From contig CAIIXF020000007.1 of the NCBI GenBank assembly GCA_903813345.2, forward strand, positions 15,110,714-15,174,713: a stretch of 64,000 nucleotides of DNA. The letters run 5' to 3'. This DNA is from Owenia fusiformis (taxonomy: Eukaryota > Annelida > Polychaeta > Sabellida > Oweniidae). The notes below the pieces were generated by a model, which saw only the letters and a program-made list of their open reading frames with translations, searched no databases and was not told where the DNA came from. Shown here piece by piece: positions 1 to 64,000 of the stretch. A program made the translations under genes and the position numbers. Numbering within the stretch: the stretch's first letter is position 1; each line of letters opens with the position of its first letter.

Positions 1-296
1 TATACTCTGATTGCCATAAATTGAATCTACTTCTAAGGTGGCCCGGGTACTTGCATGTACAGCATTGAATGATTAAGTGACAGGCTTCAAATTGCCTTTA
101 ACTACAAAGATTGAGATCATGAGAATCTCATTCTATACATGACACCTTCAATTCCTGTCATAAAGGTGAAATGAATGATAAATCATAACTAATGAAGTGA
201 GATGTAAACACCCATTATGACAGTGTCATCAAGACTCTTATTGTGTTAAAAATAGGACAAAAAGTTAACTTGATTATGATACATATCAGCCAAACC

Positions 297-670
297 TACC
301 CTGCGTGCAGAGTCTAGTTAAACTACACTCTGCCTAATAGAGACCATATTACAGTTTAGTAACCCTGCCCCCACGATGGGTACCGGTGACAGTTTGGGTG
401 ATAAATCACTTCTGACCTACGCGCTGACCTTTCTTCCACCAATAGCGAGCTTGGAGAAAACGCCAAATGCGCTCTAATTAATATCCGCATGTCATTGGTC
501 AATTCCGGGCTCAACGATGACGTCAGAAGGAATGACCATAATATAGAACGTCGGTCAAATTTGGCCAACGAACACTGATTGGTGCGGTGAGTTCACAGGT
601 TTATTTTAGTTTGAAAGAGTGAAGACGAAGCTCTCTTTTAAGAAGTGAAGTCAAACAAATGCAAAGGGTA
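297..670 (+). mobile_element. Non-autonomous element, copy 1, TACCCT inverted ends
   Basis: 374 bp bounded by TACCCT...AGGGTA and flanked by near-identical 9-bp direct repeats (AGCCAAACC at 288-296, AACCAAACC at 671-679). It is a close copy of 21978-22354. A hairpin GCAGAGT/ACTCTGC lies near the left end. It contains a full CRE (TGACGTCA, 518-525), several CCAAT/ATTGG boxes and a TATA-like run at about 539-545. A 9-bp target duplication suggests a Mutator-like or other DNA transposon MITE. A solo LTR is the alternative, but TG...CA ends are missing. Confidence 0.8.
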
Positions 671-1149
671 AACCAAACCAGAACAAGGGACGAATTCAAC
701 TACTTAAGATATAAAGTATAATCTTAAGTAACCAAATACAGTATGCTTCTTATAATCGTTAAACAGTCTGTTTCAACCTGATCCTTCACTAGAAATGAAA
801 TATGAAAACCATTAAGCTTCCAAATTGATAGAACTGGTACACTGTAACACAACAAAATTGTTAGAATACTCATGAGAAAGCTAAAATTATTGATTATCAC
901 TATGTCATTATTAGGATCGTCTGTTACGCATCTAAGGAAGCTCATGATATAATGGAAGATGACATTGAATGTTGTAAGAAGAGTGAAAAGATTACGTACT
1001 TAACCTTCTGACACATCTTCAAATGCAAATATAACTCCTTCACTCATCAGGTGAATATGACATTAAAACACCCAATCTTTTATACACCGAAAAGGTTAAA
1101 AACTTGTTCAAATTGACAGAATATAGTTTGATCAAATAAAATGTGATGA

Positions 1150-1375
1150 TTCAATGTTTTAACATCTCTCTCAGTGGTTCAATATCTCTCTGAATATCTG
1201 AACATCTACCTGAATTTTGAACACCTCCATCAATGTTTGAACATCTCCATCATTTTTTGAACAATACCTTGAATGTTTGAACACCTTGAATGATCAAATA
1301 TTTTTTAACACCTCACTCAGTGTCTGAACAACTTCCCCAAAGTTTGACAATCTCCCTCATATTCGTATGAACAGC
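1150..1375. repeat. Degenerate short tandem repeat
   Basis: About ten diverged copies of a 20-22-bp word of the form AATGTTTGAACATCTCC(C)TC follow one another with substitutions and small indels. It is a decayed minisatellite without coding potential. Confidence 0.55.
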
Positions 1376-1722
1376 TTCATAAAGAAAAGAAATAAGTAAA
1401 ATTACATCACAGTTACTGACCAAACCTCATGATAATACTGTGAGTTTCCTCAGCAGTATGTAATGATATGATAGCTCAAGCAGATCCTAAAGTGGTCATG
1501 TATCTGAATAATTGGTTTCACTATTGCAAAGTGAAGTGGAAGTAAAGGAATGGCTAATTTTCAGATGAAATCTAAGAAGATACGTCATGGATAAGTATCT
1601 CTGACTTCACAAATTACTTTTGCATAAAAAATTTAAATGAATGTTTTTCATTTCATATTATATACTGTTTTATATATTGAAAAAGAATACGGGTCTCTTA
1701 ATCTGTTGAAGATGTTCTGGAT

Positions 1723-1753
1723 CTGGATAGGATGTTGATTTTACTATGATGAT
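1723..1753 (+). repeat. Exact 31-bp direct repeat, copy 1
   Basis: Identical to 2885-2915 (starts CTGGATAGGATGTTGATTTT). The flanks differ after ATGATGAT. The two copies are 1162 bp apart. Confidence 0.75.
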
Positions 1754-2884
1754 GTGATAAACCAGAGTGGAAATTCAACAGTTTAACATTCCAAACGATA
1801 TTTATTGATATATTGACCAAGATAAGTTGAATCCAATTGCAAGTAGGCATTAGTTTAGAAATTTGCTTATATTATAATGTGTATTTATCAGCATTAAAAC
1901 AAATGAAGTGCCATTAGGCTAAGACAACTTGAAGAAGTTAAAGTGCCCATTTATGTATTAAAGAACAACCCTAGGTAGGATAATATCAGGAAACAGGTTT
2001 ATGTAACATTTAACAAATCAATATACATGCACAACATAACCCAATAACTCTCAAATAGTTCAGTTCTTAGAATCAACTCTATACATGACCATTGTGGTAG
2101 AACTCTTTAGAAACAGATCTGTTTCGGTAACAAAATGACACAGCCTCGGAGGTAAGATTTTCCTTGTCTAATGATATCATTAAGCAGAATCTTCAGTCTT
2201 TTTGGCACAAACGTGTGTCAGCATCATATGTTTAAGAAAATCTAAGTGTTTGTGAATGAATAGTTCACAAGATACCAGGATCATCGATACAATCCCTCAC
2301 TTTTGCTACGGAATAGATTTTCAAAAAGTTGAGATCTGCACTTTTAACCCATCTATTAATGTAACAATATCGAGGAATTACATCAATGATTCTCTATTCG
2401 AACTATTCGTTCGCAAATGCTTATTTCTATGTCATTATGCTGACTTTGTGTTCAAAAGGTCATGAAGATTCTGCCTACATCTTGTGAAATCATGGAAAAA
2501 GAAAAAGAAAATCTGCGTGGCTGCGCCATTTTGCTACCCAAACAGATCAGTTTTCATAACCAGAGTTCTACCACACTGTATATGTAGAGTAAAAAGAGGA
2601 GACAATCTGTCATTTTATCCAGGTAGGCTTCAGTCCATACTGAGTTTTCGCTGTCCTTTTAGAATAATAAAAAAAAATTCAAGAAAACACATAGTCCTTT
2701 TCATGGGCATTTGTGCCAGTAGTATCATTGATTTATGCCTTATGGCTCAATGAAATGCGAGACAAACAAAAATCGTGATCATTAAAGATTTAAGGACTTA
2801 ACTCAATATACAGATTTTGTTGATTGTAAATATATGAATCAAATACTTCAATTTTTACACAAGTTTGACATCAAACATAAATTA

Positions 2885-2915
2885 CTGGATAGGATGTTGA
2901 TTTTACTATGATGAT
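2885..2915 (+). repeat. Exact 31-bp direct repeat, copy 2
   Basis: Second copy of the 31-bp word at 1723-1753. It could be a short gene-conversion patch or remains of a repeat family. Confidence 0.75.
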
Positions 2916-3847
2916 CATAGGAATATAAGAGTGTTGCTCAGTTGTGTCAACACTTCATAGGGCACCCAACATAGACACCTTCATTGGTATACTCTAGGCT
3001 CACTTATAAGCCCCCTTACAGAAGCATTCTAAGAAAAATTATGGTTTGTCTTGTAGCAAGGGGGGGGTTATAAGGGCTTGATGCATGACTGCATTGGGGT
3101 TTCCACAGCTTCTATATTAATCTTTAAGAAGGTAGCTCAGTCATACTCACTTACAAGTTTGATTTTATGAAAACTTTATACCTTTGTAATCCAAGATGTT
3201 GCTCAGTTGATGTCTGATAAATTAGAAAGGGTGGAAAAGCATGTGTCTGATGTCAAGATCAGTGTAAACTTATTTTATGAGATTTATGTTGAACTGTCTG
3301 TACTGATTCTAGATAACGGTACTTGCAATCGGAGATTTATTATAAAATAAGGTATAAGTATAATCTTCGCTGAAGACCCTAAAGACCCTTTATGAATAAA
3401 TCTTTATAATGAGGCCTCAAAAATATTTTGCAATTCAAAAATCTATAGCCAACCTCACATCTTTAAACTATCATATTGCCATCAAAATAAAAGATGGGCT
3501 TCACAACTCTATGATTGGACAACCCCTTTATAATAGAGTATGTAAAAATAGATAATGTCCTTTTGATATTATGGGTTATAATGTAGCTTCTTTAAATGAA
3601 CCTTGTTGACTAGAATTCCCTTCCAGAGGCTGTAGATAGAGCCCACAATGAGATATGAGTCATATATCCAACTGAATTGAAGTCACATTAGACCCTGCCC
3701 TCTACAAACTATCATTTTTACAAAATTGGCATATGCTCTCAGATCAAATAATCTGTGATAAAAGCTGATAGCTCTAATGCTACATATTATATACATGTAT
3801 ATAGGTTATTTCATGCTTGATTTTCAATATGAATTTTATTCCAGGGT

Positions 3848-3897
3848 AATATGATATTGACCGAATGAGCGTAACTAGTGAGTGTCAATATCATATT
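3848..3897. repeat. Perfect 14-bp hairpin
   Basis: AATATGATATTGAC and its exact reverse complement are separated by 22 bases. Possibly the remains of a small foldback element. Confidence 0.7.
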
Positions 3898-4980
3898 TTT
3901 CTATCAGTTTCAAAAGATATATTCCAAAATACATAGTAGCGAAATGCATCACAAAATTCATATATTTGTATGAAAAATATATATGTATATATAAAATTCA
4001 AAATGCTTGCAATTTTTATTGTATATAATAATACCACAACCTTATAATCTTGGACAATGTTCAAAATATAGAAGTTTGCTAAATATTGATTTATACAAAT
4101 TGATTAAGGTTTAAAAGAAAATAACATCAAGGCAACCTTCTTATACAGTTGTATACAGGACCCATGGGAGTGTTAGATGGGCATTAATCTATGTTTATCT
4201 AAATTATAATCTCCCTTTTCTAGCTACTTGGTTGATAGTAAACCAAAGACTGTATTCAGAATGAAATAAAACTGTTTTTTCAGAATACGTATATTTTCTG
4301 AAATATGCCTATTGCACGTGCTCTTTGACACCTGTGGCCGGTAAAATAAATACTTTTTCTCCTATAAAGTGGGAGATAAGGTCATATCCATATAATCTCT
4401 GTGGGTGTGTCAGATAGAAAATCTCATACTTTCTCACATAATATCTTCATTCCAATTTACATAGCACAAGAGGCAACCGCAAACAATCAATATCACCCAT
4501 AGAATCAATCTGCATTCAAGTAACTGGGATATGTCTAGTTAATGTATATCATGACCTTTTTACTGCTCTCTGTTAATTTCAACGAAACATTACCAACTAC
4601 TGGCTTTCCTTATATATTGTATCCCCTGGGAGTTAAAACATCACCATGGGGATTTAAACCCAACAATAGCATTGTTCTTATACTATTAAATAAATCTCTT
4701 TATCCAGTGACATCAATCTTAATTCAAAAGTTCCGGGATGTGAGTGAATGTATACATTTTCTAATCCCACTGTATAAATATAATGTACTTGTTAAGAGGT
4801 TTCTAAAGATTTGATGGGGAAACTGTTAACTTAATAGGATTCAGCAATTCAGGGAGTAGCAGATCCCACTGTACAAAGCCCAAATCACTCGTCTTTTGAA
4901 CATTTCATGATTTAAATAACAAGGCAGGAGTATTGTATCCTTTTGGCAAAATCTAGACTTGATATGACACCATTTCAGTA

Positions 4981-5510
4981 ACTCCTTCTCGAGTAGAGGT
5001 CCTATGCCCATATAGGCATTGGACCATAATGCCCATAAGGAGTAAAAAAATCTTCATCAAATATGACAATTGGTACTTGAGTTATCAACAAAAATTATGT
5101 TTTTTACCAAAAACTGGCAGCAATTTTAATTTGATTGGCTGTACATGAAATTCTTCCTAGGGCTGTTCTATTCTCATTAGATATCATGTTAGCCTGAAGA
5201 ATTTGACAAAATCTGATAACTGGTCATTAAGTTATCAAAATTTTGTTTCCCTGAAAACTAGTAGTCATTTTGAATTCAGTGACCATCTTTAAAATATTTT
5301 TTCTTGAACAAAAGTTTAATTTCCATAAGGCATCAGCATATAAATCCACCAACCAGTATTTGAGTTTTCGAAGATTCCCTTTTTCCCAAAAATATGGGGA
5401 TTTTGAACTGAGTAGCCATCTTGGAAATTCCTTCTCTAGCAGAGCACCTATGCCCATGAGGCATAAGCTTACAAAATTTGGAACCCAATCCGTCAAACAG
5501 TATTTGAGTT
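4981..5510 (+). repeat. Diverged dispersed repeat, two related segments
   Basis: CTCCTTCTCGAGTAGAGGTC...CTATGCCCAT at 4981-5012 is echoed by TTCCTTCTCTAGCAGAGCAC...CTATGCCCAT near 5429-5457. Both are accompanied by 'tatttgagttat' and 'gttatcaa' words. The end at about 5510-5590 resembles old interspersed-repeat tails. Family unknown. Confidence 0.4.
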
Positions 5511-5711
5511 ATTAGGCAGATAGACAAATGAACAGAAAAATGAACAAATGACTTCTCTCTATCCCTTCTGAACTTTATTCGGTTGGGATAACAAGAACAG
5601 CTTACAATATCCAGATTTCTAACAGGTTCCAGTATTTCGCTACTCTAACGCTGGGAATTCACTTTTCAATGTACGTTTCATAAAGAGAAAGTGGCATGCA
5701 ATTTTACTTAC

Positions 5712-5849
5712 TGAAGCGACTCTATGAGATTCAGATAGTGTGTCATGTTTGATCTTAGAACCTCCTGGCATATTGTCGATGTCTACCCAGTACCTTGCTC
5801 CAGAGTTGTCTTCAGATATTATACTGGATGAATAGTAAGAATGGTTGCC
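5712..5849 (-). CDS. PLXDC: PLXDC-like exon 3: signature exon
   Basis: 46 codons, phase 0 on both sides, acceptor TTTCCAG and donor GTAAGT. It encodes NHSYYSSSIISEDNSGARYW and VDIDNMPGGSKIKHDTLSES followed by HRVAS. This exon makes the family call: the WV-D-D-M and LS--HR-AS spacing is that of PLXDC1/2 just before the conserved FDFPFYGH region, which would be in the next exon, outside the window. NHS is a potential N-glycosylation site. Confidence 0.85.
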
Positions 5850-8800
5850 CTGGAAACACAATAATACATGGATACACACTACACAGTGATGCCTAAATAT
5901 GAAAGGATATCTCCACATGAAAAGATACCTAGGTATGCAAGTATGCTTATATACAAGGATATTCAAAGATACCTAGGAAATTGTACATGAGTGCTTGTAT
6001 ACAAACAGAATTATGCTTGCCGGTTTTCCTATTTCACCTTTTGTCGTGAACAATAAAAAAATAACTACATGTACACCTACACATGTATTTATCTCTGTGC
6101 TTTATGAAAATATCAATGGCTAAATATGATTCTATTCATATTAAATCATAATTTACTGATAACAATAATAAGGAAGTCAATGGGATATTTAAAAATATGA
6201 GAGGTAGAGAAGTTGCTATAATAAAGGTTTTGCTATAAAGAGGATTTACTGTAGAGTGGTTTCACTGTAGAGTTGTTTCAATGTAAAGTTGTTTTCCAGT
6301 ATAGAGAACTTAAACTGGAGGTGAATCAAAGTCATATTCAATATAACGAGACATGGAAGTCTGTGTTTTTATCAAGGGCAATATAATATATTCATTATAA
6401 GACCTGCATGGGCACAATGGCTCATCAAGGGAATGCAATAGGGAATTGCAATCAATAGACAATGTTCTGTATATCAATATCTGGTAGTATTTCTATATAG
6501 GCCATATAGTTCTATTATATTCCTATATGCAATACAATACAATACTGGATCTTCATATGTACACAACTAGTGATTACATAAATAATATAACACATTTTTA
6601 TTGAAAGATGAGAGGCAAAAAAACATCTTAACCTGTGGCCCTCAATGCGCTCACCATGTGACTAAACTTTGTTTTCACTTCTGATATCCTATTATTTGAA
6701 GCGATTATATATTGGTATTTCATTGGTATTTAATAATACACTTCACTCAAATCTGGTTTCTAAAAGTAAACATAAATGCCAACTCTCTGAAACAATGTTA
6801 TTTTATTCACAAAGACGAAATAACTACGACTTAAGTTTGTTGAGGACAAGAGGTCATTTGAGGTCAGCTTGAATATGATTATGTAAAAGAGATATTGAAT
6901 TTAAAATAAAAAATGTAGTTGAAAATACCTCAAGTTTCAATGATCACTGAAAGTCAACAAGGGTTAAATCTTAAAATATAGGTCAGATCTGTAATCCTAG
7001 AAAGTAATTTAAAGTAAATTAAGCAAAGACGATACAATGTGAAAAATAGCTGTTTATTACCTTTTATGAACTCAAAAACTGTTGGACTTATATTGAGACA
7101 TGATTGAGGGGAATATGGAAATGCTTATAGTTATTTTACAATTGAATTCATTGCAAAAAATATTGAAGAATAAGGTCAATCTTTAAGAAACTTCAAAAAA
7201 CAATTTGACCTAGATTTTAGCCTGTGGCATTGACCTAAATGAAATAATTTGACAAAAATTAATAGCCTTCTTGTGGTAGGCTCCAAATAAAAGTTATATT
7301 ACCTCCACAATTTTAGTATCTGCGGGTAAAGTTGGTCCAGTCCAAGTCGGTTCAGTGAATGGTGGTCTTGTAGACCTCTGTGTTGAGGATGTAGGAGTTG
7401 GAGATTGTGTTGAGGGTTGAGTTGGGGGCTTCGTGGGTTGAGTAGCAATCCCAACAGTTGGCGTTTGAGTACTTTCAACAGGGCCATCTGCACTTGTAAC
7501 TTCAGGTAAACCAGCATTTGTCTTATTGGTTGTTACTACAGGTGCTGAAGTTGATGAGGCAACCTGGCGACGTTGCCGATGGTTCTTAGATTCTATTTCT
7601 ATAATGTATGTGTTGTCTATGCCATCAACATGGTATGCTGTTTCTGCAATAAAAAGAATAAGTAACATTCATTTTTGCTGTTAAACCTCAATTTAAACAA
7701 TATGATTTGGACACTTCGCTGAGTATTTATTCATATGAAACTGTACAAACAAGCATAGTACATGTATATAAGTACAATTTCTCTATTAACAACTGACTAC
7801 ATTTTCCCAATTTACTCAATTTAAATGATTATGGAGATATAGAGTTATTTTGTCCATGGGAGTATTAAGCCGATGTCTTGCCACATTTCTTTTCCATTTT
7901 TGTGACAGTTTTCATTTAGCCATCCACCCTTTAATTCCAATGGCTTCTAGTCTTGCTTACAAGTGAACAAAACCATGAGCATTTTAAATTAGCTGCTCGA
8001 TTAATAGATCGAGTCATCAATCAAAGTTAGAACTCTTGAGACAAAGAAAAACCTCAAGAAATTAATAAAAAACATTATTATTTAAATAAAGGGTGTAGGT
8101 TTGACTTTTCAAAGAGTTAATTAAGTAATGGGTCACAAAAATATATAGGCCTAATGATTCTCACTTTGAACATATTAACCTCAAGGAAATTTGAAGGATA
8201 GATTTCTATTACATAATACACACCTCTCTTGTATTTCTTGATTGTTATGGGAACCACTGAAGAAGAGCATGGTGACTGAAGAAGCTCAATATTATTAAGT
8301 GTTTTGTACAACTCCATCATATTGATAGTTAGCTTATTGTCAAGCATATCGTCAATGCAACAGGAAGATTCATGGAATACACAAGATGATCATACCAATT
8401 AAAAAAAAATTTGGCCAAGATGCCCACTGAAATGAGGTTATTTGTATTATCAACACCTATTGAAAACAAAGTATTACAAACTCATTATTCGACACTATGG
8501 CCCTAGTCAATATAGTAAAATTTATCAAATCCCAGGACTTATAGTCCTGTGCGCCAAAGATTGTTCAGGCAGTGTTTCTTCAACATGGGAGAATAAGATT
8601 TTCATTTTACATTGGGAAATATTTCAGCGCTTTTCAAGATGTCATAAGGGGAATCCTCAGGTCAAACCTCTAGTCTAGATGGAGAAATTTTGCTATTAAA
8701 AACTAAAATTTCCTCGTTCTGCCGATTAACCCTTACGATTAGTGATTTGACTACATTTAACTAAATAACTGAGTATTAGAATTCTTTTCACGCAGTTAAA

Positions 8801-11800
8801 TCTACAATTGTATAGGTTAATCGGCAGAAAGAAAAAATTTTCGTTTTTTATCCCAATATTCCTCAATCTAGTAAAAGGGGATTCCCCTTCTGACATCTTG
8901 AAAAATGCTGAAATATTCCCCGTGTAAAACAAAAATCTCTTCGTTCTGCCAATTAAAGGTGCAACAATTAGTACAGAGTTTCTGTTCAACGATCATGGAC
9001 CACTGTCAAAAATCAAAATGTATTTAAGTTTGGATATTTCATTAAGACTTACATCTATTTTCATTATCTACAAAGAAATTCCCTAGATAAACATTATTGC
9101 AGCTGATATTCCTCTTGAAACATGGTGGATCTTAAAAATATAAAGTGGATTTCCTCTTTTTGAGGCTTTGAACTAAATTTACCCTTCTTAATGCTGAAAT
9201 TGATAGTTTATCCATACATTTTAAAAAAAAAACGGCTTATGGGCCATGTAAACCAGCACAGAATATGCAAATTAGATAGATACATATATGCATATGTATA
9301 CAGATGCATATATCTATATATGCCAGCACAGAATATGCAAATTAGATAGATACATACATTATTATATGTATTTATATATATGTATAATATATATACAAGC
9401 ATGGGATATGTTAATTAGATAGACTAGATACATATATAGAACTACAGTAGATACATAACAATTAATTTATTAGTTGGCGGAGAATATGTTAATTAAATAA
9501 CAATAATTCATGAATATCCTACATTGAGATATCTATGAATATGCTTTAATTTATGAGATATGTGTGTATTGTATACATGTTATATATGTATGTATTTGTA
9601 TATATCTTCTAAGCTGGTCCCCAGTCCCCAGTTCCCAGTTTGAGATATCTATATATTGTTATATATAATATGTATGTATTTGTATGTATCTTTTAAGAAG
9701 GTCCCCAGTCCCCAGTTCCCAGTTTGAGATATCTATATGCTATATATAATATGTATGTATGTATTTGTATGTATCTTCTAAGCTGGTCCCCAGTCCCCAG
9801 TTCCTAGTTTGAGATATTGCTATATATAATATGTATGTATTTGTATGTATCTTTTAAGAAGGTCCCCAGTCCCCAATTCCCTGTTTGAGATATCTATATT
9901 GTTATATATAATATGCATGTATTTGTATGTATCTTCTAAGCTGGTCCCCAGTCCCCAGTTCCCAGTTTGAGATATCTATATGCTATATATATATGTATGT
10001 ATCTGTATGTATCTTTTAAGAAGGTCCCCAGTCCCCAGTTCCCAGTTTGAGATATCTATGTTTGTGTATATATGTATTTGTATGTATCTTCTAAGCTGGT
10101 CCCCAGTTCCCATTTCGAGATCTCTATGTTAAAGTACGTAAACTATTTTAAAGTAAATTTTAATCATTCAAGATTCATCTTGATCCATTCTCTTTTATGA
10201 GTTGATAGCAATATACACTGAGAAGAATCCTATATAAAACCGCATTTAGATGTGATTTCTTCAAAATTTAAGACAGCGAATAAATGATGGCATCAACCAG
10301 AATTTTAGACCTTTTTCTCGAACATGTGATAATATGAGTCTATTCATGCAAGTATTAAGGAAAATATAGCCTGTTGCAGGGGTTCACTTTTTTGGACCAC
10401 CCTGTATATTAACTTCTCTTATTACATGTTTAATGGTATAGACTGGACTGGTGTAGGTGGAAGAGTCATCTAATAGTCATTAAGTTATCATCTTTACATA
10501 ACACTTTAAAATCCAAGAACAGCCAGATTTTATTTAGGTAGAACTTCTATGTCTATCTGATATATAACAAAATATGTGAAAATTAGAAAGATTGACCTTT
10601 TTGTTATCCTAGTCACATGTTTAACCTTTCCATTTAGACTGAAGAGTTAACATCCTGGATATTTAGGAGAACCTGTAAAGGATTGGTATTGATATGGTGA
10701 ACTTTTTGAACACACTTTTCTCTTAAATCAGTCATCAAAAAATTCTAAAAATTACATATTGTCAATTTAATGGTCATCTCTGTACAAAGGAAATTTTGGT
10801 TGATTTTAAAAAAGTGTTGATGAAATAAAATGTTTATCTTGATTTTTATCTATTTTTGGGGGTTTTTGTTTTACTTTTTTCTAATTTTGCTTCAATATAT
10901 TGAAAAGGTAGAGAATTCATAATACATTGAAATACATTAGACTGAAAGCCTCTGAAATTGACTCTCTATTTAAAATCAGTATCAAGATAAGACATTACTG
11001 TAGTCTTGACTGGATTAACTGTTTTCCTCTAGAAGATAGATTTCAGGCTGATTCAATGGATAATTCAAAGACAATTTTAAAGAGTTCTTAAAAGTTAAAG
11101 TTCTGTCAAGTCTGGAGTAAAGTTAAAATTTCTGTAATGAAATATGAAGTATAGAATTTCTACATTGGAATCACTTATATTTTTAGACATACTATGACCA
11201 TTGCCGCTTACCATTTTTGACCTATATACCTATCATAGGCGTAGCCAGGAGGTAGGGACGATGACCAATAAAAGAGCTTTAAAATGCATTTTGTTTGAAG
11301 CTTCTAGCTTCTAGGTTCAGGATATTACGGCCCTCTGGCAGATATATTATATTGGCCAAGGGATAATCCAAATATCCTGAACCGACTATAGGATGATTTG
11401 TTTATCCCATACCAATCACATTGTTCAATTGGCCAAAGTTCAGAAACTTCGCAACCAACCGTAGAATTATTTTAAAATGTTCAAATCTTTGATTATAAAT
11501 GGAGTATACTGCTACTTCCCTTCTTTAACGCATCAAACAGATCGCAATTGTCTGCGTTTTTCTCCATTGTGGTTTACAGTATGCGAACGTTACAAAAAAG
11601 AACCAATACGGGAACAGCGATAATGACGTAGCGGGCAGATATACTATATCTGACCGCTCGGAGCGGGACGTAAAGCTATATCTGCCCGCTGATGAAAATA
11701 TAAGTTTTTACAAACCGGCTTTATGTACCCGTAACACGTCCAAGTATGGGATAAAGAATTGATATCTTGGAGGAGCGTGACATAATAGAGATTATCCTAT

Positions 11801-14800
11801 ATGAGGTTCAGGATATTGGGATTATCCCGAGGTAAATATAATATATCTGTCCGAGGGCCGCAGCTAGCTCCAGAGGGAAAATATATTATATTGGCCAAGG
11901 ATAATCCCAATATCCTGAACTGACTATAGGATAATATGTTTATCCCATACCAATCTTGGTCATCTGGTTCACATTGTTCAATCGTGGAAAAATTTTAGAA
12001 TATTCATGTCCAGTTTTGTTTTCTTGGCCGTGGGTAGATTTTCCTGTTCTCTCAAAGATTCCCACATCTATTTTCTCGAATTTTTGATTAAGTGGATGCT
12101 CCTTCCCTTTTTTAAACCTTCAAACAGATCCCGTAATATATACCTGTAACACATCCAAGTAAACATATATATTCCAATGTATATTTCCCGCTGCGTATCA
12201 AAATAGATCCAGCAGACCGTATAAATTTTCTTAACCAAAATGATGATGGATTTCTTGAAAATAATGAGAATGAGAATGCTTAATAAACAAAACCTGGATA
12301 TGCAGGGTGTCCTGAAAACTTCACTTGTAAAACCTCACTTTTCATAGGATAAATTAGTTATGTGATGATCGGTTTTGATTAATGATCACTGGGAAGATTT
12401 CAGAGAAAGAGCGTATATCATACAATGTTTATTGATGATATGTTGACATTGCTGATCATTATTGACATCGCTGATGGCGAATAAGTACCAAAAGGTAACG
12501 CTTTGTGCGAATGTTACTCATGGTGAATTTCTGATGGAATTTCTTACTACAACATAATAACCATTTAACAGGATATTGTATGACCACTATCAAATAATTT
12601 AACTGAGTCATTTTTAGCTTCTCAATTTACATTTTTTGTTTACAATCACACGAGACATGTGAGCCCGGGAATGTGAGGCTGATCTGAGAAGTCTTAATAA
12701 ACAATAGCTCTGTCAAAAAATGATTAAATTAAATTACATAAGATTCGGAATGAAAGTGCCCCGTCCATATTTCATATTTGACTAAAAATAATTAGTGCAT
12801 TGGGCAAATAGAATCCTTTTTATTGCAGTTAATTGAAAATATTCCTATGCTGGCTGTACTAATTCTTCAAAACTTTCAGGCATTGACATCATTGATTTGA
12901 CTCATTTGCATACAAGCAATCAGCGCGCCGGAAATTATCGATTTTCTTTACTAAATGTGGAAAGGTGTGAATATTAATTTTATATTCTGTCAATGTTTAA
13001 TACACGTACATATTAGATTTACAATTGTACTTTTTTGTTACGATGTTATATTCATTTCATATTCTGTCAATGTTCTCGTAGATATCTCAAACTGGGAACT
13101 GGGGACTGGGGACCAGCTTAGAAGATACATACATACATATGACATAGATATCTCAAAATGGGAACTGGGGACTGGGGACCAACTTATAAGATACATACAA
13201 ATACATATATACACAAACATAGATATCTCAAACTGGGAACTGGGGACTGGGGACCTTCTTAAAAAGATACATACAAATACATACATATTATATATAGCAT
13301 ATAGATATCTCAAACTGGGAACTGGGGACTGGGGACCAGCTTAGAAGATATATACAAATACATATATATATAACATGTATACAATACACATATATCTCAT
13401 AAATTAAAGCATATTCATAGATATCTCAGATATTCATGAATTATTGTTATTTAATTAACATATGCTATGCCAACTAATACATTAATTGTTCTGTATCTAG
13501 TTCTACATATGTATCTAGTCTATCTAATTAACATATTCCATGCTTGTATATATATCATACATATATATGAATACATATAATAATGTATGTATCTATCTAA
13601 TTTGCATATTCTGTGCTGGCATATAATATATATATGCATGAATACATAGATATATGTATGTATACATATATGTATCTATCTAATTTGCATATTCTATGCT
13701 GGTTTACATGGCCCATAGGCCAAAAAAACAGGTATGTCAAAGAAGATGCTTAAGCCAAATGTTGCCTTAACAGCTCTTATTTTCTCTCTACAGGCATTGT
13801 TGCCCTTTGACCTATTCAATTGGTGATTCAAATGCATTAAAAGAATCCTTAAATACTCAGGAATGTAACGAGGTAGGTATTAGTGCAGAGGGCAATGCGT
13901 AGTATTTTCTCCAACGTTGTAGGAACATTGACTGACCGATGGTTCGCGCGTATGACCACAACATAAGTGGGGTCGTAGCATATAATAATAGTAAAATATA
14001 AGTCTCCTAAACTAGTATTAATACTGTACACAGTCTGTGTAAGGTGGTGATAATGCTTAGTTATGTGCCATACCTATATAAATAAAATATATACAAATTG
14101 AATGGCAAAAACCTTCTTAAGTAATTAACTCAGAGCTGACATGATAAAGGTAAAAATATTAATCACAGCTTTGGGTTATTGCATGGGGTTTCAAGAGGAG
14201 CCCATAGTTATTGTAAATGTTTAGAATTATTTGTCAGGAATAACTTAGCTGATGCTACAAAATGCAGATCCATGAGCGAGAAATTACATGACCTAGAATG
14301 CCTTAATAGAATATTATTAACTATAAAGAAAGCAAATAGAAACATTTTGTTATAGCAGACTTAGAACCTGAAAGTCTGCTTTTACTTGGGCTAATGGGAA
14401 CACTATAACTATTTTATATAATTAATGGTTGGTTATATTTTGCTCATATTTTGAAAATAAGTTCTGCAATCATTATAGTTCAGTACTTTTCTCCTAGAAA
14501 AATTGTAGAGAAATGAATTAAGCTCAGGAAACCTTACTCAATGTTGATTGGGATAATGCCATTTGGAAATTAGTTCAGTGTATTTGATATACAGTGCAAT
14601 TGATGGTAATTTATTGATGATGGTAAACACTGGTTATCTTGTTAACATAAATATTTGTCATTCTGTAAAGTATTCACAAATAGACACACAAGGATAACAC
14701 AACCCTTATCTAATCTTGGTAACATGTTATTACATGTATTCATATTTATTTCCATATATTGTCTCTAGTAAGGGAAATATTTACCCCAGTTGAAAATCAA

Positions 14801-17800
14801 TACTGAATATGTTCTTGTCAGTTGAGAATCGGAGAAATTGGAATATTTGGACTAATTCTAGAGAATTTATGCACAAAAGGAAAAATCACACTGATATTAC
14901 TTGCTCATCACAATTATGTACATGTATTATTGAACTCAAGTATAAACAATTAATTATTCATAATAGCATTTCATCAATATTAAATATACTCTTCTCTCTA
15001 GACCCACTATCTTATATTCACTAGACCAGAGGAAGTGGTGAAGTGAACTTTACAAAGTAACATTTGAATAGCAACACACTCGTTAAACTGACATTGTCAC
15101 TGGTTGGCATTGGAATAGAATGAATTATTACTACATCGTGTGTATTGCCAATAATCTGACTGTAAACAAGCTCTTAACTACAGGTGAACCCAGGTACTAT
15201 TATTGCCCCTTCTTAATGTATAATGTACGTCAGGTATTATGTTTTATAATCAGTTAATCATGATTTAAAGTGTTCATGTATATACTTAGTACTGAACCTA
15301 AAACATGAGCATGAATCATAATATTCATATTAGGTAGACTAGTAAATTTGGTGATATGATTTTTAACTGAACCTTTGTTTACATCATACTCGAACCAGGT
15401 CCTAAACTTCTTACACCCAGCTCACCTTAAAAGCAGTATGGGTAAGAGGGCATCAGCATTGGACAAATGACTGACCAAAAGTCGAATCTTTGTCCAGAAT
15501 GTCTTAAAGTTTGTTAACACATTGTTTACAATGATTTGACTACAATGACAATAGACAAGCAAAATATCACCACCTGCCATTTGTTAGATTTTACACATGC
15601 TGAACACCAACTGACGCCATGAAAAATTGGAGACTTTAACAATATGTCACCACTTCTATCTTGGGGTAGTGACATAAAAATGCTTATACTGTTGAAAGTA
15701 ATCGACTGTAAGTCCGAGATCATGATGTATAATTGGAACAGAAGATGATATATTTCTAGCTGTATTTTTCTTATTATCTTTTCCAAGACAATTTGTGAGT
15801 TACGAGCGTATCTGACATATAACATGACAAAAACTGTGAGTTAAGACCATATCGACCTCAACATAATAAGGAATAAAATTAGAAAATAAATTTACACTTG
15901 TTCTCACTTTTCCTGCTGTAAATCTTTTTATTCTAAATGAACTTCAGTAGATATCATTATTGACCCAAGCTTTTTATCAGTAGATGTTTTTGTCATGCAA
16001 TTAATTAATCTGCATAATGGTCCCAATATTGCCCGCATCTAAGAACCATCTTTATTATATCATCAGGAAATACTGAGAAAATTCTACTGATATAACACTT
16101 GTGTTTTCTGATAAATCATAATAAAGGGTGTGTACAAGGTACACGCTGTTTCATAAAGTGTTTTATTTGATTATGGTAAATCATTCTTGAATGAGCCATG
16201 TACTGTGTTTGTTAATCAAAGCTATTTTATGTTTATATTGACTCGAGGTATGACCGTGCAGAATAAAATATATCACAGTGTTCTGTATATATAGCCCCCT
16301 TCCAGGTTATAAATAAAGATTTTTGGAAAAAGGTCCAAGGGACCAATTTATTCGCATTCAATTCTATAATTGAAAAAACTAATGTGTGAACCAAAAAGAC
16401 AACCAAATGGGTTTAATCAGAGAATCTAGAATGACAAGGCAAGCACTTTAATTCAATTTCTTTGCAAGGGCCTTTGCTCTTTAAAACATTCATATCATGG
16501 TGAGATTTTTGAGAATAATTTAAATGTTTATAATTTCAAAAACCAAAATTGTACATACATCTTGGTTGAAAGTGAATTATACATAGACTTGGACAGAGCA
16601 AAAAGTTGTGTTTAACATAATTTAAATTGATTGTAAGGTATTATGATGTAATTACGATGTGATTATTAGAGTACAATAAAGATGAGAACATTGACTGTCA
16701 ACTACAACTATTTATTTATTATTTTATTATTAATTCACATTGATTATCAATTTCTTATCAAATAAACACCCACAGGCGAACCCCCCCCCCCCTGGCCAAT
16801 ATTTCTTTCAAAATCATGCAGTTTTTCACTAGAATTTTTTGGAAAAGTGAATTCCCTTGGAAAATTCTGGCTACAGGCCTGATCTATGTTTATATATTAT
16901 ATATATATTACAGTAAAACTTTCTTATTGAATACCTTTCATCGATAATAAAGATCAACATCTTAACAACTTTGTGTATAATATATTTTAGCTTTTTGGTA
17001 AATATTTTTAACACTGGGTCCCTGCCACCCGGAATGGTATTTAATAGCAAATCACGCCACAACTGTTATAATATGGCAATATGGCACAACCTAACACCAG
17101 TCATAATATGAGAGAATTTCCAATTTTCAATCTGAGTGTCATCTGCCATCATCATCTTCACATATTAAGACCTACTTTAAAACATATTTTCCACGAATTT
17201 GAACACATCTTTCATACCGCTTTACCAATGAATGGAAGACATTTATGAAACCGCCATTCCTTATGTGATACAAATGCTGCTGGAGTACCACTCTAAACCT
17301 CATCCAATGAGTAAAAAAACATTTTCTTTCAACCATCCTTTCAACTTTGAGAAAATGAAGAAAATCACACGGAGCCATATCAATCAATAATATCAATAAT
17401 AGTGAGAATATCTTGTAGTATTATTTGTTCCACTTTGATTTCTTTTATGTTCTGCATTTCAGCAGCCATCTTGAAGCAAAAATGATACTGAATGAGGGTT
17501 GCTTGTCTAATGTCATTTTCTTAGAATTTGACATATATGTCACATCTTGTCATATGTGACATTATAATTAAAACACAATTAATTGGTTGCCTAGTAACAA
17601 AGGAAGTAAACTAAAATGGTTTAACATTCTAAATTCAAAGAAAGATAGTGGTGAATACTTGTGAAACAAGTCAAATGGCGGCAACATTAAAGCTGAAAGT
17701 TGTCATGTGCGAATACCGTTCCGGTTAGCAGGGTCCCTATATTAAAAACTATCTAGAAAACTACATAAAACATATCATTTCTCCATGAAATTAATACACA

Positions 17801-18522
17801 AAGTAGTTAGGTTGTTGGTCTTTATTATTGGAAAGTTTAAAGTGATTTTATCAAAAAACCCAAAAATTAGACTTTTGGATCACCCCCTAACACTGAACAT
17901 TTTTTCTCGGCAAAAAATTGCAAATTATACAGGTTTTACGATATACATGTATTTCTTTGATTGAGTTTTGCTTTCAAGAAGTTAATAGATCTAAAGATCA
18001 TCTTTAAATCATTTGGAGGTAAACATGTCCCTTTCGAAAAGCAAATGGCGGAGGCATGAAGATTTAACAGGCAAAATTACATCGAGATTTATGGATTATT
18101 TATTAGCAAAACTTTTGCTTCATTTTTTGATTCAATCCTTGAGATAATGAGTCTTAGGTGTCTCCTAGGCATGGGCTTTCAACAGAACTCAACCATTAAT
18201 CTTCAAAAATAATATTTACTACACCAACATCTCATCGATTCTCACATAAGACTTAGATAAAATTCACCTGTCCTAGATTTACCTGTCTTACCTGTTTCAT
18301 AATTTTCGAATAATTTGACCTGGTCCGAGAAATTCATATTGTTTACAAACTTATTTCAACTGTAAAAACTCCATTGATTTCGAAACATATCACCGAAATA
18401 GATTCAACATATATTAAAATTAAAATATTCTTACCTTTAAATGCTGTTGAAAGCTGTAAAATGCTGATAAACGATAAAAATGCGAGGATCCAAGTAATTT
18501 TGTGCGAATTTATTCCGGCCAT
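5712..18522 (-). CDS. PLXDC: Plexin domain-containing protein (PLXDC/TEM7-like), N-terminal three exons, partial
   Basis: PLXDC1/2 (TEM7/TEM7R) are single-pass type I membrane proteins with an ectodomain that binds extracellular ligands. Three exons join in phase (phase 1, then phase 0) to give 189 residues. Residues 1-27 are a signal peptide (WILAFLSFISILQLSTA). R52-Q-R-R55 is a furin-type site. Residues 57-140 are Ser/Thr/Pro-rich and mucin-like, with an NKT sequon. Residues 144-189 carry the family signature: NHSYY, ARYWVDIDNM, KIKHDTLSESHRVAS. This follows the vertebrate PLXDC pattern HxYY...R-x-x-WVxxDxM...K-x-x-H-x-x-LSxxHRxA. The rest of the ectodomain, PSI region, membrane segment and tail should lie left of the window; I found no further exon in 1-5700. 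Intron 1 is 10.8 kb and full of transposons. Whether it is closer to PLXDC1 or PLXDC2 cannot be told. Confidence 0.8.
7303..7643 (-). CDS. PLXDC: PLXDC-like exon 2: furin site and mucin-like stalk
   Basis: The acceptor TTTATTGCAG precedes 7643 and the donor GTAATA follows 7303. It is open for 113 codons in the phase set by exon 1. It encodes an N-terminal acidic stretch, RQRR (possible proprotein-convertase site), then a run rich in Thr, Pro and Ser (TKPPTQPSTQSPTPTSST) expected to be O-glycosylated. Vertebrate PLXDC proteins have a Thr-rich stalk nearer the membrane. A mucin-like stretch before the plexin-like region is unusual, but low-complexity sequence evolves fast. Confidence 0.75.
8590..8945. 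repeat. Foldback element with ~120-bp arms
   Basis: The left arm (about 8605-8730: GGGAAATATTTCAGC, AAGATGTCATAAGGGGAAT, CGTTCTGCCGATTAACC) is the imperfect reverse complement of the right arm (about 8815-8925: GGTTAATCGGCAGA, ATTCCCCTTCTGACATCTT, GCTGAAATATTCCCC). The loop is about 80 bp. It is a MITE-like palindrome in PLXDC intron 1 with no coding sequence. Confidence 0.7.
9600..10128 (+). repeat. ~80-bp minisatellite, left arm of foldback element
   Basis: Seven copies of a unit with core GGTCCCCAGTCCCCAGTTCC, then CAGTTTGAGATATCTATAT and an AT-rich TATGTATTTGTATG spacer. The copies alternate between AAGCTGG and AAGAAGG before the core (cores near 9614, 9699, 9784, 9860, 9942, 10022, 10098). 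This suggests a higher-order two-unit repeat. Confidence 0.8.
11328..11860. mobile_element. Nested inverted-repeat module (MITE-like)
   Basis: The segment from CGGCCCTCTGGCAGATATAT, ending in ATATCCTGAACC near 11385, recurs inverted at about 11806-11860 (GGTTCAGGATATTGGGATTA ... CTGTCCGAGGGCCG). A third, direct partial copy follows at about 11872-11975. No clear target duplication. It lies inside the 9234-13721 element, so it is a nested insertion or internal duplication. Confidence 0.55.
13078..13350 (-). repeat. Same minisatellite inverted, right arm
   Basis: Four inverted copies (ATCTCAAACTGGGAACTGGG...GACC) are the reverse complement of the 9600-10128 array. Translation across them gives a repeating WELGTGDQ peptide, which is a by-product of periodicity and not a gene. 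Confidence 0.8.
13730..18434. other. PLXDC intron 1, distal part; no gene seen
   Basis: AT-rich intronic sequence with no convincing exon on either strand. A C-run occurs at about 16780-16793. A 17-bp word GCATGGGCTTTCAACAG at 18169-18185 has an exact inverted copy at 21955-21971. Confidence 0.5.
18435..18522 (-). CDS. PLXDC: PLXDC-like exon 1: start codon and signal peptide
   Basis: Read on the minus strand, ATG at 18522-18520 opens 29 codons ending in STAFK plus one base, followed by the donor GTAAGA. The product is a short polar N-region, a hydrophobic core (ILAFLSFISIL) and a small-residue STA cleavage region, which is a textbook signal peptide. The leftover G joins AA of the next exon to make Glu, so the phase fits exactly. 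Confidence 0.75.
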
Positions 18523-18953
18523 TTTGATTGATGGGGCAACATAAGGCGAGATCTTAGAATTTCACCCGGGAAATAATAACATTCGACTTAATTTGATTCA
18601 TCTTATTTTTATGGATAATAGTTACAGTATTTGTGATTTGAATAGTTTGATTCGGTATGAAAGTGTCAATAATATCAAAATATCTCTGAATTTCACTCAA
18701 GTTGGATAGATAAAGAAATTTGCGCAAAGAAGTACACACATGCGCAAATGCCATAGAGAAGAGCATTGGTTCAATCCTCTCTATGATCATCTATATCTAT
18801 TTATGTTAGTAATTTTCGAAATACTTCTAAGAGAATATAATAGACATTTATGTTTTTTAGATTGAAAAACAAAGATTTACGTTTACCGGGGTGTATTTTG
18901 GTTCTATCTAGTATCAACTTTTGAAGACTTCCGGTTGGGCTGGAAAGGAAAAT
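18523..18953. promoter_or_regulatory. Candidate PLXDC promoter, possibly bidirectional
   Basis: This interval lies just upstream of the minus-strand signal-peptide exon. At its far side is a plus-strand ETS-like CTTCCGG (about 18928-18934), then AAGGAAAAT and a strong donor GTAAGT at 18954. That could be a noncoding first exon of the plus-strand RING gene. The promoter role is inferred from position; no TATA box is obvious. Confidence 0.35.
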
Positions 18954-19381
18954 GTAAGTTTCCATAAATATTATGATTATTTGCTTTTAGACTCCTCTTT
19001 AAGTCAGTTTCTTCATCTCTCACATCAGATGGAGTATCATACTATGACAATGAACCACAATGTCTGCTGTTAGATTCAAATTACATCTATAAAATTCGTC
19101 TTGAAATTGAACATCTCTGGAAAAATTCTAAAGTGGGGACATAAATAAATGACAGGTGGATTTGCTGAAGTGAGGATTTCCCATGTTAAAAATAAGAGAA
19201 TTTACAAGAGGCCATAAATCAGTGGATGAGATTATACAAAATGTAAAATATACAAATTTTAAGGGATATGTATCTAGACAATATTGGAAATTATGGGCTT
19301 TCAGACCACCATAATTAGGAAATGGTGATCGAAAATCGACCTTTTTTTGTCCCCAACTGTAGGCCTAATTGGGCTAGGAAT

Positions 19382-20250
19382 TAGGATAGATCTTGTTCAA
19401 CAAGTTAAACCTAGTCTAGGCCTTATTTCTTATCTGAGATATCTTGTGGCCCGTCCTAGGTTTAACGTCCTTGCCTATTCGGCCCTTGATGCATAAAATT
19501 TAATGGTGGCCTATGGCAGCTGATAGTGAGAATTTGCAACCAATAAAAGCATAGCCTGGAAGTTAAACCCAATCACGTCAACAATTACATTCAGGAGGTC
19601 ATTAACAGAACTTTCGCAAAGTTAAGAATTCGTAATTCGTAACTTTATGAAATTCGTAAATATTTAAAAAGTTACGGATGACTTACGAATTCATAAAGTT
19701 ACAAATCAGCCATTAACAGAACACTTTCGTAAGTCATTCTTAAGTTTTATCGCTCGTAAACGAATTTCAAATCGTCATCTTATATCATTATTTAGCACAA
19801 ATAAACATATGATGTCATTTGATATCATTGCGCGCTGTGATTAAACCTGTCTCCGCGATTTCAAAGATTCCCAGCTCAGGAACATATTTGCTTATCATGT
19901 AAGAATAGGTGGATATTTTAGCTTGAAACTTAGCATGCATATAAAGAACAATTTCTTTTTGCCAACCTGTATACCTTACATGAGAATTGGATGAGAAATA
20001 TGCCATTGGCAAAGTTATGAAAGGGTCTGAGGTGCTATTACAAACGAAAGCACATGTGACGTCATTTTTTCGTAACTTTGCGAATCGTTCGTAACTTTAC
20101 AAAAGTTCTGTTAATGCACATTTACCAAATTCGTAAAATTAACAATTGAATTGCGAATTTGTAACTTTGCGAAAGTTCTGTCAATGACCCCCAGATTAAT
20201 AAATGAAAGCCGTGGTATTGGGTTTAACTTGTTGAACTAGAATAGATCTA
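19382..20250. mobile_element. Nested inverted-repeat elements
   Basis: The inner pair is GGTCATTAACAGAACTTTCG at 19597 and its near reverse complement ending at 20189 (about 593 bp). Further inverted AAGTTACGAATT-type words lie inside. The outer pair is GTTCAACAAGTTAAACC near 19395-19411 against GGTTTAACTTGTTGAAC near 20221-20237. A second internal match is GTTAAACCCAAT (about 19562) to ATTGGGTTTAAC. These are most simply one or two MITEs, one nested in the other. No coding sequence. Confidence 0.55.
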
Positions 20251-20817
20251 GCCTTACTTCCTGCGAAAGCTATGTGGATTTTGATATAATAGCTTTCCCA
20301 AAGCGTACTTGGACAGCTGAATAAATAATAGTGACCTTTAAAACATGAATAATGAGATCCGCGGCTTACTTTTGGTCTCTTACTGTGTCTCACATCAGTA
20401 TCATCAATCCGTGCAAGTATTGGAGCGATGAAATACTTCTTTTTCGATCAAGACTTGTAAATTGTTCATCGAGTGAATGTTTTTTCGACCCATTTCCAAT
20501 ATGGTGGTTTGCTAGGAGCGAGATACGCAATGAACGAAATGAATTTTGAGAATGAGTTAGGTTCGGACAACCTCCAGAGATTTATGAAAATGTCTGAGCA
20601 GAAAACGCCATATTGGAATTTGGCAGAAAAAACATTCACTTGACTAACAATTACATTAGTCTTGAATTTGGTGCCAAATAACCACTTGTCTGTTTGATCT
20701 GCAACAATATAGTTCCAAGATTATGTGCTCAGTAAAAACTCAGAGGGGGAGAAACACCAGGGTTCAAAGATGACATACGCTTATAATGTAAATCTGTATT
20801 GAGATCACATCGTCGCT

Positions 20818-21049
20818 GATTGGTCAAAAGTCGACAAACAAATGACGTCATCAATGGCGGTTTCAAAGTTTTCGAACTATGCTTCGAATAATATTATCTT
20901 CATTTCTGGCGTGTTAACCAATATCATAGCATCTCATTTCACATCAAGATAAAGAAAGGTGTACGGAATATGCCTATATCAATTTTAAACATCCCATCGA
21001 AGTGTAGTATTTGATAACTAGCCGATGAAAATTCGAACGAACGAAGGTG
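20818..21049 (+). promoter_or_regulatory. Candidate promoter and noncoding first exon of the RING gene
   Basis: GATTGG (inverted CCAAT, 20818-20823), a perfect CRE TGACGTCA (20843-20850) and AATGGCGG (YY1-like) cluster within 45 bp. CG dinucleotides are denser here than in the surroundings. A donor-like GTAAGC follows at 21050 and another, GTAATT, at about 21061. The next acceptor is TTTATTTCAG at 23334. Together these fit a promoter plus 5'UTR exon. Transcript data would be needed to choose between this and 18954. Confidence 0.4.
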
Positions 21050-21260
21050 GTAAGCAAGAGAGGTAATTATGTCTGTCATCTTTAAACTCTGGGGCTTTCC
21101 CTCCTCTTGTAAAAACTAGTTAAATTTTTTCATACAATCATTTTGAAAGAATAAGTTCACAGAAAATAAAATGAAAAAATTAGAAAAGAATTAGAAAGCA
21201 ACAACTTTTATGTCAGATTATTTTAAGTCCCTACAAAAATAGTGACCATGGGATAAATAT

Positions 21261-21369
21261 GATATCCTATGATTTTCTCAGATTGTGTAGATAGATAGAT
21301 TTCATAGATTTCTCTATGATTTTTGAGGAATACCATTTTTATCCATGAATCAAAAATCATAGGATATCC
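21261..21369. repeat. Inverted repeat GATATCCTATGATTTT
   Basis: A 16-bp arm at 21261 and its reverse complement ending at about 21369 enclose about 77 bp that also contain ATGATTTTT words. A small palindromic repeat of unknown family. Confidence 0.6.
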
Positions 21370-21977
21370 TCTATATATGTTATGCAAGGCTGGAATATAT
21401 TTGGAAGAAGATTAAGTCAACAGGACCTTTTAGCACTACAGACATGTAAAATATTGAGATCGAATATGTTTCAAATATTTTGCTTTTAAATTCATTGACA
21501 AGTCGAATCCCTTCCCCGAAAGCATGGGACTGAAGTCCTGGATATCAAAATAGTCACAATCCTATCAAACTACAAAAGATGAGTTTGCAGTTTTGCTAAC
21601 AGTTTTTAAGATTTTTTTGGGGAGGGTCTAATCCCGGGTGTCTAATTTACCAATTTCGGCCCAAAATCAAGAAAAGTGCATGATTTTGAATAATTTTTGG
21701 CTGGGGGGATGATAGTAAATTGTGCATAGTGCCATCCTATCGCATCACCCTGTCAAAATCTGTTCAAACAAATAGAAGATAACTAAAACCATGGGCTTTC
21801 TCATGAACTATAAGTATGAAAGTATAGATAATTAATCATAAATCCTTTTTTAGTGTAATTTAAAAGTTCTGCTTGTTTCATATCCTTTTAAAGTCTATTT
21901 CTTTCATCTGTCTAAATGATGTTAGTTTCTACAATACACTTTCATGTTGATTTTCTGTTGAAAGCCCATGCTTTATC

Positions 21978-22354
21978 TACCCTGCGTGCAGAGTCTAGTT
22001 AAACTACACTCTGCCTAGTAAAGACCATAGTACAGTTTAGTAGCCCCACCCCCACAACGGGTATCGGTGACAGTTTGGGTAATAAATCACTATTGACCTA
22101 CACGCTGACCTTTCTTCCACCAATCAGTGAGCTTGAAAAACATACGCCAAATGCGTTCTAATTAAATATGCGCATGTCATTGGTCAATTCCGGGCTCAAC
22201 GATGACGTCAGAAGGAATGACCATATATAGAACGTCGGTCAAATTTGGCCGACGAACACTGATTGGCGCGGTGAGTTCACAGGTTTATTTTAGTTTGAAA
22301 GAGTGAAGACGAAGCTCTCTTTTAAGAAGTGAAGTCAAACGAATGCAAAGGGTA
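21978..22354 (+). mobile_element. Non-autonomous element, copy 2, TACCCT inverted ends
   Basis: 377 bp, close to copy 1 at 297-670 and in the same orientation. It is flanked by a perfect 9-bp target duplication TGCTTTATC (21969-21977 and 22355-22363). It has TACCCT/AGGGTA ends, CRE TGACGTCA at 22203-22210, ATTGG/CCAAT boxes, and CATATATAG at about 22221-22230 placed like a TATA box. The high identity between copies and intact duplications imply fairly recent movement. It lies between the putative RING-gene promoters and the first coding exon. Confidence 0.85.
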
Positions 22355-22869
22355 TGCTTTATCTGAATATCTCTATCAAAACAATGCCACATCAAAAGTT
22401 ACTTATCTGAGTCACAATCTAATATTGCTACATGTTACCTGTAATTATGGATAATCAGCCAATTAAAGTCCACTTATCAGGTACTTTTGTTCTGAGGTGT
22501 TATAAGAGAATGCACATGTGAGATGAAATGTGTCATTTAAGTTTGGGAATAAGAAAAGAGAAGATACACTGTAGAGTTGAAAACTAAATTTCAGTGAAAA
22601 TATAATATGATAGAAAACAGAGTTGAAGTTGCGAATTAAAGTGATACAGAGAGAACATTGCTGGAAACACAGGTAACTTGAATAGAAACATTATATACAG
22701 GAAACATTTTCTGTGGAACATGTATTTTGCTTACATGCATGTAAAGGTCTTGTATTTCTTGCTTTGGGTTCTTAATATACATACATAAATAAATTATACA
22801 CCAAAGGTTCAGGTTGGTTGAAATCTATTATAATGTCAAAAATACAGAGCATAAGTGCATTGTAGACTA

Positions 22870-23160
22870 ATATAAATGCAAGTAGAAATAATCTCGATTT
22901 ACATCATTAAAAAGTCCAAATTCAGTCAAATTGATATCATATTTGAAATCTACATCTAGTAATGTGGTTTAAAAAGTGTTTATCAATATTGAAAATTTTA
23001 CTTTCCTTGAAAATGTGACTTCTAGGTTGAGGAGATTCCCCATAGACGACACCCCATGTTATAAAATCATGACAAGTGAAATATCTTTTCTTGTATTGGA
23101 CGGATAATAAATCTTTTATTGGACATGTTTCAATTTGTAGAACTATCAGATACACAAGAG
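22870..23160 (+). repeat. Dispersed ~290-bp repeat, copy 1
   Basis: Shares long similarity with 36435-36705: AAGTAGAAATAATCTCGATT, AATGTGGTTTAAA, AATGTGACTTC, GGAGATTCCCCATAGA, AAGTGAAATATCTTTT and ACTATCAGATACA. Small gaps separate these blocks. Unclassified interspersed element, here in the 5' intron of the RING gene. Confidence 0.7.
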
Positions 23161-23334
23161 TAGAAGAATATATGAATTTTTAAATAGAATCTATGCATCT
23201 AAAATGGGTCATATTAAGAATTATTAAGGGTCTATTTTCAGAGCAGTAGTTTTGTTAACCTAAACTATTTTCATCTTGTGAAAGAGATTTGGCCTTCGTT
23301 TAATAGTACATGTATTGTAAACTTTTTATTTCAG

Positions 23335-25449
23335 TGAATTAGGACCATCCACATCCACATGCAGATATTCATGCTCTCTGAATGTCATTAAACATGGGAA
23401 ACCTGTGTAGTGCCCAGTCAGGGAGTGAGGAGGAGCCCCTTACTCCCTCCCAGGAGAACCTACCAAAGATACCTGACCACCACAAGGTTGCCTTAGAGAC
23501 TCTAGCTCAGGAATCCATCAATAATAAAGATGTGCTGTCCCATACTAGGAACTCTGTAGAAGCTGATGACCTTGTGGTTGTTAATGATGTGAAGCCAATG
23601 TTGGCAGAAACTGGACTGCAGTGTGTGCTCCAAAGAATAGACAAAGTTGATCAAGTTAAACATAGATATCAGTTGAACAATAATGGTAAGATGGAAACAG
23701 ACACAAAACATCTGGGTAGCTCAAGCACTGAATGTAATACTGATACATTGACGAATCCTATAGATAGCAAGATTGAAGGACAAACTATAGCACCAGTGCA
23801 TAGATCAAAATATACTGCAGAACACGCATCAGTTTTGCATCACCCTTCAGGTACTTCAGCTATGCCCTCTACATCAAGTCAAACTGAGTCTAGTTTTATC
23901 CATGAAGGAATCAAACATCAAGTTGAAGTTACAATGGAGACAGGTCCTGAGAAGAATACCATTGTCAATAGCATAATATCTGAGACACTTATGAAAGACA
24001 ATGAATATTGGTCCAGTGGTGGTCCTAGTTCCGAATTCATGCCACAACCTTCCTTGCCACAAAATGCATCTAATAGCAATGTAAAAGAAAATAAAACTGT
24101 TAAAGAGGCACAGAATAATGTAGATAATATGGACACTTCTGGTGATAGCATGGATCCATTTACTCATTGGAGGGTAGCAGGCGAGGCCCTAAGGAGAGCA
24201 CTCAGAGAATATGAAGTTGAAACTACAACATCCAATAATTCAACCTCTTCCATTCCAACTCTAGTAAGCCCAGGAGAGGACCCGATGAATGCCATGTTAG
24301 AGGACTATAACAAAACACGGGACAATGTTCCATCCACAAGTGCAATAAACAATAGTATCAATGCGCTCCCTCGATCAGTAGCTGATATTGTCAACCAGCA
24401 TGATTTGCAAATTAGAAAGCAAGAGAAACGTGCCAAAGCTAATAAAAATAAGGGATCTAAAAGGCATTCCACGACAGAGCAAACATGCACACCTAGACCT
24501 GTCTCATATTACAAGGACTTGATCAAGAGATTCAAGGGAGAAGAGAGCTCCAATTCCAGTGAGAAACCCTGCAGAAATGAGTGCATGTCATCGACATGTA
24601 ACAAAAGAGGAGAAAAAGTGCCAAGAAATGTACAAGATGCTTCAAGTAGTGATGACGAACTTTACTTAAGGAAACCAAAGCATCAAAAATTATCAACAAA
24701 ACATAAACCAAAGCTGAAAAAATCTAGTCAAAACAACATAGTAAGTGCACCATCGATGTCCAGTAATGGGTTCTATACCAGTGCTCTAAGAGATAACTCC
24801 ATACTAAATGGTATAGCTATACCTGATGATCCAAAAACAAAAAGAATGAAACAAATGGCAGAGAATGGGTTTTACACAAGCTCTCTGAAGGACAGTGCAA
24901 TATTATCTGGTATATCAGAACCAGATAATTCTCCTAGACATGTGCCAAAACTTAAAGGTGCTAAGAAACATACAACTGGTATTAAGAGTAGCAAACAGCC
25001 AGTTAAGAGATCATTGGAAGAGAGGGAAGCATCTAAATATAATAACACTTGTGAATGTGATAGTCATGACTCAGATGATGAACCCTGTCCACAACTTGTG
25101 TCTTCTTCTTGTGAGTCAGGCATTAATCCAGCAGTACACAGTCGCACAGTATTAGCTCAAGAGAATTCACATTGTCATCATAAAGTGAAACATAGAAAAG
25201 GCAAGTCAGCCAAATCATCCACATCCGGTTTATCAAAAAGGACATCATATGTATGTGGACAATACGATAACCAAAATATGTCAAGAAAACATTCTCAGGA
25301 GGCTTACAAGGCAGCTTTAGATACAGAGAGAGATGCACTTGATGAGCATAAGGCCCATACAGAGAAAAGGCTCACCAGGCACCAATGTCAGGCTGGATTT
25401 TCTCTTGAACTGCCTTCTACTCACACAGGGAGAGGAAAACAGTCTGCAA
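23335..25449 (+). CDS. RING gene exon 1 (first coding exon, long)
   Basis: The acceptor TTTATTTCAG ends at 23334, so an untranslated exon lies upstream. Coding starts at 23394 (MGNLCSAQSG) or 23382 (MSLN first). It ends at 25449 before GTAAGT, phase 1. It is 685 codons of low-complexity polar sequence with no known fold. A duplicated motif NGFYTSALRDNSILNGI / NGFYTSSLKDSAILSGI lies at residues about 458-474 and 491-507. Lys/Arg-rich patches (KRAKANKNKGSKRH) could act in nuclear localisation. Confidence 0.85.
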
Positions 25450-28400
25450 GTAAGTAGAGTTGCCACATAATCCCTTATAATATGTTATAATGTTATTAGT
25501 GTACAATTATTGACCTGTCCAGAGGTTGCCTGTTAAAAAACTTCAATATATGACAAGTATACCAAAACATTGGTTCATGGAAGCCTATCTATAGTTTTTA
25601 TTTACATTATTAACCTGTCCAGAGGTTGCCTGTTATACCAAAACTGTGCTTCATAGAAACTAATCTGTAGTTGTTATTTTCATTAGGGAGAAGACACTCA
25701 GAGAGTGAGAGTGATTCCATACCATTCCTAGATGAAAGCTCAGCTGACCAGTCACACCCTCCAGATACAAATGAGAGTATGCCTGGTAAGTGTAATGAGA
25801 GAATACCTGTTCAGTGTAATGACAGTATGCTTGGTAAGTGTAATGACAGAATGCCTGTTAAGTGTAGTCACAGTATATCTGGTAAGTGTTATCACAATAT
25901 GCCTGGTAAGTGTAACGGACATGCCTGATAAGTGTAATGGACATGCCTGATAAGTATAATGACAGGATGCCTAGAAAGTATAATGACAGTATGGCTGGTA
26001 AGTGTAATGACTGAATGCCTATTCAGTGTAATGACAGTGTGGCTGGTAAGTGAAATGACAGAATGCTTGGTAAGTGTAATGACAGTATGGCTGGTAAGTG
26101 TAATGACTGAATGCCTGTTCAGTGTAATGACAGTGTGGCTGGTAAGTGTAATGACTGAATGCCTGTTCAGTGTAATGACAGTATGGCTGGTAAGTGTAAT
26201 GACTGAATGCCTATTCAGTGTAATGACAGTGTGGCTGGTAAGTGTAATGACTGAATGCCTGTTCAGTGTAATGACAGTATGGCTGGTAAGTGTAATGACT
26301 GAATGCCTGTTCAGTGTAATGACAGTATGACTGGTAAGTGTAATGACAGTATGGCTGGTAAGTGTAATGACAGTTTGGCTGGTAAGTGTAATGACAGTAT
26401 GGCTGGTAAGTGTAATGACAGTATGGCTGGCAAGTGTAATGATTGTATGCCTGGTAAGTATAATGACAGTATGGCTGGTAAGTGTAATGACAGTATGGCT
26501 GGTTAGTGTAATGACAGTATGGCTGGCAAGTGTAATGACTGAATGCCTGTTCAGTGTAATGACAGTATGCCTGATAAGTATAATGACAGGATGCCTGGTA
26601 AGTGTAATGACAGTTTGGCTGGTAATTGTAATGACAGTATGGCTGGTAAGTGTAATGACTGAATGCCTGTTCAGTGTAATGACAGTATGCCTGATAAGTA
26701 TAATGACAGTATGACTGGTAAGTGTAATGACTGAATGCCTGTTCAGTGTAATGACAGTATGGCTGGTAAGTGTAATGACAGTGTGGCTGGTAAGTGTAAT
26801 GACAGTATGCCTGTTCAGTGTAATGACAGTATGGCTGGTAAGTGTAATGACAGTATGACTGGTAAGTGTAATGACAGTATGGCTGGTAAGTGTAATGACA
26901 GTATGCCTGTTCAGTGTAATGACAGTATGGCTGGTAAGTGTAATGACAGTATGACTGGTAAGTGTAATGACTGAATGCCTGATAAGTATAATGACAGTAT
27001 GACTGGTAAGTGTAATGACTGAATGCCTGGTAAGTGTAATCACAGTATGGCTGGTAAGTGTAATGACAGTATGACTGGTAAGTGTAATGACAGTATGCCT
27101 GGTAAGTGTAATGACAGTATGACTGGTAAGTGTAATGATAGTATGGCTGGTAAGTGTAATGACTGAATGCCTGTTCAGTGTAATGACAGTATGCCTGATA
27201 AGTATAATGACAGTATGACTGGTAAGTGTAATGGCTGAATGCCTGGTAAGTGTAATGACAGTATGGCTGGTAAGTGTAATGACAGTATGACTGGTAAGTG
27301 TAATGACAGTATGCCCGGTAAGTGTAATGACAGTATGACTGGTAAGTGTAATGACAGTATGGCTGGTAAGTGTAATGACAGTATGCCTGGTAAGTGTAAT
27401 GACAGTGTGGCTGGTAAGTGTAATGACAGTATGCCTGTTCAGTGTAATGACAGTATGGCTGGTAAGTGTAATGACAGTATGACTGGTAAGTGTAATGACT
27501 GAATGCCTGTTCAGTGTAATGACAGTATGGCTGGTAAGTGTAATGACAGTATGCCTGTTCAGTGTAATGACAGTATGGCTGGTAAGTGTAATGACAGTAT
27601 GACTGGTAAGTGTAATGACTGAATGCCTGATAAGTATAATGACAGTATGACTGGTAAGTGTAATGACTGAATGCCTGGTAAGTGTAATCACAGTATGGCT
27701 GGTAAGTGTAATGACAGTATGACTGGTAAGTGTAATGACAGTATGCCTGGTAAGTGTAATGACAGTATGACTGGTTAGTGTAATGACAGTATGGCTGGTA
27801 AGTGTAATGACTGAATGCCTGTTCAGTGTAATGACAGTATGGCTGGTGAGTGTAATGACTGAATGCCTGTTCAGTGTAATGATAGTATGGCTGGTAAGTG
27901 TAATGACTGAATGCCTGTTCAGTGTAATGACAATATGGCTGGTGAGTGTAATGACTGAATGCCTGTTCAGTGTAATGACAGTATGCCTGATAAGTTTAAT
28001 GACAGTATGCCTGATAAGTATAATGACAGTATGACTGGTAAGTGTAATGACAGTATGGCTGGTAAGTGTAATGACAGTATGGCTGGTAAGTGTAATGACA
28101 GTATGCCTGGTAAGTGTAATGACAGTATGGCTGGTAAGTGTAATGACAGTATGGCTGGTAAGTGTAATGACAGTATGGCTGGTAAGTGTAATGACAGTAT
28201 GCCTGGTAAGTGTAATGACAGTATGCCTGATAAGTGTAATGACAGTATGGCTGGTAAGTGTAATGACAGTATGGCTGGTAAGTGTAATGACAGTATGCCT
28301 GGTAAGTGTAATGACAGTATGGCTGGTAAGTGTAATGACAGTATGGCTGGTAAGTGTAATGACAGTATGGCTGGTAAGTGTAATGACAGTATGGCTGGTA

Positions 28401-31400
28401 AGTGTAATGACAGTATGCCTGGTAAGTGTAATGACAGTATGCCTGGTAAGTGTAATGACAGTATAGCTGGTAAGTGTAATGACAGTATGACTGGTAAGTG
28501 TAATGACAGTATGGCTGGTAAGTGTAATGACAGTATGGCTGGTAAGTGTAATGACAGTATGCCTGGTAAGTGTAATGACAGTATGGCTGGTAAGTGTAAT
28601 GACAGTATGGCTGGTAAGTGTAATAACAGTGTGGCTGGTAAGTGTAATGACTGAATGCCTGGTAAGTGTAATGACAGTATGCCTGGTAAGTGTAATGACA
28701 GTATGGCTGGTAAGTGTAATGACAGTATGACTGGTAAGTGTAATGACAGTATGGCTGGTAAGTGTAATGACAGTATGACTGGTAAGTGTAATGACAGTAT
28801 GGCTGGTAAGTGTAATGACAGTATGGCTGGTAAGTGTAATGACAGTATGGCTGGTAAGTGTAATGACAGTATGGCTGGTAAGTGTAATGACAGTGTGGCT
28901 GGTAAGTGTAATGACTGAATGCCTGGTAAGTGTAATGACAGTGTGACTGGTAAGTGTAATGACAGTATGGCTGGTAAGTGTAATGACAGTATGGCTGGTA
29001 AGTGTAATGACAGTATGCCTGGTAAGTGTAATGACAGTATGGCTGGTAAGTGTAATGACAGTATGACTGGTAAGTGTAATGACAGTATGGCTGGTAAGTG
29101 TAATGACAGTATGGCTGGTAAGTGTAATGACAGTATGGCTGGTAAGTGTAATGACAGTATGGCTGGTAAGTGTAATGACAGGATGCCTAGTCAGTGTAAA
29201 TACTCAATACCTGATAAGTGTAATGACAATATGCCTGGAAAGTCTTATTGTTTATATTTTAATGGCAGTATGCCTGGTCTTAGAACCATATTCTTTAGAT
29301 TTAGCATATTAGCAGTAACATGTAATTGCAGTATAATTTGAAGACTTATATGAGATGTCGAAAGACAGAGAAGAGAATATTAAAACTGACTGATGATCAT
29401 AATACATGTACAGGGTGTCCCGAAAGTATGGGGCCCCCCCTAGGCAGACATATACCAGTGTTGTCATAGTATGTGTCATATATCATTTTAATGCTTATCC
29501 AAAGTTACATTGATTTGCCAAGTATCATGGTTCAACTCTCAAATGTGAAAAAATTACAGGCATTTCAAAATTTAGTGTTTGGTCAAAATTAAGTTCAATT
29601 TTACACCAAATCAATAGTCAAAGTGTCCTCCCGGGCAATCTAAACAGCAGCAATTCTTTTCGGGTCGGATAGATATTGAGTTGGAAAAAGAGAACGGTGA
29701 GGGTAGAAACTCTAAGGAAACTCTTCTAAAGTGCCTTAACAGGTTTTAAGAGGGTTATAAAATTCCACACCCCTATTTAAAGGGCTTTTAAGGTCATATC
29801 TGAAAATAATTACTGCTGTTAACATGGCCAAGGGGGGACTCATTGACTTGTAATGTTGTGTGAAATTGAACTTTATTTTGACAAAACACTAACTTTTAAA
29901 ATGACTGTAACTTTTTCCCATATGGGAGTTAAACCATGATACTTGGCAAATCAATGTAACTTTGGATAAGCTTTAAAATGATATATGACATATACTATGA
30001 GGACACTGGAATACCTCTGCCTAGGGGGGGCCCCATACTTTCGGGACACCCTGTATAAGTACAGAGTTCATTTTTTGACATACACTGTACATAATCATAT
30101 ACATGTACTGTACCATTAGAGTTTTTTATTGCTTGAATTTAGATCTCATCAACAGTACAAGTGGGGATGATTCACTGGCAGAACAGCAGCACGACCCCTT
30201 TGAGCCTAATGCATCTGACTTTGAGGCCCTGCCCGATCTAGTCTCTAGTGATTCTACACACTATTCTGACTCTGGGGAAGTGCACTTCTCTGAACCTGAA
30301 GAGATTCCTGGCTTAGAGTCATTAGATGAGGTATGGATTACACAAGGATTTTATGGTTGTTACATATCTTTCTAGAATTATCAGACTTTTCTCTGTTCAG
30401 TAGAATAAAATCCATTTGAAATTGACAAATGATAATACATATTGTTATAGTCTCTAACTTCATGTGGACGGTGTTAGGCATTTGTGTTCAGCATCCTGTG
30501 CTCGAAGTTCAGTGTCTGTAACAAATAGCATGTGGTGACATTTTGCATGATAATGCCTTGTATTCGCCTGACACCTGTACTATAGACTTAATACAAGATT
30601 ATCATGTTATATATTTTCAGGATTGTGAGAGTGGTGGAAACGAGGATGCTGATGATGAATTTGAATGTGAATGTTCCCTTTGTGTGCAGCAACGTAGACT
30701 TACACATTGTGAGTTAATAACTGTCAACTAATAGAGGGATTTTACATCATAACAATTTGCCTTAACTTATCTGTATCCATAAAATTTTATTAAAATGAAA
30801 GTTTTCCAGGATTTTGTATATGCAAACATGCGCTCCTATATGTCTTGAATTTCAACCTTTGTCACATTAGAGAGACTTAATAGTTTAATGTACCTCATAT
30901 CAGTAAAATTATTTACAATCAAACACCTTTTGGGAAAATCTGATTTGTCGATAAATGATTGACATGATTGTCTATACTTTTTTATAATAGATATTTATTA
31001 CCACCATGTTTTGTGATTAGAATGGTGGTTGATGTTGGCCGTCACTTTTTGCAATCTGTAGATACTCTCTCATAATAACCAGTTGCAATTATTACTTGTT
31101 TTAGCCATTTGCAAATACTTTGTGACATTTTGTATCATTTTGTCATGTTAATACCTTGTTTTAGCCACTCGCAATTACTTACCCATTTGAGACATTTGTG
31201 GCATTGTAATACCTCATGTTAATACCTTCTTTTAGCCACTCGCAATTACTTACCCATTTGAGACATTTGTGGCATTGTAATACCTCATGTTAATACCTTC
31301 TTTTAGCCACTCGCAATTACTTACCCATTTGAGACATTTGTGGCATTGTAATACCTCATGTTAATACCTTGTTTTAGCCACTCGCAATTACTTACCCATT

Positions 31401-34400
31401 TGAGACATTTGTGGCATTTTATTACCTCATGTTAATACCTTCTTTTAGCCACTCGCAATTACTTACCCATTTGAGACATTTGTGGCATTTTATTACCTCA
31501 TGTTAATACCTTGTTTTAGCCACTCGCAATTACTTACCCATTTGAGACATTTGTGGCATTTTATTACCTCATGTTAATACCTTGTTTTAGCCATGCATGA
31601 GTGGGAGACTGAGGAAGAGGAAGAAACTGTTGGTGCTGAAAGTGCCCCAAGCAGTGCCCCTAGTGAGCCTCAATCTGGTCTCAGGTATGAAACATGAGTG
31701 TCACATCTTGGACATTAGTCTCTGAACTGTAGAAATGATGCTGATATATCTAAATGACTCCAAAGTAGCTGTCATGGCCTTATTTCAATTTTCGATATTA
31801 AAATCTAACATGGGATGTACATGTATATGGAAGTGAATGATATGATGTTATAGGTACGACTCGGATGATGACTTCAATCCATTCCCATTCCTAAACTTCG
31901 GGGACCTGACCCCCCTCAACTTACTACTGCTGAGACAGGAGACGATGAGGCGTGATTTCCTCACCACAATGTTCCAAGTAAGTTGGAATATATTGAATAC
32001 TGTAGTATTTTCAAAATGTCTGCTACAATAAAATGGATGGATGGTTTGTTTTAGAAAGGTGCATTAATATAGGGAATTCAAGTTCAAAAATACTGAGACA
32101 AGACTTATAAAGAATGTCTTCAATGTAAACTGATAAGATTGTTTTGTTCCATGGCATATCTTAGTTTTGATTGATAGTGTGTATCACCCATGAATATAGC
32201 CCATCATTTGTAAAATCAGTCACAGTTGATACAGATAACAATACTTCACACGAAAACAATATTATACCACAAAGTAACAAGAAAAATCAGAAAAGAATTA
32301 CATTATATTAAATTTTGAAACTAATGTTAATTTTTCTCGTCATAATTCTTTATATTATAATTCTCATATATTATTCATTAAGTACATGTTTGAAGATTCG
32401 ATATGAAACAGTCCAGTATATTTTTGGAAGATATTTGGAGTTGTTTTTGAAAGATTTTCTGAGTCGTTTTTTAAATTCAAAGGCACTGAATTCTTTGCCG
32501 TCACGACTACTCAAGTAATTGCTGAAAATTGAATATATAATGTGTTAACCCAAATATTTATATATATATGATTATAATAAAACTTCAGAATGTGATATTC
32601 CAAATGACCAGTGTCTACCCTGATTTACTGGGAGATCAAGCTCCACCCCCTGCAACCAATGAAGACATGGAGAAGCTGCCAATCAAAGAGATTGACAAGT
32701 CTCTACTAGGTATGTACCTGCTTATGTGGATATAATTTATAAATGTGAACCACAATGGGGAAGGACCCATTTTATTTTTATTTCTCTTGGATTTTGTGAT
32801 CTTGCTATGAAATAATGGGGCTCAGATATGAGAAACAACAATACTCTTGTCATGATATCAATACCTTTACCTTAATTAAAGTTATATGCATTTTAGAAAT
32901 TAATTTTTGATGTCTCTGATTTTCAGACAAGGAAACATCCTGTTCAATCTGTCTCTGTGCATTTGAGTCTGGTGAGAAGGCCACAGAGCTGCCTTGTAAT
33001 CACATCTTCCACCCACTCTGTATCAAGGCATGGCTAGTCAAGGTAAATGAGATTGACATTGTGGTCTATTTTGACTTATTGAATATCCCAACGATTGAAA
33101 TTCAGGAGGGATATAGTGAAGCCCTCCATCAGTCTGTCCATCAGTCTGTCTGTCCGGAAGATAACTCAAATACTGGTTGACAAATTTCTTCATATTTGGT
33201 GGAAAGATGTATATTGGTGAATAGTTTTACGCAAGAAATTTTTTCAAGATGGCCGCCACTTTAAAAAAAAATGGTGGGAAAAATCTGTTTATCATGTTAA
33301 ACCAAAGTAATAAATATGAAAATTTGGTTGTATATTCACAACATCTATCTATTTCACATGTATTCTATCCAATGACTTTATCACACAGATTGCTATGAAA
33401 TCCTAGCAAATGAATGAGAAGCTGCCGTGGCTGTGCCTCCAATCTACAGGGTGTCAAATAAGTCTGTTATCCCCCTTAACTTGTTTAATTTAGATATAAC
33501 ACAAGGTTATTATATATCATCTTAAAGGGAATATTTAATTTGCTGATCACACACCAAATTTCAGAGCGATTGGTTGAATCCAAAAGTTTTTAGAGCACTT
33601 GATGAGTGATGTCCATATTTCACATTTTTGATAGTTTGTATGTTTCTCCCAAGCAGCTCAGACAGCCTCAATTCTACGAGGATACAATTCCAAAATGTTC
33701 ACAAACAGAGATATTGGTCTTTCCAGGCTTCTAAAAGCTTTCTTGATATTTTTGAGTAATGTTTCATGGCAATAAAGTTTCTCCTCTGGTTGATCTTCGA
33801 TTAATTTTCCGACCCTGTCCTTCAGAATTGCAGTATCAACTTTTCACTGTTCATTCACTACCCTTGTAATTTTACTTGCTTTGACATAATCGATGGTCAA
33901 CTTACAAGATGGTCAAACTTACAAGAAACATTGTAGCAATTTTATTAGAAAGTGTTCATTACTGCTTTAAAATGATATATGGGAAAGCATGACAACTTTA
34001 AAAGAAAAAAGTTAAGGGGGAGAACATACTTATTTGACGCCCTGTACATGTAAATGAGAGTACAGTGCATTTGAAGTTCTTGACAGTTCTTAGTTCATTT
34101 ATCTCCACACGTGAAAACTTTCCAAAATCAGGTAGTTGAAAAAGTAGACACCATTCAAACAAAGCTGCACTCTATCTAAATAATTGAAAATTAATCATGT
34201 TTTTAACTGCCTGGTTTTAAAAGGTTTAGAGGATGGGAGTACATTAGAGAGTAATAGCATCAGGGCACTCAGAGGGGTATTTTCCCTGATTTCGCATATT
34301 CTAAGATCTGAATTTTGATTTGAAAAATGATTGAACAATGGAAATTACCAAAAGGTTGAAATTAAATCTGAATCGAGAGCAGAAATGTTCATGATTACCA

Positions 34401-34744
34401 GGAAATAAAGTCATGGAATAAAAACTAAAAGGCATTTTTGCTTCATATTTATTCACCATATTCAGACTTAAAACTTAAAAGATATGTCTAAAATAAAAAA
34501 TTTCAATACATTATTTTTGATTCCTTCAAGATAATGTTTTAGCTTATGTTCAGCATGACACCACTTTAATTGAAGGATCGTTTAGTGCAAACGTTTAATA
34601 CAGCTACTTAGAGATTACTTATCATTGTTATTTATTCATTTATATTTCCAGTCTGGTACTTGTCCAACGTGTAGACACAAACTGACAACAGCAACAAGAG
34701 AGAGACCTCAACCAGACTTTGACTCCTGGCTAGGTCAATTATAG
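23335..34744 (+). CDS. Praja-like RING-H2 E3 ubiquitin-protein ligase, nine coding exons
   Basis: The RING-H2 domain binds a ubiquitin-charged E2 and transfers ubiquitin to substrates. The nine exons join without a phase conflict into about 992 residues, counted from ATG 23394. Residues 1-685 are hydrophilic, Ser/Lys-rich and probably disordered. An acidic region follows (exons 2-5), then a conserved-looking FNPFPFLNFGDLTPLNLLLL segment. The C-terminal RING is C929-x2-C932-x14-C947-x-H949-x2-H952-x2-C955-x10-C966-x2-C969. ATELPCNHIFH and WLVKSGTCPTCR match the Praja1/2 RING better than RNF115/126. The start at 23394 is favoured over 23382: A at -3 and G at +4, and it yields MGNLCS (myristoylation, with a possible palmitoylated Cys). 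Introns 2 and 8 carry transposons. Introns 1, 2 and 4 and the 3' flank carry tandem arrays. Confidence 0.85.
25500..25686 (+). repeat. Tandem duplication ending on the exon 2 acceptor
   Basis: Two copies of roughly 100 bp. Copy A starts at about 25510 and copy B at about 25612, each with ACCTGTCCAGAGGTTGCCTG and TACCAAAAC. Copy A ends TTTTTATTTACATTAT and copy B ends TTGTTATTTTCATTAG, the functional acceptor. The duplicated block therefore includes the intron 1 3' splice region; copy A has lost the AG. Confidence 0.7.
25687..25785 (+). CDS. RING gene exon 2
   Basis: Acceptor TTTCATTAG at 25686 and donor GTAAGT at 25786. 99 bases, phase 1 in and phase 1 out. Encodes the acidic, Ser-rich stretch RRHSESESDSIPFLDESSAD and on to NESMP. 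Its last 16 bases (AATGAGAGTATGCCTG) plus the donor are the first unit of the 24-bp array, so the exon's 3' end sits inside the minisatellite. Confidence 0.8.
25770..29243 (+). repeat. 24-bp minisatellite made of 5' splice sites (about 145 units)
   Basis: The period is exactly 24 bp over 3.47 kb, with few indels (one near 25915-25960). A typical unit is AATGACAGTATGGCTG followed by GTAAGTGT. The first unit is the genuine exon 2/intron 2 junction. Most units keep GGTAAGTG, a near-perfect match to U1 snRNA. A minority carry CTGTTCAGTG instead. Some have AATGACTGA, which puts a stop in the exon 2 frame. Local subpatterns of alternating unit types show higher-order duplication. Because 24 is a multiple of 3, long false reading frames (KCNDSMAG on plus, VITLTSHT on minus) appear. 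Confidence 0.95.
29411..30053 (-). mobile_element. CAGGGTGTCCC element, 643 bp, in intron 2
   Basis: The ends are CAGGGTGTCCCGAAAGTATG and its reverse complement, with TA on each side (29409-29410, 30054-30055). The inverted arms are about 200 bp, including matching ACTTGGCAAATCAATGTAAC blocks. TA duplications and CAGGGTGTC ends are typical of Tc1/mariner-like elements. The middle (about 29620-29690, minus strand) contains a decayed coding tail with DPKRIAAV, similar to the other copy's PRRIEAV. The element is non-autonomous. Confidence 0.8.
30143..30330 (+). CDS. RING gene exon 3
   Basis: Acceptor GAATTTAG at 30142 and donor GTATGG at 30331. 188 bases, phase 1 in and phase 0 out. Acidic: NSTSGDDSLAEQQHDPFEPN, then DFEALPDLVSSDSTHYSDSG and EVHFSEPEEIPGLESLDE. 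The phase fits the exon 2 donor across an intron of 4.36 kb, most of it minisatellite. Confidence 0.8.
30621..30708 (+). CDS. RING gene exon 4
   Basis: Acceptor TATTTTCAG and donor GTGAGT. 88 bases, phase 0 to phase 1. Encodes DCESGGNEDADDEFECECSL followed by CVQQRRLTH. The CECSLC cysteine cluster could bind metal or be structural. It is not part of the RING. Confidence 0.8.
31145..31590 (+). repeat. 71-bp tandem array of the exon 5 splice acceptor
   Basis: Six full periods of exactly 71 bp. Each contains ATGTTAATACCTT(G/C)TTTTAG followed by CCA. AG dinucleotides fall at 31164, 31235, 31306, 31377, 31448, 31519 and 31590; the last is the true acceptor of exon 5. After CCA the array continues CTCGCAATTACTTACCCATT, whereas the exon reads CCATGCATGAG. 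A more diverged copy precedes it (TTGTTTTAGCCATTTGCAA near 31096). Confidence 0.92.
31591..31684 (+). CDS. RING gene exon 5
   Basis: Acceptor CTTGTTTTAG at 31590 and donor GTATGA after CTCAG. 94 bases, phase 1 to phase 2. Encodes MHEWETEEEEETVGAESAPS and SAPSEPQSGL, an acidic linker. Its acceptor is the last copy of the 71-bp array. Confidence 0.78.
31854..31977 (+). CDS. RING gene exon 6
   Basis: Acceptor TGTTATAG and donor GTAAGT. 124 bases, phase 2 to phase 0. Encodes RYDSDDDFNPFPFLNFGDLT and PLNLLLLRQETMRRDFLTTM FQ. This hydrophobic and acidic segment is higher in GC than its surroundings and looks conserved, so it is probably a folded or protein-binding part. Confidence 0.82.
32589..32709 (+). 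CDS. RING gene exon 7
   Basis: Acceptor AACTTCAG and donor GTATGT. 121 bases, phase 0 to phase 1. Encodes NVIFQMTSVYPDLLGDQAPP, then PATNEDMEKLPIKEIDKSLL. The pattern of a short helix followed by KLP...I, just before the RING, is common in Praja/RNF-type ligases. Confidence 0.82.
32927..33042 (+). CDS. RING gene exon 8 (most of the RING-H2)
   Basis: Acceptor GATTTTCAG and donor GTAAAT. 116 bases, phase 1 to phase 0. Encodes CSICLCAFESGEKATELPCN, then HIFHPLCIKAWLVK. This supplies the first six zinc ligands (C, C, C, H, H, C) and the tryptophan typical of E2-binding RINGs. Confidence 0.92.
33447..34044 (-). mobile_element. CAGGGTGTC element, 598 bp, in intron 8, with decayed transposase-like tail
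   Basis: Ends CAGGGTGTCAAATAAGTCTG and its near reverse complement (terminal GACGCCCTG) are flanked by TA (33445-33446, 34045-34046). On the minus strand, about 33640-33870 reads as a mostly open stretch (VGKLIEDQPEEKLYCHETLL ... ELYPRRIEAV) with in-frame stops. This looks like the C-terminal remnant of a Tc1/mariner-class transposase. The identification rests on termini and general pattern, not on a database match. Confidence 0.7.
34652..34744 (+). CDS. RING gene exon 9 (last coding exon)
   Basis: Acceptor TATATTTCCAG at 34651; 30 codons and stop TAG at 34742-34744. Encodes SGTCPTCRHKLTTATRERPQ followed by PDFDSWLGQL. It supplies the last two zinc cysteines (CPTC). The final codons and the stop merge into the first unit of the 52-bp array. 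Confidence 0.9.
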   Translation, partial: SGTCPTCRHKLTTATRERPQPDFDSWLGQL

Positions 34745-35895
34745 TTTTTGTGTGATCCAGGTTTATGACTGGCAAGGTCAACTTAAGTCATCATGTGATC
34801 CAGCTATAAACAGATAGTGACTGGCTATATAACCTATAGTCATTGTGTGATCCAACTAAAAACAGATAGTGACTGGCTATATAAGCTATAGTCATTGTGT
34901 GATCCAACTAAAACAGATCATGACTGACTATATAACATATAGTCATTATGTGATCCAACTAAAACAGATAGTGACTGGCTATATAAGCTATAGTCATTGT
35001 GTGATCCAACTGAAAACAGATAGTGACTGGCTATATACTAGTAAGCTATAGTCATTGTGTGATCCAACTAAAACAGATCATGACTGACTATATAACCTAT
35101 AGTCATTATGTGATCCAACTGAAAACAGATTATGACTGCCTATATAAGCTATAGTCATTGTGTGATCCAACTAAAAACAGATAGTGACTGGCTATATAAG
35201 CTATAGTCATTGTGTGATCCAACTAAAACAGATAGTGACTGGCTATATAACCTATAGTCATTGTGTGATCCAACTAAAAACAGATCATGACTGACTATAT
35301 AACCTATAGTCATTGTGTGATCCAACTGAAAACAGATTATGACTGCCTATATAAGCTATAGTCATTGTGTGATCCAACTAAAAACAGATAGTGACTGTCT
35401 ATATAAGCATTAGTCATTGTGTGATCCAGTTGACAGATTATGACTGGCTGTATAACCTATAGTCATTGTGTGATCCAACTGAAAACAGATTATGACTGCC
35501 TGTATAAGCTATAGTCATTGTGTGATCCAACTAAAAACAGATAGTGACTGGCTATATAAGCTATAGTCATTGTGTGATCCAGTTGACAGATTATGACTGG
35601 TTGGGTCAATTAAAGTCATTGTGTGATCCATCTATAGACAGATTGTGACTAGTTAGCTATATAAGCTATAGTCATTATATGATCCAGTTGACAGATTATG
35701 ACTGGCTAGGTTAGGTCAACTATAGTCATTGTGTGATTTAGCTGCAGACAGATTATGACTAGCTATATAGGCTATTCATTGTGTGATCAAACTAAATACA
35801 AATTATGACTGGCTATATTAGCTAGTCAATGTGTGATTCAACTATAGACAGATTATGGCTGGCTAAATCAGCTGTAGTCATTGTGTAATTACACT
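34721..35895 (+). repeat. 52-bp tandem array beginning at the stop codon (3'UTR)
   Basis: About 22 copies of a 52-bp unit with core GCTATAGTCATTGTGTGATC, then CAACTAAAAACAGATAGTGA and CTGGCTATATAA. The first copy overlaps coding sequence: GACTCCTGGCTAGGTCAATT ATAG then TTTTTGTGTGATCCAG. The middle is homogeneous and both ends are degenerate. It probably forms much of the proximal 3'UTR. Confidence 0.9.
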
Positions 35896-36434
35896 ATTCA
35901 CTATACACTATACAACTAGGAAGTGATTTTGGGCAATTAGTTTTCATCTTACAATTCAATTAGTCAGTCAGTTTATCATCCAGATTATCTATCATTTGTA
36001 CTTGAACATCTTATTTTTGCAGCTCAGTTGAATTGGTGAGATCACATGTATATTAAATGCTTGGAAAATCATAACTGATTTGTTATATTCTCATTTCTCA
36101 ATATAAGCCAACCCCCTTTACAAATCTAAGTCTGTATCTAAATTGATAAATAATACAAGGTAACATGGCAAAACAACTAAGAAAAAACAGACATTTAGCT
36201 TTCTATTGAAAATCAAGGGGAATGGTACTAAATATTTAGGTAGCTCAACTTTCAGTTACATATTCAAGTGTTGGACAAAATACCTTAATATCAAAGCCTT
36301 CCTCTCGCTCAATTTATGTACTGTATTTAAATCTAGAGTTTGTTTTTTGGTAGTACATGTAGTTCAAAATATATAATGTATAGGGTGTCCATAAAGTCTC
36401 TACATTTTATATAGACTTTGTATTGCAATATACC

Positions 36435-36705
36435 AGATGCGAGTAGAAATAATCTTGATTTACTTCATTAAATATTCAAAGTTTAGCTAAAGGGATGTCA
36501 TATTTGAAGTCTACATGTAAAATTGCATCTAGAAATGTGGTTTAAAGAAGTAAAAAATGTGACTTCCAGGTTTGGGGAGATTCCCCATAGAGCCCATGTT
36601 ACAAAATTACAAAAAGTGAAATATCTTTTTTTGTATTGGGCAAATAATAATTTCCTTTAGTGGACATATTTTCGTTTGTATAACTATCAGATACATAAGG
36701 ATTAT
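36435..36705 (+). repeat. Dispersed ~290-bp repeat, copy 2
   Basis: Same family and orientation as 22870-23160, with small deletions (for example between AATGTGGTTTAAA and AATGTGACTTC). It starts shortly after a GGGTGTCC-type end at about 36381, which hints that both may belong to a larger element. Confidence 0.7.
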
Positions 36706-37092
36706 TTCAAAATTGATGCACTTAAACTTATATTATTCAAGTTTAAGGGAACTTTCTTATATACCTGCCATGTTAAGTAACCCGAATCAGCCACCTGGTG
36801 GTGAAACTGGTAACTACCTACTCCCATCTGTGCAATTGTATAGAAACTTTGTGAACAACATGTATATCTTTGAAGCCAATATGTTCTGGCATATTCAGTT
36901 TAAATTCAGTCAAGGTCAAAACTTCTATTTACCCTAGTAACCCCAATTGTCAGCTTGTAACAGTGTAATGCTAGAAGTGGTCTGTAAATAATATATTTTT
37001 CTGATTACATTGTGATAAATCTTATCTGTGTGTTATATATAGAAATGTCATACTCAAGATATGGCAGGTTTTATGTAATAAACAACAACTTG

Positions 37093-37164
37093 ACAAGTGC
37101 ATTGTATGAGACAAGTGCATTGTATAAGACAAGTGCATTGTATGACACAAGTGCATTGTATGAT
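37093..37164 (+). repeat. 18-bp tandem repeat, four copies
   Basis: ACAAGTGCATTGTATGAG with single-base changes, four times in a row, then a truncated unit. In the 3' flank of the RING gene. Confidence 0.85.
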
Positions 37165-37635
37165 AACATTGATTTAGTATGTACATGTACATTATTATAA
37201 CTCAGTAACTGATTACATTAGTTAAGAAAACATCTTGACATTTTCAAATTCATACTTTCTTTTCCGCCAAATGTATCGATGTGCTTAATTAAAGTATAAT
37301 TTTTTTCTGAAACATTTATGCAGTATTTGTATGCAAACTGGTTTGATGCAATTTTTGACATCAATAGATGCCATTCAAAGTGAATGATTGAACTCCTATA
37401 CTTTTAATTTAGTAAGTATTTTGATGTATAGTCCATCCCTTATGCCATCCCTTAGGAAGATGATGTGTTTTAGTAAGTAATTTAGTTTATAGATGTACAG
37501 TAGAAAATGATTAGACCATCAAAAGTAACTAAAAATATACAAGTTCAACAAAATAAAATAAAGGTGCTTAAAAACAATAGTGTTGGTATTGTTCTTGAAA
37601 TAGGTGATGAAAAGTTATAGTTGTGCTTCAAAATT

Positions 37636-37690
37636 GTACCCCTGTACTTCACTTCAATTGTATCAGGAAGGTGAAGTACACAGGGGGTAC
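37636..37690. repeat. Strong hairpin GTACCCC...GGGGGTAC
   Basis: GTACCCCTGTACTTCAC and GTGAAGTACACAGGGGGTAC pair over about 15-17 bp with a 2-3-base bulge and an 18-base loop. In RNA it would form a stable stem-loop. It may be a small mobile-element remnant or a 3'UTR structure. Confidence 0.65.
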
Positions 37691-37787
37691 ACAGTCTTGA
37701 GATAACACTATATAAATTAACACTATCCGCTAAATATCTTGATGAAATTTGAACTTAAGTATGAATACTGGAAGGTTTCAGTCTTCG

Positions 37788-37990
37788 ACATTGTTGCCTG
37801 TTTGACTATTCATTGTTGCCTGTTTGACTGTTCATTGTTGCCTCTCTGACTGTTCATTGTTGCCTCTGACTGTTCATTGTTGTCTCTTTGACTGTTCATT
37901 GTTGCCTCTTTGACTGATCATTGTTGCCTCTTTGACAGTTCATTGTTGCCTCTTTGACTGTACATTGTTGCCTCTTTGACTGTTAGACTG
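37788..37990 (+). repeat. 22-bp tandem repeat, about nine copies
   Basis: Unit TGTTCATTGTTGCCTCTTTGAC with substitutions and 1-3-base indels. No coding potential. Confidence 0.85.
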
Positions 37991-38644
37991 TTAGACTTTG
38001 ACTGTTTTTACATATAGTTTTATTTTAGTGAGAGATGATTCCAGTGGACATCTAGTGTTTTTGGTCCCCTTCTATCACCTAAAATTGAACTTCACTAAAA
38101 AACTACTGATATACTGTCTATAGCTTATCATATACCAGAATGGAAATGTATTCAAGCTTAGCTAGTTTTTAGTGGGTACTGAATATTTCACTTTGGTAGC
38201 TCTGCTCCTGTATATTTAGAGTCCTAGAATAGCCAAAGCAAGCTTATTAAACAATATTATGATAACCATGAGTGGATGGAGTTTGATTTGATCCTTTAAA
38301 AAGATTACTTGAAATTCAAAATTGTCAAGATTACCATTGGATATCACCTTTTTGTGAGCCCCATGAAAATACTGCCAAAATGTGTCATAAGGACATACTT
38401 TTAATGAACTATTCATCATTCAACTTGGATCTTTAAAGATACTTCTTATGAGGTTTTGAATTGTCTTTTTGATTTAAATCATTGAATAAACCATGGGCTT
38501 TCTTTATTGAAATCCCATGGATAAACCCAAGATCAGTTTCTTTATCGAGATATCATTTTATCCCATCATGGATATCACCTCGTCAATAAAAATGATATCA
38601 CTCAAAATGATCTGATATTTTGATCAATTTCTTTTTTCTACATA

Positions 38645-38823
38645 CTTGTATTCGCAATACAACTAACGCATGTCGGCTACTTGATTAACCTACTATTTTA
38701 TGGGTAACTCATTTAATATGAATAGTACCTGCCACTATTCCATTCAAATTTCAATGAGTTGGCCATAAAATAGTAGGGTTAATCCGGTAGCGGTCAGGCA
38801 TGAGTTGCATTCGCGAATACAAG
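38645..38823. mobile_element. 179-bp palindromic MITE
   Basis: Begins CTTGTATTCGCAATACAACT and ends with the near reverse complement (AGTTGCATTCGCGAATACAAG). The pairing continues inward through ATTAACC(C)TACTATTTTATGG and AACTCATT, so arms of about 80 bp enclose a very short loop. Probably a foldback DNA element. Confidence 0.75.
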
Positions 38824-39059
38824 GCTAGTTTCAATGAAATTAAATAGAGAGCTATCAAAATTAGTGTTCTAGTATTAGGCTGCCATCTATCAATTGTAAT
38901 CTTATTCATTTTGTATATTTTTCTTTAATTGCAAATAACTTCCAATTTTGAGGATTTAACAGCTAACAGATATCACAAATTAACATTAAAAATAGTATAT
39001 ATCTAAAAATTTAAATATCTATTCAAAATATTATTTTTAATACACTTTTGCGTCTAGAA

Positions 39060-39200
39060 GATATATTTTAATCTGATAATTGAAAAATCGGGGCGGAGAA
39101 TGGAATAGCCAGTATGCAAATGAAAAGACAACATGGCGGAGAAAAGAAAAATCGGAAATTGAAGTTTCTCCTACATTTTGACAAATATCTGCTACAAACG
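39060..39200 (+). promoter_or_regulatory. Promoter and first (noncoding) exon of the receptor-like gene
   Basis: GGGGCGGAG (GC box, about 39090-39098), ATGCAAAT (octamer, about 39114-39121) and AACATGGCGG (YY1 type, 39131-39140) cluster ahead of a strong donor, ACG then GTGAGT at 39201. The ATG at 39133 opens only nine codons, so this is a 5'UTR exon with a short upstream ORF. Nothing coding lies nearby on the minus strand. Confidence 0.5.
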
Positions 39201-42200
39201 GTGAGTAAACCTTTACTAAATGAAACATAACAGTTCATATGACTTTAAGTATTAGATGGATACTTGTATATTTTATCAAATGTGAGTGGCTTTATCAGAA
39301 AATTGCCCCACTTGAAAATCTTTGCTAAAACAAACAAACTTTTTGCCTTGTTTCCAATTTGCTTCTTGAAATTGCAAAATGAGCCACTTTGAATTAGAAT
39401 TATTCAACAAGATTCCTATAACTGTTGGGTATGGTTGCAAATGCATTATAGCTACATTCTCATGCTGTTTGCTTGAGGTTTCTATTCCACCTTTCAACTT
39501 CAGCTCTTCAAATTTCATTTTGCATTCCCTTTTGAATGGAGTTACGATTGCCCCCACTGGAGTTTCTCTCTAGGTTTGTAGACTTTGAAGCAGCGCTGCA
39601 GTTTGTTCATCTCCAACCAAAATCTATCATCTAGCTTTAGCCATGATCGTTTTTTCTTGGTTGCGACTTGCCAGTCTGAATATAGACACAGTTATATCGC
39701 TGAGGGTATAGTTTGATACTTTAGCCTATCCGTAAGACTGATCATGTAAAAAGGATGAAATAAATGAGTTTCTAAGAACACAAATATTTCCTGATGAAAG
39801 TCAATGATGCCTTGACATTCTATTACATTCAGAAAAGAATTTTGTTTATATTAGATCTGGTCAGGATATGTTCAAGTTAGCATTCAAGTTAATGACATTA
39901 TTCAATGCTTAGTTTCATTATCCACATGTCGATCCATAGAGGTATTTCGCATGCTTGAAAGGAATACAAATTTATGCCCATCCATGCTTAGAGTGAAAAT
40001 TCAGTATGAGAGGGACTAGAACTTTAGAGCTATTTATTGCATGCATCCTCTTTCCTAGTCTCAGAAAAAATATGTACTGCTCTCCCTGTATCAGGGAGAA
40101 AATAAAAGAATATAAAGATACCTAGAAAATATTTTCAGTGATAACGTTAATTGCAATCAATGCATCTTTCCTTTTCTTAATAAAAAGTTATATCTATATA
40201 ACCTCATAATAGTTGAGTTGAGACATGTAGATAGATGCAGAGAGATTTGTATGGTATGTGTATATGAGAGATCTGCATGGGTCTAACACTGGTAATGTGT
40301 ACCTGAGTGGACAGGTAAATAAGACTGGCTCCATACTCTGCGTTAGTGTGTTTGGAGAAGGCTCTGTACCCTTACACATAACCATGTTCTAATCATGTCC
40401 TTAATAACAGATTTGCCAAGTATTATTGAGAAATTCTCAAGATATAACAAAGTCAGACATAACCCGTCTTCCATTTTATGCAAAAATATTACTAAAAAGT
40501 GTGATATTGTATGACAAAGGGCTAAATATGTGAAGATTTATAAGGTGTTGTTTCAACTTGTTTGAAAGAGTTTCACCCTGTTCTATTTACACAGGTAGAT
40601 CTTGCCTCCTGTTTGTCCACAGTTCTCTGGTACTGGCTCTGCTAAGTATACCCCCAAGCAAAACATCACACTCTAGCATAGTACACCAATCAACTGGAAA
40701 TAACCATTAAGAGCACTTAAAACATACAATTCTTACATATGAACCCTAAAAATAATGCATGAAAATATTCAAGCTGGTTGGTATTCTCTAATGAAATGAA
40801 GGGTATTTTGATGATTTTGAGTCCTTTATTTTGGCAGGTTAGGCAGGATTAGGTGTTATGTAATTTCTGTGCTATGTTTGCCAAGCTCTTACCTATAGCA
40901 TCATGTATCAGTTTATTTTTCTCTTTATTCAGCTTTCATCAAGATTAACACACAATGCATAATCAAGTCATAAGCTAAAGGTACAGTGTTATATGAGTTC
41001 ATAATTATTGGGTTTTGTTTGGAATAAGGATTAGGAAAGTCACACATTAATTTTACAATCAAGCTCAATCAGTAAGAACAACATATAAATAAAATTCTGA
41101 ATTCAATCAGTTCCTTGAATAAAATTTGAATGGACCAGATGGATAAAATAAATCAAGCTTAATCAGGTTTGTAAAGTAAGGACATATTTATGGTCATGTA
41201 TGTGGATTATATTCAAATATTATATTTATATACAAGGAGAGTCATTCAACCAAGGAGGTGGCCATCTTGGCAAAAGAAGATCGAGAGCAATATGAAAGAA
41301 CATGTAGATGTACCATTCTGCAGTTAGACCCATTAGTTACTCTATGGTCATTTCATCAATGCCAACCATTGAAAAAAATTCAAGCCAGTTTTATTTTTCG
41401 ACAAAGAGACATAATGTAAAGAATGAAATGTAAAATTGATAAAATACAAATATATCATACTTTAATAACAGTCTTGATTACATAATAGTGACAATCTATT
41501 AGAATTAGAGAGGAATTTCATGGAAATCATATGATACACGGAGTAACATTGAAAGCACAGGCGGATACATCAGACCATGCGCTCCTATTTTACGGGTCAA
41601 CTCAGTGGTTGAATGGAGACCTATTCAGACCCGCTCTGACCCATCTATGGATATATTAATTTGTCTTTTCAATTTAGGCTCATTAACACAAAGCCAGTTT
41701 TAAATGCTAAATTGCTACCTTTAGGTTCCTGGTTTGGATGTCCTTGGGATTTGGTCTCTTTGTTTTATGATGTGTCCTGATTTTTTGTCCTGTCTTATAA
41801 TTTTGTGATGGTTTTTCATAGAGCAATAATGGCACCAAAATCAGTTCAAATCTGTGAATCGTTACAATCTAGTTTTCATTTCATTCCTTGTCATTTTCTC
41901 TATGTTTAAGAAAAGAGAGCAATGCAAGGGCCACCATTATCCACCTCATGACAGTTTTATTGCTTTGAGAAAGGGGAATGGAGTATGTGAGGTTAAACCA
42001 TTGTGGTAACTGGAAAACACTGAATGATAACCAAGTTTATAAGACATGTGCAAAAAATCTGCTGATAACCATATTGAAATAATCTGTAGAAGTTGGTTAC
42101 CAATTGTAAAAATAAGTTCATGCCAAATCTTCACATGGGATATCTGAATCCTAAATGTGAGAATTAAAATTGTTCCAGATTAAGGTGCAGTGTAAAACTT

Positions 42201-44251
42201 GAGATAGTCTACCCTTCCTTATTCCTCAAACTCAAAACATCTGAAGGATATAATTGATGACATAAAACTATTCTTTCATAAAATTGGCTTCACAAAGACA
42301 GCAAAAATCAAATACAGTTCTGAATGTTCTTTGTTAAATCTGGAGAGCAGGGAATTTAATCTAGTGAAGGTATATGTTGAAGTAGGTAGAAATAAGGAGG
42401 TTGAATCTGGTTTCCTTGTCAGCTGGCCAGCATTGTAGGGGGCTTAGATATGGCTATAGACACATGGTAAATTGGGAGCAGAATTCAAAAGTCCAGTGCA
42501 GATAAACAAGATTGTTTATTTTCAAGAGACAAGTTTGTTATGATGTTCATACCAGGTGTCATTAAGATGGGTTCTAATGAGGTCCAATTCCTCCATTATG
42601 CTGAAAGAGTTCAAGGTGAAATTTTTATTATATGGAAGATATTCATCAAAATCTCATAATTTTGAATACTCCTTACAATTCTTTTTTTCCAAAGAATATC
42701 TTCGGTTTGTACTTGTGTATTTTGATTTCTGTGGTTTATGTAAAGATAACATTCCCCTTGGTTAGTGAAAGGGTACTATAGCATAATGAATGTATCAGCA
42801 CTTCGGAACTGCATATGAATATATAGGTGGGTGGTGGAACTAAATCTATTTGGTGAAACATACTTTGCATATTGGTTGAATCGACCCTAGAAGTTCCACA
42901 GCAGTTTGGAATATTTCAAAAGTTAATTTGTTTTTCAAGTAAATAGCTTGGTTTTGCCTAATTTATATGTTGCTCAAGCAGAAAGAAGATGAGTTTGAAA
43001 TTGTTGCTGGAAAGTTTATTCCAGACAGCTTAGCTGTAATTATGGCAAAATTATCAAGATTTATTATGGAGAAGTCATTGCAAGTTTCCAGATAAGTGGT
43101 CGGCGAATGTTCCCCTCTAGTATACATACATCAATGTATCACCTTACATCCCAGTGAGTTGGCCCCAAGCCTGCATCGTGTATAAATTGCTCACTTATTT
43201 CCAAGTTATGGCTAAAATTGTGACTGAATTTATTAGGATTTATGATTCTCACAATGTAGGATTATCACTAGATTTTATTAACCATTTATCTTATTTATTT
43301 TTTCATGGTGAATAATGCCATTGGCTATTTATGCAATTTATAAAGTAATAACAACTTATTTCTATTATAACAGAACAGTCTAGTCAGTGAACCATATTTT
43401 TGTGATTTTATGAAATTTTCTGATTGTTTTTGTAAGTGATTTTAAGTACCAAGCCACTCTGTCTCCTTAATAAACTTGTCCATGTCAACTAAAACCACAC
43501 GTTTTTTATTCCAAATTTTTTCCTGTCTTAAAAATAAAAGATGAAAGGTTTTGAATAAAAAACGTTAATTCTAGTGCGACCACTATATGATAGAAAGCTA
43601 CTGTTTGAAGAATTCAAAGAAGTGTCAGGGTAAAAAGGTTTATGCTCCAACATGGATTCTATCTGTTCTAAAGCTTACATTTAATTGCTAAGAAAGATGT
43701 TGATGCAGCTGGTCCATGGATGTTGGCCCTCTCTTACCCTGGCAATAAATTCCATAGTGGCTTTGTTTGCCCTTGCAGGAAATAAATCACATTATCAGAG
43801 TATAAAAGATAGTGTGATGCAATTTGCATATTAACCGATATTAGGATACCAGAATGATATCTGAATAACCAACCATATCTAAGACACATAGAATATAGCA
43901 ATTAACATAAGATGGTTTGGTAGGACCTTATTCTGCTGAATGCAACAGATATCCCAGACTAAAGCCCCTGTAAAACAGAAGAGTTGTAACACACAGATTG
44001 CATGCTATTGCAGGAAAACAGCTTGAGGAAATCAGTTGACAATTTGAATTTTTCTACCCAAAATAAAAATAAACTTTAAGTGGCATATGTGGATTATCAA
44101 CAGCATTTTAACTTAAAAAGGAATTTCACTGGTAATGCTAACTTTGATGGATTGATTCAGCCACAGTAATGAAGTCATCAGTTATATAGAATTGTTGAAA
44201 TGTGCAATGGATTTGTTTATGTCATAAAGCAGTTGTTGGTTTCTGTTTCAG
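39201..44251 (+). other. Putative intron 1 of receptor-like gene
   Basis: AT-rich, no convincing exon. A Met-rich open stretch at 39379-39573 has no recognisable similarity and codons no different from the background. Confidence 0.4.
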
Positions 44252-44361
44252 CCCATACTACACAATGTACAAGTAGAAGGCTGATAGTGGCTAAGTGAGT
44301 CGGAAGCATATAGATGTCCTGTACTTCATATACAATCAACAAAACAACAATATGACGAAAG
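44252..44361 (+). CDS. Candidate 5' exon with ATG (receptor-like gene)
   Basis: Acceptor TTTCTGTTTCAG at 44251 and donor GTAAAC at 44362. The only late ATG (44352) gives M-T-K and one leftover base, phase 1, which is what the exon at 60847 needs. Most of it is untranslated. If spliced directly to 60847 the protein would lack a signal peptide, so an exon may be missing or this is an alternative start. Confidence 0.4.
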
Positions 44362-47300
44362 GTAAACTTTTACGATTATGGTAATTATCATGTTTCGGAA
44401 CATTAGGTATAAATGGATGAACAATTTACATGTTTTTTCCATTTACATAGGCTAATGAAAATGTAATTTCGAGATTGATCGTTGATATTTTGTGATCTAA
44501 TAAAGAGAATAACTTTTGTATGATCCATATGAAAATTGTTTGTGATAATCAGAATTATTCACTTCAGTAACCATGCTTTCTTTTTTTCTTTTTGTATGTG
44601 TCATAGACATGGTATGGTGCCTGGTTATGTTTCTGCAGTTACAAAAAAATTAATTTTGCTAAAATGTATAAGATTGACAAGTATTTGCTGGCTATTCATA
44701 AATATTCTAATTTACGGTAAATCCTGTTGTATCCAAACATATATTGGGATTTTCTACAAGAGTCAGATTACGAGGTTTTCACTCACAAGTTCTGAATTAA
44801 ATGATGAAAAAAACAGAATGAAAAAAACTATACACCTTTAGGGATATACTCATACAGGGATTGCTGCATGTAAATCTAGAGAGTTTGCAATAATGTAATG
44901 AAGTATTACGTGAACAAACACCCGCTGACCTTGCTAAGTATGAACAGGGTGACATTGAGTTTGATAATGACAAGAAGGACAAGAGGGTGACTGGCTTGTT
45001 AAGTTTATTAATTTGTCTCCTGACTTCCTTTTAGAATTAACTGTTACATTTAACACTTGAGAAGTCCTCATGTTTATCAGCTACGATCATATAGCCAGTA
45101 CAGTTCAATACATTGTTAATACATTATTAAATATTTGTTTATAAAATTGGCTCTTATGTTTATCTGATAGAAGACTAATAGTGTCTCTAGGAGCAGGGAG
45201 TTATAGGGTACAGAGTTTATAGTTTGGGGACATCTCATCCTTCACTTTCTAACATAAATGTACTTTTTTGATGGAAATGGGGGCAGATTTAGATCCATTG
45301 AATAAGGGTGATATTTTGGTCAGTAAACCATACCAACTCCTTTTTCATACTAAGACCTCATTGCCCTTCTGAAGATATAGAAGCGCCTAAAATGAGTCAA
45401 GCTTTTTGCTCAAGACAGAAAAATGAGATGAGTTTCAAAAATGGTTAGGATTACTTGTGTTCAAGCTTGGTCTTCACAAAACAAACAGAGGCAACAAAGA
45501 TGGGTAGCTGTTTAATAGGATACAGATCATTTCAGTAGGAAGTCCCAGGTTAAATCATAGGTTTAGGCCCCTTTCCATCTTGTTGTTATGAATATGTTCC
45601 CTTTATTGCACATTGTATTATTGTACATTGTAATTGTACATTGTACTATTATGGTTATCACACCTTTCTGTTTTTAGAAGGAAGGGAATGTCATGGTTTA
45701 TCATTGTGCTACTTCATTATCTAAGTTTGATTTACCTGGTTGGTTTCAGTGATTTTCATATGAGCAAGGAGGTATGTTTGTTGAGGAATATTCAAAATAT
45801 CTATATATTTTGACATGGTATGTATATAATATAAGGTGCTTATGACACATATCATGTGTAGGGAGAACTACCACAATGACTCCACCACACATTCACAAAT
45901 CAGATGCAGATATCAATAAGGGGGGGTGTAGAAATTTAAATTATGGTATATTATAGGTGCAAAAAGATGATGTTTTCCCAACTCAGAATATACGGCCTTA
46001 GATTTGAACAATGCCAAAAAATCATTCCTGGTCTATCGGTGACAATACAAATACTAGATTTGTACATTTTACCCAAAGAAACCATAGTAGTGTAACGGAT
46101 GACCGTGAATACACATTTTGTTTTGTAGTATCAGTAATTTGTATCATACAGATATAAATGCAGGTACGTTGACATAGTAGCTTATTACCTTGGGTAATCT
46201 ATAGGAAGAGGAAGGATGGATTATACTTCAAAGTAACAGATACACATTGAAATCTTGAATAATCTTCTGTGAATTATTGACTATTCTCAGTTTAATGTGT
46301 TTTAACGTTTGATTTATTTTAGAAGGGGCTCTAAAGTCACACTGCGGTTGGTAGGAGTGATATTTTTATAGAAACCAAACACTTTATTAGACGATAAGTA
46401 AGAATTTATTTCCCATTCTTTAATTCTAAGAAGACATCTTGCTTCCCCTGTTAGTGATATACTGTTATTTGCAGAGTCAGATTTACTGAGTTTAAGGCCT
46501 GGGATATTAGTTTGGATTTGCTTCAATAGTTTCATAAAAAAAGCCGAGAAAAATATTAATCATTCGATGATTTTGTATTAATTTCAGTGAGCAATATTCA
46601 TGTGGGAATAGAACGCATTACACATTTTCTTAAACAGTAAAACATGTCTGCAGAATGCTTCTAGGTCTGTTCAAAAAATGTTTATATTAGAAATTTGAGG
46701 AAGAAGGATTCCAAAAAATATAGTTAAGTTTTAAGTATTCAGACTTATACTTTACATTTGTTCTTCAGTGAGACAGCTTTGTTAAATTTGATACACATCG
46801 CCAGAAATTTTTATATAACTTTACATTTACCGTTACATTTTAATAACTGAACATGGTCGGTTTATTTTTGAGTTTATTATCATATCAATGTTAAGTTTTG
46901 ACAGTATGTTGTAATAAAGAGATTGATGTTGATCTAGAAGCTCTACCCCCAAGCTAGTTAGGTAATCAAGTCTAACTACCCTTAATACCTATTGGCTAGC
47001 CATACTGCCCTCTAACTATTTTATGTGATTTTAGAGTTTTGATACTGATAAGATCCTAACCATCTTAAATGTAGCTTTCATAGACACCTTAATGGGAGTT
47101 TGAATGAGAAATGTAGTCTCGTCAATTTCTGGCTTCATATTCTGCTGAAAATAGGCTTGATTCTAAATTGTGTCTAATTTACAGAGTATACATGAAGTTG
47201 AACCCTTGTAAAGGATATGAGGTAATGAATCTCAGGGGACATATTATGTAAGTTGGAATGGACCCCAGTCTATTGTGCGTCAAGTGGTTCTAGTGGCCTC

Positions 47301-50300
47301 TGGCTCCATAGTGAGGCTTATACTATTGTCCAAGCAGACGAATCAAATACAACCCTGTTCAAAATACTTGTAATAATGAAAAGGATTTGGATTTAAATTT
47401 TGTGGATTTTCAATTTTAAACTTGGCCTGTGTTGGATGTTCAGTTTAGTAGCTGTCAGATTTGAAGAAAAACAAAGTCCTTGAGAATCCCTCTGCCATTG
47501 AAAAATGTATTAATGCTCACTGGTTTGAATAAAATAGTTGACCAGTTGATTTCACATTGTGGATATTTGAAAGAACTTTGACCAGCCATATTTGATATCT
47601 GAGAAATATATGGGCTTGGGTTGTATTAATGGCTCAGTCCACTTGAAAAACAATACAATTTTCTATGAAGCCAATTTCCCTCCACCAAGGAAGCAATAAC
47701 TCGCTCATGATTTGAATAAGAACCTCATTTCTTTACACATTAAACACTGCCCTGTGTTGAACATCAGGTCGCAATATTTAGACTAATGCTTCAAATATGT
47801 TCATCCTGTATGTTTCCCATGCTTGTTTCCAGTGTGATTTTCATTATATTCAAATGTTAAATTTATTTCAAATCTAAGAAACCCAAGCTGTGTATAGGTC
47901 CAAGATATATGGGTTTAAGAATTATGTGTAAAGATGAATTTAGTGTTTCATTTTGATTATGCCTACAAGTATGTACTTAATGCACCTAAACTATTTGTTC
48001 TATTAAGATTGCTCATTTTGTTGATAGTCGAAGCTTCTTGGATTTCCTAGGTGTGAGGTTTTTATATATATCAACTGGAAAGGGAGTATAAGCTAAAACT
48101 GAAACTATAGAAATGATGTCTTGGTTACTGTTGGTGCATCCTCTATTCCTTATAGACCCTTGAGTTGGAGTCAGATCTCCTGCTACATGTGGTTAACCTG
48201 TCAAACTGTGCCTTGTTAACTCATGGAATATTTAGGAAGAGAACATGCAGTGCAGGCATTTATAAAGATCCTCAGACACAATACACTCAATAGAATGGTA
48301 TTGTAAATTGCAAAAATCAGACACATATGGAAAACTGAATATTATACATTCATGATATATACATTTTCAAAATATCTGGTGATGAAGTTGAATCTGTAAG
48401 ATTGATGGAGGTTGTTATTTGTTCTGTATGTGTTAACCCCAGGACAGTCTCACTTGCTGTGTGCTTGTTTTCACTGTCAACAATGTGACACCAGAGAACT
48501 TAACATCAGTTCATTAGTTTTAATGTAAACCCCTTGTACAAATCTTCAACAGACTTCCTACACTGATAGTTCATCTTGAGAACTGATGAACTTTTTTAAC
48601 AATATTTTTCTATTTTTTTCTATATACACAAATAAGCTTATGATCGTTGCAAACTTCTATCAAAATGCTTATGTTTTTTGGGCTTCTCTGCAGGACGAAT
48701 TGTTTGATTTTGATCTGATTGAGCAGATTTTCATTTTTTTCATGATTCATGATTTTATGCAAATCTTATGGAACATACATATTTAATTACCTCTTTTTGA
48801 CCTAGATCGCATATGACATGATTTGCTTTCTTCTTTATAGTTGCCGAATATTGTTTCCTGTATGGTTCATTGCAATATTCTCATCTCATCATCTTGGAAT
48901 GCCCTGATACATGGGAAACATATTTTGACCTTTAGTTCTTCATTTGGCCCTTAATGCTTCAATTCACACATTATAATTGAAACATCAAAGGCAGTAGATA
49001 CATAGAAAGGAAAGTAAGAAGTGGTTTCAATGTTCACGGCAGATTGACCACTCTGGTCGTGTTATTCCCCTTATGTATTAAACACATATGTTTTTTGGCA
49101 ATTATGCATTTTCTGTCATTTGGATAGTTTTGGCGACAGCCATCGTATACTTTCTTGTTGAGCTGATTATATATTATTATTTGCGTATATAGCATTTGTA
49201 AAACGTGTAGATAATCCAGCAAGCCAATTTTCTAGTTATTAAGAATTTTATAAAGCCAATTGTTCAATAGGTACACAAAGATTTGGGGATATAATGCCAT
49301 AGTGTGTAACAGGTGTGAGATGTTGTATAAATGGGGATTAATTGGATAGTTGGCCAGAATGGTCTTGTATTGAGCCTCTCTCCAGAATATTTATCTAATC
49401 AGAGAAATGAGGGGGGGGCAGTGGGCACTACAGATGCAAGTATAGCCAGAATATAGTTTCTCAATCATTTTAAAGTATTTTTTATTTCATATATGAGGAA
49501 TTTGGACCGTATTATAAAAATAGTATTATGCATTAACTATTTTTATTTAACACTTATATTTTTGTATTCATTCATTCAGTTTATATTCATGTTTATCAAT
49601 ATTTTAGTTTGTATAGTTACTCAGAAATTAAGTTCATTTTTTCTGTCTGTGTTGTGTTTTGCCGTTTTGTTTCTAGAGTATCTTGATTTTTTTGTCATTG
49701 TTTTTTTCAAAACAATTGACTATAAGAAAAATATGTACATCACTTGTTCCACTTACTTAGCTCCATTTTTCTGAGTCATCTTGACACCCTTTGAAATGCT
49801 GAAACACAATTGTTTATTTGGATGGAGAGGTTATTAATTGGATCATGTATTTTGTTTAGACTGAACTTTATGCTAATCACCAATTAATGTTATGCTAACA
49901 CTTTCTGTGTTATTTGAAACCATGCCTAGTAATTATTACAATATGGTGAAACAGGCACCAGATTTTGTTTAGACTGACACCCAGTGAAATATCTAAATCA
50001 TATTTGTTATGACCAAATAATTCATATTTACTTACATCCTTAGTCATATGGATCTCTTAGGGCTCTATGTGTTAGGACACATTAGTATTTTGTGGATGCA
50101 TTTAAGAATTTGCTTAATATTTGCTTATTATATCTGGCTCGATTGATGAATTACATCAAAGAAGTCTCATTTGTTTTGAATGATTGTAAAATGAAAGACA
50201 TTTCTCAAATTGCCACCATGAAACATCGTGATCTCTCTGAGCTGCATTTTCGATGGCGTTACTCATCTATCGTAATGGCGCTCAAATGTGTTAATGATCG

Positions 50301-50924
50301 CCTCATATTTTACACTTTACACGTTGCTTATTTGCATAATGACTCCTGAGGGTGTAGTTTGCTAAGCCTTCTATGGGTAGCGCAAGACAACTGATTAGTG
50401 GTGCCACATAAAACACTATTCCTATATGATTCCTCAGCTACTTGCAATTTAAAGATAATCATTACACGCCTGATATGCTATGATTCAAGAGCACTGATAT
50501 TTTCAATGTTTTTTTATGATGAAGTAATGTTTTATCTTCATAGAGAAAAATGATGTGCTGAAACTGTCTGTTTTCATTACAAGAATTTTGTGCTGCCTCA
50601 CTGCATATTGTACAAGATGTGTCAAAATGACTTCGAACGATCTATTTGGGCATCTTAGTATTAACACTTATTCTTCATTCATTTGTATTAGAACATAGAT
50701 GTGGCCATGCATATTGGTACAATTTTAATATTGGATATCGATATAAGACGAATTTACCTTTATAGTTCTGTTGTTTATTCTGTTTTAATTAAGTTATGAT
50801 TTTTGTTAAGTATTCCAGTCTTACGATCTTTGAAATAGTGTGAACTTTTATAAGAAATGATCCAAACTTGAGTATGAAGTAGTCTTACTTATGGAAGAGA
50901 TTTTCTTAGGGTAAGAAATAATCT

Positions 50925-51000
50925 GAGCTTAGCTAAGAAAAACTCTGAACTTAGCTAAGAAAAACTCTGAACTTAACCAAATAAAACTCTTAACTTGTGG
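50925..51000 (+). repeat. Short degenerate tandem repeat
   Basis: Three to four copies of a 22-24-bp unit built on CTGAACTTAGCTAAGAAAAA. Confidence 0.7.
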
Positions 51001-51378
51001 AAAAATCATCTGAACTTGGTTAAATGGTTGTTAATTGACAAATTGCTTTATTTCTGGCCTTTGCTACATACCTCTAGGCCCTAGGTATGTAAGGCATGTC
51101 TGACTCAATTGATTAAAGTATACAATATGATCAATAAGGGGGAATATAATTACTGAAGCATCTTAAAAGGCAGAACAAATTCCATATAAGTGATCTTCAG
51201 GGCTAATTTAAGGCAATAACTATCCACAGTGATCGTGATATTGAAATCTCTCTGGATGGTAATAGTCCTAGAATGGATACTCATCATGAAAATGGCAGCT
51301 ATTCAACATAAGTTAACACTTTGAATGCTGAACAGGCTTTAGGTTGCCTATTGCACCTGCATTTCACTTGATTTACAG

Positions 51379-51591
51379 GGACTGTATTGCAATAATGGGG
51401 TAGTTTGTAGGCTGCTAAAGCAATGCTCTATTGATCCAATGGGTGAGTTGTCCCGTAAATCAGGAGAACTGCTTGTACTATACAGCTTTATCAACCAGGC
51501 GTCCTCACTGACTGAATGGATAACCTCACCAGGGACCATGTCCACCCTATCAACATTGACATGCAATCGGGTCTCATATCTCATTGCAAAG
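51379..51591 (+). other. Possible exon: 71 open codons between splice sites
   Basis: Acceptor TTGATTTACAG at 51378 and donor AAAG/GTATAT at 51592. Phase 0 to phase 0, with no stop in 71 codons (ELSRKSGELLVLYSFINQAS and SLTEWITSPGTMSTLSTLTC). GC is higher than its surroundings. The opposite strand is also open, and I recognise no family. Its phase does not fit the receptor exons, so it may be an alternative exon, a pseudogene piece or a transposon remnant. Confidence 0.25.
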
Positions 51592-53561
51592 GTATATAAT
51601 AATTTATGTAACATGGATCCCTATTGGCCGATCTTACCACCCTCTTACTATTTCATATATATATTTTACAGTTTTAATTGTATAAAGATCAAAACAGTTT
51701 CAAATGTTCATGTTCATGACTTCCTTGATAAAGTTTGAATATAAAATGAATGTAAGTTGCTCATAAGTAGTAAATGTTGTTTTCTGACAGAATCTGACCA
51801 GCTACCTAAATTGAGAAATCATGTTTTATTCAACGAGCGTAGAGCAAGCCAAGTTATCACAAAGGGTAGATGTCAGACACATTCATCACCTAATATTGCA
51901 ATATGTTTACATGACGTGTCACTTATGTAGAAAACAACAACATTCTCAATGGTGCATGCTTGTACTGTTTTAGAGGTTAATTCAGCATGACAGTCAACTC
52001 AGTCATCTCATAAAGCTTTCCTTTCCCCGCATTCTTAATATTAAAGTTTTTAAAGCCATACCAAAAATACATTTTGCGGATTTTCGAACTGAAAACTGGA
52101 AAGCATCTATTAAACTGGTTGATGCAGTAAAGGTTCATGATTCTGAGATAAGAAATAGTTTTTTATCAGTTTCCAAAACCTGCAGCTAAAGTCTGACTGG
52201 TATATTCCTATCTAATAGTTTGTGTCAGATATTTTACAACTTTGCCACACGATTAACATGCACTATCTTATCTTCTTTCAGTTTTCTGAAAATTGGTTCA
52301 TATGTTCATGCTAAACATTATCACTATGAATTTTGATATTCTCTTCCAGAATGAGTCTGATTAAAGATCATTGTTATTCTTAATATTCCTTGTAGGGGAA
52401 AGAAATGGCTTCCCTGTGTATATATGTCATTCTAGTGTCAGAGTTTATCACCAGTATTCAGACTTCCACTGGGTCTATGCCTCTCATTTCTCCAATTTCT
52501 TCATGATGAGTCTACCCTGAATCTCATTCAGCTGGTCACATACCCTCTCACTATTAAAGATGATTTAATAGTTTTGTCTGTGGTATGATAGTAACAATTT
52601 TAGAAGACCAAAGTATGATATTGAAAGTTCACGACTTCTTACAGGCAGAAAGTGAAGTTATGTGTTTTTTAATTACCTTGCCTGATTAAATATAAGCTTG
52701 ATCAAAAAATCATATCTATCTTTAAGAGTATTGGTGAAGTCAAGCTCTTGTTCATAGTATGTTGAAACTAGTTATCTTCTTGTCTAGGTGTCTACATGAA
52801 TAATCATGTGCCTCCTTCCATTTGTTTGGTACCCTTTGCATAAACTCAGCTTCATCTCTTCACTCTTCATTCATCTATACCCTTTTAGTTAGAGATAGTC
52901 CCTTGGTTTAGCTTAAATTCAAACATCACTAGCTAAAATTTATGTCACATTCAGGCTCCCATAAACTGCCGGAAAGTTACATTTGAGATTATTACATCAA
53001 AACAGTATAATCATATGTCAAAGTCAGAGGATAATATGGCTGTTCAATGAGGATTCAGGGTCTTTTTTGGATTAATTAATAAAAGAGACCACCCTGAATG
53101 TAATCTTTGAGAGACATTAATATTTTTGGATTTAGCACATTTTAGAATTTATGTTTTTGCATAATATGGTTCAGATACTATGCAGCTGGTATTTTACCCG
53201 AGGCAAGGAGGTTTTTTACTCAAGGAAGCTCTTACAGCAAAGCATCAACAAATATTTCAGTAAGTAGGAAGAAGAAAAAACTCTTTTTGTGTCCTTATTG
53301 AATGCAGGAACAATAAGACGACAAAAAACTTAACCAATGCCACCAATGTAGAATTGAAGTATAAGTGGAGTTGTTGATACATACGATTGTTATTAAAAGA
53401 GGCACATAGCAAGTGGGCGTCAGGATTCCTACTGACCACTGGTAAACCCTCTAGTAGATGATGTTATGGGTTAATTGAACACTCCAAGCTCATGAACCTT
53501 TCCCTTCTTGAGGGCAAGTCTCTCTTTATTCTCCTCTGCTGATTGGCTGAACTGGTTGCTG

Positions 53562-53588
53562 AAGGTCAAGGTCAGGGGTCAAAGGTGA
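53562..53588 (+). promoter_or_regulatory. Cluster of nuclear-receptor half-sites
   Basis: AAGGTCAAGGTCAGGGGTCA followed by AAGGTGA: four AGGTCA-like half-sites head to tail, including DR1 spacings (GGGTCA-A-AGGTGA) of the HNF4/RXR type. An ATTGG box lies 20 bp upstream (53542). It is a motif-based enhancer candidate in an intron. Confidence 0.35.
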
Positions 53589-56500
53589 GCCAAGCTTGCA
53601 GAGAACAACTTCATCAGTTGCTGTTGCACAAATTAGTTTTTAAGGAGCCTGCTGCCAGTCATATATCATAGATGCTAAAGAGCGTAGAAAAGATTATTGA
53701 CATTTTTGCTCCATGGCATATTGTATGTAAAGGATCATGTTGTCTAGGTGCTAGGTATGATAGGTGCTTTGGCATGCTTCTCACTGTTTCTGACAGCCAT
53801 TTCATAAATATCAGCCAAGCCGACATACTCAAATAAGTGCATTTAGCCTTTCATCCCTACTTCTTTCTTCTGATTGTTCCTAAGCTAGATAAGCACGGTT
53901 TGTTATTATAAAATAGGAAACTAGATGAATGACTCTAAAGTCAAAATCAAAAATATGCCTGATAATTTGTAATAGTTGAAGTACTCCATCTTGCAGACAC
54001 CTTCGTTTGGAAGTTCACTGATAAGGAATTCAACGAAGGTGCAGTATGGTTAGTAGTAGTTTTCTTTTATTCAGCATGTCATAGTTCGATACAGGATCAG
54101 CATGATGATTGAGCATATTTTTGGAAGTAAAATATTTTTGTATTGCTCCTAATTAATACTTTTATTTTGAGACATATTTGCAGAGCTTTCAGTGCTCATA
54201 TTTTTATTTATGTTTTTACAGTAAGTAGACTTATTCTTGTTATAAAGTGACCAGGTAAACAAGCATGCCATGTGTCAGAATGAAAGAAAAATCCTGAAAT
54301 ACCAAAATAGAGGAAGATTTGACCAGGGGGTTCTGAGATGACCAAATTAGCCATCATGATAAACCATGACATCTCATTTCTCCTCAGTCTCATTTCTTCT
54401 CAGCCTTGAGATGTTTCTGGTGAAACAGAAAGATGCTATGAGTATCAGAATAACAATAGCACAGACATCATTTTGTTGAAGAGATTGAGTTAAAATCAGA
54501 TCTGTATAATTTCTTGAACATTTTTATCATATTAACCCAACTCTTTACGCAAAATGATTCTCATCTCTCTCAAGGTGTTTTCTCAAACAATATCAAAAAG
54601 CCAAAGTTGTTCCAAGTCTATAGAGAGTTAATTTGTGAAAAGCATAAAATCTGTAAATATGCTATAAATATTAAAATTACATGGTTCGGATGACCTGGTG
54701 AAATAAAATACTTGAAATGTGGTTAGGTTTCTGACTGCAAATGTGCAATAATGAAGATAATGGTAGCATTGGGTTGCATAGAAATTACCCTCTTAACATC
54801 GACCATATTTTACCTAATATATTATGAACAATGCAATATTACAACAGTTACAATTTGGAGATTGTGTTATTTTTCCAAATGACTTGTTCACAGTTTATGA
54901 AGAGGGGTTTGAATGACAGTCCCTCTAATAATGTTGACAGAAATCATTTGTTTGTTATTGAGCATCTGAGGTGACCAGTGGTATTGAATTGAAGTAAAAA
55001 TGACTTAAGTGCCAGAACTCACTGTTTTGGATCATATCTGTATATGTTGACTCAGCATAATGAATAATAATTTTGCAAGAAATCAAATATAACGTTTTTT
55101 ATGATCCTTTGAAGAAGTTTATTAGAATTAAACATAGGAGGAATCTGTCTCATCTCTTTGAGGCTATTTGTGAGTATACTACTGATCTTATGTAAGTTGT
55201 ACTATAAATTGTGTTGAAAACACATTTATGGTATGGCACTATGTAAAACCCAGGTCGTGACCAGTTGCTGGGGTGAAGCAACTGAGATGTTAAGTTGAGA
55301 GTCTTATATCAGGTGCAACACATCTGCCTTTTCGTAATAAACCCCATTAGTCCTATGCAATATTTCATCACAGCCAAAAACTTCAAAGGGCCACCGACTG
55401 GTTTTTTAACAACATTTGGTTTACCAACAAATAGTTTAATTCATTCATTTGAAACAATTACACCTCGTTAAGGATGTTTACAAGGTTTAACATTTGCTGT
55501 TTTCGCCCCTGTATATTTGTATCCATTAAATCGTACTAATGCTCTCAGGTAAGTGAATGTTGAAAAAAGTTGTAAATTGATTTATTTGTGTTGAATAAAG
55601 GAGAGGTTAAATGTAGGTAGTCATAAGTCATGTCTTCTCTACTCAGTTACCTAATTGATGTGCTTTAACCACCAGATATATTTCAGCATTAGCCGCTCGA
55701 GTACCCTCGAATATCTTTCTATTCCATCCCATATGCCACATTATCTTTTAACTGCACATATTTTCACACCTGTTTAGCAAATGAACAAATAAATAAAATA
55801 CATTTATCACTTTTTTAAAGTGCTAGAATAACATGGGAAAGAGTAAGGGTTGGTTATAACTCTTCCCAGTAGCATTCAATAAGAGAAAAACATATATTTC
55901 CCAATGCATCTTTTACCTGGTGACTAGTGACGGTACTGATGCAGAGTTGAATAGGCAGTTTATATTTCAATGTAAACTCAAGTGTTGAAATGTTGAGAGG
56001 TAGGGATGTATATAGTGCATTGGGATCCCTCGCTGTTTCTGGCGACACAAGTTTCCACCTTAGTAGCTCACAATTGCAGTCCTACTGGGCCACAACATAT
56101 ACGGCTAGACGCTTACAATGAATAATCATTAATAACTTTAAAACAATTCACATTTCATAATAATGGGGTTAAGCCTTTTATATGATAATTTTTTTATTAT
56201 ATATTTGAAATGATTTTTTATAGCTTTTACTGGATTTTTGAACCAGGGTTCATATATTTGGTTAGCCACATGAAGTTTTTAACTCCTTTTTACTCCTTAA
56301 CTTCTTATACTGTTAAAAGAAGCATTAAATGAATCATTAATTTTAATACAATCAATAATTCTAATTAATGCAATTTTATAACATTATTAAAAAATTAAAT
56401 TAGCCAGTTTTTATTTTTCTAATTATAATACTGTTTTAGTTGGGCTTTAGTGAGACTTGACTGTGGTGAGCAAGGTTCAACTTTTTAATTAAAATGTTCA

Positions 56501-57351
56501 AATGTCATTTAGTTGTGATAGGGATTAATTCCTCAAGCCTCAGGTGCTCAAGATAAAGCCTTACAATAACATCATCCTTGTGTTTATACTGTGTATTATC
56601 AGCGTACCAGTGACACCATGTCAAAATACCCAGTCCCGACAACTGTGCGCCTAAATGATCGTCTACTAGTGATGACTTGTTTAAGAAATCAAAAAAGACA
56701 ATTCACGCCTCACCACGCTAAATTAGGCGATAAAACCAGGTTAGATTTATCAGAATTAGTGTAACATTGTAGCAAGCTAAAGAAAGGTGACCTGTGATTT
56801 GTATAGTTGGAATGTCTGTGGGCACACTTGAAGGGGCCAATGGAGGGTGGCTATTGTTGCAGAAGTACCTCTACCATCTATAGCTGGTGGTTTAAAGAGA
56901 GGAATCCTTTGTGTCTCAGGCTATAATATGGGTATTGACTGCGCAAACATCACTATTTGCTCACTGTAAAACTAAGTTTCAGTATAGTTTACACATAGAA
57001 GGCTTAGAATTGATCCCGTTGAATTTGACAGGGATATTTTTGTGGTGTTTATTGAAGTTGAGGAATAAAGGATCTGAATAGATTGTGTGACTGTGCATAT
57101 AGCATTGGACTGACAAGGACCAGAGCTTTGGCAGTTTGATACACGATTGATACAGTTCATTGTAATAGTGTGGCCATTTGTTTGTCTAAGCCCCATTTTA
57201 ATCACACCTGAGCCCCTTGCCTTCAAAGCACTTACAAATACTGAACTTTTCACATCTCAAATGGGCTTTACATGCGGAAACATCAAATTGGAATTGTTAC
57301 TTTATATCTTCTCATCGAAATAATCATAAAACACGGATAAAACTTTTGAAA

Positions 57352-57394
57352 ATGGGGCGAAGGAGACTTCCTCCATTGCCCATACGGCCAAGAG
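57352..57394 (+). CDS. Candidate alternative first coding exon
   Basis: ATG at 57352 with A at -3 and G at +4 (AAAATGG) opens MGRRRLPPLPIRPR plus one base before the donor GTATGT. It is phase 1, compatible with 60847. No acceptor lies immediately upstream, so it would be a transcription-start exon. Basic and Pro-rich, with no signal peptide, which argues against a standard receptor N-terminus. Confidence 0.3.
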
Positions 57395-60300
57395 GTATGT
57401 ATGTTTATGATAGTAGAGTACTTTACTAATACTAACTGGCAGTGGGGGCAAGGTTATTGTACATCCAACAATGAACAAATTACAGAGCAAATCAAGCGAG
57501 AGAAATCCTTTGGTACCATGCCACATGAATGACTTTTGGAGACCGTCACATTCATATACAGATTTCTGTATTATATTTCTTCACCAATATAAATATATGA
57601 TTGTTCAGTAGTATGGATATTTTTAAATCCTTGAAAAGGTTTGGATTTGCAAAGTATTAATCAAGTTATGTTGACTTTGTTATCTTGTTACAATTGTAGA
57701 AATGAAGCAAAAACAAGCATCTCGATGAAACATTTTATTGAGTTCTTTCTAGAAATAATCTTATAGAGAAATTTTATGTGAAAAATGTGGAACTTATCTT
57801 GTTCGGAAATTATTATGAACAGACCAGGAATGCTGAATTTAATTAACACTTCTATCTTTTATATGTTACATTATTAAATTATTCCTGTATCAGTTACTCT
57901 AGTGAATTCAAAGTGTTTACGTGGGGAATTGGTTGAATTGATTGAAAAGATTAAACGTTTATATGAAACATGCCAATAATTAGATCAGTTATTAGGTGTC
58001 TTTTTTATGAATGGTTCTGTACAAATATTAAAGAATATGAAAAAAGGGTAAAAACCCAAATTATTTTGAAACTTTATTTTTTTATTTTGAAAAGATTGAA
58101 TGTGTTTTGTGTGGAACTGGCGCCTTTAGAATAATATCATACACAACTTCTCAATGCATTAACTGCTTAATAAACACTAAGAAACATAAACTCCAAAACA
58201 TACATCAATATAAATATTTGATCCGTAAAATATATATTAATGGGAATAATGTTCTATTTATGGCAACAGCTTTATACTAGTACTCTTCTCTATAGAGGCA
58301 ATTTATTAGTACTTTTAATTGGTAAAGTGCTAAAAATCATAAATAACAAACATTAAAAGAAGGTTCATTAGCTGGATAACAAAGAGAAACTTCATTCATT
58401 TTCTATAACACATATAGCTTTATCAGTTGATGAGTATGTGGGATATCATAGCAGCTTTAATTTTTACCAATATGTTAGCTCGGAAATCTCAAAGTATCTT
58501 GCTATTTACAATGTGGAGGTAATTCTTTCGTTGGATAAACAGAGTGTGATCCTCGGAGCATGTGGTTTCGAGATGCTTATGTTTACAATTGATGAGTTAA
58601 ATATGCAGGTGAGATGCAAACCAGTTTCCTCTCAAAAAACTCACACTGGTTTAATTCACCGGCCAAGGAGATGTTGAACTTAAAAAACTAACTCCCCAAA
58701 ATCTGAATTTCACAATGGGGTGTTTGTTTAACATGTAATTAAAGGTGTTGGCTAATAGCTCAGTTAGATGTGCTCTTAGAAAAATCAAATCACCTGCCAC
58801 TGATCAGTAAGAAAAAATAATATTGAATATATTTATTTCAGTTTAGCTAAAATATGACTAATTAAGAGAATTGATTGTGTGTTCCATTAATTGCACACAT
58901 GCGGTGTATCAGTGTGATTTAAGTGTTCCAATGGTCATATCCTGCTTGTATTAGCTTCATCTCACATTAGCTGATATCATACAAATGTATAAAAAACAGA
59001 TTCTTTGTCATCGCATTATATCAGCTCTTTTTATAGGTCTCATTATTTAAATTACATTACACATGCAACATGCGAGATATGGAATATATCCTTGAAGAAG
59101 TATAAGATATGGGATATATCCTGGATGCTAACTAGGACCTTTGTATATACTACACAGGTGTTACTCTACATCAAAGTGCAGCCTCTCTCTAATTAATTGG
59201 ATCTAGCTAGAGTGATATATGCCAGCCTGCATAGAGTTAGATTTACCTGTTTAAATGCTTTATCAGAGGTTTGTCTTACACTCATGAATTTCTCACTTAA
59301 AAAGCACACATTTGTGGTGGTGCATTTCAGAGGATAGGAAATTATCATTGACAGTTTGATTGTCGACTGCTGCGTTAAATATATGGATATCCCAAACAAA
59401 GGCTATATAGAATTGATACTGATTTGTGTTCTTTATATCGATTGTGGTTTGGGGCCGGGGTTTATTATTGCGATGATTCCCCTAATCACCATTGAACACG
59501 ACATGATAGTATGACTCTCACCAGTAGATCTTAGATTATGAGTCAGCATAATTAAAAAAGAAAGAACCGTATATAAACACAATTAAAGTGAATGTGACTT
59601 TAGGAAGTGATGTATTGGCGGAACATAGAGATGTAAGGGCCACCCAGTTCTCTCCATGGAACAAATTTAGCTGTCGAACACCTGGGTATGAATATCTGAG
59701 CCGTGTATTGAAAATCTAACATTCAGTGTTGCGAGAAACATTTGGGACTTAAAGTATGTTTGGATATAAAATCTTGTTTCAGAAAGTAACAGTAAACACT
59801 CTTGAAAAGTTCTCTTTAGGCCTCGTATCGGCAACAACAATATTGAACGATTCATGAAATGCCTTACTATTGATTGCCAGGGAGTTTAGTTTTCATATTT
59901 TCATAGAAAATATAACGATTGTAGGTTGTATTGGTAGGGCTAAGAATCAACAGATCCTGATATGGTCTGACAAATGTAAAATTATGGTTTTGTTATTGGA
60001 ATAAACATTGATTCAATTGATTGGAGCAACTCGATTTTTGAGAGGCTGTCAATGAGTGTGGTGTCAGACATTGAAGGATTGTACCACCACTTGGAATATA
60101 AACTATTGAAATATTGGATAGAGAAAACATAAAGGCAAATTGCAGTGAAATACACATAAACACAAAGCTATTGATCTGGAATATATACAAATAGAAGGTA
60201 TTGATATGAAATACATGCAAATATTATTTTGGATTTATTAGAATTCTGAAAAGTAGATTTAAAAAAATATGAAAAAGTTTGTTATTGTTTTGTTTCATAA

Positions 60301-60846
60301 TATGTATGTCGAAAAAGTTTTAATGAAATTCCAAACTTAGACAAACTTTTGAACTCCTGTAGTGATAACATTCTTGCTATTAACATTTAATGTATGTTTA
60401 AAAGTTAGGATAAATAATTACCAAAAATAGTTCAATCATTTAATTAATGACTTCCTGGTCTCTTACCTAATATTTATTCTGGTATTTAACACAGTTTCCT
60501 TTCTTATAAATTGAGTTCTTTCTTTTTTGAAACATTCGAGTATGTAACATGTGACCCCCATGCATATGAACATGTTACTTTATGTCTTTGTATATGTTAC
60601 TTAATACTTATATACATGTAATTCAATGCATACATGTTACTTAATGCAGGACTCTCCCATTTTTCATGTGGTCCCTAAATCCCCCACTCCATAATTGTTG
60701 CATGAAAAATTCCAAAAACCTAAAATATTGCACAAGAAATATCAAAACTTGAAATTATTGTTTTAAAATACAGCAATATGAACATGTTATTTGATGCTAA
60801 TGTACTAGTACATGTTACTGAATGCCTATGTCATGTGTATTTGCAG
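57395..60846 (+). other. Putative intron before the receptor-like exon
   Basis: No exon seen. At 60540-60840 words of the form ACATGTTACTTAATGC recur about six times with spacing of 20-30 bp or more, a degenerate repeat leading up to the exon acceptor. Confidence 0.4.
60540..60840 (+). repeat. Degenerate ATGTTACTTAATGC repeat next to an acceptor
   Basis: Copies near 60541, 60569, 60594, 60627, 60782 and 60811 share (AC)ATGTTACTT(A/T)ATG(C/T). One copy reads TTAATGCAGGAC, imitating the true acceptor TTTGCAGGAG at 60846. Confidence 0.5.
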
Positions 60847-60950
60847 GAGAGACTGAGATGAACTACACTGCCCCATTGCCATTCAGGTGTGCCTGCTCCC
60901 CACATGACAATTGTGATGAGGGACAGAACTTCTGTGAAACACAACTCAAG
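60847..60950 (+). CDS. Ectodomain exon of a type I TGF-beta/activin/BMP receptor-like protein
   Basis: Acceptor GTATTTGCAG at 60846 and donor GTAATA at 60951. 104 bases, phase 1 to phase 0. It encodes GETEMNYTAPLPFRCACSPH, then DNCDEGQNFCETQLK. CAC-x5-C-x6-CET resembles the start of the three-finger ectodomain of type I receptors (ALK4/5: C-A-C/F-C...N-Y/F-T-C-E/V-T). NYT is an N-glycosylation sequon. Type I receptors are Ser/Thr kinases that phosphorylate SMADs; the remaining ectodomain, membrane helix, GS box and kinase would lie beyond the window. One short exon is thin evidence, and another Cys-rich secreted or Ly6-type protein remains possible. Confidence 0.5.
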
Positions 60951-63900
60951 GTAATACCCTGAAATTCATAGGATATCAGTAAAATTCTTGTGTTGATGAA
61001 TTTCTCATATAGAGGTGTGAAATCAAGCTTTTTGCAAAGGGTACTTCCATGTATTAAGCCATGCATTAAGTCATTAATCTGGCACCCTCTCTCTGTTTAA
61101 TTCCCTACCTCCTCCCTATGTAAGGGAGAATTAGAAATAAGACATTGTAGCTTTATGCAGGGCTATAAGAGGTTATTGCCAATATGATAGCACATCCAAG
61201 CTTTTGATTAAAAAAACTGAATATCACAATCAATTAACGTTAAAATTCAATTTGTACTTTTATTAAACCAGATTGGCAATAATAATCTGTTATAGGATTT
61301 TTTGGCTTTTTGATTCGATTAATTAAGATGAGTTTCTGTATTTTTCTTTCTGATGTTGAGTATGGATCTCTTTATTGTACTTCCTCAACTGATACACAGA
61401 TGTATCTATGCTCTGTTAAATTAAACAAACAGTGGATGAATTGCTCTTTGTAGGTGAATAAATACAGGGATCTTATAGCTATTCAAATGCAGATTGGGAG
61501 AAATTCTAAAGAACCATACTGCAAAAAATTGCAACTTTTGCTTGATAACCTAATTTGAAACATTTAAATAAATTTTGAAAAATAATAAAAAATATGCAGA
61601 AATGTCAAAGTCAATGAGCATAGTCTCTTGTAAACATAATTTAACATGGCCTTCATTTCTCAATTGTTATCCTATGTTTCCCTTTGTGCTTTTTGAATTT
61701 TTCTAATATGTCTGTATTACTCTGATTTACCTGTACAAAGTGAGATTAGTTATGTTCTCAGTAAAGAATCTCTAACATCAGATCAGTTACCTAGGAAATT
61801 GCTAGCAAACATTTGGCAATAATTGTCAATAGCTGTATCGCACGTGGATACTTGCTATATACTACTAGTGGTAAACACAAGCCATGTTACACAGCGGTGG
61901 CAGCTAGAATTATCCCTAAGAAAACAAGCATCCACTGACCCTTTACACTGAGCTCCTTAGTATGTTCTCCTACTCTCTTGCCAGACTTGTCTAGTCTAGC
62001 ATGGTCATCAGGTTCAGTTTCTAAATATTCCGGTATGAAATTTTTGAAAAATCAAAAGATTTGGTTTTTTGGGTAAATATTATGTATTATTATAAGGTAA
62101 TGATTTTCAGCCTTATTTATAATATGATTTAATGTAGCTTGTACAATTGAATGATGCCATAGACCAATTCATGCTCTATTGCGTATGCTTCTCTCTCTTT
62201 ATAGCACAACCTTGAAGAACTCTATTTCTTTTATAGATAATATATCTCTCAACTCATACATTCCAGATTTTTCTCAATTCTACATAACTAGAACTGACTT
62301 TTACATATTTTTTCACTTAAATAATCATGATCTATGGTAGTATAAGTACGTGACAACAAATTGTATTAACCAGTGACATCCTTTATACTCTAGATGTCCA
62401 ACAAGATAAACTGGCCATAAAATCTAGCATAAGATTCCATGAGTAATGATCATTGGTTATTAAGCCACATAGATATACGCTGAAAAATTAGATGTTGTAA
62501 AATGGCTGTTGAATGATCCCAGATGAAAGGGAAGGATCGAATGTCGTGAGAACAGGATTATACATGAATATGTTATGTTATGAGTATATCTCATTAGATT
62601 GTTAAAGAGGAAATGTATTATGACCCAAAATCCTGAACAACTCTTTTTATCTATTATTACTATTGTCTAAACTGAGAATTTTTTTAAATATTTTTATATT
62701 TAAGTCAAAATTGCAGAAAAGATTCATGAGCCTAAGTCTACTGCACCACTTTGAAATCATCACAGAATTTCACTCGGCGTAGACCATATTTTCATCTATT
62801 GTACATTATGTATTGAATCATGACCTTTTCTTATTTTATATTGAATAATATTGATACATGATGTGGCGAAACAATGGCATTTAAAGATATTCAATATTAA
62901 AGCTCCGTCACGAAGCAATGATGCATAGCATTTAAACACTAAGTTCTATCAATAGTTTCTTCCTTTGATGTGGTTGTACTGAAATCCCATGCATCAAAGC
63001 AATCCATATATGTCATTGCATGGAAAGTCGCAACTTAAGCATTAGAATATTACAGTATTAAATAATTGAATATTTTTCTCACATTATTTAACATTTATAG
63101 ATTCTCATCTTTCCTTATGGTATTCATAAAACTCAATGATAATTATATCTGTTACATGGTATCTAAACTGTTGTTTTTAAATTGAATAGACAAAAACATT
63201 TACAGTATCTTAATATTGGCTGAACTTTGAAGTTTTATTGCCCTACTATTTGTAGGATTAAAAATTACCACTTTGGCTATAAAATTGAGAAAGTTGACAT
63301 AAATCATCATTTGGGGTGTCAGGAAGATAATGAGATCCGATCCATAAACTATCATTACCATTATGTTGTTTTTTATACGTTACAAAATAATGAAATGGCA
63401 AATTGTGAAATTACAGAGCAGATGTGTATGTGGGGACATTAGTGTAATAATGAATCTACAGTGTTTAAGTTTCCACCTTTACTGATGGGATCTCCTAACT
63501 TAAAAAGCCATTTGTCAGTCTTTCAACTGTCTCATGCATTCTTGTTAGTCTTTGTGCTTGGAGCATGCGCTAAAGGGTCCTATTGGTCGTACACAAAAAG
63601 GCTCCTGGGTGCTCGTCAATGTACACTCACGTTTTCTCACTTTCACACATATAAAATATGACAGGGTGAGGTTAGTGAAATGTGCATATTAGCATTAAGG
63701 TCAATCGTCGTTTAGAGCGGGGACAAATTTTCGCTTTGAAATAAAATGTTTAAATCAAAGTGGTATAAATTATGAATGATGTCACTTTATCAGGTGTATT
63801 ATAACCATGGCACATCTTTTATTTAACACTAAATGCCTCAAGTTACATTCTCAAACATAACCTATTTGATTTGATTTTATGATAAAGTCAGTGGTTTATT

Positions 63901-64000
63901 TTTAGTCTCTTTTTAACCATTGTATTTGGCATTCCCCAGTGAATTAGCATTAAACTAAACTAAATTGTTATAGAGTGTTTGCATCTCTCTCCAAGTTGTA
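60951..64000 (+). other. Putative following intron of receptor-like gene
   Basis: No exon continuing the cysteine-rich domain was found up to the end of the window. Open stretches at 63227-63442 and 63461-63661 show no recognisable domain and lack convincing splice context. Confidence 0.4.

Follow-up and report, generated by a model that had tools for sequence, protein, structure and literature searches.

A 145-copy minisatellite at an exon/intron junction of a Praja-like RING-H2 gene probably belongs to the mirage class of repeats

How a splice donor came to be repeated some 145 times within one intron, and whether the copies serve the gene that carries them, are the questions raised by a Praja-like RING-H2 gene in the 64,000-nt stretch of DNA analysed here (the window). 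The array that contains these copies is a member of a known but little-studied class of repeats, the mirages. Because the class has been described before and has more members in this genome, the array is probably a tolerated duplication accident, not a regulatory device.

The host gene and its two junction arrays

The gene (23382..34746, + strand) was modelled with nine exons, 996 codons and a single terminal stop. Exon 1 (23382-25449) is followed by an exon 2 of 99 nt (25687-25785), which keeps the phase into exons 1 and 3, and by exon 3 (30143-30330), which provides the acceptor partner of intron 2. The remaining exons lie at 30621-30708 (exon 4), 31591-31684 (exon 5), 31854-31977 (exon 6), 32589-32709 (exon 7) and 32927-33042 (exon 8), with exon 9 running from 34652 to the stop codon in a segment read to 34746; all are on the + strand. 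The model contains eight GT-AG introns and its reading frame is open throughout. The product carries a zf-RING_2 domain (E 2.1e-15), and its closest PDB match is Praja-1 (2l0b, E 1.2e-14).

The donor-side array occupies 25770..29243 on the + strand and has the consensus unit AATGACAGTATGGCTGGTAAGTGT. TRF reported a period of 24, 144.9 copies, 87% matches and a score of 5163, and our own alignment resolved 145 units and one partial tail, with 142 units ungapped at exactly 24 bp, in agreement with the preliminary description of a ladder of about 145 tandem 24-bp units. Each unit is composed of a 16-nt exon tail and an 8-nt intron start. The last 16 nt of exon 2 form the exonic portion of unit 1, and the exon 2/intron 2 junction, ATGCCTG/GTAAGTGT, falls at 25785/25786. 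The in-phase gene model bears out the view that the first unit is this junction itself: the array very probably begins at the real exon 2 donor (GTAAGTGT, 25786..25793, + strand), presumed to be the genuine 5' splice site at which intron 2 begins, with a unit that spans the junction.

Most units retain the donor sequence, as had been claimed: GT is present at the donor position in 109 of 145 units and lost in 36, GGTAAGT occurs in 103, and GGTAAGTG is kept in 102. Outside the array, the window holds GGTAAGT once on the + strand and six times on the - strand. Exact copies of the 16-mer GTAAGTGTAATGACAG number 75 genome-wide and all lie inside the donor-side array; its reversed version has no exact match genome-wide. 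The array edges are diverged, with units 1-9 and 143-145 differing from the consensus by 2-8 bases and gaps adding to the divergence of units 7 and 8. In the interior a small set of unit types recurs, and units 96-142 hardly vary. The interior also contains a block copied at an offset of 27 units (units 47-56 = 74-83, 10/10 identical), 8 of the 10 units of which differ from the consensus unit.

A second array lies on the acceptor side of intron 4 (31143..31593, + strand), with a 71-bp unit in 6.4 copies. The exon 5 acceptor is present there as seven copies of ..CCTTSTTTTAG/CCA.., the final copy being joined to exon 5. Exon 5 represents the mirror case of exon 2, in which the last acceptor copy would be the one used.

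Related repeats, described and in this genome

The preliminary description knew of no minisatellite grown from a donor, a claim that fails because amphioxus mirages and the multi-donor minisatellite of human IFI6 had already been described. In amphioxus, tandem repeats across exon/intron boundaries were reported for a handful of genes, among them Adh3, globins, troponin C and PGBD5; they sit at 5' and 3' ends, with units of 10-72 bp in Adh3, contain GT/AG copies within the array, undergo concerted evolution inside with the boundary units excluded, and leave splicing regular (PMC3087553, PMC3902484). The array described here shares the minisatellite-like head-to-tail arrangement (145 x 24 bp), a unit that crosses the predicted exon/intron boundary (16 nt of exon and 8 nt of intron), retention of GT in many but not all copies (109/145), and a homogenised interior between diverged edges, here with a block repeated 27 units on. 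It differs from them in its 145 copies and in the presence of donor and acceptor arrays within one gene. The genome here is in 12 large contigs, unlike that of amphioxus, with chromosome numbers of 18-20. A GFP-family test for amphioxus matched nothing, its controls included, and is uninformative; COX1, sought for the mitochondrial code, likewise gave 0 matches, with 8 of 14 controls recovered.

Other described cases resemble the array in part. Between exons 2 and 3 of human IFI6 (6-16, G1P3), the exon 2 minisatellite supplies several splice donors (PMC4526556). Both minisatellites offer multiple potential donors in a frame-keeping unit; downstream donor use is stated for IFI6, compared with candidate donors in units 3, 5 and 6 here. 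The IFI6 unit is 12 bp long and is present in about 26 copies. Intron gain from tandem arrays or internal duplications (Rogers 1989; Zhuo 2007; Gao and Lynch 2009; via PMC3087553) likewise involves tandem duplication of splice-site sequence within a gene; in contrast to those cases, no new intron is seen here, and the copies remain within an existing intron. Human internal tandem repeats also occur at exon-intron boundaries, where their variation alters gene structure (PMC2812944), but those repeats lie in recent segmental duplications, whereas exons 2-4 showed no second copy here: a search of this genome for relatives of these exons returned three matches, all of them their own locus. For earthworm metallothionein, minisatellites are described in intron 1, and the passages on them make no mention of their spanning a splice site (PMC12783039).

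Sixteen further donor-motif arrays, all of which were fetched for examination, comprise seven distinct arrays among the GGTAAGT-triple matches listed (C1 to 58.8 Mb) and ten from a second list, which was complete, one being common to both. Homology at E<1e-3 was found in six of them. Arrays start at exon ends with homology to WDR35 (L014, 1.2e-11) and B56 (L024, 1.2e-10), and at exon ends matching PF15874 (L019, 8.1e-9) and DCAF17 (L018, 2.7e-4, below Pfam's cut-off). An Ssl1 match (L012, 6.7e-27) at the array start stops 18 residues short of the donor, and an ovoA-like exon end (L020, 4.9e-19) is followed by an array 68 bp downstream that is nevertheless made from the junction. Homology was weak in two (L013, 0.032; L017, 0.024), the search gave no convincing match in L016, L021, L023 and L026 (a coiled-coil match in L021, 0.045, was below cut-off), and an exon was placed at none of the remaining four (L015, L022, L025, L027). 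Arrays also start at exon ends with homology to HDAC1 (L052, 5.9e-16) and ECHDC3 (L055, 4.7e-6), and L062 shows an exon end with ADAM17 homology of 0.0015, or 0.074 when a shorter piece was searched.

Origin and use of the donor copies

The array is likely to be a mirage, a minisatellite seeded by a junction-spanning tandem duplication and tolerated since the first donor would be the one used. A short stretch across the exon 2/intron 2 boundary would have been tandemly duplicated, the copy adjoining the exon would retain the true donor, and splicing would take the first donor. If so, the protein is unchanged and all further copies fall within intron 2, where the array would be free to expand while slippage and unequal exchange homogenised its units. 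The opposite order of events, in which the array predates the junction and the donor was captured from a pre-existing intronic or coding minisatellite, is improbable. Units 1-6 are open in the exon 2 frame, exons 2-4 have no second copy in this genome that would show the junction before the array grew, and an existing array could have been captured; however, several unrelated arrays start at exon ends that match solved or curated families (WDR35, HDAC1, B56, ECHDC3), and there the junction must be older. Under seeding by duplication, the downstream donors would be by-products, usable without an early stop only in units 3, 5 and 6. No other downstream donor keeps the frame without meeting a premature stop (units 3-6, 25818..25913, + strand; GT is already gone from units 2 and 4), and in-frame products are predicted from units 1, 3, 5 and 6. 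The 24-bp unit preserves the frame until two 22-bp units break it from unit 7 onward (units 7-9, 25914..25981, + strand, with three dead donors), and the exon 2 frame, read on into the array, terminates at a stop at 25926-25928. The earlier suggestion of noisy donor choice may hold, with in-frame products from those four units; the other 105 of 109 GT-bearing units are predicted to lead to a premature stop. A ladder in working use, with units 1, 3, 5 and 6 all spliced, would yield proteins differing by multiples of 8 residues, and it would find a precedent in human IFI6, which takes two downstream repeats as donors (PMC4526556); units 3, 5 and 6 are indeed in phase to exon 3. Such use is nonetheless unlikely in view of the GT losses in units 2 and 4, the frame shift by units 7 and 8 and the stops beyond them. 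In addition, of 16 donor-side arrays counted, that of the RING gene among them, only 3 have a unit length divisible by 3, and the class is therefore not kept in frame.

Pairing of the donor with the 5' end of U1 is unbroken from -1 to +6, which upholds the seven contiguous paired bases noted earlier; a G-U wobble at +7 and a further pair at +8 extend it. The predicted duplex of the first donor (-11.0 kcal/mol) is stronger than those of the gene's other seven donors (-5.5 to -8.1), and together with the retention of GGTAAGTG in 102 units this might suggest a selected U1-binding platform, acting as a U1 sink or a shield from premature polyadenylation, as had been proposed. That proposal is not supported and is very improbable. 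U1 telescripting would involve an intron whose cryptic poly(A) signals need protection and selection on the U1 site, but intron 2 contains no AATAAA and a single ATTAAA (29379), and conservation of the donor core does not exceed that of the other unit positions (mean consensus frequency 0.937 versus 0.928; permutation P=0.50), with 36 of 145 units dead. Because the core is not extra-conserved, AATAAA is lacking and nearly all GT-bearing units lead to a premature stop, the function of the array looks neutral.

Preference for splice junctions or chance

Enrichment of the donor motif among tandem triples was considered and rejected, with 604 for GGTAAGT versus 994 for the reversed motif. A sample of 24 arrays was picked via two non-donor motifs, 12 via TGAATGG (of 13 distinct arrays among the C1 matches listed, the one at 28.93 Mb being set aside as a GGAT-type repeat, with C2 matches unused) and 12 via CATTGAT (all 12 among the matches listed, C1 to 21.0 Mb, with L059, which has no TRF row, scored as a miss). 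The terminal GG of TGAATGG may bias that motif towards donors; CATTGAT is free of GT and AG on both strands. Homology was sought on the donor side only, at the 12 loci with a usable-looking frame up to the array edge, and the other 12 were scored as misses.

Exons with homology stood at the start of 3 of the 24 arrays (TGAATGG 2/12, CATTGAT 1/12), compared with 0.29 expected if the genome is assumed to hold 200,000 introns and the seed is 30 bp (P=0.003; P=0.02 with a 60-bp seed). This excess argues against chance, by which some arrays of a minisatellite-rich genome were bound to hit splice sites without any preference. Chance is nevertheless a serious contender, if short of probable: GGTAAGT triples are not commoner than reversed-motif triples, arrays selected by GGTAAGT are biased to real donors, and without L062 the 2/24 that remain give P=0.034 for a 30-bp seed and P=0.11 for one of 60 bp. 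As a test of exons, an upstream open frame of at least 100 nt was present in 11 of 17 donor arrays, their donors picked by hand, versus 35% of 63 GTRAGT sites (Mann-Whitney P=0.015) and 29% of 3,456 GT sites (P=0.0008), a comparison that is weak because the control loci also contain real donors.

It can be suggested only tentatively, and with some doubt, that this lineage, which is probably an annelid and far from amphioxus, has hot spots of tandem duplication at its splice junctions. If it does, donor- and acceptor-grown arrays would make up a sizeable share of all minisatellites, a steady supply of alternative donors and new introns would follow, and duplication would be favoured by the junction itself, through repair or co-transcriptional DNA structure. 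The 145-copy case, the acceptor array of the same gene and the clear WDR35, B56, HDAC and ECHDC3 cases, with those of further genes in this genome of 12 chromosomes, would make mirages a wider feature of animal genomes. Mirages are natural test cases for the spliceosome's choice of the first among many near-identical donors, and for intron growth or origin through tandem duplication.

On the acceptor side, TTTTCAG triples numbered 922 versus 180 for the reversed motif, being mostly dispersed repeats among the matches listed. Eight array-like TTTTCAG loci were picked by eye among the C1 matches listed, three of which had too short a frame or none chosen. The five searched (L036, L037, L038, L041 and L043) yielded homology at one, L037, where the match is to SMUG1 (3.8e-45).

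Donor- and acceptor-side arrays of the RING-H2 gene

The Praja-like gene at 23382-34746 (plus strand) encodes a RING-H2 ligase (zf-RING_2 match, E 2.1e-15), the best solved relative of which is Praja-1 (E 1.2e-14). In a model built from genomic sequence, nine putative exons are separated by GT-AG introns and join into a predicted frame of 996 codons with a single stop at its end. A genome search with exons 2-4 gave three matches, all at this locus, and so no second copy.

The ladder of about 145 tandem units reported for intron 2 in the preliminary description is real. It occupies 25770-29243 with a period of 24 and 144.9 copies; alignment unit by unit divided it into 145 units, 142 of which are exactly 24 bp, with GT at the donor position in 109 and GGTAAGTG kept in 102. 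All 75 exact matches of the array word GTAAGTGTAATGACAG across the 498-Mb genome fall inside this array, and its reverse has no exact match in the genome. Because the donor of exon 2 (25687-25785 in the gene model) falls in unit 1, the earlier identification of the first unit as the exon 2/intron 2 junction is very probably correct. On its minus strand the array contains an open frame of 1103 residues (25892-29203), as expected, since the 24-bp unit is divisible by 3 and has no stop in that frame. Inspection by eye showed, farther 3' in intron 2 (29410-30054), an element of some 645 bp that has long inverted repeats at its termini (ACAGGGTGTCCCGAAAGTATGGGGCC...) and looks like a MITE-type DNA transposon.

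Intron 4 carries an acceptor-side array (31143-31593, plus strand; 71-bp unit, 6.4 copies) that runs up to the exon 5 acceptor. The acceptor stretch occurs seven times at a spacing of 71 bp, and exon 5 (31591-31684) follows after the last copy. In the donor-side array of the gene the junction is thus the first copy, in the acceptor-side array the last, and both arrays would leave the modelled coding sequence intact. The plus strand of the acceptor-side array also has six copies of ACTTACC, an antisense donor-like word. About 40 bp past the stop codon begins a 52-bp x 21 array (34786-35886), perhaps transcribed within the 3' UTR.

Neutral growth or a U1 platform

The view that no minisatellite grown from a donor had been described is refuted by reports on amphioxus and human genes. 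Amphioxus mirages are minisatellite-like tandem duplications of both 5' and 3' exon/intron boundaries; they are unstable in length, their units measure 10-72 bp in Adh3, and regular splicing is undisturbed by them in the Adh3 and globin data (PMC3087553). Further mirage genes include PGBD5 and troponin C (PMC3902484), two downstream repeat units serve as donors in human IFI6 (PMC4526556), and other human repeats are located at exon-intron boundaries (PMC2812944). The donor-side array thus belongs to a class already described. Outside amphioxus, the matches listed in a search of mainly open-access literature included no report of such arrays beyond IFI6 and the PMC2812944 repeats, which is weak evidence of absence.

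The probable mechanism is ordinary and the kind already known. Tandem duplication across a junction would be harmless while the first donor (or last acceptor) serves in splicing, and later growth of the array would then be intronic and unconstrained. This account would explain the position, phase and donor decay of the array, as well as the other cases. Moderate interest attaches to its size, to the pairing of donor and acceptor arrays, and to the signs of a widespread class.

A role as a U1 sink or in protection from premature polyadenylation had also been proposed. The array donors are strong by predicted U1 pairing, at -11.0 kcal/mol vs -5.5 to -8.1 for the other seven donors of the gene. 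The proposal was not borne out by conservation: mean consensus frequency in the donor core (unit positions 16-22) is 0.937 vs 0.928 elsewhere in the unit (P=0.50), and 10 of the 24 cyclic windows, the core included, are as conserved as the core or more so. GT is lost in 36/145 units (20 in units 1-50, 13 in 51-97 and 3 in 98-145), and intron 2 lacks AATAAA and has ATTAAA once. With this array among them, 16 donor arrays were counted, and three of these, again with this one, have a unit length divisible by 3. None of this evidence gives the array the look of a selected U1 platform. When exon 2 was prolonged computationally to each later donor and joined to exons 3 and 4, the frame was kept without a stop only from units 1, 3, 5 and 6, the remaining 105 of 109 GT-bearing units yielding a premature stop; unit 4 has lost its GT, and units 7 and 8, at 22 bp each, disrupt the frame.

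Junction arrays elsewhere in the genome

Other loci suggest that such arrays are widespread in this genome. Sixteen further arrays were picked solely by three copies of GGTAAGT (seven, among the matches listed) or CAGGTAAGT (ten, the entire list), one being common to both. A peptide with homology at E < 1e-3 lies ahead of the first donor in 6/16, a fraction biased upwards because the arrays were selected by donor motif. The matches are to Ssl1 (L012; GTF2H2), ending 18 residues short of the donor, WDR35 (L014), DCAF17 (L018), PF15874 (L019), OvoA (L020) and PP2A B56 (L024); those to DCAF17 and OvoA are under curated whole-protein cut-offs, as expected of a single exon. The OvoA array begins 68 bp past the donor, and its unit aligns to the junction with a score of 34 vs 23 for the best of 1,000 shuffles. 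Weak matches were obtained to TSP_1 (L017, E 0.024) and, at the exon end before the array, to neurolysin (L013, E 0.032). Open frames of 162-546 nt at L016, L021, L023 and L026 gave no convincing match in homology searches, and no exon could be placed ahead of the arrays L015, L022, L025 and L027. The 34-bp x 96 array of L013 (G000:C1:58791800-58799800), with 90 copies of GGTAAGT, is a second donor ladder about as long as that of the RING-H2 gene.

Arrays chosen by other motifs hint, without proving it, that minisatellites prefer splice junctions. Among the matches listed, 24 were picked by TGAATGG (12), which ends in GG and may lean to donors, or CATTGAT (12); homology was sought for 12, and the other 12 were counted as misses. 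Three of the 24 begin at an exon with homology, to HDAC1 (L052, E 5.9e-16), ECHDC3 (L055, E 4.7e-6; Pfam just 0.18) and ADAM17 (L062, E 0.0015; 0.074 for a shorter piece; no Pfam match). At L045, an open frame without a Pfam match precedes GTGAGT. With 200,000 introns assumed and a 30-bp seed, 0.29 of 24 would be expected at junctions (P=0.003); P becomes 0.02 with a 60-bp seed, 0.12 if the true rate is set to 5%, and 0.034 (30-bp seed) or 0.11 (60-bp seed) if L062 is set aside. Counter to an excess at donors, triples of GGTAAGT (604) are fewer in the genome than those of the reversed motif (994).

On the acceptor side, eight TTTTCAG arrays were selected by eye and five searched for homology. 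Four gave no match; the fifth (L037, G000:C1:18534500-18537400; 40-bp unit x 34, 18 exact TTTTCAG), 1/8 overall, leads into a SMUG1-like exon (E 3.8e-45), the match beginning at the first residue past the last acceptor. Its consensus unit reads TTTTCAG/GTCAGT, an acceptor word adjoining a donor-like word.
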